Source of the DNA: a bacterium
GTDB taxonomy: Bacteria; Patescibacteriota; Gracilibacteria; Peribacterales; Peribacteraceae
NCBI GenBank assembly: GCA_029558515.1
Contig: JAKQEM010000042.1
Location: 1-64,000 of the forward strand
Reading direction: 5' to 3'
DNA length: 64,000 bases
The translations under genes and the position numbers were made by a program. Of this stretch, positions 1 to 64,000 are shown piece by piece. A model generated the notes under the pieces. That model ran no database searches. It saw nothing but the letters and a program-made list of their open reading frames with translations, and was not told the DNA's origin. Position 1 is the stretch's first letter; every line of letters starts with the position of its first letter.

Positions 1-56
<56 letters not shown>

Positions 57-58
57 CG

Positions 59-889
59 TCATCGTCCCCGCGTCACCCCGATGGCCAGCGGGACCGTGCG
101 CAGGACGGTTGTGCTGTTTGTCCGTGCGGGGATGAGGAGCGTGCCATCGTGGATCAACTGTGCGGAACCGCCGCCATCGAGCATCATGATGCGCTCGCGG
201 TCCGCGCCGAAGGCGATGAGGATTCGCTCGGCGTAGCGCTGGCTCGCGGCGGGGGAGGAGAAGAGCAGGAGGTTGCCGTTGGGCATCGTTCCCGCGAAGG
301 TTCTGCCGCGGCGCACACCGCCCGATTTGCTCACATCCGGCCGCAATCCCACGATGACGTTTGCTTCGGGCAGCGCGTACAGACTGCCGGCGTCGTCATC
401 GTAGGGTTCCACCGTCGCACGCCTCTCTGCGATGCGCAGCAGCATCTTGCGTCCGTTATACTCAACCTCGTCCCCGTATCCCGCATAGACGATGCCGTCG
501 ATCTTGGCGGAGAAAGCCAGTGGCGATTTGGCAGAGTCAGCCATGTTGAAGAATTGCCCGTTGAGCAGCGTCAGTGCCATCGGCTCTCCTCGTTTCCACT
601 CCGTCCACCAGTCCCGCAGGTCGCGTCGCTCAAAATTCGTTCCCTGCCCTTCGGAAGGAATCACCTTGCCGTGCAACATGTGCAAGGTCGCGCCACGATG
701 CGGTGAGATGACTTGCACGTACTCCTTTCCCTTCCGCCACATCGTCACGCCGGGTTCGTGCCTAAGTTCCCGAAAGCCGGGCGGGGCGATGCGCGGTGAT
801 GCGTCTTGCGCAAGCGTGATCGGTACGGTCGTGCCGATCCAGAGAATGGACGTCCACAGCACGGCGGGAATCAAACGCGGCAGTGTCAT
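59..889 (-). CDS. Secreted phosphodiester glycosidase (NAGPA/DUF2233-like)
   Basis: 276-residue protein with an N-terminal hydrophobic signal segment (about residues 8-27, ending near TLAQ). The body matches the phosphodiester glycosidase (NAGPA, DUF2233) fold by its landmarks: NGQFF near residue 112 and the C-terminal MMLDGGGSAQL motif near residue 236, which forms the active-site loop in the family. Family members hydrolyse sugar-1-phosphodiesters or act in exopolysaccharide metabolism, outside the cytoplasm. The substrate here is unknown. The gene stands alone, divergent from the membrane protein at 1063. The stop lies 3 bases from the poly-G run, so nothing downstream can be judged. Confidence 0.8.
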   Translation of the reverse strand: MTLPRLIPAVLWTSILWIGTTVPITLAQDASPRIAPPGFRELRHEPGVTMWRKGKEYVQVISPHRGATLHMLHGKVIPSEGQGTNFERRDLRDWWTEWKRGEPMALTLLNGQFFNMADSAKSPLAFSAKIDGIVYAGYGDEVEYNGRKMLLRIAERRATVEPYDDDAGSLYALPEANVIVGLRPDVSKSGGVRRGRTFAGTMPNGNLLLFSSPAASQRYAERILIAFGADRERIMMLDGGGSAQLIHDGTLLIPARTNSTTVLRTVPLAIGVTRGR

Positions 890-1027
890 GAAAAAAGTGT
901 GGCAGGCTCCTCCTCATGTCGCAACAGAAAACTTCGGAGAACGAGAGGCAATCCTCCAAAGCATCATACGACGGATGGATTGTTCAACGGATCATGAAAA
1001 ATAGTCGTATTGGACAATCTGACGATA

Positions 1028-1058
1028 TTGACATATAAAAAATATATTATATTATATT
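1028..1058 (+). promoter_or_regulatory. Promoter of the 1063 gene, near-leaderless
   Basis: TTGACA at 1028-1033 and TATATT at 1053-1058 lie in a very AT-rich tract, with a 19-base spacer. Only four bases separate the -10 box from the ATG at 1063, so transcription would begin at or next to the start codon. Several overlapping TATA-like hexamers make the exact -10 uncertain. Confidence 0.5.
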
Positions 1059-1062
1059 AATC

Positions 1063-2034
1063 ATGAACATTGTCTTCACCTTCGTCATCCTCTTCTTCCT
1101 CTTCTGGGTATTTTCCTGGTCCATGGAGGAGAATAACGGCAAGAAGCAATCGGGATCCGGCGGCCGGGGCGGACTGGGCGTATTGATCGCTCTGCTGCTG
1201 GCGCCCCTCCTCTTCGTGGGCGGATTGATACTTTTGCTCAGCAAAATGCTGTTGAAACTTCTTCCCGCTCTGATGCGTCTCACGGAAGAACTGCTCTCCG
1301 TGCTTCGCACGTTTTTGCGCAGTCTGCTGCGTTGGTTCCATGCATTGGTGAAGAAGGCTTGGCATGCATGCAGGAACGCATCGCGTTTCCTCGAAGCTCT
1401 GTTGATCGCGGGGAGAAAGATGATGCATCGTGTGAGACGATTCCTGTCTTACCTCACTCGTGTGCTGCGCCGAACGCTGCATGCGGTGCTGTCGCCTTTT
1501 CGGACGCTCCGTCGAGTTGTGCGAGTAGCGCGTGAGCGCATCAAGGAACGTTCCGCCGATTCTCAGCGCACGAAAGAACGTGCGAACGGTGCCGCCAAAG
1601 GTGCGCGCGACGCGTCGCCGTCATCGGTTGGTACGGACGCACATCGTTCCCATCAAGAAGAACGGCGAGAGGAATCACGATTCCAACGTGCGTTCATGGC
1701 GATGGCACCTGTGTTCCTGCGCAGGAATCATTCGGACACGCACTCTTCTGCTACAAGGGCAAGGCAGGAACATTCTTCTCATGGAACAGAGGATGCACGC
1801 ACATCGTCATCCATCCGGCGGATGCATCGGGCCGATGGGGTCAGGGAAGGAAAGCCGTCGGTGTTCGGTCGTCTCCTGTCTGCATATTTGTCCGCCACCG
1901 TTCCCTATTCCACGAAAGAGCAGACGCAACGGTATGGCAGGGAGATGCTACAGGAGGAAGAACATACCGACATTCTGCGCACCTTGCGCACCATCGGGTG
2001 GTCGACGCGGAGGAAGATGCAGCATCACGCGTGA
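1063..2034 (+). CDS. Hypothetical basic membrane protein
   Basis: 323 residues with no family recognised. A first hydrophobic segment spans about residues 1-20. A Gly/Ser-rich linker follows, then a second, long hydrophobic stretch at about 38-70. The rest is a long, very Arg/Ser/His-rich cytoplasmic or periplasmic tail with clusters of basic residues and low complexity. The ATG at 1063 sits just after a strong AT-rich promoter. The stop lies one base from the convergent stop of the neighbouring gene at 2036. A nucleic-acid- or envelope-associated role is possible from the charge, but nothing in the sequence proves it. Confidence 0.6.
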   Translation: MNIVFTFVILFFLFWVFSWSMEENNGKKQSGSGGRGGLGVLIALLLAPLLFVGGLILLLSKMLLKLLPALMRLTEELLSVLRTFLRSLLRWFHALVKKAWHACRNASRFLEALLIAGRKMMHRVRRFLSYLTRVLRRTLHAVLSPFRTLRRVVRVARERIKERSADSQRTKERANGAAKGARDASPSSVGTDAHRSHQEERREESRFQRAFMAMAPVFLRRNHSDTHSSATRARQEHSSHGTEDARTSSSIRRMHRADGVREGKPSVFGRLLSAYLSATVPYSTKEQTQRYGREMLQEEEHTDILRTLRTIGWSTRRKMQHHA

Positions 2035-2035
2035 A

Positions 2036-3391
2036 TCATCGTTCGTTCGCCGCGTTGATTTCCCGCAAACGCCGTTGCGGGTTTGTAAATGAGAATTCTT
2101 CCCACTGCGGATCGTGCAGTTCCTCCATGGTGGCGCGGAAGTCTTCCGCACTGTCGAATCCTCTCCATTCCAATTCTTCCCTCTGTTCCTTCGTCCATTT
2201 CTTCTTTGCTCGCAGCGCATCGTACATATCCAGGAGATCCGCAAATCCCCAATTGCCTCTGCAGTCTTCCAATAGGTTCGGACCTTTCGCCTTCAGTAAG
2301 TGTGGCAGTCTCTTGGGATCAATGACATCGGTCGGCAGTATCTTTTGCAGTTCAATGGAAAATTTCCAATCATCGCCGAAATCGTACCAGTAGCCGCATC
2401 GCTTTCTCAGTGGGTTGAGTACCTCCTTCAACTTCGTGTCCGTTGCTTGTCTCCCCGTATCATCCCACGGGTCAGGATCTCCGTACGGCGCTTCGATGAA
2501 GGACGGTCGTGCGGAACCTGGAATCGGCACTTCGAAACTGAACAAGTGATAATCGCTCAACGCAAATACATCCTGAATGTACACGTGCAGATCGTAGAAC
2601 GTCGCGGTGTCCGGCACCACGATCGTGCGGTAGATGCTCGGGCGGATGTCCTTTGCCTGGATTTTCAATTGGTAGAGGGCGGCGGGTTTTTCCATAATAG
2701 TTTGAGCGGGGGAGGGGAACGTATCCGTGAGATCCATATTGAAAGAATAGGGCAATGATACATGATATTTTTCCGCCAGTTGCTCAATGAGCAATCCCAT
2801 GCCGAATAGTTCGATGGCTCTGCGAATCGTCTTGAGGATCGGATCTTTGGTATCGGTGGACATGGGCAGATGTTTCCTTCTGCTCTCGGCACGCGCGATG
2901 GCGGGATGGCGCGAGAGGAACGACGTTTCCAGATCGATCATCCGCAGATACTGATCCAAAAACAATCTTTCATATGGATTGTCTTCGGTAGAAATTCTCT
3001 CAGGGAATAGCAGCGTTATGCCGAATTTGTACCGATCCAGAAGATGCACGATCGCATTGCGCACGTTGCCGTCCGGATGATCCAGAAAGCGCATGCACAG
3101 ATCAAACACATCGGACATGTGATGTTGCATGCATGCTTTCGTATTGAGAATGACGCGCATCATGCGCAGCGCACTCTCTATATGTTCAGGAGTGGACTGT
3201 GGATTTTCCACAATCATGTGGCAGCTTTGGAAAATGACGGCCGCCGCCTGCGGATCCATCGCCCCGTACTTCACATCGTACTTTTCTTCAAAATCATTCA
3301 ACATGCGAGTGAATGTTTTGCGATCTTTCGTGGTGACCGCCTTCAGGATGGCGTCCAACTCTTCGCCGTGCATGGGCGGAACGGGGTGCAT
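2036..3391 (-). CDS. Plasmid pRiA4b ORF-3-like protein
   Basis: 451 residues. The C-terminal part (about 240-430) has the features of the pRiA4b ORF-3 domain: YQLKIQAKDIRPSIYRTI, then DLHVYIQDVFALSDYHLFSFEV, and the GYWYDFGDDWKFSIELQ block typical of the family. The N-terminal 230 residues are helical and HEAT-like, with no family I can name. The family occurs on plasmids, with IS1096-type elements and in chromosomes; its biochemical role is not established. A TAGACT hexamer nine bases upstream supports the first ATG (3391); a second ATG at 3373 is the alternative. Confidence 0.75.
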   Translation of the reverse strand: MHPVPPMHGEELDAILKAVTTKDRKTFTRMLNDFEEKYDVKYGAMDPQAAAVIFQSCHMIVENPQSTPEHIESALRMMRVILNTKACMQHHMSDVFDLCMRFLDHPDGNVRNAIVHLLDRYKFGITLLFPERISTEDNPYERLFLDQYLRMIDLETSFLSRHPAIARAESRRKHLPMSTDTKDPILKTIRRAIELFGMGLLIEQLAEKYHVSLPYSFNMDLTDTFPSPAQTIMEKPAALYQLKIQAKDIRPSIYRTIVVPDTATFYDLHVYIQDVFALSDYHLFSFEVPIPGSARPSFIEAPYGDPDPWDDTGRQATDTKLKEVLNPLRKRCGYWYDFGDDWKFSIELQKILPTDVIDPKRLPHLLKAKGPNLLEDCRGNWGFADLLDMYDALRAKKKWTKEQREELEWRGFDSAEDFRATMEELHDPQWEEFSFTNPQRRLREINAANER

Positions 3392-3539
3392 GGAAGGGAT
3401 AGTCTACCGGTGCGGGGGAATGCGCAACAGTGTGGGAGACGGATGTGGGGTTGGATGGGAGAGGGGCGGGATGGTGCAGCATGTTTAGAAGATTTGAGAC
3501 GTACAGGCGAGGGAAGACGGCTGATTCCTATTCCTTTAT

Positions 3540-6500
3540 GTGAATAATTCCGATAGATTTCAGCGTATGGCACAGCTGTTCAAGAATAAAACACTTCGAG
3601 CAGAACTTCGGGAGTATCCTGTGCCTGAATTTGCAAAAAAGATGGAAATTGTGAAGAGTTGGTATGAATCGTACAATAATGGAAGTTTGAAAAAGAAAAC
3701 GGAAACTCAGTGCGAACAAGCTTTCAATCAGAGCTTTTTCGTGGAAGTCCTCGGGTACAAAGCATTCCCAAACGAGGTCTATACGATTGACCCCAAGGCG
3801 GCTACCGAAACCGGAGGTCAAAAACCTGATGCGATCCTCGGCTACTTTTCTCATGACACCAAGCGTGTGGCGGCAGTCGTGGAAATCAAGGACGTGAACA
3901 CACCCCTTGATAAGTCACAGCAACGAGAAGGGAACCTTAGCCCTATTCAACAGGCGTTCAAGTATAAGCCTCAGTTCAAAGATTGTTCTTTTGTCATTGC
4001 CACAAACTTCTTTGAGCTGCGCCTTCTGAAGGACAATCAATTGGACTATGAGCGGTTCACTCTGGCAGAGCTTGTGAGCGAAGAGGACGATTACTTTGTC
4101 TTCAAGAAGTTCTACTTCCTCTTGAATGCCGAGAACTTTGTCACGAAGCAGGGCATAACGAACACCGAAAGAATTCTCTCCACAATCCGCATTGAAGAAG
4201 AAGAAATCAGTAAGGCATTTTACAAGGAATATCGCAAACTGCGCCAAGAGCTGATTCGTAACATCGTTGAGCATAATGCGATCAAGCGTGAAACGTTCCC
4301 TCTTGCCGTTGAGAAGGCGCAAAAGGTCATTGATAGGATTGTCTTCACTTGTTTCTGTGAAGACTTGGGACTGCTCCCTGAGAACAAGCTGCAAGAAGTG
4401 ATCTTTCATACGGAAAAATTGGGGCTGACCATTCCAGTATGGGACATTCTCAAGGGCTTCTTTACGGCTATAGACAAAGGAAGCGACAAGCTCGGTATAC
4501 CGAACGGCTACAACGGCGAACTCTTCAAGGAAGATGTTATCCTTAACGCCTTTAAAATTGAGGACGCAATTTGTAAGAAGTTTACAGACTTCGGGAAGTA
4601 CGATTTCGCGGAAGATTTGAGCGTCAATATCCTTGGCCATATCTTTGAGCAGTCCATCAGCGACATTGAGGAATTGAAGAATGTTGCGACTACCGAAGAA
4701 ATGGATCAGGCTATTTCCAAGCGGAAGAAGGACGGCATTTTCTACACGCCTGATTACATCGTGGATTACATCGTGAAGAACACTCTCGGTGCATATTTGC
4801 AGGAGCATGAACGGAAAATCCTTGAGAAGAATGGACTCAAGGAAGACATTGAAGAAAAGAACTATAATAAACGGGCAATAAAGGCATACACCGAGTATCA
4901 AGATTTTTTGCATAACGTGAAGGTGCTTGATCCCGCATGTGGAAGCGGTGCGTTTTTGGTGAAAGTGCTTGATTACCTTCTTGCAGAGAATAAGCGCGTA
5001 GCAAGCCTTCTTGTTGATTTGCAGGGCATACAGTCGGATCTTTTTGGATTAGAAGAAATGATAAAAGGGTTATTGCAAAATAATATCTATGGCGTGGACT
5101 TGAATCAGGAAAGCGTGGAAATTACGAAGCTATCTTTGTGGCTCAAGACAGCGCACAAGGGCGAGAAGTTGGTAACGCTGAAGGACAATATCAAGTGTGG
5201 GAATAGCCTGATTGAAGATGAGGCCGTAGCAGGGACGAAGGCGTTTTCTTGGAAGAAGGAATTTGAGGACATTTTCAACAAAGGCGGTTTTGATGTGATT
5301 GTTGGAAATCCGCCCTATGTGTATGCGCGAGAGAAAATAAGCGAAGCCGAAAAAGAGTATTACTACAAAAACTTTCAAACATCTGAATATCAGGTCAATA
5401 CGTTCGTCCTTTTCATGGAACAATCCATGAAGTTGTTACATAACGAGGGAAGGCTAGGATTTATCGTACCCAATTCATTGCTGAAAATTTCTTCAATTTC
5501 AAAACTGAGAAAATATTTATTGGAGCATTCGGCTCCTCAATACATTGTCCAGCTCTTCGGCACTTCTTTTGAAGGGGTAAATGTAGAAACTATCATCGCA
5601 ATTTTTAAAAAAGGAATAATTGGCAAAAAATGTAAGGTCTTGGATGTGCATAAGCCTGAGGAATTAGCTACGGAAAATTACAAATTCATTAATTGCTCAA
5701 CATGGAAGGATGACGATCAATGTCGGTTCCAAGTTGCTTCAACAGAAGACAGTTCTGACATTTTGATGAAGATGAAGAAAGGAGCATTGCCTCTTGAGCA
5801 GGATTTTTTCGTTAGTACAGGCCTTAAAGCATACCAAGCGGGAAAGGGAAATCCTAAGCAGACAAAAGAGGATGTTGAGAATCGTCCATTTGATTGTGAC
5901 CACAAAATTGACGAAAATACCTATCCTTACCTAGACGGGAAAGACATAGGCAGGAACACCGTTTATGGTGAAAGTTATTTTCTCAGATATGGTGAACATC
6001 TCGCCGAGCCACGAAAATTTGAGGTATTCGTTAGGCCAAGAATTTTGATTCGTGAAATTACAGGAAAGCATCCTCGTTCTTTGGTTTGCACCTATACCGA
6101 CGACACATATTTGAATAATCTCAGCATTATTAATGTCCTTAGTAGGACAGATTCCAAGGAAAACCTACATGTCTTATTGTTGATCCTTAATAGTGCATTG
6201 ATGTCTTACTATTTTATTTATTCAACTCCAAAATCCAACAGAAAAATGTTTCCGAAACTAATTTTGCGGGATTTAAAGGAATTCCCGATTCGTTTGCCCG
6301 ATGAAACAAAGTCGTGGCTTGATTGTGCCAAGAAGATTGAAACTTACACAGCGCAATTATCGGAACAGACACAAAGATTCATTGGATTGATTAAACAAGA
6401 ATTTGGAATTGAGAGGATGAGCAGAAAAGCGGATGAATTTTACAATCTTGAGTTTGATGAGTTCTTTGGTTTATTGAAAATTAAGAATCTAGGTCTTGAA

Positions 6501-6665
6501 AAGAAAGCTGAATTGATGGAATTTTTTGAGAAGCAGAAAAAAGAAATCGGCAGTATTAGGATTGAGATTGATAGGCTTGATTCATCCATTGATGAAATGG
6601 TCTTTGACCTCTACAAGCTCACGCCTGAGGAGCGGGAAATGGTACTTAAAGCATCAACTACCTAA
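3540..6665 (+). CDS. Type IIG restriction-modification enzyme (Eco57I-like)
   Basis: 1041-residue single chain that should both cut and methylate DNA. The N-terminus has a PD-(D/E)XK nuclease site (P96-D97 ... E115-I-K117) in an HsdR_N-like context. The centre is an N6-adenine methylase: SAM-binding motif I VLDPACGSGAF at about 461 and catalytic NPPY at 590. The C-terminal third (about 730-1000) resembles the TaqI/Eco57I specificity domain. Translation is assumed from GTG at 3540; an in-frame ATG lies at 3567. No separate specificity or restriction subunit is adjacent, which fits a type IIG/IIL layout. The gene is clearly more AT-rich than its neighbours, suggesting transfer. Its sequence specificity cannot be read from the window. 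Confidence 0.88.
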   Translation: MNNSDRFQRMAQLFKNKTLRAELREYPVPEFAKKMEIVKSWYESYNNGSLKKKTETQCEQAFNQSFFVEVLGYKAFPNEVYTIDPKAATETGGQKPDAILGYFSHDTKRVAAVVEIKDVNTPLDKSQQREGNLSPIQQAFKYKPQFKDCSFVIATNFFELRLLKDNQLDYERFTLAELVSEEDDYFVFKKFYFLLNAENFVTKQGITNTERILSTIRIEEEEISKAFYKEYRKLRQELIRNIVEHNAIKRETFPLAVEKAQKVIDRIVFTCFCEDLGLLPENKLQEVIFHTEKLGLTIPVWDILKGFFTAIDKGSDKLGIPNGYNGELFKEDVILNAFKIEDAICKKFTDFGKYDFAEDLSVNILGHIFEQSISDIEELKNVATTEEMDQAISKRKKDGIFYTPDYIVDYIVKNTLGAYLQEHERKILEKNGLKEDIEEKNYNKRAIKAYTEYQDFLHNVKVLDPACGSGAFLVKVLDYLLAENKRVASLLVDLQGIQSDLFGLEEMIKGLLQNNIYGVDLNQESVEITKLSLWLKTAHKGEKLVTLKDNIKCGNSLIEDEAVAGTKAFSWKKEFEDIFNKGGFDVIVGNPPYVYAREKISEAEKEYYYKNFQTSEYQVNTFVLFMEQSMKLLHNEGRLGFIVPNSLLKISSISKLRKYLLEHSAPQYIVQLFGTSFEGVNVETIIAIFKKGIIGKKCKVLDVHKPEELATENYKFINCSTWKDDDQCRFQVASTEDSSDILMKMKKGALPLEQDFFVSTGLKAYQAGKGNPKQTKEDVENRPFDCDHKIDENTYPYLDGKDIGRNTVYGESYFLRYGEHLAEPRKFEVFVRPRILIREITGKHPRSLVCTYTDDTYLNNLSIINVLSRTDSKENLHVLLLILNSALMSYYFIYSTPKSNRKMFPKLILRDLKEFPIRLPDETKSWLDCAKKIETYTAQLSEQTQRFIGLIKQEFGIERMSRKADEFYNLEFDEFFGLLKIKNLGLEKKAELMEFFEKQKKEIGSIRIEIDRLDSSIDEMVFDLYKLTPEEREMVLKASTT

Positions 6666-6956
6666 TTCAATGAATCTCATTCATTATATGTTCCATCCTA
6701 ACAAGCCTTTCAACGCCCTCCCGCACCACACGCCTAACAGTGATTCCGGTGCACATAACGCGCGTCCAGCAGGAGATCGATGCAATGATTAAGAAAAATG
6801 GGGGATTTCCTCTTTCCTAGTAAACGCAATCATGCCAATAAGCGCAGTTTCCATGACGATGGGAATACTTCTGTCTCTTTTCAGGATATTCGCCACTTGA
6901 TCGGATGATCTGGATAGAATACAATTGGAGTACATTTGTATCTTTCTTATCCGACC
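6666..6956. other. Intergenic stretch without a recognised gene
   Basis: About 290 bases between the restriction-modification gene and the toxin-antitoxin pair. There is a small AATGAAT-ATTCATT inverted repeat at about 6669-6685, just past the stop, which could act as a weak terminator. No RNA gene or convincing ORF is seen. Confidence 0.4.
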
Positions 6957-7235
6957 ATGCCCTCCGCCCGTCTACAGCAACGCATTGATCCGATGCTCCG
7001 TAAGGATGCGGAAATGATCCTGCAGACGCAGGGCATCAAGCCGTCTCAAGCCATCCTTCTTTTCTATACTGAAGTGAAGCGCCGCGGCGGTTTGCCGTTT
7101 ACGCCGACCCCCGTGCAGCCGTCGGAGATTCCCAATGCCAAGTTGCGCAGAGATTTGCAGGATGCCAAAAGGGGCAGGGGAATCGAGAGGTTCACGGATA
7201 AAGCGGCGCTCATGGATTCACTCCATTCACTCTGA
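6957..7235 (+). CDS. RelB/DinJ-family antitoxin
   Basis: 92 residues from the ATG at 6957; a TTG 21 bases earlier is a less likely start. The N-terminus (RLQQRIDPMLRKDAEMILQTQGIKPSQAILLFYTEVKRRGGLPF) is the ribbon-helix-helix plus helix arrangement of RelB/DinJ antitoxins, including the ending GGLPF typical of DinJ. It should dimerise, bind its own promoter and neutralise the toxin encoded three bases downstream (7239). The pair is a single transcriptional unit, which supports co-regulation. Confidence 0.85.
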   Translation: MPSARLQQRIDPMLRKDAEMILQTQGIKPSQAILLFYTEVKRRGGLPFTPTPVQPSEIPNAKLRRDLQDAKRGRGIERFTDKAALMDSLHSL

Positions 7236-7238
7236 CGC

Positions 7239-7523
7239 ATGCGCATCACATGCACTACCAAGCGCTTTCGGAAGGATTACACCAAATGGAAGCATTCAGG
7301 AAAGGATATGCGCAAATTGCATGTGATCATGGAATTGCTTGCAGACGGATCGTCTCTGCCGAGGAAATATCGCGATCATGCATTACAGGGTGCCTGGTTA
7401 CATTTGCGGGACTGTCATATAGAAGGGGATTGGGTGTTGCTGTATGAAATCAGTCAGGATACATCCGACAGAGAGGTGGTTACCTTCCATGCGACAGGCA
7501 CACATGAGCAGTTGTTTGGATGA
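7239..7523 (+). CDS. YafQ-type mRNA interferase toxin
   Basis: 94 residues. The block RDHALQGAWLHLRDCHIEGDWVLLYEI is diagnostic of the YafQ branch of the RelE/ParE superfamily, and FHATGTHEQLFG is the usual C-terminus with the catalytic-region His and the terminal Phe. Such toxins cleave mRNA in the ribosomal A site. The start is three bases after the antitoxin stop. The gene appears intact, so the pair is probably functional. Confidence 0.88.
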   Translation: MRITCTTKRFRKDYTKWKHSGKDMRKLHVIMELLADGSSLPRKYRDHALQGAWLHLRDCHIEGDWVLLYEISQDTSDREVVTFHATGTHEQLFG

Positions 7524-7619
7524 TGGCAGATGTCGATCGGATATGCCATCTTCGGTTTGATAGTACCGTGGAGTATGGGGAAAACCGGATGATCGAAAGG
7601 CACGGAACAGTACCGAAGT

Positions 7620-8018
7620 TCACTCCGTCGTCACTCCGTCGAATTCTGCGTCATGCGCTTCCGCTTCTTCTTTGGTCGCGCGCACGATAGCGTCTTTGTG
7701 ATGCGGCGGCGCATAGATCGTGTAGAGTTTCAGTTGTTCCGTTACGGATGTATTGATGATGTTGTGCTGCGCTCCGGCCGGAATGACGATCGCCGAGCCG
7801 TCACGGACCGCGTACGTCTGCCCGTCGATCACGCACGTTCCTTCCCCGCTTTCAAAGCGAAAGAACTGATCATTCTCCGGATGCGTCTCCATGCCGATTT
7901 CCTCCCCCGGCTGCAGGCACATGAGGACCAGCTGGCTGTGCTTTCCCGTATAGAGCACCCTGCGAAAATGCGTGTTCTCCACTGTCGCCCGTTCGATGTC
8001 TGCGTGGAATCCTTTCAT
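7620..8018 (-). CDS. Cupin-domain protein
   Basis: 132 residues from the ATG at 8018; an in-frame ATG at 8036 is also possible. Both cupin motifs are present: the first around PGEEIGMETHPENDQFFRFESGEG, giving a His/Glu/His-type metal site, and the second near IPAGAQHNIINTS. A single small cupin barrel of this kind usually binds a divalent metal. Substrates across the family range from sugars to small acids, so no reaction is assigned. It lies alone between the toxin-antitoxin pair and the transporter gene on the same strand. Confidence 0.8.
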   Translation of the reverse strand: MKGFHADIERATVENTHFRRVLYTGKHSQLVLMCLQPGEEIGMETHPENDQFFRFESGEGTCVIDGQTYAVRDGSAIVIPAGAQHNIINTSVTEQLKLYTIYAPPHHKDAIVRATKEEAEAHDAEFDGVTTE

Positions 8019-8197
8019 GGGTTTGGAGTGTACCATGCATTCGTCACAGCATCCAGCATGTGGCTCCATACTGCGACTGTTTGCAGCACTACGGACGATC
8101 TTCCCCCATAATAAAGATGCAGACATGCTGCTGACCCAAACATTTGGATACCATCAGCCCTCTGTAACGGAGAGGGCTGCATGATGAGCAAGAATAC

Positions 8198-8908
8198 TTA
8201 CACACGAAGAATGAATGGATTGAAATTTGTAGTGCGATCAAAGTGATCTTCCTGTTCCGCATGTTTGAGAAATCCGACGATGCGGTATGTGATGGGCGTA
8301 CACAAAACTTCAATTCCGACTTTGAACATGAAATTTGCAACCATGAGACTCCATGCAATCGACCAGGGGAACACGCCGAAGACGGATGCGATTGTGACAA
8401 AAAGAACGGTGTCCAGCATTTCCCCGACAAGTGTGGAACCGATCGTACGCATCCAGAGGTACCTCCCCTCCATCCACACCTTCATCTTCGCGAGGACGAA
8501 AGAATTACTGAATTCTCCGACGAAGTATGCGGCGAGGCTCGCAATGACAATACCCCCGCTACTCACCCCGCTCAGAATCGCGCCGTATGCTTTGTCTCCC
8601 GCATACTCCTGCCAGGTGGCTTCACCCGGCAACCACTGAATCACGCGGAAGCAAACCGCCAGAAGAATGCATGCCGCAAATCCGGTCCAGATCACGCGCC
8701 GGCTCTTTTCGTATCCATACACTTCCGTAAGCACATCGCCAAAAATGTAACTCAATGGGAAGAGAAGCGTACCCGCATCAAAGCTGAGACGCAGGCCGAC
8801 GATACCGATGCCCCAGTCAACGATTTTCGCCGATGATGCGACATTGCTGATGAGGAGCACCGCCACGAAAGCCGCCATCACAACATCCAGGTACCGGTAA
8901 GAGCGCAT
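8198..8908 (-). CDS. yhhQ: Queuosine precursor transporter (YhhQ/DUF165 family)
   Basis: 236 residues with about six membrane spans. Family landmarks are visible: SNVASSAKIVD near the start, the FDAGTLLFPLSYIFGDVLTEVYGYEKSRRVIW block at about 43-73, and the IGSTLVGEMLDTVLFVTIA stretch at about 157-175. The family imports preQ0/preQ1 or related precursors of queuosine, a tRNA anticodon modification. No queuosine biosynthesis gene and no clear preQ1 riboswitch is visible next to it. This fits an organism that salvages the precursor, though that step is inference. Confidence 0.9.
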   Translation of the reverse strand: MRSYRYLDVVMAAFVAVLLISNVASSAKIVDWGIGIVGLRLSFDAGTLLFPLSYIFGDVLTEVYGYEKSRRVIWTGFAACILLAVCFRVIQWLPGEATWQEYAGDKAYGAILSGVSSGGIVIASLAAYFVGEFSNSFVLAKMKVWMEGRYLWMRTIGSTLVGEMLDTVLFVTIASVFGVFPWSIAWSLMVANFMFKVGIEVLCTPITYRIVGFLKHAEQEDHFDRTTNFNPFILRV

Positions 8909-9150
8909 GCTCGGAATGTATACCCATTCTATCGAATATTCATCTGCATTATATAAATGCCTGCCATTTCTTTGCGGATGAACCCTCCTCGGAGGAGCAG
9001 ATCTGCATTCATGTATTCCTCATTCTATTTTCCTTTTTGCCTTTCCTACCGGTTCGCAATAGTACATAGAAAGTTCTTTAAACATCCGTATCTATCTGTC
9101 AAATTCCTCATGACAGCCAAGGAACATTCCTTCTCCCTTTAAAAATCATA

Positions 9151-9156
9151 TATACT
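9151..9156 (+). promoter_or_regulatory. -10 box of the S66 peptidase gene
   Basis: TATACT ends seven bases before the GTG start at 9164, in an AT-rich stretch. The spacing predicts a transcript that begins at, or within a base or two of, the GTG. A weak TTCCTT at 9127-9132 could serve as -35 box (18-base spacer). Confidence 0.5.
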
Positions 9157-9163
9157 TTCATCT

Positions 9164-10150
9164 GTGTTCGCACAGAAGTTGAAAAGCGGTGATGGTGTAC
9201 GCATCATTGCTCCTGCAAGGAGCTTAGCGCTGTCATGGCTCAATGATGATCTCAAGAGTCTTGCATGTAACAGATTGAAGCAACTCGGACTGCATGTTTC
9301 ATTTGGTTCTCATGTGAATGAGCGAGACGCTTTCGATTCATCAAGCGTTCAACATAGGATTGAAGATCTCCACGAAGCGTTCGCCGACCCGTCGGTTCAA
9401 CTGGTCCTGTCCGTCATCGGTGGGTACAACAGCAACCAGCTGCTGGATTCCATTGACTACAGCCTCATTGCGAACCACCCGAAAATTCTCTGCGGCTACT
9501 CGGACATCACAGTGCTCGCAACGGCGATCTATGCACAAACAGGACTCGTCACCTATTCCGGTCCTCACTTTTTCAACTTCGGGCAGAAGAGAGAGTTCGA
9601 CTACACGCTCGAGCATTTTGTGAAGTGCCTCTTCCATCAGAAAGAAATCTCTCTCCGTCCATCAGCGACATACATCGACGAACGTTGGGCGGTGAACCAG
9701 GATTCTCCCGAGATTGTCCAGAACGCAGGATGGCGTGCTCTCCAACATGGCAAAGCTTCCGGCACAATTATTGGAGGAAACTTGGGCTCCTTTCATCTGC
9801 TGCATGGTACGAAATACATGCCGAACATCCGCGGCGATGTCATTCTTTTCATTGAGGATGATGCCGAGGACCATCCAGCCGTGATTGATCGCAATCTCCA
9901 GTCACTCCTCCAGCAACCAATTGCCAAGCAAGTGCGTGCAGTCGTGTTTGGAAGATGCGAAAGGAAAAGCGGCGTCACGGCCGATCTTCTTGATAGCATT
10001 TTGAAAACGAAGCCCGCGTTGCAGAATATCCCAATCATTACTGATGTTGATTTCGGCCATACCACCCCGATGATTACGTTTCCCATCGGGGGAACGGCGG
10101 AAATCGATGCATCTCCAGCATCGGTGTCGATCCGCATCACACAACATTAA
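9164..10150 (+). CDS. S66-family LD-carboxypeptidase / MccF-like peptidase
   Basis: 328 residues, starting at GTG (9164), decided by the -10 box seven bases upstream. The S66 Ser-Glu-His triad is visible: Ser in GYSDIT (about residue 110), Glu in LFIEDDAEDHP (about 229) and His in VDFGHTTPM (about 299). S66 enzymes either trim tetrapeptides in peptidoglycan recycling (LdcA) or inactivate microcin C-like compounds (MccF). The sequence does not decide between them. It lacks a signal peptide, so it should act in the cytoplasm. Confidence 0.87.
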   Translation: MFAQKLKSGDGVRIIAPARSLALSWLNDDLKSLACNRLKQLGLHVSFGSHVNERDAFDSSSVQHRIEDLHEAFADPSVQLVLSVIGGYNSNQLLDSIDYSLIANHPKILCGYSDITVLATAIYAQTGLVTYSGPHFFNFGQKREFDYTLEHFVKCLFHQKEISLRPSATYIDERWAVNQDSPEIVQNAGWRALQHGKASGTIIGGNLGSFHLLHGTKYMPNIRGDVILFIEDDAEDHPAVIDRNLQSLLQQPIAKQVRAVVFGRCERKSGVTADLLDSILKTKPALQNIPIITDVDFGHTTPMITFPIGGTAEIDASPASVSIRITQH

Positions 10151-10450
10151 GCTCATATGCGACGACCCAGATATGTGCGCTGAGTCGTCGGATGTCCGCA
10201 TGCGTGTCGGGACTTTCGTGACAAAATGACGCGGGCGGAGGTGCGGGTTTGGATACTGTTTGCGGGAAGGGATGAAACGGAGTCCAAAGAGAAAACCGTA
10301 GTTGCACACTCTTTGCTGCAGCACGGTGGACTTGTTGATGCTATGGCTCCGCGGACTGGGTGTTTTCTGAACTGAGGGCAATATTTCTCCTACTCAGGAC
10401 TTGCCCCAACCGCTCACTCACTATTTCTTAAGCCTATATTATAAGGCTAT
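10151..10450. other. Intergenic region; probable left flank of the integrated element
   Basis: Three hundred bases without a convincing gene. It contains a hairpin just after the S66 gene (10160-10190), and ATGGCTCC at 10343-10350, which repeats the bases spanning the 3' end of the tRNA-Asn gene at the other end of the AT-rich block. Base composition changes from GC-rich to AT-rich at about 10390-10440. Confidence 0.4.
10160..10190 (+). terminator. Hairpin after the S66 peptidase gene
   Basis: CGACGACCCAG and CTGAGTCGTCG form an 11-bp stem with one G-T type pair around a nine-base loop, beginning ten bases after the stop codon. There is no T-run after it, so it is either a terminator of unusual form or an RNA-stabilising hairpin. 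Confidence 0.4.
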
Positions 10451-10900
10451 TTAATAATGCTGAAAATTGGATGCTCGGTTCCGAATACTCCAATCAAAAT
10501 ACTTCGTTTGTGGAAACTTTTCTTGCTTCAATTTTTCATATGCGAATTTGATTACAGCGCCAAGACTTCCCTGTGACTTAAACGAAAGTGGAATGAGCTT
10601 CAATCCATTCTTCCGATATTCTCTTTTCTTCCACCATGTAGATATCCGATAACGAGGTGTGTTCATTCCAAAGAACTCGATATAGATATCTTTATCTTTT
10701 AGATAAAAGTCTGGATGTATCACTTTGGAACCCATCTTGAGTTTCGGTTCGTAATCAAAATGGATTTTCTGTTCAAAAAGAAAATTAGCGATCTCCTGCT
10801 CACCTTTGCTTCTGACAAAGATGCCAGATTTGCATCTGTACGGAGTATCCCATCTATGGAATTCCTTCTTAGAACGAGATAGATATTTGTTTTGAAACAC
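10451..10900 (-). CDS. Predicted PD-(D/E)XK nuclease
   Basis: 149 residues from GTG at 10900. This start is chosen because a full promoter (TTTACA, 16-base spacer, TATAAT) ends six bases upstream; a longer reading frame to 10981 would place the promoter inside the gene. Residues around VRSKGEQEIANFLFEQKIHFDYEPKL, HPDFYL and DIYIEFFG form the nuclease-fold pattern seen in small stand-alone or helicase-associated PD-(D/E)XK proteins: Glu in SKGEQE, Asp in PDF, Glu in IEF. A DNA-processing role is likely. Its partner is unknown, and it is the leftmost gene of the AT-rich element. Confidence 0.65.
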   Translation of the reverse strand: MFQNKYLSRSKKEFHRWDTPYRCKSGIFVRSKGEQEIANFLFEQKIHFDYEPKLKMGSKVIHPDFYLKDKDIYIEFFGMNTPRYRISTWWKKREYRKNGLKLIPLSFKSQGSLGAVIKFAYEKLKQEKFPQTKYFDWSIRNRASNFQHY

Positions 10901-10906
10901 ATATAT

Positions 10907-10934
10907 ATTATACAATAATTTACTTATTTGTAAA
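10907..10934 (-). promoter_or_regulatory. Promoter of the element's left-end nuclease gene
   Basis: On the minus strand TTTACA (10934-10929) and TATAAT (10912-10907) are separated by 16 bases. Six bases follow before the GTG at 10900, so the predicted transcript is leaderless. Confidence 0.55.
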
Positions 10935-11110
10935 ACATGGCTCCCAGCTTCAAACGAAATTATAACGCTTTTGGCCGACATAAACTATTGGCAGGGCATT
11001 AATCGAAAATTAAGCATCATCCAGCGGCTTCGCTCTCCTGAAAGACTGACAGATACCCTAGCTCTCGCAAGTATCGTATAAGGTCTTTAAAAAAGATAGA
11101 ATGAGAATAT

Positions 11111-11986
11111 ATGAAGATGGAAGATGCAAACGGCAAACGGCTTTTCTTTAATTGGGACAATATTTTTTCAGAAGGTACTCAACTCCCCAAACCCGACAGG
11201 GCAATCGTTGAAGAGATAATTATTCGGCCCCTAATCCAAAAAGGCATCTTCGAATTTAGAGAGAAATGGAATATTCCTGCTACAACTGGATTCAGTAGCA
11301 AATCAGACCTTGAGAACAAGCATGAATTTCAAAAGGGTTTTGATGAACAAATTAGGAAAAAGTTTGGTTTTCCCGAATACCTCTCAAAGCTCATTATGCA
11401 CTTTGTATTATACGGTGAGATTCAAATGCCTGAGAAACTGAAGGAAAACTTATCCTTAAGGAAAAGAATTGAGCATGCCGTTTCCGTTGCCAAATATTTT
11501 GGCAATGAAGGTCACTTTATGTATAGATTGGAAGGCGTAGAAGAAATAAATACGGATATATTCGATTTTTCTCATGAAGGCATAACAGTGGGAATTGATG
11601 CCGATAGTTTTTCAGTAGTTGTTCGACAGAGTGTGACGGCGCGATTTGAAGTAATTGATGAGTTAAAGGATTTAATTGAAGGGTATAGAGAGGCTCTAAG
11701 AACACATCAGGTTCAGCTCCGAGACAATAAAAATAGCCACGGCCATTCATTTCTTATTCATTGCTTAATCTATAGAGCAATAGTGGAAGAAAGGCTGACA
11801 TCGAATAGGGAAATTCTTGGCTGGGTTCAGACAAAAATCGAAGAGGAATTGAAATTGAGAGAGGGGGAAGTAGAAAAAATGGCTGAGTTCAAAATCAGTG
11901 AGAAAACGCATGATGAGAATACGTTTTTTACGAGAGTGAAACGTTTGAAGAAAGAAATTCTAGGTAGAGACATAGAGTCTGATTAG
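11111..11986 (+). CDS. Hypothetical protein of the integrated element
   Basis: 291 residues with no family recognised. No signal peptide or membrane span is seen. The last 100 residues are rich in Glu/Lys and helix-forming, ending with a charged segment. TAGAAT at 11097-11102, eight bases before the ATG, supports the start; a second ATG (MEDANG) is six bases further in. It lies divergently from the nuclease at 10451-10900 and upstream of a run of small genes on the same strand. A cytoplasmic, possibly helical scaffold role is all that can be said. Confidence 0.6.
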   Translation: MKMEDANGKRLFFNWDNIFSEGTQLPKPDRAIVEEIIIRPLIQKGIFEFREKWNIPATTGFSSKSDLENKHEFQKGFDEQIRKKFGFPEYLSKLIMHFVLYGEIQMPEKLKENLSLRKRIEHAVSVAKYFGNEGHFMYRLEGVEEINTDIFDFSHEGITVGIDADSFSVVVRQSVTARFEVIDELKDLIEGYREALRTHQVQLRDNKNSHGHSFLIHCLIYRAIVEERLTSNREILGWVQTKIEEELKLREGEVEKMAEFKISEKTHDENTFFTRVKRLKKEILGRDIESD

Positions 11987-12053
11987 GGACAATTGGAAGA
12001 TATAAACGATTGTCCCTTGCGTGAATGAGGTTGCCTTATCGTTACGCTGAAAT

Positions 12054-12206
12054 ATGACGATGAAGCGTGACCAGCAAGGGCAGGAAGAATTATTTATAAA
12101 CCAAGCGGCACAAGTGCTGCTGGCTTTGGCAGGCCTCAAGCCGTTGCCTAAAAAAACTAAAGAGGAAGATTTGAAATTGGATTCTTTGGAATTTCCCCAA
12201 CCCTAG
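12054..12206 (+). CDS. Small hypothetical protein (50 aa)
   Basis: A short, uninterrupted frame from ATG at 12054 to TAG at 12204-12206, encoding a polar peptide (begins MTMKRDQQGQEELF, ends DSLEFPQP). The stop is followed after two bases by the ATG of the DUF5659-like gene, so the two would be translated from one message. TACGCT lies shortly upstream. It is supported mainly by this tight packing. No homology is recognised. Confidence 0.45.
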   Translation: MTMKRDQQGQEELFINQAAQVLLALAGLKPLPKKTKEEDLKLDSLEFPQP

Positions 12207-12208
12207 CA

Positions 12209-12442
12209 ATGTATCAATTTGAAACCTCCGATTTGCAGTTGGCAGCCTACGCGCTCCTAAGAGGAGGAAGTGTTGTATCAATAGACCGTCACGACAGGAA
12301 GCGTGCAATCTTTCAGATTGGAGTGGATGTGCCTCCTGAGCAGCTAAAAGAGGAATTTCGTAATTGTCCCTCGGTTGCACTTCAGGATTTTGTGACTTCA
12401 CAGGCCATAGTAAAGAAAGCTCTCTTTTCCGATGTCTATTAA
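12209..12442 (+). CDS. DUF5659-like small protein
   Basis: 77 residues, opening with FETSDLQLAAYALLRGGSVVSIDR and continuing with RAIFQIGVDVPPEQLKEEF. This is the pattern of DUF5659 proteins, which are common next to mobile and phage-like genes in CPR genomes and recombinase-containing elements. The function is unknown. It follows the 50-residue ORF by two bases and precedes the 12461 gene by 18 bases, so it belongs to the same probable operon. Confidence 0.65.
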   Translation: MYQFETSDLQLAAYALLRGGSVVSIDRHDRKRAIFQIGVDVPPEQLKEEFRNCPSVALQDFVTSQAIVKKALFSDVY

Positions 12443-12460
12443 TTCTTTCCCTTCCTTTTT

Positions 12461-12919
12461 ATGCCGATGCCAAACATCACATCTCAGGATAAATATCTAA
12501 TCCTCAGTCAGCGGTTGCCTTCGGGCGAAGTGATTGATAACCGCATTGTCATCCAATTCGACCCCAGAGCTTGGTCAATGGTCGAAGATAAAGTGCGATT
12601 GAATGCGAGGTTCACAACCGATGAGCCGTTGCATCCATTGATGTATTCACACTCAGTTTACTGGGGAGCTGCACCAGAGCCGGTGATGTTTACAAAAGCA
12701 AAGCTGAAACCGATTGATGCAGAAATAGACTGCGAAATCCGTTCCATGGATACGCACTTTGAACTTTGTCTTTGCAATGGAGATTTTGGGGAAATAGAAG
12801 CGTATGCAAAGTTGCTTGTGAAGGCCGTTGGTAAATATGTTCTTACTGCGGGAACGTGGCGAATGCTTTGTGAGCTGCCATCTCCAGAAGAAAGCAAAAA
12901 TCATCCACAAGTACGATGA
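12461..12919 (+). CDS. Hypothetical protein, coupled to HTH gene
   Basis: 152 residues without a recognised family. It has a mixed alpha/beta composition with no membrane span. It is encoded between the DUF5659-like gene and an HTH protein, and its stop overlaps the next start as ATGA (12916-12919), implying translational coupling and probably a shared task such as replication or its control. The start is ATG at 12461 (a second ATG is six bases in). There is no Shine-Dalgarno sequence but a pyrimidine-rich run directly before the ATG. Confidence 0.6.
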   Translation: MPMPNITSQDKYLILSQRLPSGEVIDNRIVIQFDPRAWSMVEDKVRLNARFTTDEPLHPLMYSHSVYWGAAPEPVMFTKAKLKPIDAEIDCEIRSMDTHFELCLCNGDFGEIEAYAKLLVKAVGKYVLTAGTWRMLCELPSPEESKNHPQVR

Positions 12920-13872
12920 AGAAGAAGTTCAAAATGAAAATGCAGTGGAAGACTCTGTTTTCAGCAGCAGAGGACAAACGTCTGTCCGATGGTGCGTACA
13001 GACTGTTAATCCGCGTACTGTCACTGTCTCAGCTTGAAGGGTACTGCTGGGCGAACAATGCTTTCTTCGCAGACAAGCTTGGCATTTCCAAAGCATCTGC
13101 CAGCCGACGCGTGAATGAATTACAACAGTGTGGTTATATACGAGTGGAAATAGACAAGATGAGTGGGAACAAAAGACATTTGATTCCCCTTGAACAAGAG
13201 GGTGACTCTGCACAAAATTGCTATGACCCTATAGACAAAATTGAAGATACCTCTGCTCAATTAAGTAGCGACTCTCTCGGCCAAGGAGCAGCAACCTCCT
13301 TGCAGGAACTTCACGAGGGTATAGGCATTGATGCTGAACATAACAATACAGAGAGAACAAAAGAGGATAAACGAGATGGAGTTGAGCAATCTTCCGTCGT
13401 CCTCCTTACGGACAAGAAAAACGAAGACGCTCCTGAAAGAGCCAATTCTGAAAGCACTCAGTTCGCACTTTATAGCGAGGCTACGATGGACGGGCTGCTA
13501 AGGTCAGGGCGCAGGCTCTCAGGCATGGGTTTAGATGAGCAAGTGCAAGTTGTCATTGCATTTTGTCGCATGCTTCAGGAGCCAATGACCAATCTCTCGT
13601 CATACGCAAAGCGAGTTGCAAGTCATATTCGGCTCGGAAGGAGTGCTGAGCAATTGATGCACGCAATCTGGCACATGCACCATACGGAATTCGGCCGAAG
13701 GCATGAAAGTAAGCTCAACTTCCTCCTTGGTCGCAATCACCAAGTGCGTATGGATAATGCCCTCGATAACGATGTTAATACTTATGAGTTCGAAGTTTCA
13801 GAACGTTTGCGTATTGCAGCTCTGCCGTTCAGCGCACTATTAGAAAAGGAATTAAGTTCCATTCAAAATTAA
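12916..13872 (+). CDS. Winged-helix (HTH_36-type) replication-like protein
   Basis: 318 residues. The N-terminal 95 residues (WKTLFSAAEDKRLSDGAYRLLIRVLSL ... KLGISKASASRRVNELQQCGYIRVEID) form the winged-helix domain found in plasmid and phage replication initiators and helicase-loader proteins. A polar, acidic linker spans about 96-190. A helical C-terminal domain follows (about 190-290, FCRMLQEPMTNLSSYAKRVASHIRLG). Start and stop are shared with the upstream gene by a 4-base overlap. It is the best candidate for a replication or regulatory DNA-binding protein of the element. A role in transcription control is the alternative. Confidence 0.6.
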   Translation: MKKKFKMKMQWKTLFSAAEDKRLSDGAYRLLIRVLSLSQLEGYCWANNAFFADKLGISKASASRRVNELQQCGYIRVEIDKMSGNKRHLIPLEQEGDSAQNCYDPIDKIEDTSAQLSSDSLGQGAATSLQELHEGIGIDAEHNNTERTKEDKRDGVEQSSVVLLTDKKNEDAPERANSESTQFALYSEATMDGLLRSGRRLSGMGLDEQVQVVIAFCRMLQEPMTNLSSYAKRVASHIRLGRSAEQLMHAIWHMHHTEFGRRHESKLNFLLGRNHQVRMDNALDNDVNTYEFEVSERLRIAALPFSALLEKELSSIQN

Positions 13873-13948
13873 TGTCGCATTTATACGGTGGGGGTAGCCT
13901 AATAGTTCAGTAAAGTAAGCCAATATCCTCCCAAAACGCCTCTCACAA

Positions 13949-14509
13949 ATGTCGTCATCCACGCACAAGACAGGCAGGAGACTGGGCATCCCCTTATCGC
14001 TAGTCGCGCAGCGCAGAGCATGCATCGTTGGACTGTATCTTGCGGGTTTTTCTACAGGCCAAATCCTAAACACCATCTGCAATTTGAGCAGTGTTTTTGG
14101 ATGGGGAAATATCAGCATTCGGCAAGTGCAGCGTTGTTTGAGGCAGCATTTTGATGGAAGACCCCTGACACCAGAAGAAGTGAAATCCGCTAGTCATGTC
14201 CTCCGCGAAGCTGCACTTGCACAAATGGAACGCTGCCAAGAGGAGGTTGCATTGTATGGCTATGACCAGCGCAGCAAGAACACGAAGCAATTTTTGGAGG
14301 CGATGCAGACGCAGGCATACATTATCCAGTCCATCATTAACTTCCACGGCTGTAACATGAGCGCGGAAGATTACGGGAAGTGGAATGCCGGCACTCCAAT
14401 ACCGATGCACAAGTTCAAGCGCAGTTTGGAATTTGCAGGAGGGAGAAGCCAAGTGCTAAAGCGCATGATAAAGGAGTACGAGCAGAATATTAAAAATATG
14501 GCTCCATGA
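13949..14509 (+). CDS. Predicted HTH DNA-binding protein
   Basis: 186 residues. The N-terminal segment (LVAQRRACIVGLYLAGFSTGQILNTICN ... ISIRQVQRCLRQHF) resembles a homeodomain-like helix-turn-helix, as seen in resolvase-associated and terminase-small-subunit-like proteins. The remainder is helical (EVKSASHVLREAALAQMERCQEE) with a basic C-terminus. No family can be assigned with confidence. Its place between the replication-like gene and a recombinase suggests an element-maintenance role, which is inference. Confidence 0.5.
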   Translation: MSSSTHKTGRRLGIPLSLVAQRRACIVGLYLAGFSTGQILNTICNLSSVFGWGNISIRQVQRCLRQHFDGRPLTPEEVKSASHVLREAALAQMERCQEEVALYGYDQRSKNTKQFLEAMQTQAYIIQSIINFHGCNMSAEDYGKWNAGTPIPMHKFKRSLEFAGGRSQVLKRMIKEYEQNIKNMAP

Positions 14510-14625
14510 AGCCAAAAAAGACTTGTAGTCCATAGTGGCAGTCGTTAAAATAGTCAATAACCACACGCTCTGTAGCCGCGTTCAGTAAGGAACAGAAGTC
14601 CGCGGCATTTGGTACCCAACATGCA

Positions 14626-14865
14626 ATGTCGAAGCCAGTATTCCCACAGTCCTCAGAAATGAGGAGGCTTCTTGAGCGATTAAAGTTAATCCGCGCTAAA
14701 GCTGAGGATTTGTATTACCAGTCGGACATCCTCAGTCGGCAGGGACAACGCGAAGCGAGTTTTAAGAAGAAACGAGCGGGCGATTTTGCTATGGACGAAT
14801 GGAAAACGCTGAATGCGGAGTATCGAACGCTCTGGAAGAAGGAGCGCAGTAAACGTGCCTTTTAA
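14626..14865 (+). CDS. Small hypothetical protein (79 aa)
   Basis: A short, strongly helical and charged protein (LLERLKLIRAKAEDLYYQSDILSRQG...), likely a coiled coil, with a Lys/Arg-rich C-terminus. The stop codon lies 12 bases before the recombinase gene at 14878, so it is probably the upstream partner in that unit. No family is recognised. An ATG five bases earlier is out of frame. Confidence 0.5.
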   Translation: MSKPVFPQSSEMRRLLERLKLIRAKAEDLYYQSDILSRQGQREASFKKKRAGDFAMDEWKTLNAEYRTLWKKERSKRAF

Positions 14866-14877
14866 TTCTTTCCTTAT

Positions 14878-15636
14878 ATGTATATGCCAATGCCAGCAGT
14901 CTCATACTGTAGATGCTCTATGGACAGGGAAGGCTCCTACGGCCTCGATGTTCAACGGAGCCACGTTGCAAAGTATGCAGAGCAGAACGACTACGCAATC
15001 CTCCGTTGCTTCGCGGAGGAGGGTGTTTCAGGCGCTGAGAGTAACCGCGCAATGTGGAGCAGTTTAATCGTTTTCCTCGCGGAGAACCCCGACATACAAA
15101 CTGTTATCATTCTCCGCCTCGACCGCTTGGCGCGCGACTTGATGCTGCAAGAATCCATGATTGCGGAGTTATTAAAGAAGAATATCCGTCTTATCAGCGT
15201 GGACGAACCCGATTTGTGCAGCAAAGATCCGACACGCACGATGTATCGTCAAATACGAGGGGCAATCTCGCAGTTCGAGCGCAGTCTTATTTCAACGCGC
15301 TTACGGCAGGGGCGTTTGAAAAAGGCGGAGACAGGAGCATATGCTGGGGGAGGTGCGCCCTATGGCTATCGCATTGTAAACGGAGTTCTTCGCATCCATG
15401 AAGCAGAAGCAGAGGTCGTCCGCGCGATTTTCCGCGCACGACGAAAGCCCAAACTGGGGAGAAAGTTATCTTTCAGGAATATTGCTGACAAGTTTAGTGC
15501 CGATGGCATCCAAGCTCCCAAGGGTACGCGGTGGTCTGCTTGCACCGTACACTTTATGTATAACAACCCCGTCTATCGTGGGCTGTACTCCTACGGAGGA
15601 GTTGAGAAGGTTGTAGAATCACTGAAAATCCTCTGA
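14878..15636 (+). CDS. Serine recombinase, short form
   Basis: 252 residues. The N-terminal resolvase domain has the nucleophile Ser in SYCRCSMD (about residue 14), followed by GVSGAESNR, RLDRLARD and the long connecting helix around FERSLISTRLRQGR. A Recombinase domain follows (GGAPYGYRIVNGVLRI, then FRNIADKFSADGIQAPKGTRWSACTVHFMYNNPVYRGLYSYGG). The protein stops soon after this, without the zinc ribbon and coiled coil of large serine integrases, so it is either a short subfamily or C-terminally truncated. A clear terminator follows at 15652. Confidence 0.8.
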   Translation: MYMPMPAVSYCRCSMDREGSYGLDVQRSHVAKYAEQNDYAILRCFAEEGVSGAESNRAMWSSLIVFLAENPDIQTVIILRLDRLARDLMLQESMIAELLKKNIRLISVDEPDLCSKDPTRTMYRQIRGAISQFERSLISTRLRQGRLKKAETGAYAGGGAPYGYRIVNGVLRIHEAEAEVVRAIFRARRKPKLGRKLSFRNIADKFSADGIQAPKGTRWSACTVHFMYNNPVYRGLYSYGGVEKVVESLKIL

Positions 15637-15651
15637 TTTAGTATTACCGTA

Positions 15652-15686
15652 GCGTCTAAGGAAATAAATTTGCTTAGACGTTTTTT
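15652..15686 (+). terminator. Rho-independent terminator after the short recombinase
   Basis: CGTCTAAG (15653-15660) pairs with CTTAGACG (15673-15680) around a 12-base AT-rich loop, and six Ts follow immediately. It separates the recombinase unit from the convergent XRE gene. Confidence 0.85.
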
Positions 15687-15745
15687 CACATGCGCCGCAA
15701 GCAATAGCGGTAAATTCGCATTATAAGATTGTTCGTATTGCAGCT

Positions 15746-15979
15746 CTAGTTATCAAAATCCAGTAGTTCCGAGAGTGATATGCCAAAACCGTTACTTAGC
15801 TTCTCCAGCGTTATGATAGTCGCGCTTCGCCTGCGCTTTGGCTCGATGCCCTCAAGCATCTGTATATAAGGAAGACTGAGGCCAGCTCTCTTAGCCAGTT
15901 CGCCCTGAGAATAACCCTTTTTCGCTCTAAGCGCACGCATTCGTTTGCCGAGTTTTATGCGGATATCTGCTTTAACCAT
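15746..15979 (-). CDS. XRE-family transcriptional regulator
   Basis: 77 residues, essentially one helix-turn-helix domain (LGKRMRALRAKKGYSQGELAKRAGLSLPYIQMLEGIEPKRRRSATIITLEKLSNGFGISLSELL). Such short XRE proteins are typical repressors of mobile elements and toxin-antitoxin loci. It is divergent from the OB-fold gene. The shared 87-base intergenic space holds an 18-bp perfect palindrome, the obvious operator. A GATAAT -10 (15992-15987) seven bases from the ATG predicts a leaderless transcript for this gene. It probably controls itself and the genes to its right. Confidence 0.85.
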   Translation of the reverse strand: MVKADIRIKLGKRMRALRAKKGYSQGELAKRAGLSLPYIQMLEGIEPKRRRSATIITLEKLSNGFGISLSELLDFDN

Positions 15980-16009
15980 TCATTCCATTATCGCCTTGAG
16001 CTGGAAATC

Positions 16010-16038
16010 TTGTTACTAACCATGGTTAGTACTACAAT
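16010..16038 (+). promoter_or_regulatory. Promoter of the cassette, rightward
   Basis: TTGTTA at 16010-16015 and TACAAT at 16033-16038 with a 17-base spacer. The 18-bp palindrome occupies the spacer and the end of the -35 box, so a bound regulator would block this promoter. Confidence 0.55.
16014..16031. promoter_or_regulatory. 18-bp perfect palindrome, candidate XRE operator
   Basis: TACTAACCATGGTTAGTA is identical on both strands. It lies between the divergent XRE and OB-fold genes, inside the rightward promoter and just upstream of the leftward -10 box. A homodimeric HTH repressor encoded 35 bases away is the natural ligand. Confidence 0.7.
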
Positions 16039-16066
16039 TTACGATATTAGTTCCCCCTTCCTCGAT

Positions 16067-16519
16067 ATGAGCAATGTCCCACAGCCTGCGAATAAAGCAG
16101 CAGCATTCGTAATAATGATTGTAATTGGTGTCGGCGGTGCATGGGTCGTCGGAAACGTGATGAAAGCAGCGAACGAAGTAAGTCAAGTACCTACAAAGCC
16201 CGTAGAACAGGGGTATGTTCCTACCCCACGCAATCCCAGCCAAGCGGTTGATGTCAGCGCGTCAGCCCTTTATGCAGCTTACGACGACAACGAAGTACGC
16301 TTTAATCAGCAGTACGTTGGCAAAACCGTAAATGTAACTGGGGTAGTACATAGGATTTTTGACGACTCCATTATGTTCGATTCCAGCACGAACTGTTACC
16401 TTGCCCCTAACCAAGTGGGAAAGCTGGCGCAACTATCCAAAGGACAAACGATAACGGTGCAGGGGGTTATTGAAGATGCAACCATTAGCTTTCGAATCGC
16501 AGACTGTATAGTGCTGTAA
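16067..16519 (+). CDS. Membrane-anchored OB-fold protein (tRNA_anti-like)
   Basis: 150 residues from ATG 16067, chosen because earlier in-frame ATGs lie within the promoter and palindrome. One membrane span (AAFVIMIVIGVGGAWVVGNVM, about residues 10-31) is followed by a Pro-rich linker. An OB-fold domain of the tRNA_anti-like type follows (about 62-150: SASALYAAYDDNEVRFNQQYVGKTVNVTGVV ... GQTITVQGVIEDATISFRIADCIVL). Despite the family name, these proteins are small exported or membrane OB proteins of unknown ligand. It is the first gene of the rightward, XRE-controlled series. Confidence 0.65.
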   Translation: MSNVPQPANKAAAFVIMIVIGVGGAWVVGNVMKAANEVSQVPTKPVEQGYVPTPRNPSQAVDVSASALYAAYDDNEVRFNQQYVGKTVNVTGVVHRIFDDSIMFDSSTNCYLAPNQVGKLAQLSKGQTITVQGVIEDATISFRIADCIVL

Positions 16520-16550
16520 TTAGAAATAGCCTATTTTCTGCCTTATTGCT

Positions 16551-16559
16551 TGCTATAAT
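16551..16559 (+). promoter_or_regulatory. Extended -10 promoter before the RDD gene
   Basis: TGCTATAAT (16551-16559) fits an extended -10 element (TGn followed by TATAAT), which needs little -35 contact. The GTG start of the RDD gene is 11 bases downstream, predicting a leader of about five bases or none. Confidence 0.6.
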
Positions 16560-16570
16560 GACTTTCAATC

Positions 16571-17413
16571 GTGCCAAAAGCTCGCCCCTCCTCTTACTAT
16601 ATGTTAGATGCAATAAACCTACATTCGAACAAAACTAAAGGATTAGTGTTTATTCTAGCCCCTTTCGGCCTTTTAGTGATGACACTATTCCTGAGAGTGA
16701 TTGTGGGATTGTTCAGTGTTGAAAGTGGAGTATCTGACAACACTGCACTGACTATTATAACTGCCATCCTCAATTTCATTGCTCTCATCTGTGTCATTGG
16801 CATAGTCGTACTCACACCATTAGGCTTAGTTTTGTTACTGAGAAAGGGCGAAACTGCGACAAAAATAGGCAATGAAGTGTTGGCGGAAAGGGGTACGCGT
16901 TGGCTTGCAAAATTTATTGATGGATTACTGATTATTCCTGCTTTTGTAATCGCACTGGTAATTATTTCAATCATGGGAGCTGATCCAAATGATCAAAGTA
17001 GCGATTGGGTGTTCTGGGTTATCTTGTTCATCCTGTTTGCAATTCAGGCTTATTATCTGACTGTTGAAGGTCAATCACTCGGAAAGAGATGGTTAAAAAT
17101 TCGCATTGTTGATGCTGAGACACAGCGAGTAGGGGGGTTTTCGAAAAATGTGCTTGTTCGTTCAGTGCTCAATTTCATACTTAGTTTCGTTCCAGTCTAT
17201 GGCTTGGTAGATGTTTTGTTCATTTTCAGGGAAGACCGTCGTTGTGTTCATGATTTAATGGCGGGGACAATTGTAGTAAATGCGAAAGGAGCAGTTGCGA
17301 ATAAGGAGAAGTTGCATACCGGAAAATCAGCTTCTGCATTTTGCACAAACTGTGGCACAAAATCGAAGCCATCTGCCAAATTCTGTGTGAGTTGTGGCAA
17401 GTCCTTGCACTAA
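16571..17413 (+). CDS. RDD-family membrane protein with C-terminal zinc ribbon
   Basis: 280 residues starting at GTG. Two membrane spans come first (about 25-47 and 61-89). An RDD domain follows (about 105-240), recognisable by RGTRWLAKFIDGLLI, GQSLGKRWLKIRIVDAE and VLFIFREDRRCVHDLMAGTIVV. The C-terminus carries a small zinc ribbon with two CxxC pairs (CTNCG and CVSCG). RDD proteins are membrane proteins whose roles are mostly unknown; some act in ion exchange. The fused ribbon links it to the next genes, three of which carry the same ribbon, suggesting that these proteins assemble or answer to a common signal. Confidence 0.8.
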   Translation: MPKARPSSYYMLDAINLHSNKTKGLVFILAPFGLLVMTLFLRVIVGLFSVESGVSDNTALTIITAILNFIALICVIGIVVLTPLGLVLLLRKGETATKIGNEVLAERGTRWLAKFIDGLLIIPAFVIALVIISIMGADPNDQSSDWVFWVILFILFAIQAYYLTVEGQSLGKRWLKIRIVDAETQRVGGFSKNVLVRSVLNFILSFVPVYGLVDVLFIFREDRRCVHDLMAGTIVVNAKGAVANKEKLHTGKSASAFCTNCGTKSKPSAKFCVSCGKSLH

Positions 17414-17434
17414 TTCGCCCTTACTTTCGTTCTT

Positions 17435-17920
17435 ATGATTATCTTCGGTTGGGGACATCAAATGCGAAAAAAACTTGGTCCAGTGTTTAAGCACCACTGC
17501 GACCATTGCAATAATGAGGATTATTGGATTCTGCATAAAATTTCAGTATGGTTTACGCTATTTTTTATCCCTGTATTTCCCTATGAAAGAAATTTCCTTC
17601 TTTTGTGCCCTATCTGTACGTATGGAATTAAATTAGATAGCAACCAGTTCAAGCAGTTTGCGCCAATCGCTCTCAACAATAATGCGCTGATCGAAGGGAG
17701 AATCACCGAGGAGCAATACAATGAAGAAATGAAATTATTATCTTCTGGGGCAGAGGAGGCTGAAGTAATAGAGGCGAAGGCCGAGGATATCGAACCCCGG
17801 GAGAAGACGAAATCCAAAAAGAAGCCAGTTCCCAATGCTGACGCATTTTGTACAGAGTGTGGCAGTAAAGTAGCAGGCAAAGGAAAATTCTGTGCTCAAT
17901 GCGGTTCCTCCCTTACATGA
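17435..17920 (+). CDS. Zinc-ribbon protein with hydrophobic segment and second ribbon
   Basis: 161 residues. Residues 1-70 match the zinc_ribbon_15 pattern: CDHC, then a hydrophobic hairpin WFTLFFIPVFPYERNFLLL, then CPIC. A charged linker (EEAEVIEAKAEDIEPREKTKSKKK) leads to a second, C-terminal ribbon (CTECG ... CAQCG) nearly identical to that of the RDD neighbour. It is likely peripheral to, or hair-pinned in, the membrane. It lies 21 bases after the RDD gene and one base before the next ATG. Confidence 0.7.
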   Translation: MIIFGWGHQMRKKLGPVFKHHCDHCNNEDYWILHKISVWFTLFFIPVFPYERNFLLLCPICTYGIKLDSNQFKQFAPIALNNNALIEGRITEEQYNEEMKLLSSGAEEAEVIEAKAEDIEPREKTKSKKKPVPNADAFCTECGSKVAGKGKFCAQCGSSLT

Positions 17921-17921
17921 T

Positions 17922-18512
17922 ATGGCAAACTCAGACATAGAAACTACGGCCAAAAAGGGCAAACTCAATTACTGCGGCTCCTGTGGTAATGCTTGGAATC
18001 CACAATGGAAGTTTTGTAAGTTCTGTGGCTCCTCCCTGCAAGAGAAATCTCAACCACAGAAATCAGTGAAGCCCAATCTAAAATCAGTCGCAGTTCCAAG
18101 GGAAAACAAAATACTGAATAAATGGTTTCTAAAAATCGATTCAGTTGAAACTGCAAAAAAAGCAGTGGCACAGGCATATGTGGTGGCCTACATCATCGCG
18201 GGTATTACCATGCTTTTTGCGCTGATCTCCCTTGTCACAGAAGAAGCAATTGGAGGCATTGATGCTTGGGCGATTGTTGATGCGCTTCTTTTTGCTTTGG
18301 TCGGGCTTGGGCTTCAGTTCTACTTACGCTCCGCAGCGGTCATCGGACTTGCCCTCTTTGTTCTTGAAAAAATTTATATGATTGCAGAGGGTAATATGAG
18401 CGTGGTGGGATTTTTTATCACACTTGCTTTCATAGTAGGACTAATTAATGGCGCTCGCGGAACATATGCCTATCACCATTTTCGAAACTTGAAACATGCT
18501 ACTACACACTGA
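17922..18512 (+). CDS. Zinc-ribbon membrane protein
   Basis: 196 residues from ATG 17922, directly after the previous stop. The N-terminus holds a zinc ribbon (YCGSCG ... CKFCG, about 17-38). A basic linker (about 40-68) and four predicted membrane spans follow (about 84-104, 110-135, 140-158, 165-180). The ribbon is at the N-terminus here, not the C-terminus as in the two genes upstream. The end of the gene overlaps the start of the protease gene by 17 bases, so the two are translationally linked. No known family for the membrane part. Confidence 0.65.
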   Translation: MANSDIETTAKKGKLNYCGSCGNAWNPQWKFCKFCGSSLQEKSQPQKSVKPNLKSVAVPRENKILNKWFLKIDSVETAKKAVAQAYVVAYIIAGITMLFALISLVTEEAIGGIDAWAIVDALLFALVGLGLQFYLRSAAVIGLALFVLEKIYMIAEGNMSVVGFFITLAFIVGLINGARGTYAYHHFRNLKHATTH

Positions 18513-20595
18513 TACCTCAAAATTTGGCTTATTGGTCGGTGGAACACTTGTAGTAATTTCTCTAAGTGTTCTGGCTTTTCTCTCCCTTCGCACTCTCTCA
18601 GAGCACACTACCGATTTGCCTTTCCCAAAAGCGGAAGCCAGTACAGATTTAACGGCTCTCAAGAAATCTGCGAATGATGGAAATGCAGAATCTCAACTCG
18701 CTATTGCTGGAATGTATTATGTTGGCCGAGGTGGGCTAGAAAGGGATGCTGCTACATCCATTCAATGGCTCACGCGTGCAGCGGAGCAGGGAAATGTGAA
18801 TGCCCAACTAATTCTGGGTTTACTATATTTCAGAGGCGAAAATGTGTCGGAGGATCTTCCAACTGCTAAAGAATGGTTTGCAAAGGCGGGACATCAGGGA
18901 AATGCTGAAGCTCAATATTATTTGGGCATCATGTTTGCAAAAGGCATGGGAGTCCCAGAAGATCACCAAAAAGCATATGTGTGGCTCAACCTCGCTAAGG
19001 CGCAAGGGTATGAGAATTCAGTGACCGAATTCGAGTCTCTGAAAGAGAGGATGACTGCTGCTGAAATTGCAGAAGCCCAAAAACTGACGCAGCTGAAACA
19101 AGATGAAATCAAGCTAGCGGTGGCTACACCAGAAAATAGCGTCAGTCAGTTACTAAGAGAGACACAACAAATTCAGGATGAGCTGCGGCAGAAGGCAGAA
19201 GTGGCAGAAGCTGAATTAGAGCGTATCAGGAGACAGGATGGGGATGCTTCACACGTTCTTGAGACTGCTCTTCCATCGGTGGCTACCGTTCTTGTATTTG
19301 CGGGCGACGATAGTGTCTCACAAGGTACGGCATTTTTCGTGGATGATTATACTCTCGTTACCAACTTCCATGTCGTTGAGCCTGTGGCTTATGAGAGCAG
19401 GATATATCCGCTAGGTGACGGACCACCTGTACTCGTTATTGATAATGAAGAAAATGCTCGCGTTGCTCAGGTTATAGCAACTGGGGAGGGAATGAATGAT
19501 TTAGCTGTCTTGGCACTCTCAAATCTCATTTTTGTGGATGGCAGGTTTATGGTAGATGTTCCAAGTGCATATCCTTCTTTGTCGCTGCAAACATCTGTTA
19601 GGCAGGGGCAAACAGTTTTTGCTGTAGGGACACCGCAGGGCCTGTCTAAGAGTATTGCAAAAGGGATTGTAGGTGCGATACGCACTGCGGAATCGGGTGT
19701 GGATTTTATCCAGACGGATGTAGAACTTACACATGGCAATTCTGGTGGTCCGTTGCTCAATACCGCTAGTGAAGTAGTTGGTGTGAATACCCTGAATGTG
19801 GATGAGGGTCTAAAATTTGCAATTGCCGCAAGCACAGTGCGTTCATTCATATCCGATATACCCAGCCATAATAAAGGTATTGCATATCTCGATTCATCAG
19901 ATTTTAACGATTCATCAACACAGCAGCCTACCTACAACGATCCCCCGACAACACCGCCACCGTCACAGCCATCTTACTTGCCTCCGACGCCGTCCTTTGA
20001 TGACTGTTCTGAATTTGGACCCAACGCTATTTATAGCTATTCACAGGAAACTTGCGTGTGCAAGACAGGCTACTACGCGAGTGAGAATGGAGAAGCTTGT
20101 CTCAAAGTGCCCAACTGCGTTCCTAATAGCACATTCAATTTTACGTCAAAACAATGCGAGTGTGATTATGGCTACTACGTGAAGGGCGGTAAGTGTTATG
20201 AAGTCCAAGATTGCCCTTATAACAGTACCTTCGATGAAGACGCGGAGGAATGTTACTGCGATGCGGGCTATGTAGCTCAAAATGGAAGCTGCGTGAGCGA
20301 GTATTCAGCATGTGGCTATGGCGGGACTTACAACAGGCAGACGGGTAAATGTGATTGTAGATATGGCTACTATATGAAAAATGGCAGCTGTGTTTTGGAG
20401 CCATCTTGTTACGGTGGAACCTTTAATCCGCAAACTGGCGGCTGTGTTTGCGATTCTGACTACTATCCCAAGGATGGAAGCTGTAAGAGAAAAGAATACT
20501 GCGGAGAAGGTGGATATTTCAGTGTTGATGATGAACGCTGCATCTGCAATGCAGGTTATTCCTTCAATGGCTTTTACTGTTCGAAGGATTATTGA
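18496..20595 (+). CDS. Sel1-repeat / trypsin-like protease / Cys-rich repeat protein
   Basis: 699 residues with an unusual domain order. A signal anchor (about 10-30) precedes three to four Sel1-like repeats (about 48-190; NAESQLAIAGMYYVGRGG, NVNAQLILGLLYFRG, NAEAQYYLGIMFAKGMG) and a coiled-coil stretch (about 190-250). A trypsin-like HtrA-type protease follows (about 255-450) with His292 (NFHVV), Asp335 (NDLAVL) and Ser416 (GNSGGP). A Pro-rich linker then leads to six Cys-rich EGF-like repeats of about 32 residues (about 502-699; pattern C...TF...C.C..GYY...G.C, four Cys each). No PDZ domain is seen. All three catalytic residues are intact, and the protein should face outside the membrane. 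A search of databases is needed to see whether this order is known. Confidence 0.85.
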   Translation: MLLHTDTSKFGLLVGGTLVVISLSVLAFLSLRTLSEHTTDLPFPKAEASTDLTALKKSANDGNAESQLAIAGMYYVGRGGLERDAATSIQWLTRAAEQGNVNAQLILGLLYFRGENVSEDLPTAKEWFAKAGHQGNAEAQYYLGIMFAKGMGVPEDHQKAYVWLNLAKAQGYENSVTEFESLKERMTAAEIAEAQKLTQLKQDEIKLAVATPENSVSQLLRETQQIQDELRQKAEVAEAELERIRRQDGDASHVLETALPSVATVLVFAGDDSVSQGTAFFVDDYTLVTNFHVVEPVAYESRIYPLGDGPPVLVIDNEENARVAQVIATGEGMNDLAVLALSNLIFVDGRFMVDVPSAYPSLSLQTSVRQGQTVFAVGTPQGLSKSIAKGIVGAIRTAESGVDFIQTDVELTHGNSGGPLLNTASEVVGVNTLNVDEGLKFAIAASTVRSFISDIPSHNKGIAYLDSSDFNDSSTQQPTYNDPPTTPPPSQPSYLPPTPSFDDCSEFGPNAIYSYSQETCVCKTGYYASENGEACLKVPNCVPNSTFNFTSKQCECDYGYYVKGGKCYEVQDCPYNSTFDEDAEECYCDAGYVAQNGSCVSEYSACGYGGTYNRQTGKCDCRYGYYMKNGSCVLEPSCYGGTFNPQTGGCVCDSDYYPKDGSCKRKEYCGEGGYFSVDDERCICNAGYSFNGFYCSKDY

Positions 20596-21002
20596 TGACG
20601 CATCATTGCACAAATTGCGGGGAACCAGCTGATACCAATGCGAAATTCTGCAAGCATTGTGGTGCAAGATTAGGAGTAGGTCGGCATGGAACTCATCTAC
20701 CTTGGGTGCGATATGTAACCATGGCGATGCTGCTTCTTGCCATACTGCCATGGCCATATGGGTATTATCTTCTTCTGCGAATCGTAATATTCTTCGTTTT
20801 CGGTTACTACTTTTTTCGCTTCAGGAAGCAGTGCAAGCTATCCAAGAGAGAAATGCCGCCTTGGGTTTGGGCAGTTGGAGGTTTTGCATTGCTATTTAAT
20901 CCTTTTTTTCCAGCACATCTATTCAGGTTGTTATGGGCAATCTTTAACCTTACCGGTGCTTACTTGATCTACAAAACTCAGGAATGGGAGAAGCAGCTCT
21001 AG
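20595..21002 (+). CDS. Zinc-ribbon membrane protein (135 aa)
   Basis: Starts at an ATG sharing one base with the protease stop (TGATG). An N-terminal zinc ribbon (CTNCGEPADTNAKFCKHCG) is followed by about four hydrophobic segments (about 39-57, 60-75, 88-103, 108-125). It resembles the 17922 product in layout, so the protease gene is flanked on both sides by ribbon-membrane proteins. No family is recognised for the membrane part. This is the last gene of the cassette before Shedu. Confidence 0.65.
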   Translation: MTHHCTNCGEPADTNAKFCKHCGARLGVGRHGTHLPWVRYVTMAMLLLAILPWPYGYYLLLRIVIFFVFGYYFFRFRKQCKLSKREMPPWVWAVGGFALLFNPFFPAHLFRLLWAIFNLTGAYLIYKTQEWEKQL

Positions 21003-21053
21003 AGGCTCATATTCCATTTTTTATCTGCTTTTATCGGGTAAGATACAGATAAC

Positions 21054-22136
21054 ATGCAGACAATCAGAACCAGCCGCAAGGGCATTGAATATCTAGTCAC
21101 AGAGCTGAAATCCAAAAAAACTGTCTCCACACAGGTCATGGTAAAAGCTGTGTTGCAGAAAATTCCTCACCACACGGAAGATACCCACATCTGTTTAAAA
21201 ATCGGCAGGTACACCACAAGCGCATTCGGACAGGAGGTGGTCGAGAGTGAGAAGCCCAAGAGCGAACTCACGTTGGATGACGAGGAATTTCAGAATCTCG
21301 TACAATTCATCTCCGACAACATCGAGCCGATGAAGGACGGTGTGAAGCGGTATATTTGTATTGATGATGACTTCGATGTGGAGCTTGCAGATAAGTTGCG
21401 TGGGATATTCGCCCACGAGGACAAGGGCAAGGTGCTGGAATTTCTCGTTGAACATGACCTCATGCCCGAAGAAATCCTGCATGGTCTTGAATCGCAAAAA
21501 CGCATGCGAGCTGTAGAAGAATTTCAGGAGAAGCTTGAGCAAAACCTTGTTGAATACGATTGGCAGAAGTGGTTCAAAGAAAATGACTGGGTATTAGGCA
21601 GCGAGTACGTCCGCGTGCTGGAGGAGAGAGCCGTTGATACCGATAATATCGTGGACTACTTCATGGAAGCCTATGACGGTTTCTTGGATGTTATCGAAAT
21701 CAAACGTCCAGAGGGAGGATTGCAGTTCTGGCGTGAGCGCACCGATCATGGGAACATCATTCCTCATACGCACCTTGTGGAAGCTGTGACACAGGCAACG
21801 AATTACATCTATGAAGTGGAGCGAGAGATGAACAGCGATAAGTTCTTGGAGCGCATCGGGCGAGTGCCAGTGGTAAAACCTCGCGCCGTTCTTATCTTCG
21901 GACGCTCTAACGATTGGACGGATGACCAGAAAAAAGCTTATCGGCTTCTTAACGCGAGCTACCACAACCTGACAGTTATGACGTATGACCATGTGCTAGA
22001 ACGCGCAAAGCGGATGCTGGGTCGTGCTGAACAAGCCCAAGAACTGGAAGAAGTTCCCCAGCAAATGGAGGTACTAGAGGAGGTTGCGCTTATCGCATCT
22101 TCCGCAGAGGCGAAAATTGAAGATTTGCCATTTTGA
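21054..22136 (+). CDS. sduA: Shedu anti-phage nuclease SduA
   Basis: 360 residues. The C-terminal half matches the SduA_C (DUF4263) PD-(D/E)XK nuclease: W-x-x-WFKENDWVLGSEYV, then GFLDVIEIKRPE with Asp212, Glu215 and Lys217, then the AVTQATNYIYEVE and RAVLIFGRSN blocks. The N-terminal half (about 1-160) is the variable regulatory region. Shedu is a single-gene defence system that nicks DNA upon phage infection. The ATG at 21054 follows a TAAGAT -10-like hexamer by nine bases. Its position inside an integrative element fits mobile defence cargo. Confidence 0.87.
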   Translation: MQTIRTSRKGIEYLVTELKSKKTVSTQVMVKAVLQKIPHHTEDTHICLKIGRYTTSAFGQEVVESEKPKSELTLDDEEFQNLVQFISDNIEPMKDGVKRYICIDDDFDVELADKLRGIFAHEDKGKVLEFLVEHDLMPEEILHGLESQKRMRAVEEFQEKLEQNLVEYDWQKWFKENDWVLGSEYVRVLEERAVDTDNIVDYFMEAYDGFLDVIEIKRPEGGLQFWRERTDHGNIIPHTHLVEAVTQATNYIYEVEREMNSDKFLERIGRVPVVKPRAVLIFGRSNDWTDDQKKAYRLLNASYHNLTVMTYDHVLERAKRMLGRAEQAQELEEVPQQMEVLEEVALIASSAEAKIEDLPF

Positions 22137-22473
22137 GCCAAGAAAACTATTTAAACGCCCTACCTCCGCTTTTCATCTGCTGAAGCTACATAGACACTAA
22201 AAGTGGTCTGAATCAGGCGGTAGGGGCATTTAAATAGCCTGTAGGGGCATGGCAATCATCAGACTGACGGCAACTTCTTAGAAATGGCTCAGGAATCACG
22301 TTTTTTCATGGTTTTTCATATATATCAACATTCATTTTTACAAAGAGCAAAGCGCCACTGCGATTTCTGACTGCTTCCGTTTCCTGCCAACTGGGGACAA
22401 TAAGATTGCTTGTTGCAATGTCCATTGACGACATCAAAAGCACTTACGCTGCGCTTATTAATTCCTAACCCAT
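22137..22473. other. Gene-free region with inverted and direct repeats
   Basis: About 340 bases with no convincing ORF. It carries an imperfect 20-bp inverted repeat and a direct repeat described separately, plus an AT-rich tract (about 22300-22340). A pyrimidine-rich stretch leads into the next ATG. Confidence 0.5.
22147..22250. repeat. Long inverted repeat plus direct repeat downstream of Shedu
   Basis: The left arm, beginning CTATTTAAACGCCCTACC (22147-22169), is almost the reverse complement of the right arm, which ends GGGGCATTTAAATAG (22216-22237). About 46 bases separate them. GTAGGGGCAT occurs at 22220-22229 and again at 22241-22250. It may be a terminator-like structure, a small RNA, or a recombinase binding site. 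Confidence 0.6.
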
Positions 22474-22779
22474 ATGTCTATGACTAACTGCATTATTTAT
22501 GCTCGGACTGGTATGCATAATCCTGTAGCACTCAATGAGCAGCTTTATGCGTGCACAAAGATTGCAAAAAAGAAACAAATGGAAATTGTGGGTGTTTTCA
22601 CTGATGAAGGCGACAGTGGCGAAGGTTTAGCTAAAGCAATCGGGATGATTGCGACTCAGACGATTGACTATTTTATTATTGAGCGAACAGACCGAATTTC
22701 GCGGAAGTTACATCTATGTTTTTGCATAACAGACATGATGCGGGCAGCGGACTGTGAAATTATCAAAGCATCCGAATAA
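22474..22779 (+). pseudogene. Serine-recombinase catalytic-domain remnant
   Basis: 101 residues matching only the N-terminal resolvase domain (IIYARTG ... GVFTDEGDSGEG ... YFIIERTDRISRKLH). The position of the nucleophilic Ser is lost (YARTG in place of the usual Y-x-R-x-S), and no Recombinase or DNA-binding domain follows, so it should not be catalytic. It lies 61 bases upstream of the intact large recombinase. It may be a decayed copy, or a retained accessory protein that pairs with the intact enzyme. Confidence 0.65.
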
Positions 22780-22820
22780 CTCTGTCTCAGCAAGAGGACT
22801 AGGATTTAATGAATTTTTAC

Positions 22821-22826
22821 TATACT
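22821..22826 (+). promoter_or_regulatory. -10 box of the large recombinase gene
   Basis: TATACT at 22821-22826, in an AT-rich run, 14 bases before the ATG at 22841. The predicted leader is about eight bases, without a Shine-Dalgarno sequence. Confidence 0.45.
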
Positions 22827-22840
22827 TTTTCTATTTGTAA

Positions 22841-24394
22841 ATGACCCATGCAATATCTTACGGGCGCGTTTCAGATGCAGGTCAGGCAACAGGGAAGTCT
22901 GTTGATAACCAGCTATTGGCATGCCGCGAGTATGCAGAGAAAAAGGGCATAACGATTGTTGGCGAGTTTCGAGACGATGGAAAAAGCGGCACAAAACTAC
23001 ATACGCGCAACGGGGCGATGGACGCCCTGACCGCGATTGCCGAGGGTGATGTCGATTACCTGCTCGTCACCGAGACAGACAGAATCGCGCGAAATTCCGA
23101 GGAAAACTACATCATCAGGAAGCACTTGAAGAAACATAAATGCAAACTGGTCGCGGTGAATCAGTCCTACACCGAGGGTGAATCCGAAGAGACAGATTTG
23201 ATTATCGGCATCATGTCCAACATTGATGAGTTTTTCAGCAAGATTAACGGCAAAAAGACGAAGAGAGGCATGGTAAAAAAGATTGAACGAGGGGAGTGGC
23301 CGGGTGCTGCTCCCCTTGGATTTAAAAATGTGGACGTGGGTACGGAAGAGAAGCACCACTATGTCGTGCAGAAAGACGATGAAACCGCGCCGCGTGTTAA
23401 AGAGGCATTGGAGCTGTTTTCAACAGGCAGCTACACGGCTGTCACGCTGCGCGACATCATGCACCAGCGCGGACTGCGGTCGCGCAGTGGGAAGAAAATT
23501 CCCAAATCCAGCTTTATCCACATGCTAAAAAACTCGTTTTACTGTGGGATGATGCGGTACGATGGAATTATGTATCTGAATAGGGACGCACAGGGGAATG
23601 AAACGTATGAGCCTCTTATCAGCAGGGCTACATACGAGCGCAACGTGGCGTTACTTGGTGAGCATGGAAAGCATGCCGACCGCTCACGAAAACACGATGA
23701 AAAATTTTATATGAGGACTATTTTGCGGTGTGGGATTTGCGGAGGGCGCGTGACAGCCGAGGTGCATGAGGAGAAAGGTAAAGAGTATTACCACTGTTCA
23801 TTGACCAAGCAGAAGCACAGCAACAAGGGACAAAACATTGATGCTAAAGAACTGGAAAAGCTCTTTGCTCAACTCTTTGGGCAAATTCAGCTTACGGAGC
23901 CTCTGATGCAGCGGATTATTGCTAAGGCTAAAGAAATTCTGATGGAGACACACGGTTCAGTAGACGTGAAAAAGCGCGGAGTCCGCAACCGCATCATCAA
24001 GCTGGAACAGCGCAGGGACAATTTGGAGGAAGACCGCGCAGACAAAGTGATTGATGCGGAAACCTACAAACGCCAGCACAGCAAAGCAGTGGAAGAAATC
24101 CATCAGCTCAATCAACAGCTCATAGAGCTGGAAGGCGATAGGGATGTAAATATCGACATTTTTAACAGGCTCATGCTCCTCACCGACGACCTGCAAGATA
24201 CGTATACCAACGCGGAGCCGCAGCTAAAGCGACACCTCATCACTTTGTTCTTCGATAGGATTGCAGTGAAGGACAGGGGTATTTCAGAAGTGCAGCACAC
24301 TAAAGCGATACAAGTCCTCAGGGACAATCGCGCGGTTATAATAAGAGATAAATGGCTCCCCCGGCTGGATTCGAACCAGCGACCTTGGCGTTAA
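22841..24394 (+). CDS. Large serine recombinase, probable integrase of the element
   Basis: 517 residues with a complete large-serine-recombinase layout. The resolvase domain has its nucleophile in SYGRVSDAGQ (about residue 10) and TETDRIARN. A Recombinase domain follows (GAAPLGFKNV ... FIHMLKNSFYCGMMRYDG), then a zinc ribbon (RCGICGGRVTAEVHEEKGKEYYHCS), then a coiled coil (about 370-430). The last codons (WLPRLDSNQRPWR) and the stop fall inside the tRNA-Asn gene on the other strand, with the stop in the tRNA anticodon loop. This strongly suggests it integrates the element at that tRNA, the gene's 3' end being part of the attachment site. Confidence 0.9.
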   Translation: MTHAISYGRVSDAGQATGKSVDNQLLACREYAEKKGITIVGEFRDDGKSGTKLHTRNGAMDALTAIAEGDVDYLLVTETDRIARNSEENYIIRKHLKKHKCKLVAVNQSYTEGESEETDLIIGIMSNIDEFFSKINGKKTKRGMVKKIERGEWPGAAPLGFKNVDVGTEEKHHYVVQKDDETAPRVKEALELFSTGSYTAVTLRDIMHQRGLRSRSGKKIPKSSFIHMLKNSFYCGMMRYDGIMYLNRDAQGNETYEPLISRATYERNVALLGEHGKHADRSRKHDEKFYMRTILRCGICGGRVTAEVHEEKGKEYYHCSLTKQKHSNKGQNIDAKELEKLFAQLFGQIQLTEPLMQRIIAKAKEILMETHGSVDVKKRGVRNRIIKLEQRRDNLEEDRADKVIDAETYKRQHSKAVEEIHQLNQQLIELEGDRDVNIDIFNRLMLLTDDLQDTYTNAEPQLKRHLITLFFDRIAVKDRGISEVQHTKAIQVLRDNRAVIIRDKWLPRLDSNQRPWR

Positions 24395-24427
24395 CAGCGC
24401 CCTGCTCTACCGCTGAGCTACAGGGGA
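24353..24427 (-). tRNA. tRNA-Asn (GTT)
   Basis: 75 bases including an encoded CCA. The acceptor stem TCCCCTG/CGGGGGA, D stem GCTC/GAGC, anticodon loop CTGTTAA with anticodon GTT, and a T arm with GGTTCGAATCC are all present. The anticodon stem has four good pairs and one mismatch at its outer end. A TATAAT (minus strand, 24451-24446) lies 18 bases upstream of the 5' end. Its 3' half overlaps the last 42 bases of the large recombinase gene, marking an integration site. Confidence 0.95.
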
Positions 24428-24481
24428 ATACTAAGGAGTAAGCGGATTATACGGATTCTCACTGGCAAGGCCAGAGGTTCA

Positions 24482-24649
24482 TTATTGGCTTCGTGGTTTT
24501 GATTTGGCTTGCTTTCGCTTCCGGGTACGATCAATGGATCGTGTGAACTCCTGCGCCGCGGCCAGCCAGTCCAAGCGTTGCTCGGGGGTGCTCGCTTTGC
24601 AGCGTCGGAGGTAGTCGATGTCGATGCCGCCGGGGGTTTGTCGTTTCAT
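24482..24649 (-). CDS. Small protein, paralogue of upstream small ORF
   Basis: 55 residues. It contains LRRCKASTPEQRLDWLAAAQEF, closely similar to LRRGLAMTPSQRLDWLAAEQE of the gene just upstream, followed by a very basic tail (RTRKRKQAKSKPRSQ). The start overlaps the stop of that gene as ATGA (24649-24646), so the two are coupled. The motif pair is strong evidence that both small frames are real genes. No family name is offered. Confidence 0.6.
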   Translation of the reverse strand: MKRQTPGGIDIDYLRRCKASTPEQRLDWLAAAQEFTRSIDRTRKRKQAKSKPRSQ

Positions 24650-24834
24650 GAGGAGGCAGGAGGGGAATCATCGGTCTGGTCTTCTTCCGTCAAACCCAAC
24701 CTGCGTTCCTGCTCTGCAGCAAGCCAATCGAGCCGTTGGCTCGGGGTCATTGCCAATCCACGACGCAGCCAGGCGATTTGCTCCTCTGTCAGGGGCATAA
24801 AAGGAAGAGAAAAGAGTCTCTCACTTCTTGGCAC
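24646..24834 (-). CDS. Small protein with QRLDWLAAxQE motif
   Basis: 62 residues; helical segment LTEEQIAWLRRGLAMTPSQRLDWLAAEQERRLGLTEED and a short acidic tail. It overlaps the end of the methyltransferase gene by 14 bases and the start of the second small gene by four, giving a three-gene unit. Its sister gene shares the central motif but has a basic rather than acidic tail, suggesting a possible charge-complementary pair (inference). Confidence 0.55.
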   Translation of the reverse strand: MPRSERLFSLPFMPLTEEQIAWLRRGLAMTPSQRLDWLAAEQERRLGLTEEDQTDDSPPASS

Positions 24835-26071
24835 TGTCCTTCTTCACCGGCTTCAGGATCGCGATCTCCCGACCGACGAATTGGTCCGCTCTGCGGTAGA
24901 CGATGGAGGGGCGGGCGGGATCCGGAATGGGGGAGCCGGGGGGCAGGACGGCTTCATACCCGATGTCCTTCATTTTTTTCCACACTTGCTCCAGCCGGAC
25001 GGGGCCGCTCTTGACGTACCAGACGGGGAACATGACGACGAGCGGGACGCCGGGGAGGGTGTCGGAGGCGTTCTGCAAGAAGGCGATCTCCAGCGCATCG
25101 CAGGCGGAGCGGTACTTCGCCACTTCCTTGGCGAGCGGCCGGTCGGAGACCGGGGGTCCGAGCATCGTCTCCGTCACGACCACGTTCGGCAATTCTTTCA
25201 GCTGAAACTGCTTCGTCGCGTCCTGCTTCCACACGAGCGACGGCACGTCGCGCTTGAGGATTTTCCATTCTTTCCGGAGCCAATCGAGATTCTTCTCGCA
25301 GCCGTTCACGGCCCTAAGCGAAAGGTCGGACGCGAGGACGGGCCAGCCTTTGAGGAGCGCTTCCATGGGGATGACGCCTGTGCCGCAGAAGGGATCGAGG
25401 ATGGTCAGTTTTTGGTTTCTCGTGGTTCGTTTTTCGTTGGACGGCGTTCCCTGGACGGCCCATGTGCCCAAGCTCAAAAGGATCTGCGCGAGTTTGGGTG
25501 GCAGCAATCCCGCGCGGGTGTCGCGGACGGGTTTTTCCATATCACGCTTCGTGTACTCGTCGGGATTCTGCACGGCGACGGTGCGCCCGACCCAAATCAG
25601 TTCGCTGTCATCGTTGCCCAAAAGCACCAGCTCGCACCCGTGCTTGCCGGAGATCAGTCCCGCGTCATGCAGCTGCGCGGAGACGGGCGGCTTGCGTTCA
25701 TTGCCTATGTAGCGGACGGGGATGCCTTTGTCTTTAAACTGATGCTTGATGGTGCGGTACAAGTTGTGCACCGTGGGACGCGGAATATTGAACCCTCGCA
25801 GGCTGAAGGTCACTTTGCCCTTCGTCCCCTCCGTTTCTTTCTGCAGGAGCGCGGGGAGATCGTCATACGTGCATTTGCCTTCCATGCTTTTCGCCAGCAG
25901 GAAGATGCCGCCCCAGCGGTCGAGGTCTCGCTGCGAGAGTTCTGCAGGAGTGTCCACGAGGGCGATTTGGCTGCCCAGCATGCGTTTGACCTTCAATTCC
26001 GGCACGGTGGCGCGAAGTTCCGTTAGGCTCAAATCCGGATGATTTCCCAGGAAAGCTGCGTAGGTTGGCAT
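24821..26071 (-). CDS. Trm11/TrmG10-like RNA methyltransferase
   Basis: 416 residues. An N-terminal THUMP-like region is followed by a Rossmann methylase (about 225-400) with SAM motif I LTILDPFCGTGVIPMEALLKGWPVLASDLS. Family members make N2-methylguanosine in tRNA. The catalytic motif IV position reads VVTETMLGPP instead of the usual D/N-P-P-Y/F, so either this is a divergent subfamily or its substrate differs. It heads a unit with two small genes downstream. The divergent neighbour begins at 26335. Confidence 0.75.
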   Translation of the reverse strand: MPTYAAFLGNHPDLSLTELRATVPELKVKRMLGSQIALVDTPAELSQRDLDRWGGIFLLAKSMEGKCTYDDLPALLQKETEGTKGKVTFSLRGFNIPRPTVHNLYRTIKHQFKDKGIPVRYIGNERKPPVSAQLHDAGLISGKHGCELVLLGNDDSELIWVGRTVAVQNPDEYTKRDMEKPVRDTRAGLLPPKLAQILLSLGTWAVQGTPSNEKRTTRNQKLTILDPFCGTGVIPMEALLKGWPVLASDLSLRAVNGCEKNLDWLRKEWKILKRDVPSLVWKQDATKQFQLKELPNVVVTETMLGPPVSDRPLAKEVAKYRSACDALEIAFLQNASDTLPGVPLVVMFPVWYVKSGPVRLEQVWKKMKDIGYEAVLPPGSPIPDPARPSIVYRRADQFVGREIAILKPVKKDSAKK

Positions 26072-26334
26072 GGGAGCAGTCTACCGATCATTGCTGTCAT
26101 GCAAAGTTCATCCATCAGCTTTTTGCGGTTTTTGGCAATGGGATGAGGACAAATAATTTCCGGTGATGCGTTCATCGTGTCCTATGGGAATAAACCTTCC
26201 GGAATGAAGACTAACCTCAAGGATATGGCGCGGGCGCTCAGAAGCCTCTTCAAATTGTCGTGGCAATCTGCGGAGATGCCGGATCACACGGAATGGGACA
26301 TTGCGTGGGTGTCCAAAAAGGCTAGGATGTTCCC
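26072..26334. other. Intergenic region with promoter of the 26335 gene
   Basis: About 260 bases. TTGCGT (26301-26306) and TAGGAT (26323-26328) with a 16-base spacer lie six bases before the ATG at 26335, the same near-leaderless arrangement seen elsewhere. Short frames crossing the region are not convincing. Confidence 0.45.
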
Positions 26335-26595
26335 ATGTCAACATTGGAAGTCAGAGTCTTTCCCAAGGAAGGTCATATCGGTGAAGAAGTGCAAGCGGAG
26401 GCTGATACACTTCTGCGTGGAGACTTTGAAGTTACACTGGAAAAGAATATTGTGCGTATTCAAGTTTCTTGTACTGCACATCGAGATCGTGTGAGAGTGG
26501 CACTGGCAAATATGGAAAGGGGAGAATTGGATTTGGAGCCTAGGCATCTCCCGCCGTTTCAATCTCCGCCGGCCCGCCCTGCACGATTGCCTTGA
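26335..26595 (+). CDS. Small hypothetical protein overlapping the 3' end of alaS
   Basis: 86 residues (MSTLEVRVFPKEGHIGEEVQ...), mostly beta-type and acidic, ending in a Pro-rich tail. The last 56 bases overlap the end of alaS on the other strand. The promoter (TTGCGT, 16 bases, TAGGAT) six bases upstream of the ATG matches the pattern of other genes in the window, which is the main reason to accept it. No family is recognised; the Pro-rich end may be an artefact of reading through alaS. Confidence 0.45.
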   Translation: MSTLEVRVFPKEGHIGEEVQAEADTLLRGDFEVTLEKNIVRIQVSCTAHRDRVRVALANMERGELDLEPRHLPPFQSPPARPARLP

Positions 26596-28390
26596 TGCGC
26601 CGTACGCCCGCCGAGGAACTTTCCTCTTTCCGGATCTTGAACTCGCCGAGCATGCCGGTGCGGCTGACGTGCGGTCCGCCGCAAATCTCCTTGCTGAAGA
26701 TTCCCCTCGCCTCGTCACCCACCACGTACACTTTCACTTCCCCCGCATACCGATCATCGAAGACGCCGATGGCACCTTCCGCTTTCGCGCCCTCCACCGT
26801 CGTGATGTGATAGGCGATCGGCAGATCCGCGCGGATCGCATCGTTCACGATCTTCTCGACTTCGACAATTTGTTCCGGCGTCATTTTGTCCGGGTGATTG
26901 AAATCGAAGCGCAACCGCTCCGCCGTGATGTTGCTCCCTTTCTGGCTGACGTGATCACCCAGAACCGTGCGCAGTGCGGCGTTCAGCAAGTGCGTGGCGG
27001 TGTGGAGCTTGGTCGTCTCCGCAGAGTGATCCTGCAGTCCGCCCTTGAATTTCTGCTCGGCACCCGCGCGGCTCTTGGCTTGGTGCTCTTCGAAAGCTTT
27101 GCGAAATCCGGTTTCATCAACGGTCAGTCCCTTTTCCTGCGCGAGTTCTTTGGTGAGTTCAATGGGGAAGCCGTACGTGTCGTAGAGGTGAAAGGCGGTC
27201 TGTCCATCGATAACCGTTTGCTGCAATTTTTCCGTCACTCTATTGAAATGAAGCATGCCTTCAGCAATGGTTTTTCCGAACTGTCTCTCCTCTCTTTCCA
27301 GCAAGGTGCGAATATCGGATGCTCTCGATTGAAGCAATGGGTAGGCACGTGCATATTGTTTGATGACTTCGGATGCCATGGTGGAAGCAAATGTGCCGTC
27401 ATGTGCAATGTGCAATTTGCGTGCCGCACGGATAGCTCGACGAATGAGTCGGCGTAGCACGTATCCTTGATCCACATTCGAAGGTTCTACGCCATCCGCA
27501 ATCATGAATGTCGTTGCTTTCATATGGTCGACGATAATGCGCATATCTTTCAGAGGGTGTATCGTCGTTTGTTCTTCTTCTCCGGCAACGAATTGCCCCT
27601 TGAAGTCGGCAAGTTGTTTGACGAGATCGAGCAGTGGTTTCATTCGATCCGTCTCATACACGTTATCCACGCCCTGCAGCACCGCCGCGACGCGCTCGAG
27701 TCCCATGCCCGTATCGACGTTCTGTTGTGTCAGAGGCGTGAACGTTCCGTCTGCGTTTTTATCGTACTGCATGAAGACATCGTTCCAGATCTCCATCCAA
27801 TCCTCCTCGTTCTGCGCCGGGTTGCCGTGCGGCGCACCCTCGCCCACCCAGAAGAACATCTCCGTGTCGGGTCCGCACGGGCCCGTGAGTCCCGCGGGTC
27901 CCCACCAGTTCTTCTCCTTTGGAAGAAAGCCGATGCGTTCCTCGGGAATGCCCAGTGATTTCCAGATAGCGAATGATTCTTCGTCACGCGGGGCGTCGGA
28001 GTCTTCCGCAAAGCAGGTGACCGCCAGCATGTCGACGGGAATCTGCAATTCCTCCGTGAGGAAACGGAAGCTCAGCGTGATCGCTCCTTCTTTGAAGTAA
28101 TCGCCCAGGCTCCAGTTCCCGAGCATTTCAAACATCGTGAGGTGCGATGCGTCTCCCACTTCATCGATGTCTTGGGTGCGGATGCAGCGCTGCACGTTCG
28201 TCAGGCGTTTGCCGGCGGGATGCGGTTCGCCCAACAAATACGGAACCAACGGATGCATGCCCGCCGTGGTGAAGAGCACCGTCGGATCATTCTCCGGTAT
28301 CAGTGATGCGCCCGGTACCACCGCATGTCCGTTCTTCCGGAAGAAATCGAGATAGCGTTGCCGGAGATCATCGGTGGAGAGCGGACGCAT
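26540..28390 (-). CDS. alaS: Alanyl-tRNA synthetase, short form
   Basis: 616 residues from ATG 28390, chosen because MRPLSTDDLRQRYLDFFRKNGH is the standard AlaRS N-terminus; a longer frame has no support. Aminoacylation-domain motifs are present (FTTAGMHPLVPYLLGE, RLTNVQRCIRTQDIDEVGD, HLTMFEMLGNWS), as are the tRNA-recognition domain and the editing domain (HTATHLLNAALR, CGGPHV). The chain ends right after the editing domain and lacks the C-Ala (DHHA1) domain of the usual ~875-residue enzyme. Short AlaRS forms are known from reduced genomes. The reaction is alanylation of tRNA-Ala in the cytoplasm. Confidence 0.93.
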   Translation of the reverse strand: MRPLSTDDLRQRYLDFFRKNGHAVVPGASLIPENDPTVLFTTAGMHPLVPYLLGEPHPAGKRLTNVQRCIRTQDIDEVGDASHLTMFEMLGNWSLGDYFKEGAITLSFRFLTEELQIPVDMLAVTCFAEDSDAPRDEESFAIWKSLGIPEERIGFLPKEKNWWGPAGLTGPCGPDTEMFFWVGEGAPHGNPAQNEEDWMEIWNDVFMQYDKNADGTFTPLTQQNVDTGMGLERVAAVLQGVDNVYETDRMKPLLDLVKQLADFKGQFVAGEEEQTTIHPLKDMRIIVDHMKATTFMIADGVEPSNVDQGYVLRRLIRRAIRAARKLHIAHDGTFASTMASEVIKQYARAYPLLQSRASDIRTLLEREERQFGKTIAEGMLHFNRVTEKLQQTVIDGQTAFHLYDTYGFPIELTKELAQEKGLTVDETGFRKAFEEHQAKSRAGAEQKFKGGLQDHSAETTKLHTATHLLNAALRTVLGDHVSQKGSNITAERLRFDFNHPDKMTPEQIVEVEKIVNDAIRADLPIAYHITTVEGAKAEGAIGVFDDRYAGEVKVYVVGDEARGIFSKEICGGPHVSRTGMLGEFKIRKEESSSAGVRRIKAIVQGGPAEIETAGDA

Positions 28391-28486
28391 GGAGAAGGAG
28401 ACGGGAAACGGCACGGGAGACGCGATGGTAGCAAGGATCGGTTGCGGTGGCCAATGAACGGGCGGCGGACGGCAATGGCTCAATAC

Positions 28487-28515
28487 TTGTCTATTGAATT
28501 GATTTGATGTATAAT
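28487..28515 (+). promoter_or_regulatory. Consensus-like promoter of the histidine kinase gene
   Basis: TTGTCT (28487-28492), a 17-base spacer and TATAAT (28510-28515). The GTG start at 28521 is only five bases beyond the -10 box, so the predicted transcript has no 5' leader. Confidence 0.75.
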
Positions 28516-28520
28516 AATAT

Positions 28521-29975
28521 GTGATACTCACACGCAGACTCCAGAAACGGGTCTCCACGCTGCATGGACCGGTGCTGACGCATTGGTCCATCATCCTGGT
28601 CTCTTCTCTCATTGCGTTCTCCATCGTGATCATCGGTGCGCTCTTCTATACGCGCGCGCGCGATACCATGCAGGGAGCAATCCGTGCACGTTTGCAGGAC
28701 ATCGCCACGGCGGCCGCGCTGTCCATCGACGGTGATCTGCTGGATGCCATTCAAGGACCGCTCGATATGGCGACGCCCGAATTCAAGCATCTCGTGGATC
28801 TGCTGCAGCAGATCCAGAATCTTCCCGACATCCGTTTTGCGTACATTCTGCGGAAGACCGACAATCCGTCGCTTCTGGCATTCGTCGCGGATGCCGATGC
28901 CCTGCGCCCTCCACGGGAACTGGATGTGAACGGGAACGGCGCGCTGGAGCGCGACGAAATGCCCGGGTACCCCGGTGAGTTCTACGACGTGACCGATATT
29001 CCGCTCTTGCAGGGGAAGGCTTTCAGGGAGAGTACCGCCGATATGACGCCGACCGTCGATCAGTGGGGCCCGTTGATTTCCGGGTACGCCCCCATTCGGC
29101 GCGGGAACAACGGTCAGGCGACGGCCGTGCTGGGTGTGGACATGAAGGCGGATGAATTTTACACCGTTTCGCAGAGCATTTTCTCTCCGTTGGCGCTGCT
29201 CTTCGTCTTCGCCATCGCGCTCATGGTAGCGGGCTTCGTGGCGGTGTATGCGGAGGAACGGCAGATGAGAATGCTGCGCAAGATCGACAATGAACGCTCG
29301 GGGCTGCTGCGTCTCACGTTCCATCAGATCGGCGAGCCGCTGACCATCATGAAGTGGTCGCTGGAGACGCTGCGTTCGGAGTTTTACAGTCCGGAGCTGC
29401 GCAAACTCGTCGAGGATCACGTCTACTGCATGGATGAAGGGCTGGGCCGTCTCAACAGCATCATCGATACGTTGCAGCTGGCCGAGAAAGTCGATCTCAA
29501 TACGATTGAGTACGTGCGGGCTTCCACTTCCCTGCGCGCGGTCATCGATAACGCCATCAATGAGTGGGAATCGAGTCTCGCCAGGCGCGGACAACGCATC
29601 GTGGTGGAAATGGCGGAGCCCGATGTCGTCATGCAGTTGGATGCCACGTTCATTGGCATCGTGCTGCGTCAGTTATTGATGAACGCCATTGATTATTCCG
29701 ATGATAACGCGGTGATTCTTCTGCGCGTACGTTCCGATCGTCGCATCGTTCGTCTCTCGGTGGAGGATCATGGCTGCGGCATTCCTGCCAAGGACCTGGA
29801 ACGCCTCTTCGTGAAGTACCATCGCGCCTCTAACGCGCACTTGAAGAAACCAGACGGCAACGGCCTCGGCCTCTACATCACCAAGGGCATCGTGGAGAAA
29901 GCGGGCGGGCGCATTTGGGTGGAGAGCGAAGAGGGAGAGGGGACGACGGTGACCTTCACGCTGCCGATGGGGTGA
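28521..29975 (+). CDS. Membrane sensor histidine kinase, orphan
   Basis: 484 residues from GTG 28521. One span (about 22-44) and a second (about 222-244) flank an extracytoplasmic sensor domain. Phosphoacceptor His268 lies in LTFHQIGEPLTIMKWSLE. The kinase domain follows with N box (LLMNAIDYSDD), G1 (VEDHGCGIPAKD), F box and G2 (KPDGNGLGLYITKGIVEKAGG). The sensor region contains a Ca-binding-like DVNGNGALERDE stretch. No response regulator is adjacent, so its partner must lie elsewhere. It is divergent from alaS. Confidence 0.9.
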   Translation: MILTRRLQKRVSTLHGPVLTHWSIILVSSLIAFSIVIIGALFYTRARDTMQGAIRARLQDIATAAALSIDGDLLDAIQGPLDMATPEFKHLVDLLQQIQNLPDIRFAYILRKTDNPSLLAFVADADALRPPRELDVNGNGALERDEMPGYPGEFYDVTDIPLLQGKAFRESTADMTPTVDQWGPLISGYAPIRRGNNGQATAVLGVDMKADEFYTVSQSIFSPLALLFVFAIALMVAGFVAVYAEERQMRMLRKIDNERSGLLRLTFHQIGEPLTIMKWSLETLRSEFYSPELRKLVEDHVYCMDEGLGRLNSIIDTLQLAEKVDLNTIEYVRASTSLRAVIDNAINEWESSLARRGQRIVVEMAEPDVVMQLDATFIGIVLRQLLMNAIDYSDDNAVILLRVRSDRRIVRLSVEDHGCGIPAKDLERLFVKYHRASNAHLKKPDGNGLGLYITKGIVEKAGGRIWVESEEGEGTTVTFTLPMG

Positions 29976-29984
29976 GCACAGGCC

Positions 29985-30410
29985 TTATTTCCTGTTGATG
30001 TGGGGGAGGCATATGCAATCACATCGATCAAGTGGGTGCCACAGAGGTAACCCTTGTTCAATGCGAGAGCGCAGGACATCAATTTTTTCCGGAGACCCCG
30101 GGGGTGCATCTGTTGGCGGGAAATCAACAGAAGGCATAAGTTCGAAGTCCTTGTCATGGCCATATCGTGTCAACTCATTAAATATGTTTCTCATCTGCCG
30201 ATGACCCCTTCTCTGCATTGATCTGATCGTTTGCGGAGTTGCAGCAGAGGGGCAGGGTGGTTGCTTTTCTTGCCGTTGTTCGCATGGAGTGCTTGTTTGA
30301 TGGGATGACGGAATTGGTAGCAGCCAAGAGGTCCCGTCTTTTCTATCCATGAAGATGTTGATCATGCAAACGAGGGTAGCAGTGGCAGGCGTGCAGGCGG
30401 AAGAGATCAT
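29985..30410 (-). CDS. Hypothetical protein with GxPEKI...HPxD motif
   Basis: 141 residues. The C-terminal half (about 72-141) contains DAPPGSPEKIDVLRSRIEQGLPLWHPLD, a short motif I associate with small uncharacterised proteins in several bacterial groups. The N-terminal half is poorly structured. The start overlaps the end of the 694-residue gene upstream by four bases (ATGA), so they form one unit. A shorter start at the in-frame ATG of MRNIFNELTR is possible. Function unknown. Confidence 0.55.
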   Translation of the reverse strand: MISSACTPATATLVCMINIFMDRKDGTSWLLPIPSSHQTSTPCEQRQEKQPPCPSAATPQTIRSMQRRGHRQMRNIFNELTRYGHDKDFELMPSVDFPPTDAPPGSPEKIDVLRSRIEQGLPLWHPLDRCDCICLPHINRK

Positions 30411-32491
30411 TGCGATGGAGCATTCATTTGGCCAAGGTTAATCGTCGTAGTCGTGCCGTCGGTTTCGCGGATGATGATTGTACCGTCAGTGCCTTCCGGA
30501 ATATGCACTTCACCGGTGGGGGAGACGGTGACGCGACGGGTGTGGCCATTGCCGGACCGATGCTCGGCTTGTCGATACAACCAGTGCATCATTGCACCAT
30601 CTGTTTCATGCAAATACCTGCCCGCTTCCTGCAGCAAATCCAAAAATTGCTGTCGTTGATCCAATAGTCTTGCGATGATAGGATCGTCGGTTATTCGGGG
30701 TGTTTCTGTCACATGAGACTGTAGCGGGGAAGTGATTGCTTGCGGAGCCTCCTCCACGCAAGGAGTGTCATCAGAAGGGAGAGTCTGCATTTCTGCATTT
30801 AGTGCCTCTTCTCCCTTTCCTTCTTCTGCGTCAGAAGTATCCATAGGCACATCTGCCACTTCCTTCCGCCTGTCATCACGCTGATCGGTGGCGGCAATTG
30901 GGGGCATGCTGACTGCAACATCGGGAGAATCGTTCTGTTCCGCAGCCGGAGCCGGGAACAGTTCCGGCGCGAGTTCATGTAGGCTGCTTCCGATAAATGG
31001 TGTTTCAATGCCAATTAAGCGATGTCGGGGAACTTCTACATCATTGATCGCATCATCGGAAACCGTTTTTCTGTGGTTTTTCTTCTTCCAAAGTCTCATC
31101 CACACTACGATCTTTCGTCGCAGGGGATGATCTGCCGGCATGACATTAGGGAGGTTGCCCTTAATATCCGCTGCAAGGTTCTGTAGAATCCTTTCTTCCT
31201 CTGTAGTCCAGAGATCGATGGAGGCGTCTGGATTTCTCTTATTCCATCCCAGTACGGCAACACACAACGCCTGTTGGTTCGCATTGAATGCCGTTTCCAG
31301 CGGTGTAGTAGAGATCCCATAATCCATACAGATGCCGAAAACTTCAGCAATCGCACGAATGTGATGGGCCTCAAAGGCACGCTTTCTTCCCTTTTGTCGA
31401 GGTTCGATCTGCGCATTCCGGATCAGCACGCGCAGTTTTTGCCGGAGCACGGGGTCGAGTCCGCTCCATTCATCTGTCTCTTGTGCGCCTTCTGCAACTT
31501 CGGGTGCGGCGAGAGACATGTCGGTTGCTTCTGTTGTATGTGTGATTGCGCCCTCTTCTTGCACCTTCGTATCCGAAGATGCGGGTGTGTTAGTCGGAAT
31601 GATGTCCTGTGAGTCTGAGACCGATCTTCCCATCTGCGATGCTTTTTTCTTGTCTCTGAATTGCTGCAATTCACGGTAGAGCCTGTGTATTTTTTTCGCA
31701 CTTACATTCGGCAAGAAATCATCACCCCATATTCTTTGGAGATATGCAAACGCGATGTACAGGGCATTATGCGTGTGCATCCCAACGGTAATACCCTGTG
31801 TATTTCCTCTCTCAAATTTCTCGAGGTATTCCGCTGCCAGCGCATAGTCGGTGCGGCATCCCTGTAGCTGCTTGAAGCAGTGTATATTCCAACCTTCCGC
31901 TGTCAGTTTTGATATCAATGTCGATTCACTCGCCTCCGTCTTTTCCACCATGAGATCAATAAAAGCGACAATGTCTTCCGGTGAATGTTGTGCAAGATAG
32001 TCCAAGTAAACAGTCCTAGCCTCTTCGTCTGTTGGCGGAGTGGGGCAGTTCGCGACTTTTGGATTCGCCGGAGGCACTTTTATTCCGTCTTCTCTCGCTG
32101 CGGCGGCATTGATACGGTTGCGGAAAGTGTCCATTTCTTCATCAATGAATGCTTCAAGCAGTTCGATGTATTGCTGACCCAAATATTCTAAGCTGCCCTT
32201 TGTGTTCGTTTCTTGTGAAAGAACATGGCGGATTTTTATCGCGACCGTGGTCAGTTCTTTATAGGTTTGAAAATCCCTATCCAAGGTCCATTCTTTGGTA
32301 TTTTGTTTCGTTGCCTGCAGCTTTTTAAGGAGGACGATTCGGAAATTACCTAATCTTCCTCGGCGCCCTTGCAGCGCGCTTTGGTCATTAACTTGCTCAA
32401 ATGCCTTCTGGAATGCTTCCTGCATTTTTGTGTGTACACGCTGGATGGTATCAATAATTTCATGTCCATAAATTGTTTCTGGCATATTCAT
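30407..32491 (-). CDS. Large hypothetical protein, unknown family
   Basis: 694 residues. Segments: a helical N-terminal region (1-180), a second helical region (180-300), a low-complexity acidic linker (about 300-355), a compact domain (about 360-500), a long disordered acidic/Pro/Thr stretch (about 520-610), a short helix (LLDQRQQFLDLLQEAGRYLHETD), then a beta-type tail with TGEVHIPEGTDGTIIIRETDGTTTTI. No signal peptide or membrane span is seen. The gene is coupled to the 29985 gene. GATAAT lies just upstream of the start, so the second ATG (six bases in) is also plausible. A multi-module adaptor is a guess. Confidence 0.6.
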   Translation of the reverse strand: MNMPETIYGHEIIDTIQRVHTKMQEAFQKAFEQVNDQSALQGRRGRLGNFRIVLLKKLQATKQNTKEWTLDRDFQTYKELTTVAIKIRHVLSQETNTKGSLEYLGQQYIELLEAFIDEEMDTFRNRINAAAAREDGIKVPPANPKVANCPTPPTDEEARTVYLDYLAQHSPEDIVAFIDLMVEKTEASESTLISKLTAEGWNIHCFKQLQGCRTDYALAAEYLEKFERGNTQGITVGMHTHNALYIAFAYLQRIWGDDFLPNVSAKKIHRLYRELQQFRDKKKASQMGRSVSDSQDIIPTNTPASSDTKVQEEGAITHTTEATDMSLAAPEVAEGAQETDEWSGLDPVLRQKLRVLIRNAQIEPRQKGRKRAFEAHHIRAIAEVFGICMDYGISTTPLETAFNANQQALCVAVLGWNKRNPDASIDLWTTEEERILQNLAADIKGNLPNVMPADHPLRRKIVVWMRLWKKKNHRKTVSDDAINDVEVPRHRLIGIETPFIGSSLHELAPELFPAPAAEQNDSPDVAVSMPPIAATDQRDDRRKEVADVPMDTSDAEEGKGEEALNAEMQTLPSDDTPCVEEAPQAITSPLQSHVTETPRITDDPIIARLLDQRQQFLDLLQEAGRYLHETDGAMMHWLYRQAEHRSGNGHTRRVTVSPTGEVHIPEGTDGTIIIRETDGTTTTINLGQMNAPSQ

Positions 32492-32677
32492 GTTATTATC
32501 TCTTCCAAGGAAGCATTGCTGAGGATTTTCATAGGATGCGGGATTTAATACTTAAATATTGTTTCATGCAAGATAAAATTTCATTTTTCCTCTTCCGTCA
32601 AGCGAGTAGCCACGTTGTGCACAAGACGTTTTCGACGAGGAAAAGTGGATGGATTGTTGCGCAGAGTGGGAGAAGCA

Positions 32678-32683
32678 TAGAAT
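32678..32683 (+). promoter_or_regulatory. -10 box of the A2M/PBP1C unit
   Basis: TAGAAT at 32678-32683 with TTGTTG at 32654-32659 (18-base spacer). The leader to the ATG at 32709 would be about 20 bases. This places the start downstream of an in-frame ATG at 32649. Confidence 0.45.
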
Positions 32684-32708
32684 GGCAGGCGCTCTTCCCC
32701 CTGTTTCC

Positions 32709-35700
32709 ATGTCTTCTATTTTCGCAGCGCGCGCTGCTTCCGGCCATGCCCGTATCGCGATCAGTGCCCTCGCCGCTCTGGTAGTCGTCGTTGCGACGGT
32801 CGCATTCTTTTCGTGGGAGACTGTTCCGGTTGCCGGCAAGGAGTATCCCGTCAGGCAGAAGGTCATGTCGCAGAGCAGTTTGCACTTCAGTTTTCCCGAG
32901 CGCATGGATCACGCGAGCGTGGAGGAATCACTGACTTTCCCGGACGATCTGCACGGGACGATGCGATGGGAAGACGAGGTTCTCGTGTTCGACCCGGCCG
33001 AGCCGCTCACGACACAAGCGATCTACGCGTTCACCTTGCCGCCCTCCGTCCACGCGGCGTCGGGTGTTCCTTTGGGACGATCCCTGCGGTACGTGTTCAC
33101 CGTGGCCGGACCCCCGGTGGTCGCCGCGCGCATTCCGCTGCCGGATGCCGAGGAAATCAAGGCCGCTTCGAAAATCACACTCGTGTTCGATCGTCCGATG
33201 ATCGCGCTGGCGCAGGTGCAGGGAACCTTCGCCAAGGATGCGGACAGTGCAGGCGAGTGGCCGGTGACGATCCGGCCCGAGACGAAGGGGCGCTGGCGTT
33301 GGATCTCCACGGTGGCGCGGGAATTCGTTCCCGAAGAAAGACTGCTGGAAGGGACGCGTTATACCGTCACGGTGCCCGCAGGCATCACGTCCGTCTCGGG
33401 TGATGAGACGGAGGAAGATTTTTCCTGGTCTTTCGAGACCGTGCGTCCGAAGGTGCAGGAGACGGAACCTGCGTCGGGAACAGCCATCGCCGGTCCCTCG
33501 ACCGTCATTCGTCTTATGTTCAATCGTTCCATCGATCTTGCGAGTGCCGACGCGAACATCGTTCTCTACAGGGAAGACACTGCGCCATCCTCTGCCGCGT
33601 CCGACGCGGTTGCTCCCGTCGGCACGCGTCTCGCCCTGCGGGAAATGAGCTATGGGACCCAGAACATGGATGGCGCGGACACTGTCGATCCGATGACGGT
33701 TTTGGTGCGTCCCGCAGAGCCGCTGACGTTCGAAACGTCCTATGTCTTGGAGATCGGGACGGAGCTGAAAGGAACGGAAGGAACGCTTGGCATGGCGGAA
33801 CCGTATCGACTGCGCTTCTCGACCGTCGGGGATCTCACGGTGGAGTCCGCTCGCTTTGAACCGATGGGCGAGGAAATCCTGATGATCTTCAGTAATCCCA
33901 TCGACCCCGAGACGCTCTCCGGCGGCATACGCATCGTGCCTGCTCTTTCGGCAGAGGGTGCGGAATCCTGGACCGTCAACGAGTGGGCGGATGCGCGCGA
34001 GGTGCGCGGGTATCCGGCGTTGAAACCCAGTACACAGTACACGGTGACGATCGGCACAGACGTGAAAGATCAGAGCGGACAAGCGTTGAAGGAGCCGCAC
34101 ACGTTTTCCTTCAAAACGCCGCAGACGCCCCCGCGCGCTTTCATTCACTCCAAGGGAGCGTTCGGTATGTTCGAACGCGGCAAGCCGCCCGTCTTCCACT
34201 TGAACGCCGTCAACGTCAGCCGCCTCGACGTCGCGTTCGCACAACTCTCTCTGCAGGATCTCCTGCACCTGCGTTCCACGGATCGGTACGGGGAGAGGGC
34301 CGTTGCTTTGGAAGACAAAGCCCTCTTCCACAGTTGGCAGCTTCCCACGCAGCAGTCACTCGATGAATGGGAGGTCATCGCATTCGATCCGGAAGAACGT
34401 CTGGGTGCGACGCTCGCTCCCGGCATCTACGCGCTGCAGATGACGGCGCCGGAGTACAGGGTGCCCTGGGATCCCTCCAAACCGGGCATCGAGAAGCAGA
34501 TCTTTGCGATCACCAATCTCGCCGTCACGCTCAAGTATTCGGGCGATGACGTGCTGGTGTGGGTGACGGACATGCAGACGGGCGCGGCTGTTCCCGATGC
34601 GCGCATTGCGCTCCATACGCTCGACGGACGCACGCCGGTTTCGGGTCGGACGGACCGGGAGGGATTCTTCACCTCCGCGTACTCCATCAAAGAATTTGTG
34701 ACGAGTAACAATGAGTGGGAACCCGAGTTCTGGGTGACGGCGGAAACGGAGGACGATTGGGCGATGGTGGCAAGCAATTGGTATGATGGCATTCGGCCGT
34801 GGCAGTTCGGAATGAACGGAGATTTCCGTTCGGCGCAGGCGGGTCCGTACCGATTGGACGGCTACCTCTTCACCGAGCGGCCGATCTACAAGGCGGGGGA
34901 CACCGTGCACTTCAAGGGGATCGCGCGGCTGCGCGACTGGGACGGTGCGTTCTCAGCGCCCTCCGGCCGCAGTGCTTCCGTGCGCATCACGGACGCGCAG
35001 GGCAATGAGATCGTTCTCAAGACGTTCCCCGTCAATGCCTTCGGCAGTTTCAGCGGCTCCGTAGTCATCGATGCGGGTGCGGCGCTCGGCATGTACACGC
35101 TGCAGGCGGGCATGTCGCCGGATGATGACATCTGGAACAACCAGATCGGCGGTTCCTTCTCGGTCCTCGCGTACCGCAAACCCGAGTACCAAGTGTCCGT
35201 CACGCCGGATCGGGAAGATTACTTCCACGGTCAAACGGCATCCGCGCAGATCGAAGGGTCGTACTACTTCGGTGCGCCGATGAGCGCTGCGACCGTGCGT
35301 TGGCGCGCGCGGACGACGGACTACTTCTTCAACAGAGTCACCGACGGCTGGTACTCCTTCTCCACGCAGGACGCCTGGTGCTGGTACGACTGCGACCGCG
35401 CCACGGAGTTGATTGCCGAAGGAGAGGGAACGTTGGATGAGGCCGGTCGCATGCGCATCGATGTGCCGATGAGCCTGGAAGGCAAAGAGCTCAGCCAAGT
35501 GCTGACCATCGAGGCCGATGTCACCGATGCCAACAATCAAGTGGTGAGCAACCGCGCCTCCGTGTACGTCCACAAGGCCGACGGCTACATAGGCATCAAA
35601 ACGCAGGAGTACGTGGTGCAACCGGAAGAGGAGACGACGGTGGAGCTGATCACGGTGCATCCGGACGGGACGCCACTCAGTCATCAATCCGTCACGATGC

Positions 35701-38700
35701 GTCTCTTCGAACGCACGTGGAATTCCATTCGCAAGAAGAGCGTGGACGGTGCGTACTACTACGACAACGAGCCCAAAGACACGTTCATGCGCGCGTTGAC
35801 CGTGACGACGGACGCGCAGGGCAAGGCGACGGCACCCGTGCGCATTCCTGCGGGCGGCGAGTACCGCATCACTGCGACGGTGCGTGACGGCGAGGGGCGG
35901 GAAGCGGCCGCGGCGGTGAGCGTGTACGCATGGTCCCCGAGGTACGTGCATTGGCCGCGCACCAACTCCGACCGCATGGAAGTGCAGGCCGACAGGCCCG
36001 AGTACAAGCCGGGGGACACCGCATCCATCCTCATCAAATCGCCGTATCAGGGGGCGGGGGTGAAAGCGCTCGTTACCGTGGAGCGCGAAGGCATTCTCTC
36101 GCGAAGCGTCATTCCCATCACGTCCAACGCGCAGTCCATCGAGATTCCCGTCACGGAGGAGTTCATCCCCAATGCGTACGTCTCGGTGGTGGTGGTGAAG
36201 CCGCGGCAGGGGGAGACGTTCGATGAAAGCGGGACGGATACGGGAGCGCCGGCGTTCAAAATCGGTTATGCGAAACTGGTCGTGGATGCTGCGAGTAAGA
36301 AGCTTTCTGTCGGCATCACGCCGGACAAAGCGCAGTACGCGCCCGGTGAAACGGTGACGGTGACCATCCGCACGACCGACGCCGCGGGTACGGGCGTCCC
36401 GGCGGAACTGTCACTCGGCGTGGTGGATATGAGCTTGCTCGCGCTCAGCAGTTTCGAGACACCCGACCTCACGCGCCTCTTTTATGCGCAGCGCGGTCTG
36501 GGCGTTGCGACGGCGCACCTCTTCACTTTCCTGCTGGAACGATTCAAGCCGGGGTCCAAAGGGGGCGGCGGCGCCGATCTCGAATCGCGCGCACGCGGGA
36601 ATTTCACGGATACCGCGTACTGGAATCCGTCCATCGTCACCGATGCGAACGGGAAGGCGACGGTGCGGTTCCGCTTGCCGGATAATCTCACGACGTGGCA
36701 ATTCCTCGCCATCGGGTCCACGCAGGATCATCGCTTCGGATCGCAGGCCGTGACCGTCATCGAAACCAAGAAGGCCATCGTCCGTCCGGTGCGACCTCGT
36801 TTCGCCGTGCGGGGTGATCGCATCGAACTCGGGGCCATCGTGCACAACTTCCTGCCCGGGACGCAGACGTTCACCGTGAGCTTGTCAGGATCGGGATTCA
36901 CAACGATCGACGCGGACACGATGCAGGTGACGGTACGGAGCGGCGAACAGGAGAAAGTTCTGTTTCCGATCATCGCGGGAACGGATGGAACGCTCACGAT
37001 GCGCCTGCGTGCGCAGACGCAGGGGGCAGCCGATACCATCGTCGAATCGATTCCCGTGTACGCATTTTCCACGCCGCAGTCGACGGCGACCACCGGCTTC
37101 ACTGAGAACGTCGCGGTGGAAAAAGTCATCGCGCCCACCCGGTCCGATGCCCGGGACGGAACGCTGGCGATCACCGTGGCGCCGACGCTCGCCGCATATC
37201 TGCCCGATGCGCTCGAGTATCTCTCTGCGTATCCGTATGGCTGCACGGAACAAACGCTCTCGGCTTTCCTGCCCGCCGTGGCGTTGCTGCGGCTCGAGGA
37301 GATCGGGGGGAGAACGGGAGAAAAGCATCGGGAATTGGAGGAGCGTGTGACACAGGGGTTGGGACGGATCTACGCTTTCCAACGAAGCGACGGGGGATTC
37401 GGGTACTGGGAGACGAGCAGCCGGAGTTACGCGCCGCTCTCCGCGTACGTACTCTACGGGTTGACCGTCACGAAACAGGCGGGTTTCAGTGTGGATGAGA
37501 AGGTCATCGATCGTCTCGCGGGGTACCTGGAAGCAGCGTTGCGCAAAAAGGATGACCGGGTGGAGACGGATCTCGCCACGCGCGCCGCCATGTTGCATGC
37601 GCTGGCCGGAGCGGGGAGGGGGGACGTCAGTTTGCTCAATAATCTCCATGCGCAGAGGGACGCACTGCCGCTCTTCGCCCGCGCCCAACTCGCGCTCGCT
37701 TTCGAGCGCACGACTCCGGGTTCGACGCAAGCCCGCACGATCGTCGACGAACTCCTCAATGCCGCGAGGGTCGACGGTCGCGGCACGCATTTTGAGGAAG
37801 AAGACGACGCTCTGTGGGGACAGTTCATGAACACGACGGATCGCACGACGGCGCTGGTGTTCGAGGCATTGCTCACGGTCGATCCGGAGAACGTCCTCAT
37901 TCCGAACGTGATGCGCTTCCTGCTCACCGCGCGACGCGACGGTCACTGGGATACCACGCAGTCCACCGTGCAGGCACTCCTTGCGTTTGCGACGTTTCTG
38001 GAACGGACGGGTGAGACCGACGCGACGTTTCGTGCGGGCGTCACCGTCAACGGTGACAGTGCGATCGATTGGTCGGTGGAAGAACGGACGCATCTCAATG
38101 TGCGGAGCAAAGAAATCGATCTGGATGCATTGCTGCGCGGACGGGAGAACGATGTGCGGATTGAAGTGGAGGGAAAGGGCAGACTCTATTACGATCTCCT
38201 CCTCTCCTACCTCTTCACCGGCGAGCGCATCGCACCGTCCGAGGAGGGAATTGGCATCACGCGTGACGTGCGTTCCCTCACGTCGAAGAGTACTCAGTAC
38301 GCCGTCGGGGAAACCTACGTCGTCACGCTCACGATCACGGTGCCGGAGGAGCGCAGATTCGTCGCAGTGGAGAGCCCCGTTGCCGCCGGGATGGAGCTGA
38401 TCGACCTCACGCTGGAAACGTCGCAGCAGTCGCTCCTTTCCGATGCGGATGATTCTATGCGGACGTGGGACGAATCGTACTGGGAGAGCGGCCTGTGGCG
38501 TTTCGCGCATCGCGAAGTGCGTGATGATCGATTGTTCCTCTTTGCCGAAACGTTGCCCGCCGGGGTCTATCAGTACCGCTATCTGATGCGTGCGACGACG
38601 CCGGGTGTCTATCGGGAACGTCCCGCCCGCGCCTTCGAAATGTACTTCCCGGAAGTCTTCGGACAGACGGAGGGCTCTGTCGTCACCATTAAGGATCAAT

Positions 38701-38702
38701 GA
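32709..38702 (+). CDS. Bacterial alpha-2-macroglobulin with thioester motif
   Basis: 1997 residues from ATG 32709 (MSSIFAARAAS), after which a membrane anchor appears at about 12-33. The first 450 residues hold Ig-like Big_5-type repeats (FDRPMI, FNRSID, FSNPID). Macroglobulin domains, a bait-like region and the A2M family stretch (LGVVDMSLLAL, near 1240) follow. The thioester site YPYGCTEQ has Cys at about residue 1512, and the alpha-helical thioester domain comes next. The protein should trap foreign proteases at the cell surface. Its gene overlaps that of PBP1C by four bases, the same pairing known in proteobacteria (YfhM-PbpC), where A2M is thought to protect a cell whose wall is breached while PBP1C repairs it. 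Confidence 0.9.
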   Translation: MSSIFAARAASGHARIAISALAALVVVVATVAFFSWETVPVAGKEYPVRQKVMSQSSLHFSFPERMDHASVEESLTFPDDLHGTMRWEDEVLVFDPAEPLTTQAIYAFTLPPSVHAASGVPLGRSLRYVFTVAGPPVVAARIPLPDAEEIKAASKITLVFDRPMIALAQVQGTFAKDADSAGEWPVTIRPETKGRWRWISTVAREFVPEERLLEGTRYTVTVPAGITSVSGDETEEDFSWSFETVRPKVQETEPASGTAIAGPSTVIRLMFNRSIDLASADANIVLYREDTAPSSAASDAVAPVGTRLALREMSYGTQNMDGADTVDPMTVLVRPAEPLTFETSYVLEIGTELKGTEGTLGMAEPYRLRFSTVGDLTVESARFEPMGEEILMIFSNPIDPETLSGGIRIVPALSAEGAESWTVNEWADAREVRGYPALKPSTQYTVTIGTDVKDQSGQALKEPHTFSFKTPQTPPRAFIHSKGAFGMFERGKPPVFHLNAVNVSRLDVAFAQLSLQDLLHLRSTDRYGERAVALEDKALFHSWQLPTQQSLDEWEVIAFDPEERLGATLAPGIYALQMTAPEYRVPWDPSKPGIEKQIFAITNLAVTLKYSGDDVLVWVTDMQTGAAVPDARIALHTLDGRTPVSGRTDREGFFTSAYSIKEFVTSNNEWEPEFWVTAETEDDWAMVASNWYDGIRPWQFGMNGDFRSAQAGPYRLDGYLFTERPIYKAGDTVHFKGIARLRDWDGAFSAPSGRSASVRITDAQGNEIVLKTFPVNAFGSFSGSVVIDAGAALGMYTLQAGMSPDDDIWNNQIGGSFSVLAYRKPEYQVSVTPDREDYFHGQTASAQIEGSYYFGAPMSAATVRWRARTTDYFFNRVTDGWYSFSTQDAWCWYDCDRATELIAEGEGTLDEAGRMRIDVPMSLEGKELSQVLTIEADVTDANNQVVSNRASVYVHKADGYIGIKTQEYVVQPEEETTVELITVHPDGTPLSHQSVTMRLFERTWNSIRKKSVDGAYYYDNEPKDTFMRALTVTTDAQGKATAPVRIPAGGEYRITATVRDGEGREAAAAVSVYAWSPRYVHWPRTNSDRMEVQADRPEYKPGDTASILIKSPYQGAGVKALVTVEREGILSRSVIPITSNAQSIEIPVTEEFIPNAYVSVVVVKPRQGETFDESGTDTGAPAFKIGYAKLVVDAASKKLSVGITPDKAQYAPGETVTVTIRTTDAAGTGVPAELSLGVVDMSLLALSSFETPDLTRLFYAQRGLGVATAHLFTFLLERFKPGSKGGGGADLESRARGNFTDTAYWNPSIVTDANGKATVRFRLPDNLTTWQFLAIGSTQDHRFGSQAVTVIETKKAIVRPVRPRFAVRGDRIELGAIVHNFLPGTQTFTVSLSGSGFTTIDADTMQVTVRSGEQEKVLFPIIAGTDGTLTMRLRAQTQGAADTIVESIPVYAFSTPQSTATTGFTENVAVEKVIAPTRSDARDGTLAITVAPTLAAYLPDALEYLSAYPYGCTEQTLSAFLPAVALLRLEEIGGRTGEKHRELEERVTQGLGRIYAFQRSDGGFGYWETSSRSYAPLSAYVLYGLTVTKQAGFSVDEKVIDRLAGYLEAALRKKDDRVETDLATRAAMLHALAGAGRGDVSLLNNLHAQRDALPLFARAQLALAFERTTPGSTQARTIVDELLNAARVDGRGTHFEEEDDALWGQFMNTTDRTTALVFEALLTVDPENVLIPNVMRFLLTARRDGHWDTTQSTVQALLAFATFLERTGETDATFRAGVTVNGDSAIDWSVEERTHLNVRSKEIDLDALLRGRENDVRIEVEGKGRLYYDLLLSYLFTGERIAPSEEGIGITRDVRSLTSKSTQYAVGETYVVTLTITVPEERRFVAVESPVAAGMELIDLTLETSQQSLLSDADDSMRTWDESYWESGLWRFAHREVRDDRLFLFAETLPAGVYQYRYLMRATTPGVYRERPARAFEMYFPEVFGQTEGSVVTIKDQ

Positions 38703-41062
38703 CCCGGCGCACACGCATCCGGCTGGCGGTCCTCGTTCCGCTTCTCCTCCTTCTCCTGATCATCCTCTGGCCGCTGCCCGCAGTCGTGCGGCAGCCGGGG
38801 AGGTCGGGGGCCGTGCAGATCACCGATCGCGACGGCAAACCGCTCTACGAACGGCGAGAGGAAGATGCGGGCTCGCAGGACTTCAGCGCGCTCAAGGATA
38901 TTGCTCCTTCCTTCTTACAAGCGCTGATCGCCGTCGAAGATCGTCAGTTCTACCGGCATGGCGGCGTGAGTCTGCGCGGCATCGGACGAGCGCTTCTGCA
39001 GAACGTCCGCGCGGGACGGGTGGTCTCCGGCGGGAGTACGCTCACGCAGCAGTTCGTCCGCATGCGTCTTGCTCCGCCGCGGCGCACGATTCTCTACAAG
39101 ATCAAGGAAGCGCTCTTTGCGTGGAAACTGGAACGTGTCCGCTCCAAGGAAGAGATATTGGAATCGTACGTCAATGAAGCGTACTTCGGACATCAAGCGT
39201 ACGGCATCGGCGCGGCGTCGCGCACCTACTTTGGCAAGACGTCCGCGGAACTCTCGCTCGCCGAGAGCGCGATGCTCGCGGGGTTGGTGCAGTCGCCGGG
39301 CGTCCTGGATCCCTTCCGGAACATGGATGGCGCAAAACGGCGGCAGCAGCTGGTGCTGGCTGCCATGCGGACCGTCGGTGCCATCAATCAGGAACAGGAG
39401 AGCGACGCCCTGTCCGAACCTCTGCGACTGTCATCGGCACGCGTGTCCATTCGGGCGCCGCACTTTGTTCTGTGGTTGCCGCAGATCCGACCGGAAGCTT
39501 TCGTGCCGGGATCATCAGTGCGCACCACCATTGATCTTTCCCTGCAGAGCGAAGTCGAGCGGATCGTCGAACGGAAGATGGAGGAGTTGCAGGATCGCAA
39601 TGTCACCTCAGCGGCCGTCGTCGTGCTCGATGCGCGCACTGGCGATTTGCTCGCGATGGTCGGATCGGCCGATTACTTTGATGACGCCCACGATGGCGCG
39701 GTCAACGTCGCTCTCTCTCCGCGTCAGCCGGGGTCCGCTCTCAAACCTTTCACCTATGCGCTCGCGTTCGCGCAGGGACGGACCGCCGCCACGACCGTCG
39801 CGGACGTCGAGACGCAGTTTTTCACGCAGGAAGGCAATCCGTATATCCCGCGCAATTACGATTTCGGCTATCACGGGCTCGTGCGGTATCGCGAAGCGCT
39901 CGCCAATTCCTACAACATCGCGGCCGTGAAGGTACTGGAGCACGTCGGCGTCCCCGTCCTCCTTTCCTTCCTCAAGAGCGCGGGCATCTCCACGCTCTCG
40001 CAGTCGCCCGAGCACTACGGTCTGGCGCTCACGCTGGGGGATGCCGAAGTGACGCTTTTGGACCTTGTCACCGCATACGCCGTCTTTCCGCGCGGCGGCA
40101 AGACGATGGGTGTGCGCGTGTGGGAGGAGGATCCCGTTGTCGCAGGCGCGCAGATTCTCGATCCGCGCATCGCCTGGCTCATCAGCGATATTCTCAGTGA
40201 CTCTTCCGCGCGCCTTCCGCAGTTCGGAGATGATTCTCCCCTCACGTTCTCGCGCCCCGTCGCAGCCAAGACGGGCACCACGCGCAATGCCCGTGACAAC
40301 TGGGTGATCGGGTTCACGCCGGACGTGCTGGTGGGCGTGTGGGTGGGCAATGCCGACAATACTCCCATGCGCGGGACGTCGGGTGTCACGGGCGCTGGTC
40401 CCATCTTCCATGATGTCATGGAGGAGGCCATGCGCCTTCTCCCGCCGCGGGATTTTGCCCGGCCTGCGGGACTGGTGAAGAGGACCATCTGTCGTCTTTC
40501 GGGCGCACTGCCCACCGATGCCTGCCCGCATACCATGGAGGAATGGTTCATCGCGGGAACGGAGCCGCAGCAAGCCGATACGCTTTTTCGTACCCTGCGC
40601 ATCGATGCTCGCAACGGGCTGCTTGCCACCGAAGAGTGTGAGGACACGGAGGTGATCGAACGAACATTCGCGTTCTTTCCGCCCGAGCTCACGACGTGGG
40701 CGCGGGAGAACGGATGGGAAGCTCCGCCCGTGGATTATTCCCCGCTCTGCAATTCTTCGCGCACGGGTTCTCCTTCGTCTGCCTCTCCCGTTCGCTCCGC
40801 ATGGCTCACCATCGAGCGGCCGCAGCAGGGTGACAGTTTTCTCCTCGATCCGCTCATTCCCGACGATGCCCAGCGCGTGATCTTCCGTGCGAGTGCAAGC
40901 GACGATGTGCGCACAGTGACGTGGTTTGTGGACGGGAAGGAAGTCGGTACGGGCATCGCTCCGGATTTTCGCTTCGACTGGTTGCCGACCGTCGGAACTT
41001 TCACCGTGGAAGTCCGAACAGGAGACGTGAGTGATCGGCGAACATTCGAAGTGATCCGATGA
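38699..41062 (+). CDS. pbpC: Penicillin-binding protein 1C
   Basis: 787 residues. An N-terminal membrane anchor (about 9-30) is followed by a glycosyltransferase 51 domain (about 45-215; catalytic Glu80 in VEDRQFYRHGGV, and GGSTLTQQ). The transpeptidase domain has Ser346 in GSALKPF, NSYNIAAV and the AKTGTTRNARDNW triad element. A C-terminal BiPBP_C domain spans about 700-785. It polymerises and cross-links peptidoglycan at the outer face of the membrane. Translational coupling (ATGA) to the A2M gene supports a joint role in wall repair and defence against proteases. Confidence 0.93.
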   Translation: MTRRTRIRLAVLVPLLLLLLIILWPLPAVVRQPGRSGAVQITDRDGKPLYERREEDAGSQDFSALKDIAPSFLQALIAVEDRQFYRHGGVSLRGIGRALLQNVRAGRVVSGGSTLTQQFVRMRLAPPRRTILYKIKEALFAWKLERVRSKEEILESYVNEAYFGHQAYGIGAASRTYFGKTSAELSLAESAMLAGLVQSPGVLDPFRNMDGAKRRQQLVLAAMRTVGAINQEQESDALSEPLRLSSARVSIRAPHFVLWLPQIRPEAFVPGSSVRTTIDLSLQSEVERIVERKMEELQDRNVTSAAVVVLDARTGDLLAMVGSADYFDDAHDGAVNVALSPRQPGSALKPFTYALAFAQGRTAATTVADVETQFFTQEGNPYIPRNYDFGYHGLVRYREALANSYNIAAVKVLEHVGVPVLLSFLKSAGISTLSQSPEHYGLALTLGDAEVTLLDLVTAYAVFPRGGKTMGVRVWEEDPVVAGAQILDPRIAWLISDILSDSSARLPQFGDDSPLTFSRPVAAKTGTTRNARDNWVIGFTPDVLVGVWVGNADNTPMRGTSGVTGAGPIFHDVMEEAMRLLPPRDFARPAGLVKRTICRLSGALPTDACPHTMEEWFIAGTEPQQADTLFRTLRIDARNGLLATEECEDTEVIERTFAFFPPELTTWARENGWEAPPVDYSPLCNSSRTGSPSSASPVRSAWLTIERPQQGDSFLLDPLIPDDAQRVIFRASASDDVRTVTWFVDGKEVGTGIAPDFRFDWLPTVGTFTVEVRTGDVSDRRTFEVIR

Positions 41063-41082
41063 ACGCAGAGATGACGCTTGGA

Positions 41083-41418
41083 TCAGAGATCACAGTCGTC
41101 CGTCATCGACGTGCAGTTCGTCGCATCGCGTATGCATGAGATTTTTTCACCTTCCCACGCGGCGCATTCCTGCAGGCAGGAGACCAGACCATCGTTGAAA
41201 ATCTGCTGGGTGGCGCCCGGGACCAATGTCAAACATTGATCCACGTAATTGTTGCACGCAGCGTCACAGGGGCTTGCATCAGCGCGAGAGTCCGATTCGG
41301 CATTATTCAGTATGGCGCCGGTGATGGAGGCAGGTTCATCGGTCGGTGCTTCGACCGCGCATCCCGAGAGAATCGGCAGCACGAGGAGGGACGCGAGTAT
41401 GAAAGAGGACGGTTTCAT
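41083..41418 (-). CDS. Small Cys-rich lipoprotein
   Basis: 111 residues. The signal peptide ends in the lipobox LSGC (Cys20), so the mature protein should be lipid-anchored. The mature part has eight further Cys (CDAACNNYVDQCL ... CLQECAAW ... CIRDATNC ... DDC), probably all in disulfides. No family is recognised. It is convergent with pbpC. Confidence 0.7.
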   Translation of the reverse strand: MKPSSFILASLLVLPILSGCAVEAPTDEPASITGAILNNAESDSRADASPCDAACNNYVDQCLTLVPGATQQIFNDGLVSCLQECAAWEGEKISCIRDATNCTSMTDDCDL

Positions 41419-41451
41419 GGAGAATGGGGAAGAGGGAGAAATGAGCAGGTT

Positions 41452-42027
41452 CTATGGTACCACTGTTCTTACTGCGAGGCTGCGACGGAAAACTCGCATA
41501 TTCCCATCCAGTTCTTGTGCCAATGCGGGATGCTCTGCGAAGAATCCGTCCCATGCACAGATGCCCCGCATGCGTCGCATCACTTCGGCAAGCATGGGTT
41601 GTATCGCCGCGATGTGCATCGCATCATCCTGATTCGCTATATAGTGCGGGAGCCGTGCAAACGGAATCGCTTCGGCATGCGGGTGTCTTTTGTTGTCGTA
41701 CGGGACATAGGGTCCGCAGTGATCGGTGGTAAACAGCCAAAAAGTCAGAATTTTTTGTACTCCTGCTTGAGTGGAGCGAGCGTACGAGAGGATGGGATCA
41801 TTGAGCAGGGGATAGAGCTGATGTGCAGGGAGTCCGCATTCTTCAAAAATTTCCCGCATTGCGGCTTTTTCTTTGCTTTCTCCTTGCTCTCTTTTTCCTT
41901 TGGGTAACTCATAGCAAAGGCCGTTTCTTGATTGTTTTGTTGTCAGTATCACTTCGCAAGTTTGTTTCTTCCTCCATGGAATGACGATGCCGCCGTAGGA
42001 TGTGGGCAGATTAGTACGTCTTTTCAT
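41452..42027 (-). CDS. Nudix hydrolase
   Basis: 191 residues from ATG 42027, supported by TTGCGC, a 17-base spacer, TAGCAT and an eight-base gap. The Nudix box GKREQGESKEKAAMREIFEECGL matches GX5EX7REUXEEXGU. The N-terminal YGGIVIPWRKKQTCEVILTTKQS and PKGK segments resemble diadenosine-polyphosphate or NDP-sugar types, but the substrate is not determined. A C-terminal extension of about 60 residues follows the core. Confidence 0.88.
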   Translation of the reverse strand: MKRRTNLPTSYGGIVIPWRKKQTCEVILTTKQSRNGLCYELPKGKREQGESKEKAAMREIFEECGLPAHQLYPLLNDPILSYARSTQAGVQKILTFWLFTTDHCGPYVPYDNKRHPHAEAIPFARLPHYIANQDDAMHIAAIQPMLAEVMRRMRGICAWDGFFAEHPALAQELDGNMRVFRRSLAVRTVVP

Positions 42028-42099
42028 CGCGCGAGATGCTAGATCCATGCAAGAACGTGCGCAATAGTATGACGGCGCGGAGATTGGTGCATGCAACAA

Positions 42100-42465
42100 T
42101 CAGCGTTTCTTCTTCGTCTTGTTCTCGTTGATGCGGAATTTCGTGATGCGCCGGATGAGATCCAGCGGCAGCGGTTCATCCAGCGGGAATTTCACGGTGC
42201 CTCGTGTTTGCTTGTACGGTTTCAATTCCTTGGAGAATGCGATGATGCCGGAAGGCGTCGGATAGAACCCGATGTGATGGCGGAATCCTCCGAAGTGCAC
42301 CACGTTGCCGTTCAGTTGGTATGTCGGGATGCCGTAGTCGATGATTTCCTTGGCTTGTGGCGCCGCCTCTCGAATCGTTTGCCGCATTTCTTCCAAAGTC
42401 ATCCGTACATCTTCGGGATGAGAAGCGATGTAGGCATCCACGGCGGGAGAATTTTGATGCGACAT
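42100..42465 (-). CDS. DUF1801 / YdhG-like protein
   Basis: 121 residues. AVDAYIASHPEDVRMTLEEMRQTIREAAPQAKEIIDYGIPTYQLNGNVVHFGGFRHHIGFYP is typical of the DUF1801 family, as are the later FSKELKPYKQTRGTVKFPLDEPLPLDLI features. Function is unknown; some relatives are linked to iron transport or to stress. TAGAAT six bases before the ATG predicts a leaderless transcript. It is divergent from the kinase-like gene at 42572. Confidence 0.85.
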   Translation of the reverse strand: MSHQNSPAVDAYIASHPEDVRMTLEEMRQTIREAAPQAKEIIDYGIPTYQLNGNVVHFGGFRHHIGFYPTPSGIIAFSKELKPYKQTRGTVKFPLDEPLPLDLIRRITKFRINENKTKKKR

Positions 42466-42559
42466 GGCTGTATTCTACTCTATGCAGGCATTTTATCCGA
42501 ATAAGAAAATTGTTCAAAAGAAGGGAAATAGTTGATATTGGCTTTGGTGCATCTCCCCC

Positions 42560-42565
42560 TAGAAT
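42560..42565 (+). promoter_or_regulatory. -10 box of the APH-like gene
   Basis: TAGAAT at 42560-42565 with TTGGCT at 42538-42543 (16-base spacer). The ATG at 42572 is six bases beyond the -10 box. Confidence 0.55.
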
Positions 42566-42571
42566 ACCGTC

Positions 42572-43486
42572 ATGGAATCTGTGGGAAAAGCATCGGACAT
42601 GGTGCGGGAGTGTTTTCCTGACTTTGCGATTGAAAACATGGTATTGGCGGGAGAGGGGCTGGACAATCGTGCGTACTTCGTGAATGACGCGTACGTGTTC
42701 CGGTTCCCCAAGAGTCCGCAGGCGGCGGAGAGCATGGAGATAGAGATCAGCTTGCTTCCGCAGCTGCAAGAAAAGGTTTCCGTTCTCATCCCGCAGTTTG
42801 CATTTGTCGGACGGCGGGGAAAGAGCGTGCTCTTCACGGGGTACAAAAAAATCGAAGGCGTTGCGCTCAGTGCGATATGGGAGGACGCGTCGTCGAGTGC
42901 ACAGGAAATCATCTTGCGTTCTCTGGGTCGCTTCCTGGAAGAAGTGCATGCGTTCCCCATCGACAGAGCGCATCGGTGCGGCGTCTTCCTGCATCGGTTC
43001 CGCAGAGTCCATCACGGCGATTTCGGCAAAGTGCTCACGGCTCTCGCTCCGTCGCTTGAGGAAGCAACCCGAACGTTTCTGCACCATCTGCATCAGGAGT
43101 ACATGGCGGATGATCGCAATCTCTTCTTCGATTCCGTGCTGCTGCACGCTGATTTTAGTCCCGATCACATTTTCTGCGATCCGCAAAGCGCGCAACTTAC
43201 GGGCATCATCGATTTCGGCGATACGGGTCTGGGCGACGCCGACTACGATCTGCTGTACCTCTTTGGCGCATTCGGGTGGGATTTCATTCTGCGCTTCCTG
43301 CCGCACTATCATCGTACCGATGTTGACCCCGTTCTTTTGCATCAGAAGCTGCGTTTTCTTCTCCTTCATAACACGCTGGACGATCTCTGGATGGGACGGG
43401 ACCGAAAGGACGCGGCGCTGGAAGAGCGGGCGATGAGAACATTGAACGAGCAGGTGGAGAAGATCTGCACGAATGCGTTTTGGTGA
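42572..43486 (+). CDS. Aminoglycoside-phosphotransferase-family kinase
   Basis: 304 residues of the APH/choline-kinase fold. ATP-binding N-lobe residues lie around VFRFPKSPQAAESMEIEISLLPQL. The catalytic loop is HADFSPDHIFCD, and the metal-binding loop is GIIDFGDTGLGDADYDLLYLF. Such enzymes phosphorylate small molecules (antibiotics, sugars, choline); which one is not clear here. An antibiotic-resistance role is possible but unproven. It is 30 bases upstream of the P-loop kinase gene. Confidence 0.85.
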   Translation: MESVGKASDMVRECFPDFAIENMVLAGEGLDNRAYFVNDAYVFRFPKSPQAAESMEIEISLLPQLQEKVSVLIPQFAFVGRRGKSVLFTGYKKIEGVALSAIWEDASSSAQEIILRSLGRFLEEVHAFPIDRAHRCGVFLHRFRRVHHGDFGKVLTALAPSLEEATRTFLHHLHQEYMADDRNLFFDSVLLHADFSPDHIFCDPQSAQLTGIIDFGDTGLGDADYDLLYLFGAFGWDFILRFLPHYHRTDVDPVLLHQKLRFLLLHNTLDDLWMGRDRKDAALEERAMRTLNEQVEKICTNAFW

Positions 43487-43502
43487 AATGACTTCGATCC
43501 AC

Positions 43503-43508
43503 TACGCT
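43503..43508 (+). promoter_or_regulatory. -10 box of the P-loop kinase gene
   Basis: TACGCT at 43503-43508, with TTGGTG at 43480-43485 (17-base spacer) overlapping the end of the preceding gene. The ATG lies seven bases downstream of the -10 box. Confidence 0.4.
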
Positions 43509-43515
43509 GCTCTCC

Positions 43516-44082
43516 ATGATGTATCTCATCGGAGGCGCCCCGCGTCTCGGGAAAAGCATCATTGCGAAGAAGGTGGCCTTGGAAGCCGGCATCTCTTGGC
43601 TCTCCACGGATAGCATCTGTGCAATGTTGCGACCGGGGAAAGAGATGCGGTTTGCCGATGTTATGCATCTGGGTACCGCACGCATTGTCGAACGTGAACT
43701 CACCGAAGCCGCATCCATTGCCAAGACACTCACACTCTTCATCGAACGGCACATCGAATCCGGGACGGATTTCGTATTGGAGGGCGTTCACTTGCTTCCC
43801 GCTTTATTTGGCCATATTCAAAAGGCTCGGCCCGCTGCGGTCAAAAGTCTGTTTGTTCTTTCGACTGATGAAAACATAGTGCTTTCCGGCTTATGTGCGG
43901 ATACGCGTGAAGAAAACTGGATGAGCGGAGCATCGGAGGAGATGCAACGTGCCATGGCAGACTTTGTGGTGGGATACAGTATGGCAATCAGGAACCTGGC
44001 AGAGAAGGAATGCTTGTCGATGTTCGAGAGAACGGCGGATTTTCAAAAAGATATCGAAACTATGATGTATTTGCTTCAATGA
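43516..44082 (+). CDS. P-loop kinase (2-phosphoglycerate-kinase-like)
   Basis: 188 residues. The Walker A motif GGAPRLGKS lies at about residues 6-14, followed by WLSTDSICAML and a region FVLEGVHLLPAL that resembles the Walker B and lid-adjacent part of adenylate-kinase-like enzymes. It is a small nucleotide kinase of uncertain substrate. It follows the APH-like gene with its own -10 box. Confidence 0.7.
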   Translation: MMYLIGGAPRLGKSIIAKKVALEAGISWLSTDSICAMLRPGKEMRFADVMHLGTARIVERELTEAASIAKTLTLFIERHIESGTDFVLEGVHLLPALFGHIQKARPAAVKSLFVLSTDENIVLSGLCADTREENWMSGASEEMQRAMADFVVGYSMAIRNLAEKECLSMFERTADFQKDIETMMYLLQ

Positions 44083-44144
44083 GTATCATTTTCATTGTGT
44101 TTCGTACTTCAGTTTGCGCAGGACGTACGTTGATGCGCGAAGGT

Positions 44145-44552
44145 TGGTGGAGATGCCGGGAATTGAACCCGGGTCCAACGTGTAGCTGCAAGGCTCGTAC
44201 TGTCATGTCCGCTCCGTATCGCTCTGCAATGAGGAACGGACGAAGAATTGCAGAGAGTGGTGATGCTGTAGGTCAGCGTGCATCGCATCAGGTGCACGCT
44301 CACTCCGCTGATGGCGCCGCATCCCCGTAGCGGAGGTCAGGGGAGCGACGTGTTCACGCAAGGGTGAACTTAGGCGTAGGCCAACGCTACGCGGGCAGGA
44401 CTCAAACGAGCCATGACTCCGGCAGCGATTGCCTCAGCCTTACTGACAAGATTGCCAGGTATGGTTTGCAACAAGTGGGTGACGGGAACCGTTGCCATCC
44501 CGAACAGAAGCGCAGTACATCTAGAATCACGCTGTCAAAGCCTGTCATCCCC
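44145..44552 (-). ncRNA. ssrA: Transfer-messenger RNA (tmRNA)
   Basis: 408 bases. The 3' end has the tRNA-like T arm (CCCGGGTTCAATTCCCGG) and an encoded CCA. The 5' end GGGGATG pairs with CATCTCC near the 3' end to form the acceptor stem. An internal frame at 44438-44370 reads from GCT to TAA and ends in VALAYA, a plausible proteolysis tag of about 22 residues with a degron-like hydrophobic end. The resume codon is inferred. It rescues stalled ribosomes together with SmpB. Frames running through this region on either strand are artefacts of the RNA gene. Confidence 0.93.
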
Positions 44553-44757
44553 AACGGTGAATTCGAGGCGAAGCTGAGCGTAGCGAAAACTGAGCCCGAA
44601 GATCCGTTGTCCGCCGTAGTCCGCCGCGGCGGACGAAGGTGGACAGGGCTCTAGCTAAAGATTAGCTTCAAGAAAACTCAATCTCTGAACAATATGTACT
44701 CGCGAGAGGGCCGGTCGTGTGAGGGAGCGAGGAGGCAAGTATACCAGAATTACTGTC
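44553..44757. other. Intergenic region upstream of tmRNA
   Basis: About 200 bases between ssrA and the lipoprotein gene, both on the minus strand. It contains the perfect palindrome TCCGCCGCGGCGGA at about 44617-44630, which could be part of a terminator for the lipoprotein gene or a short repeat. No protein gene is convincing. Confidence 0.4.
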
Positions 44758-45333
44758 TCATATCACCCTTGCCACGCATCCTCCGTTCACGCAGGAGCAT
44801 GATTGCAGATCGGCGGCACCGTAGCCCGAGCAGTCACACTGATCGTCCGTTTCACACTGCATGTTCCCCCACGAACCGTCCGTAGAGAAAGGGTCCGGGA
44901 TGGGGCAGACCACGGCGCATCGATCGTCGATGCAGCGCGGGGCGAAGGGGCAGTTGGATCGAATGGCGTAGTCGGCGGGCAGGGAACAGTCGTCATCCGT
45001 TGCGCAGACTCCTCCGGTTGCGCCCGCGGCGGGATGGGCGATGATCGGTTCACAACGATGCTGCACGCACTCCACGCCGAAGGTCTGGATGCAACCGTAC
45101 ACGCAACTCGATGCAAAATTGTCCACCAACGGCTTCAACTCGTCCGCGCGATCCCGGTGCACATAGATCTCGCACCCGAAGGGGCACTTGCTGCCGATCA
45201 GCGCGCAATCTTCCTGTCGCTCACAGACATTGGCTTCCTCCAATGCCGTTTTGATCCGCTGTTCTTCCGTCACCGCGCACTGCGTGAGGAGGGGGAGGAG
45301 CGCGAGGAGGAGGGCGGAGCGGGAGAGGGTCAT
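44758..45333 (-). CDS. Cys-rich lipoprotein
   Basis: 191 residues from ATG 45333. The signal peptide MTLSRSALLLALLPLLTQC ends with lipobox LTQC (Cys19). The mature protein contains about 20 Cys in clusters such as CERQEDCALIGSKCPFGCE, CATDDDC, CPFAPRC and CDCSGYGAADLQSCSCVNGGC, resembling disulfide-rich binding modules. Surface-exposed, probably disulfide-stabilised. No family is recognised. Confidence 0.7.
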   Translation of the reverse strand: MTLSRSALLLALLPLLTQCAVTEEQRIKTALEEANVCERQEDCALIGSKCPFGCEIYVHRDRADELKPLVDNFASSCVYGCIQTFGVECVQHRCEPIIAHPAAGATGGVCATDDDCSLPADYAIRSNCPFAPRCIDDRCAVVCPIPDPFSTDGSWGNMQCETDDQCDCSGYGAADLQSCSCVNGGCVARVI

Positions 45334-45446
45334 CGGTGCACAGTACACAGGAAAGATGGCTCATTGACCAGTTGACTGTTGACCAGAGAAGTATATTTAT
45401 CTTTACTTTACCACCTGCGTCTTCTCCCGCTGCTTGCCGGCGGGAT

Positions 45447-45740
45447 TTATTGTGCATGCGACGATTTCCGTTTTGCATCGGCTTTCAGCTCCTCATAGTG
45501 CTCATAGTATGCCTTCCCCATCCCCCCGAAGAATCGAAGCACGCTACGTCCCGCCTTCGCGGCTTTGCGCAGGGTGGGATTCTCAAACGTCTTGTCCTCT
45601 TTGGGCACTTCCTGCATCTTGGCAAACCCCCACTCGATCACCCTGTCCATGCCGTGCTGGATGAGCGCAAAACTTCTGCCGAGGAGTGACGCCATGCCGT
45701 CGGAGGCAGGCTCGTTCGATGGTGTGTGCTCCCGTGTCAT
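45447..45740 (-). CDS. Small hypothetical protein (97 aa)
   Basis: Helical, charged 97-residue protein from ATG 45740 (MTREHTPSNEPASDGMASLLGRSFALIQHGMDRVIEWGFAKMQEVPKEDKTFENPTLRKAAKAGRSVLRFFGGM...). TAACAT lies eight bases upstream, again near-leaderless. A longer frame upstream would read into the neighbouring gene's strand without motif support. It has an amphipathic helix and a basic end; function unknown. Confidence 0.55.
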   Translation of the reverse strand: MTREHTPSNEPASDGMASLLGRSFALIQHGMDRVIEWGFAKMQEVPKEDKTFENPTLRKAAKAGRSVLRFFGGMGKAYYEHYEELKADAKRKSSHAQ

Positions 45741-45885
45741 GAGGATGCATGTTACAGGAAAATCCGCCGCACGGCTCCCATTTTCTTCAGAACACATCCC
45801 AGGAACTCCGCCTGTCAGGGAGATGAGCCCCCGACAGGCGGCATTCCGTTCAATGGACAGTGTGTCTCGTTCCTCGAGTATTGCT

Positions 45886-46542
45886 CTAGTGGATGTACAT
45901 GGACATCGATGCATTCTGGCACTCCACCGGCGGGTTGGCTGTGAGGATGTTCCAGTCATCTGAGATCGACTGGTTGCTCACGGCAGCAGTGAGTGGTCCC
46001 ATCTCCACGATAGGGAATCTCGTAACGCCGTAGACAGGGCAGAATGTCGTCGCCTCCAGATACCTGCGGACGAAGTAGAGGGACTCTCGCTGGAAGGCGG
46101 AGGGAGCATTTTCACACGGCATGACGGTCTGTACGCCGGAAGCAAGGACTGCGTTGCATGCAGTGGCCATGGAGTAGACGCCAATCATGGAAGGGACGGC
46201 AAGCTCCTTCGCATCGATCCACTTGTCGGCTTCGATGGCGGACGCAGGTCCGAAGACGATGGATTTGATCGTGTCATCGGTATTTCTGCTGACGACATAC
46301 ATCGCTTCTTGCTTGTTGTAGCTTGCTGTGCATGTATCGTCACACACGGATGACGATATGGACGCAGTGCTGCTCGGCGTGCCTGGCTGCATGGCCGAGG
46401 GCGCCGCAGGGGAGCTGCCCACGGACGACGCTGCACCGAGTGGGCTGCTGATGAACTGACCGAATGTCTGAGGCACGAATCCGATTGTCATGGCTGTCAC
46501 CAGCGAAATGGACAGCACGCTTGTTGCAGGAAATGATTTCAT
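45886..46542 (-). CDS. Secreted hypothetical protein
   Basis: 218 residues from ATG 46542. The signal peptide MKSFPATSVLSISLVTAMTIGFVPQTFGQ is followed by a Ser/Ala/Pro-rich low-complexity linker (about 35-65). A folded region follows (about 70-218) with two Cys pairs (CDDTC, CNAV/CENAPS and CPVYGV, ECQN). No family is recognised. It sits between the SLH protein and the small gene on the same strand and is likely extracellular. Confidence 0.6.
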   Translation of the reverse strand: MKSFPATSVLSISLVTAMTIGFVPQTFGQFISSPLGAASSVGSSPAAPSAMQPGTPSSTASISSSVCDDTCTASYNKQEAMYVVSRNTDDTIKSIVFGPASAIEADKWIDAKELAVPSMIGVYSMATACNAVLASGVQTVMPCENAPSAFQRESLYFVRRYLEATTFCPVYGVTRFPIVEMGPLTAAVSNQSISDDWNILTANPPVECQNASMSMYIH

Positions 46543-46616
46543 GGTACTGAGGGAAAGAAGTAAGTGAAGCAGCTTGTTCTCCGGGGTGATCTCTGTCAAG
46601 ACCTACTCATGGTTGT

Positions 46617-47321
46617 TCATCGGCAGGAGTCGTGCGTGCAGACATTGCGGACTTCGATGCGCTCTGCAGTCGGCGCAACCAATGAACGATAGGAGCGCGC
46701 CGGTTTGTCGGTGATGTTCTCTGTGATGCGAACGGTCATTTCCTGCATGGCGGAGACGGACAGCGGTTGCGAGAGCGATTCGATCTGCAGCGGGATCGCA
46801 TTGCGTTGGGAGAGCTCCCAGACGTAGGGCTCGTACCACCGATCGTAGTGCGTGGCGTCGGCGTACGGTGTGAGGTTGGCGGCGCGGGCCAGAATGCGGG
46901 AAGCTTCCGCGGCCGTGATCGGCTGATCCGGCCGGAACGTGCCGTCCCCGTACCCGTGAATGAGTCCGTCACGCAGTGCGATGCAGAGATGCCGTGCGTA
47001 GGGATGGTCCGTGGCGACGTCTGAAAAGACCTGCGTGAACTGCGGCGGCACGGAGGAGGCGATGTCCCAGTAGCACTGTTTGATAGTTGCGGGAGCGTAG
47101 CGTTCCTCCACCAGCTTGGCGGTGAAGAGCGCACGAGAGAGAACTGCATCGGGTGCGGGCAACACGACCGGGGTCACGGCGATCGATTCCTCAGGCAGTG
47201 CTTCTGCAGGAGTGGCCGGAGAGGGAAAGAGGAAGTCTTCGGCAAAATATGCCGATGCACCGGGCGTCATTCCGAGGAGTGCGAACAGAGCGATGGGGAG
47301 AGTGAGAGAACGGATCATCAT
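46617..47321 (-). CDS. S-layer homology (SLH) domain protein
   Basis: 234 residues. Signal peptide at about 1-24 (MMIRSLTLPIALFALLGMTPGASA). One clear SLH repeat covers about 95-145 (FSDVATDHPYARHLCIALRDGLIHGYGDGTFRPDQPITAAEASRILARA), with a partial second repeat up to about 190. SLH domains bind cell-wall polymers and anchor proteins to the envelope. The neighbours are also exported proteins, so this region likely builds the cell surface. Confidence 0.82.
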   Translation of the reverse strand: MMIRSLTLPIALFALLGMTPGASAYFAEDFLFPSPATPAEALPEESIAVTPVVLPAPDAVLSRALFTAKLVEERYAPATIKQCYWDIASSVPPQFTQVFSDVATDHPYARHLCIALRDGLIHGYGDGTFRPDQPITAAEASRILARAANLTPYADATHYDRWYEPYVWELSQRNAIPLQIESLSQPLSVSAMQEMTVRITENITDKPARSYRSLVAPTAERIEVRNVCTHDSCR

Positions 47322-47392
47322 GGTAGGAATGGAAAATGGGGGTCATCGTATCACGAACGATGTTCCTGTCCATTCCCGTCAGCATCAAAGCC

Positions 47393-48637
47393 TTAGACTT
47401 CGTGAAAGGGTTTGACCTTCTCCGGCACAAAGAAAATGATGAAGACGAGCCACGCCGATAGGATGGCGACGCTCGCGGCGATGATGGGGAGATTCGGATG
47501 CAGAAACGCAACCGCCCCGGCGAAGATCGGTGGCAGCATTTGTGAAAATGCCTGAATTGACTGATTCAATCCGAGCCCTTCTCCTTGCGATTCTTTGCCA
47601 GTCATGTTGGAGACGAGAGCCGTTGCATTGGGGAAGGTGAGTCCCTGGAAGAGTGCTGTGAACGGCAGGATGACAACGAGCCAGGCAGGGTTGGTGGACA
47701 ACAGGAGCAGCGGAAGGACAAGGCCGACGCCCGCGATGGAAACACGAAGCACTTGCGTGGGGGTGAAGTGTCGGGAAACCGGCCGGACAATGACGCCCTG
47801 TGCCACGGCGATGCAGAATCCGATGTATCCGAAGACCAATCCGATGTCTCCCTGATCGAATGAAAATCGTTGGACGAGATAAATTTGGAAGAATTGATGA
47901 AAAATGTTTGTTCCCAGAAAGAAGAGGAAGAGGACGCCGAAGATCAGTCGCAGTCCGGGTGTCGTGAACGCTTTGCGCACATTCCGGATGCCGGTCAGCG
48001 CCGTGACCTTCGTGCGAACACGCGTGTGCAGCGTCTCATGAAAGAACGTCTGCAGAAGCAACATGTTGATGAGTGTGAGGAGGGTGGCAAACCAGAAAGG
48101 CACGGCGGGGGAGAACCAGGATACGATGGAAGGATCCGCCAGTACGCCTCCCAGCATGGGTCCCAGAATGAACCCGAGTCCGAAGGTCATTCCCATCAAA
48201 CCGAACGCGCGTGTTTTGGAATCCCGATCGTTGGTATCGGCCATGGCCGACTGTGCGATGGAGATATTGCCGCCGGTGAAGCCGTCTATCAATCGGCTGC
48301 AGAGCAGGAGCGGGATCGATCGCATCAGAATGCCGACGGCAAACAGAGCGTAGCCTACGGCCGTCCCCGCGAGAGATAGGAGGAGGAGCTTCTTGCGTCC
48401 GCGATGATCCGACAGGGCGCCGAGGATGGGGGCCCCGAAGAATTGTGCGAAGGGATACGCCGCGATGAGGACGCCGTAGAGGAGGGGGCGTAGTCGCGGA
48501 TCGATGGTGGACGGTAGGATGCTCTGCGTCTCACCGATGAAGAGTATTGCGAGTATGGGAATGGCGATGCCCAGTCCCACGACATCCAGAAAAATGGTGA
48601 GAAGAAGCGGAAAGAGTGAACGAGAGTGTCTCTGCAT
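47393..48637 (-). CDS. MFS transporter (TetA-like)
   Basis: 414 residues from ATG 48637 with twelve predicted spans. The motif GALSDHRGRKKLLLLSLAGTAVGYALFA after TM2 (the MFS motif A) and GFTGGNISIAQSAMADTNDRDSKTRAFGLMG near TM4-5 are characteristic of drug:H+ antiporters of the TetA/MdtG type. It probably exports small molecules. The substrate is not determined. It is divergent from the small gene at 48691, and the 53-base space holds that gene's promoter. Confidence 0.87.
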   Translation of the reverse strand: MQRHSRSLFPLLLTIFLDVVGLGIAIPILAILFIGETQSILPSTIDPRLRPLLYGVLIAAYPFAQFFGAPILGALSDHRGRKKLLLLSLAGTAVGYALFAVGILMRSIPLLLCSRLIDGFTGGNISIAQSAMADTNDRDSKTRAFGLMGMTFGLGFILGPMLGGVLADPSIVSWFSPAVPFWFATLLTLINMLLLQTFFHETLHTRVRTKVTALTGIRNVRKAFTTPGLRLIFGVLFLFFLGTNIFHQFFQIYLVQRFSFDQGDIGLVFGYIGFCIAVAQGVIVRPVSRHFTPTQVLRVSIAGVGLVLPLLLLSTNPAWLVVILPFTALFQGLTFPNATALVSNMTGKESQGEGLGLNQSIQAFSQMLPPIFAGAVAFLHPNLPIIAASVAILSAWLVFIIFFVPEKVKPFHEV

Positions 48638-48678
48638 GAATGAGAGGGAGATTGTTTCTGCCAAAGAGGAGACTATTG

Positions 48679-48684
48679 TATCAT
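48679..48684 (+). promoter_or_regulatory. -10 box before the small 48691 gene
   Basis: TATCAT ends six bases before the ATG at 48691. The -35 box is weak. Confidence 0.4.
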
Positions 48685-48690
48685 GTGCGC

Positions 48691-48906
48691 ATGCCGACCC
48701 CCACACCTACTCCGGAGAACGCAGACATTCAGCGCAAGTGCGAGGAGTTCCTGCGCGCATTGCAGATTCCCGGGTTCATCGTCTTCGGCTGGCAGAAGTC
48801 CGATCAGCAATTTGGCGTCGTTTCATCTTTTCACGAAATGCCCGTCAACGCTGCGGTCAAAGGCATGACATGGGCGCTGAATGATTTCGTCGCCAAATCG
48901 TTGTGA
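48691..48906 (+). CDS. Small hypothetical protein (71 aa)
   Basis: 71 residues from ATG 48691; a longer start would place the -10 box inside the gene. It opens with a Pro/Thr run, followed by ADIQRKCEEFLRALQIPGFIVFGWQKSDQQFGVVSSFHEMPVNAAVKGMTWALNDFVAKSL, a compact alpha/beta fold with helix and strands. I recall similar short proteins in CPR genomes but cannot assign a name. Convergent with the holin-like gene. Confidence 0.5.
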   Translation: MPTPTPTPENADIQRKCEEFLRALQIPGFIVFGWQKSDQQFGVVSSFHEMPVNAAVKGMTWALNDFVAKSL

Positions 48907-48979
48907 GGATTCGGCAGCGGTTTCTCGTACCTGCGGGGTCAGCACATCCGCACCTTCTTTTGACATCCACTTGTGGCGA

Positions 48980-49375
48980 CTATCGAATGGTCTCTTTGAT
49001 CAGCCAGTTGGCCAGCCCGAGACACAGCGCGATGAAGAGCCACGATGCCCAGCCGTCGGTGATGGCGAGGACGACGATTTCCGGATCGAATCGTTCTGCG
49101 ATCTTCTCGGTGAGCCACAGGAAGAGCGCGTTACTGACAATCAGTGTGATGAGGTGGAAGAACAGACGAAATGGGAGGAGGATGAGCGAGAGAACTGGTC
49201 GAGCGATGAGATTCATCAGCGTGAGTAATGATCCAACAACCAAATAACCAACAATGCCTCCTGAAAGATAAAAATACTGATCTAAAAAGGTGTTCAGTAA
49301 CCATACGACGAGCAACGTGAGCAGGAGGTGCAGGAGGATGCGGACAGGCAGAGATATGCGGGAGTGATCGGACAT
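48980..49375 (-). CDS. Phage-holin-IV / YvlD-like membrane protein
   Basis: 131 residues from ATG 49375, immediately after the ileS stop. It has four membrane spans (about 10-28, 33-55, 60-82, 95-115), and the GYLVVGSLLTLMNLIARPVLSLILLPFRLFFHLITLIVSNALFLWLTEKI pattern is that of the mycobacterial-4TM/holin superfamily IV. The gene probably shares a transcript with ileS. Bacterial members are small envelope proteins of unclear function. Confidence 0.8.
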   Translation of the reverse strand: MSDHSRISLPVRILLHLLLTLLVVWLLNTFLDQYFYLSGGIVGYLVVGSLLTLMNLIARPVLSLILLPFRLFFHLITLIVSNALFLWLTEKIAERFDPEIVVLAITDGWASWLFIALCLGLANWLIKETIR

Positions 49376-49376
49376 A

Positions 49377-52300
49377 TCAGCGGGGGGTAAAACGGATAGT
49401 GACAGTGACGCCGTTGAGATCGAGCGAATGCGCATCGCCGGTATTCTTTTCGAGAATGGCCTTGGTCTCCTGCGCGATCATTCCTCCCTGCTCTCGCATC
49501 AGCGCATCGGCACCCTCCACTGCAAGAGCGATGGTATCTGCCGGAGAGAGACCCGCTTCCTTGCGCAGTCGCTGGATGAAGCGGATGAGATCGCGTGCAA
49601 AGCCTTCGGTTTTGAGGTCGTCCGTCAGGGCTGTCTCCAGGCTGACGACAATGCCGCCATGTGCCGCAATGTTCTGTCCTTCTGTGCCGCGATAGATGAT
49701 GGACGCTTCATCGGGTCCGAGGATTTCTTCCAGGATGAGGATCGATCCGTCCTCCCGGAGCGTGAAGTTGCCTTCCTTCCCCGCGCGGATGACCTCCTGC
49801 ACGCGCTTGCCGAGCCGCGGCCCGACCTTGCGGGCATCAACCATCACGATCGCCGTACCGAGAGACCCGGCATCTTCTGCCAGCACGATTTCCTTCACGT
49901 TCAGTTCCTGCCGCAGGAGAGCGAGATCTTCCGACGTTAGCATGCCGTCTTTGTGCAGATCGGGGGGGAGAGCCACGGTGGCGCGCGCGAGTGGCTGGCG
50001 GATTTTTATGGTGTGCTGTGCGCGGATCTGCAAGCCGAGCGATACGATCGATCGCAGCATTCTGTTCTTACGGAGCAGTTGCCGTTCTTCGTCGGAGAGC
50101 GCGCGCTGCGCGGGCCAGTCGGTCAGGTGGATGGAGCCATGCTCTTCGGGGACCAGATTCAAGTAGATCGCATCGGTGACGAAGGGGCAGAACGGAGCCA
50201 GTACCTGGGAGAGCGTGATCAGTACGTCATGCAGTGTCGTGAGCGCGTCGGAGCGGTCGTCATCAAAGAACGATTCCTCGGCTTCGGGATTGCGATCGTT
50301 GCTGATTCCTTTGCCGGCGAAGCGTCGCCGTGAGAGGCGGATGTACCAATTGGTCAGCGCATCGATGGTTTCATACAGTTCGGCGCATGTCGCGGAAAGA
50401 TCGTATCGGTCCAATTGCTCCGTCATGCGGTTGACCAAGTCCTGCACCTCCGCACGGATCCAGCGGTCCAGAGGATGATTGGAAAGCTTGGGTGTGGTGA
50501 CAGGTGTGAAGGTGCAGAGGTTGGCGTACGTCACGAAAAAACTGTAGCTGTTCCAGAGCGGCAGCAGCACGGAGCGCACCGTCTCTTCCACGATCTTCTC
50601 CGAGAAGCGCAGATCCTCGCCACGCACGGCGGGAGAGCTCATGAGGGCGAAGCGGAGTGCGTCGGCGCCGTGTCTCTCCACCACTTCCGTCGGCTCCGGG
50701 TAGTTCTTCAGCCGCTTGCTCATCTTGCGCCCGTCCTCCGCCAGCACGATGCCGTTGACGATGCAGTGACGGAAGGCAGGTTCGCGGAAAAGTGCGGAGG
50801 AGAGGACGGTTAAGGTATAGAACCATCCGCGCGTCTGGTCGATGCCTTCGGCGATGAAGTCGGCGGGGAAGCCCGGCGGCGTCGTTTCCATCACGTGGGG
50901 CAGGTGGGCGTCGGAGGAGCTGGCCCCCGCCACGCCGCGTCCGCTGTCGCCGTCCGGGGCAATGGATGCGAGGGTGGTGTGTCCCTGCTCGAAGGGGAAG
51001 TGTTTCTCGGCATACGGCATGGAACCCGATTCGAACCAGCAGTCGAGCACGTCGGGGATGCGGCGGTAGAGATTGCCATTGCGGTCCGGCCACGTGATCG
51101 CGTCCATTTTGTCTTTGTGCAGGTCCATCTGCGCGTTCGTATCGTGATCATAGAAGTAGCTTTCCGGCGTGGCGTAGGTGGGGAAGGGGCGATGACTCAG
51201 TTTGAACGTGTCTTCCTTCGTGAAGAAGTGGCGTATCGTCATGATGGGATCCGCGTGGGAGACGATCACGACGTGGTCGGAGCGGTGGCGGGGCAGTATT
51301 TCGGCGAGGAAGGATTCCGTGCGCTTGCGGACATCTTCCCAGCTCTCCATGCCGGGCAGGTGATGGACGCTCTCCGGCGCATTGTCTTCCAGTTTCTTTT
51401 GGCGGCGCAGTTTGATGATTGCCAGATCTTTGTCATCAAATGCTTTTTCTTCGTAGGGTCCCGATCCGACCTCGCGCAGGCGTTCATCCACAACGACCGT
51501 TGCGCCCGTGGCACGTGCGATTCTCTCAGCGGTCTGCTTGGTGCGATTCAATGGTGAACAGTAGATGACGTTGACATTCTTTGATGCGAGGAACGCTCCC
51601 GCCCTGTCCGCCTGCTCGATACCCGTCTTCGTGAGCGACACGCCCGGTGCTTCCGATTGGTAGAAGTGCCCGACGTTGTGTTCGCCTTCGCCGTGGCGGA
51701 CCGTCGTGATCTTCGTGAAGCGCATGCGACACTTGGCCATCAGATCATCGCGGCTGCCGATGACATCAATGTGCCCCGTTTCCGCGCAGCGCCAGACGGG
51801 CAGCGGCGTTCCCCAGTAGCGGCTCCGGGAAATCGCCCAGTCGCGCGCTCCTTCCAGCCAGTTGCCGAAACGACCGTCACGGATATGACTCGGCACCCAC
51901 TCGGTTTTGGCATTGGCATTCAGCATGTCTTCTTTGATCTTCTCAACGCTGACGAACCAGGAACTCGTTGCGTAATTGAGTAGCGGCGAGTCGCATCGCC
52001 AGCAGTGGGGGTAGCTGTGGCGGATGGTTTCCTTTCTCCAGACAAGCCCTTTTGCTTTGGCATCTTCGATGATGGGTTGCACAGCATCTCGCACATTCAT
52101 TCCCGCATAGGGGCCGGCAAGCGCATTGAATTGTCCGTTCATATCCACGTCCATGACGATGGGCAGATCGTTGCGTTTCGCAGCTTCCATATCGACCTCT
52201 CCATACGCACCGTTGATCGTCACGATGCCGGTGCCTTCCTGCGGATCGACGTAGTCTCCTGCGTAGATATGATACGTGCGGGGGTTCTCCCGTACTTCCG

Positions 52301-53192
52301 GAATGGTCGCATACCAATCTGCAATGTGTTCGTACTCTTTGCCGACAAGCGAGCTGCCGGGGAACTCATCGATGATCTCATAGTCTTCGATGCCCTTCAT
52401 GATGTCTTGCACTCGTTCCTTTCCGATGATGACTTCCTCGTCTCCCGTGCGGATTTTTACATATCGCGCATCAGGGTGAATGGAAAGCCCCATGGTGGAG
52501 AGCGTGCTCCATGGCGTGGTCGTCCAAGCCAAAACGAAGGTATGGGCGGTTCCTTTCAGTTTGAACTTCCACGTGGCGGCCGTGTCATCAATATCCTTGT
52601 AGCCCTGTGTGACCTCAAAGTTGCTGAGCGGCGTGACGCATCGTGGGCAGACATGCATCGCTTTTCTGCCTTCATAGATCAGATTCTTCTCATAGAGTTT
52701 CGCAAACACCCACCAGATACTCTCCATGTAGTCGGGATCCATGGTCCGGTAGTCCCAGTCCATGTCCACCCAGCGCCCCGTGCGCTCCACGGTCTTGCGC
52801 CACTCTTCCGCATAGCGCATCACCGAGGTCCGGCAGAGATCATTGAACGCACCCACGCCCATCTCTTCGATGTTCTGCTTGCTCTTGAGCCCGTTCTCCT
52901 GCTCAATGAGGTTCTCCACCGGCAGCCCGTGGCAGTCCCACCCGAACCGCCGCTGCACGAATTTTCCCCGCATGGTCTGGTACCGCGGGATGACGTCTTT
53001 GATGGTGCCGGCCAGCAGATGACCGTAGTGGGGCAGGCCCGTGGCGAAGGGCGGCCCGTCGTAGAAACTGAATGCTTCGCGTCCCTGCCGAAGCTGAAGA
53101 CTGCGTTGGAAGACGGCCTCCTCCCGCCAGTACTGCAGAATGGCGCGTTCCAGGTCGGGGAAGGATTGTTTTGGATCAACAGGGTCGAACAT
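49377..53192 (-). CDS. ileS: Isoleucyl-tRNA synthetase with inserted histidine-phosphatase domain
   Basis: 1271 residues from ATG 53192, six bases after TACACT on the minus strand. It has the class-II-like bacterial IleRS layout: HYGH signature near 52, editing domain, KMSKS near 820, DALRFALMSSPAVRGEDLRFS, and an anticodon domain. Between IGSRDDLMAKCRMR and DLHKDKMDAITW (about residues 490-688) lies an insertion. It carries the phosphoglycerate-mutase/histidine-phosphatase motifs TTVRHGEGEHN (His500), YCSPLNRTKQTAERI and VIVSHADPI (His646), so the phosphatase site looks intact. The rest is intact, and the enzyme presumably still charges tRNA-Ile. What the extra domain acts on is unknown. Confidence 0.93.
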   Translation of the reverse strand: MFDPVDPKQSFPDLERAILQYWREEAVFQRSLQLRQGREAFSFYDGPPFATGLPHYGHLLAGTIKDVIPRYQTMRGKFVQRRFGWDCHGLPVENLIEQENGLKSKQNIEEMGVGAFNDLCRTSVMRYAEEWRKTVERTGRWVDMDWDYRTMDPDYMESIWWVFAKLYEKNLIYEGRKAMHVCPRCVTPLSNFEVTQGYKDIDDTAATWKFKLKGTAHTFVLAWTTTPWSTLSTMGLSIHPDARYVKIRTGDEEVIIGKERVQDIMKGIEDYEIIDEFPGSSLVGKEYEHIADWYATIPEVRENPRTYHIYAGDYVDPQEGTGIVTINGAYGEVDMEAAKRNDLPIVMDVDMNGQFNALAGPYAGMNVRDAVQPIIEDAKAKGLVWRKETIRHSYPHCWRCDSPLLNYATSSWFVSVEKIKEDMLNANAKTEWVPSHIRDGRFGNWLEGARDWAISRSRYWGTPLPVWRCAETGHIDVIGSRDDLMAKCRMRFTKITTVRHGEGEHNVGHFYQSEAPGVSLTKTGIEQADRAGAFLASKNVNVIYCSPLNRTKQTAERIARATGATVVVDERLREVGSGPYEEKAFDDKDLAIIKLRRQKKLEDNAPESVHHLPGMESWEDVRKRTESFLAEILPRHRSDHVVIVSHADPIMTIRHFFTKEDTFKLSHRPFPTYATPESYFYDHDTNAQMDLHKDKMDAITWPDRNGNLYRRIPDVLDCWFESGSMPYAEKHFPFEQGHTTLASIAPDGDSGRGVAGASSSDAHLPHVMETTPPGFPADFIAEGIDQTRGWFYTLTVLSSALFREPAFRHCIVNGIVLAEDGRKMSKRLKNYPEPTEVVERHGADALRFALMSSPAVRGEDLRFSEKIVEETVRSVLLPLWNSYSFFVTYANLCTFTPVTTPKLSNHPLDRWIRAEVQDLVNRMTEQLDRYDLSATCAELYETIDALTNWYIRLSRRRFAGKGISNDRNPEAEESFFDDDRSDALTTLHDVLITLSQVLAPFCPFVTDAIYLNLVPEEHGSIHLTDWPAQRALSDEERQLLRKNRMLRSIVSLGLQIRAQHTIKIRQPLARATVALPPDLHKDGMLTSEDLALLRQELNVKEIVLAEDAGSLGTAIVMVDARKVGPRLGKRVQEVIRAGKEGNFTLREDGSILILEEILGPDEASIIYRGTEGQNIAAHGGIVVSLETALTDDLKTEGFARDLIRFIQRLRKEAGLSPADTIALAVEGADALMREQGGMIAQETKAILEKNTGDAHSLDLNGVTVTIRFTPR

Positions 53193-53198
53193 GGCTGC

Positions 53199-53204
53199 AG
53201 TGTA
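53199..53204 (-). promoter_or_regulatory. -10 box of ileS
   Basis: TACACT on the minus strand, six bases upstream of the ATG at 53192; the -35 is weak (TTTCGC with an 18-base spacer). Confidence 0.4.
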
Positions 53205-53291
53205 GAGGATAGAGCGCATGATGCGAAAGAACCTCGCTCCCACCTGCATGTCCGTGCAGAGTATTGGGAAATATCTCAGTGCAACAGAATA

Positions 53292-53319
53292 TTGACATTT
53301 GGCAAAACAAAACCATAAT
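53292..53319 (+). promoter_or_regulatory. Promoter of the 53326 gene
   Basis: TTGACA (53292-53297), a 16-base spacer and CATAAT (53314-53319), followed six bases later by ATG 53326. This is a near-consensus promoter and a predicted leaderless transcript. Confidence 0.7.
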
Positions 53320-53325
53320 GGGCGC

Positions 53326-53613
53326 ATGTCGACTCGTGAGTTACCTCTCAATCGCGCAAGTATGAGGGATCCAGCATCTGCGGTGGATCGTATTTTTAGT
53401 GATGATAGAGAGGGAAACTGGTGCCCTGCATCCTCGGATGGGTTGCCAATCGGTGCCTCTCCCGAAGCGGCGGGCATTGCTGCCAGCATTGTCGTTGAAC
53501 TGGAGGGTCGTCAATTGCAGGTAAGAAAAGGAGCAGAAATGCTTCTTGCGTTTGGATTAGCACTAATGCTCGAAAAGTGGCACAAAGATGGTGTTGTTTC
53601 TTTCATGAATTGA
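53326..53613 (+). CDS. Small hypothetical protein (95 aa)
   Basis: 95 residues from ATG 53326, decided by the TTGACA/CATAAT promoter six bases upstream. An Asp/Arg/Pro-rich first half is followed by a hydrophobic segment at about 70-84 (EMLLAFGLALMLEKW). It may be a peripheral or single-span membrane protein. No family is recognised. Confidence 0.6.
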   Translation: MSTRELPLNRASMRDPASAVDRIFSDDREGNWCPASSDGLPIGASPEAAGIAASIVVELEGRQLQVRKGAEMLLAFGLALMLEKWHKDGVVSFMN

Positions 53614-53733
53614 GTCCGTATCATCGCATCGCGCGTCACCCGCGCAGAGGAGATTCCATTGATTCCGCTTCTCAAATAAGAGAGAATATTGTACTTTGAA
53701 CGAGCGCATCGTTCTCTTCTACTCTGTCCGTTC

Positions 53734-54834
53734 ATGTCTGTATCAAACGCTTTCATCATCAGGCCGGAACAAATGGGTCCTTTCTTAAAGGCAGCCGAAA
53801 GAGACAAAGGCATTCCCGAGGCTGAGCCATCGGACGACATCACACGACGAATTATCGATGATACGCACGTGCGCTTGGCGGGTTTCGATAGACTGGGTAA
53901 CGGCATTGACCCGGCGCCGGACCTGGAGATGCTCAGATCGATTGAAGCTTCCGAGGCACGCTACATGGATGGACTACGCGCTGCCAGTGTTGATACGGAC
54001 TCTGAACGCGATGCGGAGGGTTTGAATGAGCAGATGCGGACATTGCTTGAGCGTTTTCGGACCCGTGGCATGCACATCTCACACTTTTCCGATGCGCAGA
54101 GAGAGTACATTCGGCGGAATGGCATCATCGTGTTCATTGAATGGGAAGTGCGGGAGGGAGTACGCGTTGTGCTGGGGGCGCTGACTGCGCTCTCCCGTGC
54201 GCGATGGGATCAAAGCGATGCCCAAGGACCCGATGGGTTGTGGGGCATGTTCCCCGGATACGATATGCGGAATATTGCCGCCTCCGATGAGGACAAGAGG
54301 CGTATGCAGGAGAGGGCGCCGGAAACATTCAGTATCTGCAGGTCCACCGTTCTTCCGTGCACGGGTCACCCGCTCGTATTGATGCAGGCGGAGAAACAGG
54401 GCGCGGAGATACCGGAGGAACTGAAGGATCACAGCACGCGTCGCATCGGATTGGGTGGTCGTGCCAAAGCAGTGGGATTGCTTATTGCACAAAAATTCGG
54501 AATGCGTTACGTCACTTCCAACAGGGCAGTCATACGGTATGGTGAAGGAGAGAAGGAGAAAAAGATTGAGAACGAACCCACTACCGGATTCAATAAGTGG
54601 GGGAGTGTGGTTGGTTGGCGCAATCGTGAGATACCCTTTGGTCAGCCTCTTGTGCTGATGATTCAAGAGTTGGCCTCACATACGCCGCTGTGGCAAGGAC
54701 TGAACGGGCTCATCGGGGAACGTGGCATTGCGATGCGCAAGGGACACTCAGAGGAGAAGATTCGGCAGGAGGCTGCATTTTGGAAAGATGCACTGGAAAA
54801 TAGCATTGCTTCCGGCGACCATGAGCCTTGGTGA
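53734..54834 (+). CDS. Hypothetical protein (366 aa)
   Basis: Soluble, charged protein from ATG 53734, with TTGAAC, an 18-base spacer and TACTCT upstream (eight-base gap). No motif I can name. It has conserved-looking stretches such as DGLWGMFPGYDMRNIAASDEDKRRMQ and RAKAVGLLIAQKFGMRYVTSNRAVIRYGEGEKEKK, with many Arg and Glu and no signal peptide. The stop is ten bases from the convergent rel stop. It could be an enzyme, but nothing shows a catalytic site. Confidence 0.55.
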   Translation: MSVSNAFIIRPEQMGPFLKAAERDKGIPEAEPSDDITRRIIDDTHVRLAGFDRLGNGIDPAPDLEMLRSIEASEARYMDGLRAASVDTDSERDAEGLNEQMRTLLERFRTRGMHISHFSDAQREYIRRNGIIVFIEWEVREGVRVVLGALTALSRARWDQSDAQGPDGLWGMFPGYDMRNIAASDEDKRRMQERAPETFSICRSTVLPCTGHPLVLMQAEKQGAEIPEELKDHSTRRIGLGGRAKAVGLLIAQKFGMRYVTSNRAVIRYGEGEKEKKIENEPTTGFNKWGSVVGWRNREIPFGQPLVLMIQELASHTPLWQGLNGLIGERGIAMRKGHSEEKIRQEAAFWKDALENSIASGDHEPW

Positions 54835-54843
54835 TACCCATGC

Positions 54844-57600
54844 TTACGCAGGCTTTCGGTGCGATTGCATATGAAACAGGAGGTACGTGCCGACGAGTAC
54901 GGCAGTCATCACAAAATACTGCCACGGGGCGAGGAGGATTCCCAGCAGGGCGATCTCGCCGACGACCGCAATGGGGTTTTCCAAGATGGATCGTGAGGAG
55001 AGTGCTTCCACCTGCCTGCGATTGGAGAGCATGTACATGAATGCGTGCGGCAGGAAAACGCAGACAACGACATACAGTGATGCGAGGGCGATGTGCATGG
55101 GTAACAATGCGCCCCACTTTATGAAGGGCGTGAGACCGAGTCCTGCGATGCTCATGAGGATGCCGGATGCGAAAAAGAGTGAATGGTGTCGCAGGCCAAT
55201 GCGATGTTCCTGCAGAGTGCATTCCACGCAGGTGGAATACAGCACATACGTACACAATGCGAGAACGGAGAAGAGCGTCCCCCAACCGATCGTGATGGGA
55301 CGAATGTCGAAGAGAAAGATGATGCCTGTAGCCGCCAGCGCTGCCGCCGTGACGGCGAATACCCGCATACCGGTTGATCGTGAGAAAGCATGTAAAAGAG
55401 GAAGGAGGACGATGTTGATGCGTAGAATGGTGAGGTGCAGGGAGGGAGGGAGACTCGCCAGTGCTTCATAGGTGAATGCGGCCAGAGCAATGGTGAGCAG
55501 TGTGGGAGTGAAGGAAAGGCGCAAGAGTTGCAGGAAGGGAATCTTGACATATCGCTCTCCCGAGGCATGTCTCCACACAACGTAGACGATCGTGGCACAG
55601 ATGCCGAACGTCATCGTACGAATGCTCACGAGCGTGAGGGGAGTCATGCCGGAACGCAAGAGCATCGCAGCGAAGACCGGGTTGAGCCCCCACAACAGAA
55701 TGATGAGCGTTGTCAGCAGCCGTGTGGAAAATGAAACGGATCGCAGGTCCATGGATTGAACATCGATGCGATGGAGTTTCTGTTCCAAGTGTATCGCTTG
55801 CTCAGACGTCAGTTTACCGAGTGCACGCACCGTAATGGTTTGCGTGGGAAGGTGTCGTTTGAAGCGCAGTCTCAGCACATCGTGTTCCAGCAGGAGCGCA
55901 TGTACACCGGGCCATTGTTGGAACAGAAATTTGCAGTGGAGCAGCCACAGTGACGTACGCTTCTCTCGTTCCGAACTCGGGGGATAGAGCACGCGTTCGA
56001 CTGTTTCCGGAAGAATGCGTCCCTCGGCAATATGCGTGTAGAGCGTATCCATATCTCCCGCGATGCCTTGTTCTTCCAATGCCGAGGAAATGGATTGATC
56101 GCTCAATTCAGAAATGTAGCCTCTTTGGTGTGCCAGGAGGTATTCCTGCAGCAGCTGCTTGCCGGTTGTGATCTTCACGGATTGCTTCTCCTTCGCCAGC
56201 GCGGAACGGATCAAGGCGGAGCCAATGCCGGAATGGGTCCAGTGCAACCATTCGCGCTGCACACGGAGCGTGCGATCCACGTCGATCTCCAGAACGTCCG
56301 CCCGCGTCAGTGCATGCGTCGGTGATACTTTCTTGCCGTTAACGTACAAGGCCGTGAGACGTAGTGCGGATTCGGGGTAGAGATACAGAGCGCCGTCGAG
56401 AGCGGTAGCATTGGTCGGCACCAGTACGGACCGGTTCTCGTTTCCATAGATGACGAATGATTCGCTGAGGATATCGCTCTGCAGCGTTTCCCAGAAAGCG
56501 GTACTTCGGTCGCGCGTATCACTGGCAAGCGGCCCGATGTGCCGGGTCCACGGAAGGTACTCCAGCACTCCGCGCGCATGCGTTTCGAAACAGACGGTGG
56601 CGATGCCGCGGCGAGAGTAGGCGTCCATGCCGTACGTGCGGATTTTGCATCGCAGGTGCGTGCCGTCCGGCAGGATGACAGTCGTCTGCAGTCCGCGGTA
56701 GCCGTTGATGGCCGGTACGTTGATGAAGTCGTCGAATGTCAAAACGATGCGCGGCCAGGTCAGGTGAATGGCACCCAGCATCCGGTAACATTCCTCCGCG
56801 CTCTCACAGAGGAAAGAAGCGTTCAGGAGGAGGGAGGGATGATGCGATGTTTCTTTTTCCAACTCATATTGTATGTGCAGGTTTTCCCAGGATTTTGGTT
56901 CGAAGGCGATATCCAGCTTCAATCCGGGCGTACGTACTTCCAGCTGCGCACGGAGTGACGGTGCGATGGATGAAAATCTCTTGCGGTTGCGTTCGCGTAC
57001 CATCAGCAGCGTATCGTGCAGTTCGGGTTCCAGTACGCCGTGGCAGAGCATGGACAATTCGTCACGCAAGTCCCGCATGCAGAGTCGATCGGCGATCTTC
57101 ACGTACAGGTCCAGCGTTTCCTTGGCCACGGCGCGTTGCTTGTCCGGCGGACGGAAGCCGATGGTTTGCATGTTGTGCAGACGGTCGGCCAGTTTGATGG
57201 TGATGACGCGCACGTCTTTTTCCATCACGCCGAACATGCGTCGCAGTGTCTCGATCTTCTCATCCATGGTCGGCTGATGCGAGAGCTCCGTTTCAGCCAG
57301 CTTGGTCAGGCCTTGAATCATGGTGGAGACTCTTTCGCCGAATCGTGCATGCACTTCCTCCAGGGTCAATGCAGTGTCTTCGACAGTATCGTGCAGGAGC
57401 GCCGCAATCAGTGTTTCCGCATCGGCGTTCAGGAGCGCCAGGTACTGTGCGACGGCGACGGGATGGGAGAAGAACGGCAGGCCCGACTCCCGCAGTTGTC
57501 CCCGGTGATACTGCTCACCCAGCAGAAACGCTTCCTCCACTGTTTTCCGGTCCGTCGGGGAGAGATGCCGGATATGCTTGGAGAAGTCCCGCCATGACAT
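54844..57600 (-). CDS. rel: Rel-type (p)ppGpp protein fused to EamA-like membrane domain
   Basis: 918 residues from ATG 57600, the start given by the TATAGT box seven bases upstream. Order: HD hydrolase domain (about 25-195; HPVAVAQYLALLNADAETLIAALLHDTVEDT, His46, His70-Asp71; KLADRLHNMQTI). A synthetase-like domain follows (about 230-375) with CYRMLGAIHLTW and NGYRGLQTTVI, but the catalytic ExQIRT reads RCKIRT, so synthesis is probably lost. Then come TGS (about 380-445), a helical region, and a C-terminal block of about ten membrane spans (about 618-918) with an EamA/DMT look (LWGLNPVFAAMLLRSG). The likely activity is (p)ppGpp hydrolysis, anchored to the membrane; the transport domain replaces the usual ACT end. 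I am not aware of this fusion being described. Confidence 0.88.
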   Translation of the reverse strand: MSWRDFSKHIRHLSPTDRKTVEEAFLLGEQYHRGQLRESGLPFFSHPVAVAQYLALLNADAETLIAALLHDTVEDTALTLEEVHARFGERVSTMIQGLTKLAETELSHQPTMDEKIETLRRMFGVMEKDVRVITIKLADRLHNMQTIGFRPPDKQRAVAKETLDLYVKIADRLCMRDLRDELSMLCHGVLEPELHDTLLMVRERNRKRFSSIAPSLRAQLEVRTPGLKLDIAFEPKSWENLHIQYELEKETSHHPSLLLNASFLCESAEECYRMLGAIHLTWPRIVLTFDDFINVPAINGYRGLQTTVILPDGTHLRCKIRTYGMDAYSRRGIATVCFETHARGVLEYLPWTRHIGPLASDTRDRSTAFWETLQSDILSESFVIYGNENRSVLVPTNATALDGALYLYPESALRLTALYVNGKKVSPTHALTRADVLEIDVDRTLRVQREWLHWTHSGIGSALIRSALAKEKQSVKITTGKQLLQEYLLAHQRGYISELSDQSISSALEEQGIAGDMDTLYTHIAEGRILPETVERVLYPPSSEREKRTSLWLLHCKFLFQQWPGVHALLLEHDVLRLRFKRHLPTQTITVRALGKLTSEQAIHLEQKLHRIDVQSMDLRSVSFSTRLLTTLIILLWGLNPVFAAMLLRSGMTPLTLVSIRTMTFGICATIVYVVWRHASGERYVKIPFLQLLRLSFTPTLLTIALAAFTYEALASLPPSLHLTILRINIVLLPLLHAFSRSTGMRVFAVTAAALAATGIIFLFDIRPITIGWGTLFSVLALCTYVLYSTCVECTLQEHRIGLRHHSLFFASGILMSIAGLGLTPFIKWGALLPMHIALASLYVVVCVFLPHAFMYMLSNRRQVEALSSRSILENPIAVVGEIALLGILLAPWQYFVMTAVLVGTYLLFHMQSHRKPA

Positions 57601-57607
57601 ACGGGGT

Positions 57608-57636
57608 ACTATAACCATTTTTCGGCAGTACGTAAA
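57608..57636 (-). promoter_or_regulatory. Promoter of the rel-EamA gene
   Basis: On the minus strand TTTACG (57636-57631), a 17-base spacer and TATAGT (57613-57608), with the ATG seven bases further on. Near-leaderless. Confidence 0.65.
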
Positions 57637-57724
57637 GCAAATTATTCTCTCTCGTCCGGTACGGGAGAAACGGACGAAATGGCGGCAGGTCGGATGACGC
57701 AAGAAACAGAAAAGCGTATCATCC

Positions 57725-58327
57725 ATGGTCGCACTTCCCCTCCCGTCCATGACGCTCATCGAAGACAACTCCGACACGCTCTCCATCAACGGTCCCATGC
57801 CCGCGTTCACACTGCCCGCAACCGACGGACTCATCATTGATTCGCAACTCATCAAAGATCCGATCATCGTCGTGATCTTTACGTGCAATCACTGCCCGTA
57901 TGCGCAGGCGTACGAAGATCGTCTGATCGCGCTGCAGCGGCATTTCGATCAGGAGGGCGTACAGTTCGTTCTCATCAATAGCAATGATGACACCGAGTAT
58001 CCGGAAGATTCGTTCGAACGCATGAAGGAGCGGCACGACGAGAAAAACTACCCCTTCCCGTACTGCCGGGACGAATCGCAGGACGTCGCCAGGGCATACG
58101 GCGCGCTCTGCACTCCGCACTGTTTCGTGTTCGATCGCGAGCGAACGCTCAAGTACCGGGGGCGCGTCGATGACAGTTGGCGTGATGCGACTCGCGTCAC
58201 CGAACACAATCTCCGTGATGCCATCGCCGCGCTCGTCGCCGGTGAGGAGCCGCCCGTCCATGAACGCAACGCCATCGGGTGCAGCATCAAATGGAAATCC
58301 GATCAGCGAGTGGCAGACGATCGCTGA
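57725..58327 (+). CDS. Thioredoxin-fold redoxin (AhpC/TSA-like)
   Basis: 200 residues. Thioredoxin fold with FTLPATDG, the redox motif CNHCPY (about 58-63), cis-Pro in CTPHCFVFD and the GRVDDSW stretch. This is the pattern of the TlpA/ResA-like AhpC/TSA proteins with a CxxC site, acting in thiol redox reactions. The first ATG (57725) or the in-frame ATG at 57749 may be used; TATCAT lies just upstream. No signal peptide is seen, so it is likely cytoplasmic. Confidence 0.88.
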   Translation: MVALPLPSMTLIEDNSDTLSINGPMPAFTLPATDGLIIDSQLIKDPIIVVIFTCNHCPYAQAYEDRLIALQRHFDQEGVQFVLINSNDDTEYPEDSFERMKERHDEKNYPFPYCRDESQDVARAYGALCTPHCFVFDRERTLKYRGRVDDSWRDATRVTEHNLRDAIAALVAGEEPPVHERNAIGCSIKWKSDQRVADDR

Positions 58328-58353
58328 CGCAGTTGAACGTGCAATGATTTATT

Positions 58354-58797
58354 CTAGAAGTTTCCCAGAAGTTTTCGGATGAAATTCTGCGTGCGTCTGG
58401 ATGTCGCCCCGAGAGAGAGCAAGGTTTGCACCTGCTTCACGATGGGCCGCCATTCAGTTTCCAATGCATCTGCCGAGAATGTTTGGTTCTTGAAGTATGT
58501 GTCATAGATCGCACAAGATCGATCATCGTCGTCGGTGAGTTCACGTATGGCATGCAGTATTTTCAATGCCGCACTGAGTTGTGCAAATCGTATTTGAATT
58601 TCGTTATAACGCGCTACTGACGGATCGGTGCACAGATCATAGAGTCTCTGAAGTTTTTCTGTCAAAGGAGGCAACGTTTTGGCAGAGGGTAACTTATGAT
58701 CAAGGAAATGTGACTGATGATCCGCAAACCAAGCGAGAAGACCGCTCAGTTCCTCTGTTTCGGAATCCCGGCTGCTATTCATGGAATCAAATGACAT
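58354..58797 (-). CDS. Hypothetical helical protein (147 aa)
   Basis: 147 residues from ATG 58797, seven bases after TATCGT; a much longer frame upstream runs through the metallophosphoesterase and is rejected. An all-helical, charged composition (ETEELSGLLAWFADHQSHFLDHKLPSAKTLPPLTEKLQRLYDL...). No known family. It is near the metallophosphoesterase/uvrA unit but separate from it. Confidence 0.55.
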   Translation of the reverse strand: MSFDSMNSSRDSETEELSGLLAWFADHQSHFLDHKLPSAKTLPPLTEKLQRLYDLCTDPSVARYNEIQIRFAQLSAALKILHAIRELTDDDDRSCAIYDTYFKNQTFSADALETEWRPIVKQVQTLLSLGATSRRTQNFIRKLLGNF

Positions 58798-58888
58798 GCT
58801 CTTTACGATAATGACGTTTCGCCTACTTGGGTACCGTAACGGACGGCGATGCCGATGAGAAGTGTGATATGGTAGAAGGAAGTGCGAG

Positions 58889-59839
58889 TCAATCCGTGGT
58901 ATTGCGGAGAACGAGAATCTCCGGCGGACAGAAGAGGCGCGCGCGGCACATGGTCTCGCCGATGCCGTGCGTGACAGCGAGCATCGTCCCGCTCGCGAGC
59001 GAGCAGATGCCTTGGTCAAAGGTGCATCCGGTTGCGGATGGAATGGGCGCCAGCGATCCGATGATCGGCAAACGAAACTGGCCGCCGTGCGTGTGCCCGG
59101 AGATGATGAGTGCTGCGCGGACGTGCGCGGGATGCAGAACGACGTCCGGGTTGTGCGAGAGCAGAAGGAGAGGCATTGCATCGGGAACAGACGCGAGCGC
59201 TTGCTGCAGATCGGAGGAAGGCATCCAGAGATCGTCGATGCCGGCGATGGCGAAGGATTGTCCTTTGTGCGTGAGTGCTCTTGCTTGATTGCGCAGCACG
59301 GTGATGCCGCACTGTTCCAATAGGCGCTGCACGTCTGCGCTGCGATCGGCAGTTTGCAGGTGCTTGCCATTCCACATGTGCTGTCCGGAGTCATGATTGC
59401 CGAGGACCGCGAACACTCCGAGCGGTGCACGGAGAGCGTTCAATGCTTCCAGATCATCGACCCGGGTGTCCGAATCGAAGAGGAAATCGCCGGGGAGGAC
59501 GATGAGATCGGGTCGCAGGGCGTTGAGCCGGGAGACGATGCGACGGAGGAATATTCTGCGCTTGAACGGACCGATGTGGAAGTCGGCGGTGACCGCAATT
59601 GTCAGATCCGGCAGATCCGAAATCCGTACAACTTTTGTATTCAAATGGATGCGTTTCGGTTCGATGAAGGAACCGAAAAAGAGGAGGAGAAGCGCGAGGA
59701 AAAAACTCAGACTCACTGCAATGGCCGAGAGCCAAAGTCCCAGCATGACCCCACCGATGCCGATGCATGCGAGCAGTGCGATCGCCGCGTCCCAAACAAA
59801 CGGACGATGCCGGAGGGGCAGGGAGGCGCGTCGTGTCAT
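58889..59839 (-). CDS. Membrane-anchored metallophosphoesterase (YkuE-like)
   Basis: 316 residues. Two N-terminal membrane spans (about 14-57) are followed by a calcineurin-like domain with its metal motifs in order: DFHIG, GDFLFD, GNHD, SHNPD, SGHTHGGQ. Family members include YkuE and UDP-2,3-diacylglucosamine hydrolase-like proteins, acting on lipid or nucleotide phosphodiesters at the membrane. The start overlaps the uvrA stop by four bases (ATGA), so it is co-translated with uvrA; the biological link is unclear. Confidence 0.87.
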   Translation of the reverse strand: MTRRASLPLRHRPFVWDAAIALLACIGIGGVMLGLWLSAIAVSLSFFLALLLLFFGSFIEPKRIHLNTKVVRISDLPDLTIAVTADFHIGPFKRRIFLRRIVSRLNALRPDLIVLPGDFLFDSDTRVDDLEALNALRAPLGVFAVLGNHDSGQHMWNGKHLQTADRSADVQRLLEQCGITVLRNQARALTHKGQSFAIAGIDDLWMPSSDLQQALASVPDAMPLLLLSHNPDVVLHPAHVRAALIISGHTHGGQFRLPIIGSLAPIPSATGCTFDQGICSLASGTMLAVTHGIGETMCRARLFCPPEILVLRNTTD

Positions 59840-62730
59840 GACTTCTTCGATTTCTGCAGGGGAGTCTGCGGCGAAAGCAGCGGCTTTAAGTACTGACCGG
59901 TGTAGCTTGTCGTCACCTGCGCCACATCTTCCGGCGTACCCGTCGCGACCACCAACCCGCCTCCCGAACCGCCGTCGGGTCCCAAGTCCACCACATAGTC
60001 GACTGATTTCAGAACATCGAGATTGTGTTCAATCACCAAGACCGTGTTGCCTTTGTCGACCAGCCGTTGCAGCACCTGCAGCAATTGCCGGATGTCATCG
60101 AAATGCAGGCCGGTCGTCGGCTCATCCAGAATGTAGAACGTCCGTCCCGTGGAGCGGCGCAGCAGTTCCGTCGCCAGCTTCACGCGCTGGGCCTCGCCGC
60201 CGGAGAGCGTTGTCGCACTCTGGCCCAAGTGCAGGTATCCGAGTCCCACGTCCTCCAGTGTTTCCAGTTTCTTCTTGATGGTGGGAATGGCGGCGAAGAA
60301 TTGCGACGCTTCGGTGACGGTCATCTCCAGTGCGTCCGCGACGGTCTTTCCTTTGTAGGTCACTTCCAATGTCTCGCGGTTGTATCGCCGGCCATGGCAG
60401 GCTTCGCACGTGACGAAGACGTCGGGGAGGAAGTGCATTTCGATGCGTTTCATGCCGTCCCCCTCGCACTCCTCGCACCGTCCGCCCTTCACGTTGAAAC
60501 TGAATCGCCCGGGTTGGTAGCCCCGAAGTTTTGCTTCCGGCGTGACGGCGAAGAGATCGCGGATATCGGTGAAGATGCCGGTGTATGTGGCGGGATTGCT
60601 GCGCGGGGTGCGACCGATGGGGGATTGGTCGATGACGATCGCTTTGTCCAGATGCTGCAACCCCAAAATGGCGCCGACACTCTGCGGTTTTGCGTGGGCG
60701 TTATTGAGTACGCGCAGAAGTTCCGGAGCCAAGATGCCGTGGATCAGGCTGGATTTGCCGGAGCCCGAGACGCCCGCAATGCCGATAAATGTTCCCAGAG
60801 GAAGCGTGATATCCACATGCTGCAGATTGTGATGATGTGCGTCTTGGATGACGATGTGTTTGCCGTTGCCCGGACGGCGCTTCGGGGGCATTTCGATCTT
60901 TTTCTTTCCCGAAAGGTACTGTCCCGTCACGGATGCCGGATGGTCGATGAGTTCCTGCGGCAGTCCCTGCGCGATGACCGTGCCGCCGTACTTGCCGGCG
61001 CCGGGCCCGATCTCCAAAAGATAGTCGGCGTTGCGGATGGTCTCTTCATCATGCTCCACCACCAGCACGGTGTTGCCCAGATCGCGGAGCCGCGTGAGGG
61101 TGTTGATGAGACGTGCGTTGTCGCGCTGGTGCAGCCCGATGCTCGGTTCGTCCAGTACGTACAGCACGCCTTCCAGCGCCGAGCCGATTTGCGTGGCCAG
61201 GCGGATGCGCTGTGCTTCGCCGCCGCTGAGCGTGCTCGCGGAGCGTGAGAGCGTGAGGTAGACGAGGCCGACGTTCTTCAGGAAGCTGAGTCGCGCGATG
61301 ATCTCCTGCAGCACCTTCTTCGCGATGGTGAACTCGCTGACGGTGAGGGCGCTCGTTCCGCTCTCCGGCAGGAGCGACCGGAAGTAGTTTTCAGCGGCTT
61401 CCACGCTGAGGTCCGTGACGGACACGATGTCCTTGTCCCCCACGGTGACACCCAGAATTTCACGTTTCAACCGGCGGCCTTGGCAGGCGGGACACGGCAG
61501 CTCCAGCATGTATTCCTCGATTTGTGAGCGGACGTAACTGGAATCCGTTTCACTGTGACGGCGCTGCAGATTGGGAATGACGCCTTCGTAGGTGGTGACG
61601 TACGTGCCGCTGCGTCCGGCCATGGCGACGTTCAACGGTTTGTCGTATCCGCGCAGTATCACGGTCCGATGTTCTTCCGACAAATTTCTCCAAGGCGTAT
61701 CCATGGAGAAACCGACTTCTTTGGCGAGTGCTTCCAGCACCAACAGCATGTATCCCATGCGGCTGGCCGAGGTCACCCACGGGTGAATCGCCCCTTCCGC
61801 CAGAGTGAGAGTGGGGTTGGGGACGAGTGAGGATTCGTCGATTTGCAGTACGGAACCGATACCGTGACAGTCTTCGCAGGCGCCGTGCGGGGAGTTGAAG
61901 CTGAAACTCCGCGGCTCCAAGTCCGGGATCTGCTGCCCGGGGTGATCCGGACAGACGAAAGATTGGCTGAAACGCAGTTCTTTGTTGCTTTCCGCATCCA
62001 GGACGATGAGCGTTCCCTCGCTCTTCTTCAGACAGAGTTCCACGGAATCGGCCAGTCGCGTGCGTTGCGGGTTGACACCCCCTTCCACCGCCTGCAGGTC
62101 GTGGATCACCATGCGGTCGACCACGATCGCGATGGAGTGCGCCTTCTTCGGGTCCAGGGTGATTTCCTCATCCGTCGTCATGATCTGTCCGTCGACGCGC
62201 ACGCGCACGAATCCCTCCCGCTTCACGGCGTCCAGAATTTTGATGTGCTCGCCCTTGCGCCCCTCGATGAGCGGTGCCAGGAGGTAAATCTTCCGTCCTT
62301 CCGGCAATCCCGCGATGGTCTCCACCATCTGGCTGGCGGACTGCCGCTGCAGGATCGTTCCGCATATCGTGCAGTGAACGCGACCGACCTTGGCCCAGAG
62401 CAGACGCATGTAGTCGTAGATTTCCGTCACCGTGCCCACGGTGGAGCGCGGGTTTCTTGGCGCAGTTTTTTGATCAATGGAAATGGCTGGAGAAAGCCCT
62501 TCGATCGACTCCACCTCCGGTTTTTCCATTTGCGCGATGAACTGCCGTGCATAGGCCGACAAGCTCTCCACGTACCGCCTCTGCCCCTCCGCGAAGATCG
62601 TATCGAACGCCAGCGTCGATTTGCCCGACCCCGAGACGCCCGTGATCACTGTCAGTTTGTTTCTGGGAATGGTGACGTCGATATTCTGCAGATTGTGCAT
62701 TTTGGCTCCTTTGACGATGATATGGTCCAT
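59836..62730 (-). CDS. uvrA: Excinuclease ABC subunit A
   Basis: 964 residues from ATG 62730 ([19 protein letters not shown]), the standard UvrA N-terminus; a longer frame adding a Pro/Phe-rich leader is less likely. It has two ABC ATPase domains, Walker A sites [13 protein letters not shown] and [13 protein letters not shown], and two LSGGEAQR signatures. Zinc modules: CPDH...CEDC at about 283-312 and CEECEGDG...CEACHGRR near 770. UvrA recognises damaged DNA in nucleotide excision repair. The first zinc module has His in place of one Cys, a small departure from the usual CxxC. Confidence 0.96.
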
Positions 62731-62912
62731 AGAGGAGGGCAGAAAGGGAAGAAAAGGCAGGAAGGGCGGCAACGTACTCATCACTCATGACTCAACACCC
62801 ATCACTACAGAAAAACGCCCCGCCGGGCGCGGGCGCGAGCACCGAGCTTACTGATTTTTAGGCTTTGTGTAAAGGGTTGAGGTGGGGAAGTTGGACAGCA
62901 ATAGTATGCAAC

Positions 62913-62918
62913 TATACG
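62913..62918 (+). promoter_or_regulatory. -10 box of the 62928 membrane protein gene
   Basis: TATACG at 62913-62918 and TTGGAC at 62891-62896 (16-base spacer), with the GTG start nine bases after the -10 box. Confidence 0.5.
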
Positions 62919-62927
62919 ATTCTCTTC

Positions 62928-63506
62928 GTGCAGTCGCCCCTCTCTCAACATAATGCCCGCGTACGCTTTTCCTTCCCATTATTTATAGTAATGATGATAG
63001 CTGGACTATTGCCTGCTTTGGTTTTTTCAGTATTTGGATATCTTCTGTATGCTCTGGCGATTGCACCGATTTTTGGATTTTCGGCTCCATTGGAAGGGGC
63101 CATTCCATCCATGCAGCAGGTTTGGAATGTCGTGCTATGTATTCTGGCGGTGGATGTGCTTTTCGTCGTGAAGTCTCTGATGGCCGTTCGGCGCAATGGC
63201 ATCTTACTGCACGCTGATCATTTGGTGTTGCGTAGGGGCATAGGAGTGACATTCGGATGTAAGGTTTCCTATCGTTCGATTTTGTATAAAGATATTTTGC
63301 GCATGCGTATTCGTACATGGAAGATGGTCCATCCGGCGCACTGCGCTGAGGTGAGATTTCTCGTTCAAAGAAAAAATGGATCATTTGAACGTTTGACTAT
63401 CGATAATATCGAACATCCTACGGAACTGAAGCGATGGATTGAAGAAAAACGCAAGCAATGCAACGCTGCATCCGACGGCGTGACGGATCTGGATTTCATG
63501 CGGTAG
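62928..63506 (+). CDS. Membrane protein with PH-like C-terminal domain
   Basis: 192 residues from GTG 62928, chosen because of the promoter nine bases upstream; the frame is open further upstream to a TTG at 62865. Two membrane spans (about 15-46 and 59-82) are followed by a soluble beta-type region (about 85-165; RRNGILLHADHLVLRRGIGVTFGCKVSYRSILYKDILRMRIRTW) that looks like the small PH domain of YdbS/YdbT-type proteins. No known function; the family name is a tentative resemblance. Confidence 0.6.
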   Translation: MQSPLSQHNARVRFSFPLFIVMMIAGLLPALVFSVFGYLLYALAIAPIFGFSAPLEGAIPSMQQVWNVVLCILAVDVLFVVKSLMAVRRNGILLHADHLVLRRGIGVTFGCKVSYRSILYKDILRMRIRTWKMVHPAHCAEVRFLVQRKNGSFERLTIDNIEHPTELKRWIEEKRKQCNAASDGVTDLDFMR

Positions 63507-63549
63507 AGAGGAAAATCGGATCACCGCTCCGTCAGCACCGCCTTACTGC

Positions 63550-63777
63550 TCATGCAATGAGAAGCTCGCCCAGTGTTCGAGTGACGATGCGTTGGAATTG
63601 TCCGAAGAGAAAGCGGATGTGTGCTTGGGTGAGGAACAGTGTCACCTTCGGATTGAGGACGTTGGTCAGGAAGCTCATTCCAATTACAGCAGGCAAGACA
63701 ATATCTCTACCCTGATGTCGTTCTTGCAGTTGCAGAGAAGACGAGAGTGATGTGTGCCAAAGGTATGGTCGCGGCAA
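63550..63777 (-). pseudogene. LysE/RhtB-like transporter remnant
   Basis: A 75-codon frame containing GMSFLTNVLNPKVTLFLTQ, closely resembling the hallmark FLTNLLNPKVALFFL stretch of LysE/RhtB exporters. The residues before and after do not continue the family pattern, and there is no room for the six spans of the ~200-residue protein. Probably a decayed fragment, possibly frame-shifted just after the motif. Confidence 0.4.
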
Positions 63778-63779
63778 TG

Positions 63780-64000
63780 TTACGAAATACTGTGTTCTCC
63801 GGTTTCTTCCATATATTCAAGCCTTGTTTTGTCCTCCTTTATAAGAGTCACAATTTGCAGAGCCAGTGCTTCCGGAGCGATCATGCGTTGTTCCTTTTCT
63901 TTGAGCGCCGCTCCCTTGACGCCGTGGCGGGCGAGCGGTGTATCGGTGGGGCCGGGGTAGAGACGTTTGACGGCGTACTGCGGATACCGTTGTGCAAAGA
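63780..64000 (-). CDS. SDR-family dehydrogenase, 3' part (truncated by window end)
   Basis: About 73 codons of the C-terminus run to the stop at 63782-63780 and continue beyond the window edge. YAVKRLYPGPTDTPLARHGVKGAALKEKEQRMIAPEALALQIVTLI matches the post-active-site end of short-chain dehydrogenases (PGPT-x-T motif, then PE-x-LA). The catalytic Tyr-x-x-x-Lys lies outside the window, so substrate cannot be judged. Confidence 0.65.
   Translation of the reverse strand, partial: FAQRYPQYAVKRLYPGPTDTPLARHGVKGAALKEKEQRMIAPEALALQIVTLIKEDKTRLEYMEETGEHSIS

Follow-up and report, generated by a model that had tools for sequence, protein, structure and literature searches.

A predicted membrane-anchored, hydrolase-only RSH protein with a DMT-type transporter fold in Peribacteraceae

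The window analysed here, a stretch of 64,000 nucleotides from a member of Peribacteraceae (assembly GCA_029558515.1, contig JAKQEM010000042.1), encodes a protein of 918 residues in which a long RSH enzyme is continued, in the same reading frame, by a ten-helix membrane domain. The source genome (1.31 Mb, 99% complete, 49 contigs) also encodes a soluble RSH with the reciprocal active-site losses. An initial annotation, made from the nucleotide sequence, had proposed a membrane-tethered (p)ppGpp hydrolase, and conservation, topology, structure prediction and the reciprocal partner enzyme together lend strong support to a hydrolase-only RSH of this kind. Counting from the N-terminus, the protein contains an HD domain, a dead synthetase, a TGS domain, a helical region, an ACT-like fold and the membrane domain of the DMT/EamA fold (Table 1).

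Table 1. Location of the RSH-DMT fusion gene and its predicted features in the window
Feature	Residues	Position	Strand	Remarks
RSH-DMT fusion gene	918 aa	54844..57600	(-)	stop codon 54844-54846
Promoter-like TTTACG-17-TATAGT		57608..57636	(-)	immediately upstream of the ATG; consensus match only
HD (p)ppGpp hydrolase domain	1-190	57031..57600	(-)	catalytic R, H, HD, ED, D, N all kept
Pseudo-synthetase domain	~229-345	56566..56916	(-)	catalytic Glu replaced by Arg317; loss of the metal Asp and of most ATP-site Arg/Lys; guanine-loop Tyr301 retained
TGS domain	~379-442	56275..56466	(-)	tRNA-contact histidine (RelA H432) lost
Alpha-helical region	~443-545	55966..56274	(-)	without zinc-finger cysteines
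ACT-like beta-alpha-beta-beta-alpha-beta fold	~548-623	55732..55959	(-)	predicted fold; sequence homology weak
Ten-helix DMT/EamA-type membrane domain	624-913	54862..55731	(-)	N-in/C-in; model, fold and profile match

The frame is open over all 918 codons without interruption, and the ATG at 57600, encoding M1, is near-invariant among the relatives. The window protein has the HD, SYNTH and TGS order and the homology of long RSHs; Pfam searches revealed HD_4 (9e-39), RelA_SpoT (1e-8) and, weakly, TGS, and the PDB sequence matches are Rel, RelA and SpoT proteins across residues 12-541. The NCBIfam model spoT_relA (TIGR00691) matches residues 24-549 with 340 bits, which is under its curated cut-off of 499 bits.

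The catalytic residues were compared by alignment with E. coli SpoT and RelA, SpoT numbering being used for the HD residues. R39, H48, H72, D73, E76, D77, D139 and N143 are kept in all 34 RSH-DMT proteins, and the HD motifs of the window protein, first reported as intact, proved to be so. The synthetase residues E319 and D259 are kept in none of the 34, and the ATP-site residues R236, K246, R290 and K292 are mostly lost in nearly all of them; the replacement of E-x-Q-I-R-T by RCKIRT, which had been noticed earlier, was confirmed, and the metal-binding Asp is lost as well. Since the equivalents of E319 and D259 are missing throughout, the window protein is, judging by the alignment, a hydrolase-only long RSH, neither a bifunctional Rel nor a RelA. 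Remnants of the synthetase site include the guanine-loop Tyr (32/34), the next His (30/34; Gln in the window protein) and the Arg of IRT (30/34). The column conservation of the pseudo-synthetase (0.64) is near that of the HD domain (0.71) and far above that of the linker (0.39), so the dead synthetase is under selection; it probably persists as a nucleotide-binding regulatory or allosteric pocket.

Exactly one other RelA_SpoT domain was found in the window's genome, in a protein of about 630 residues with no membrane helix (L058), and no long RSH encoded there other than the fusion protein has an intact hydrolase. L058 has LLHHVLEA at the position of the HD/ED motif and an intact synthetase (RFKDF...EVQIRT). 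Of 27 such partner proteins in the class, 26 lack the HD Asp, and the tested synthetase residues are present, apart from a few conservative Arg/Lys exchanges. The histidine of the TGS domain that corresponds to RelA H432 occurs in all 27 partners and in one of the 34 RSH-DMT proteins, and the zinc-finger position is occupied by a Cys-Cys pair in 24 of the partners and in none of the RSH-DMT proteins. The reciprocal site losses in two paralogues argue that the two activities of Rel are divided, in parallel to RelA and SpoT, between a predicted soluble synthetase with translation-sensing parts and a predicted membrane hydrolase.

The Pfam match to TGS is weak, and the domain, as initially assigned, is clear in the structural model. 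AlphaFold2 modelling on the family alignment (mean pLDDT 87, pTM 0.72) also revealed an ACT-like fold, overlooked in the initial annotation, between the helical region and the membrane part; the secondary structure elements of residues 550-622 are predicted in the ACT order, where relatives have an ACT domain (the C-terminal ACT/RRM-type position), and the comparison with ACT profiles gave a weak match (17%). Because this fold precedes the membrane part, the membrane domain in the model comes after the sensor-domain position and does not simply replace the sensor domain.

The same model contains ten helices after residue 624, with an uncertain placement of the domains relative to each other (pTM 0.72), and the isolated membrane domain was modelled with a pLDDT of 91 and a pTM of 0.89. 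Family means of Lys and Arg are 1.5-3.5 for the inside loops vs 0.1-0.9 for the outside loops, which fits an N-in/C-in topology. The earlier description of the C-terminus as an EamA-like ten-span domain was upheld by the number of helices, the fold, Pfam matches of relatives and profile-profile comparison, but not by the window protein alone, the last ~290 residues of which gave no Pfam match, EamA included. EamA (PF00892) was detected by Pfam in 18 of 30 relatives (best 1e-8), and an hhalign comparison between the family profile and free-standing EamA proteins of the same clade gave 97.8% over 269 columns. The top Foldseek matches of the membrane domain are DMT transporters, namely SLC35B1 (E 3e-5), 5i20 (presumably YddG), the CMP-sialic acid transporter, Vrg4 and the triose-phosphate translocator (TPT, TM 0.74); the best 36 matches, with TM scores of 0.42-0.74 by query length, are what we take to be nucleotide-sugar, triose-phosphate, YddG, choline and SLC35B1 transporters of the DMT fold. 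R661, R804 and P851 are invariant and W637, P641 and Y711 near-invariant, but the DMT domain evolves faster than the enzyme (column conservation 0.41 vs 0.71) and few of its polar residues are conserved, so that no specific ligand is evident. A chance hydrophobic read-through is ruled out by the positive-inside pattern, the fold and the conservation.

A profile search of 353 genomes of the class detected the full-length fusion in 43, of which 37 belong to the window's family (74 genomes searched) and six to five other families. In all 43, a single frame runs from the HD domain through the last helix, and the one uninterrupted frame proposed at the outset, with Rel fused to a membrane domain, was thereby borne out in more than 40 independent genomes. 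A second genome collection gave 39 named loci of the family protein, most of them full length. All named relatives that have this protein are genomes from metagenomes. The usual locus lies between uvrA (32/39 named loci) and ileS (31/39), with a redoxin gene often close to the fusion gene (21 of 39), and the neighbouring genes at the 39 loci indicated no functional partner. A sample of 343 genomes from the rest of the phylum contained, among the RSH frames listed, none longer than 753 aa and none aligning into the membrane part. Other phyla were surveyed for RSH-membrane fusions by one contig scan keyed to the motifs of the window's family, and a scan of IMG/VR found ordinary long RSHs or HD-only matches, the five longest without a C-terminal membrane part.

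Other families of the class have an ordinary soluble bifunctional Rel, or a Rel that carries an ACT domain and ends in four helices, where the transmembrane counts of relatives are by hydropathy only. The catalytic Glu is intact in 10 of 11 four-helix Rel proteins. The ACT and four-helix type (L053, L189-L194, L196, L203), mostly with synthetase motifs and widespread in these families, is apparently another undescribed membrane RSH. A third form has four helices followed by an EamA domain, which is over the Pfam cut-off in several members; the four-helix parts of the second and third forms are homologous to each other (profile comparison 96%; controls 7% and 1%). In trees from a quick search, the deep branches of which are weak, the DMT-bearing RSHs all fall into one clade (support 98) that adjoins soluble hydrolase-only forms inside a larger group with the four-helix forms. 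The DMT domain of the RSH-DMT proteins matches free-standing EamA proteins about as well as it matches that of the RSH-4TM-DMT proteins, a result that speaks neither for nor against a single origin of both DMT types. Both membrane types are present in several genomes (G019, G026, G038, G040, G046, G050), and one protein at the uvrA...ileS locus (G022/L169, G022:C8) combines the window's type of RSH core with a membrane part of the other, 4-helix+DMT type, which points to a membrane module that was exchanged or differently retained. An RSH frame of 1107 aa (L198, G310:C124) continues after about three helices into a soluble C-terminal domain unlike the others. Soluble hydrolase-only RSHs of ~650-750 aa with a dead synthetase (L259-L271) come from members of the family mostly without the RSH-DMT fusion; they were found in 13 family genomes that had no detected fusion or had other forms.

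Sequence comparison and structure prediction show the intact HD site, the dead synthetase, the ten-helix DMT fold, the reciprocal partner and the conservation; hydrolysis, a ligand and their coupling are inferred. The reading that we consider moderately probable is that the fusion protein forms the SpoT-like half of a Rel system split in two: a (p)ppGpp hydrolase anchored in the membrane by its DMT domain, gated by ligand binding or transport in that domain and paired with a soluble, ribosome/tRNA-sensing synthetase. The DMT-superfamily domain would anchor the hydrolase in the cytoplasmic membrane; a small metabolite bound or transported by it would change its conformation, and this change would be relayed via the ACT-like/TGS region, so that the HD site opens or closes. 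Removal of ppGpp when the metabolite is available would be the expected direction, guessed from the logic of the stringent response, and the soluble synthetase-only RSH encoded elsewhere in the genome would make ppGpp while sensing the ribosome and tRNA. In the SpoT of Acinetobacter baumannii, the HD site is under the joint control of the Core and the TGS and C-terminal domains (PMC9974481), and a ready relay path may therefore exist in the RSH-DMT proteins. A response to a transported or bound small molecule, suggested in the initial annotation, is plausible, given that the DMT fold is retained and that related enzyme cores bear different membrane modules. Against this gated, membrane-anchored hydrolase stands the large share of the family's genomes that manage with a soluble hydrolase-only RSH; membrane sensing is thus not indispensable. 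The faster evolution of the DMT domain and the uncertain arrangement of the domains in the model also count against it.

A more far-reaching version, which we put forward tentatively and with some doubt, is a stringent-response 'transceptor', where the DMT domain would carry or bind a metabolite and its conformational cycle would directly switch (p)ppGpp hydrolysis, and where the interchangeable modules (4-helix, 4-helix+DMT, DMT) would tune paralogues to different ligands. It is rather unlikely that the membrane domain is a former transporter that now acts as an anchor only, the hydrolase being regulated by nucleotides or soluble factors. The rapid divergence of the membrane part would suit an anchor, as would the relatives with a different four-helix module instead and the soluble forms in the same family; however, a ten-helix DMT fold kept in more than 40 genomes of six families is costly for an anchor, and the invariant and near-invariant membrane residues, as well as the genomes that keep two paralogues with different membrane modules, also speak against a role as an anchor only.

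The reverse direction, in which the RSH part would sense (p)ppGpp and gate a working DMT transporter, so that the alarmone controls uptake or export, agrees with the intact DMT fold, and the control of transporters by nucleotide domains is a known theme; it is nonetheless improbable, since mere sensing would not need invariant HD catalytic residues, and the genome has no other long RSH with an intact hydrolase. Equally small is the chance that the HD domain acts mainly on another nucleotide, e.g., (p)ppApp or pGpp: HD-type RSH hydrolases can be promiscuous, but the full residue set of a long-RSH hydrolase and the Rel-type partner synthetase point to (p)ppGpp. A misassembly, or the reading of two separate genes as a single one, can be dismissed, given the same single frame in all these independent genomes, mostly at the common uvrA...ileS locus and including a one-contig assembly (G030).

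The SpoT of A. baumannii (PDB 7qpr, PMC9974481) is the best whole-length fold match to the window protein. It has an active HD domain, a pseudo-synthetase, TGS, a helical region and a C-terminal ACT/RRM-type fold, and is hydrolase-only, counteracting a synthetase RelA. The window protein is predicted to resemble it in these domains, with an ACT-like fold that is weak at the sequence level, and in being a hydrolase-only long RSH beside a synthetase. Unlike the window protein, this SpoT contains a zinc-finger domain and lacks a membrane domain, and the words 'membrane' and 'transmembrane' are both absent from the text on it (PMC9974481). The partner L058 shows the same loss as the RelA[hS] of beta/gamma-proteobacteria, i.e., a dead HD and a live synthetase, but is placed in the tree (deep branches weak) among the soluble RSHs of its class, apart from E. 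coli RelA; the RelA/SpoT-like split in these CPR bacteria is for this reason probably independent. Members of the DMT superfamily (EamA PF00892; SLC35B1, YddG, TPT, CMP-sialic acid transporter) have the ten helices, the N-in/C-in topology and the fold and profile match in common with the membrane domain, whereas the putative transporter domain in the window is fused to an RSH and lies under Pfam detection. The 7TMR-HD/PgpH c-di-AMP phosphodiesterases resemble such a system in that a membrane domain is coupled to a cytoplasmic HD domain that hydrolyses a nucleotide messenger, but the HD family, the messenger and the membrane fold are different; the membrane domain of one relative matched PF07698 (6e-5).

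Long RSH enzymes are regarded as cytoplasmic proteins, and it is still a matter of debate how most starvation signals are sensed by SpoT-type hydrolases; CPR bacteria are thought to import many metabolites. If the transceptor reading is true, these proteins would be the first integral-membrane RSH family. Metabolite or nutrient sensing at the membrane may directly switch the ppGpp alarm off. The conserved lineage makes the idea that synthesis senses translation and hydrolysis senses nutrients at the membrane directly testable. It would also be a second case of a RelA/SpoT-like division of labour, probably independent of the first and found in tiny, uncultured CPR bacteria. A search of a limited literature collection found no description of membrane-embedded RSH enzymes, although descriptions may exist elsewhere; the 2011 survey of the RSH superfamily (PMC3153485) covers long RSHs, small synthetases and small hydrolases and does not contain the word 'transmembrane', and ppGpp goes unmentioned in the genome paper on Peribacteria.

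Two neighbours of the fusion gene have features of their own. A frame of 381 aa, convergent with the fusion gene (53689-54834, plus strand), has no Pfam match and has relatives in place at two loci only (L150, L171). The isoleucyl-tRNA synthetase encoded at 49377-53489 (minus strand) carries a His_Phos_1 domain (8.5e-35, residues 596-757) inserted within its catalytic core, and at least nine relatives have the insert in their ileS region as well (L184, L153, L180, L165, L157, L171, L181, L162, L178).
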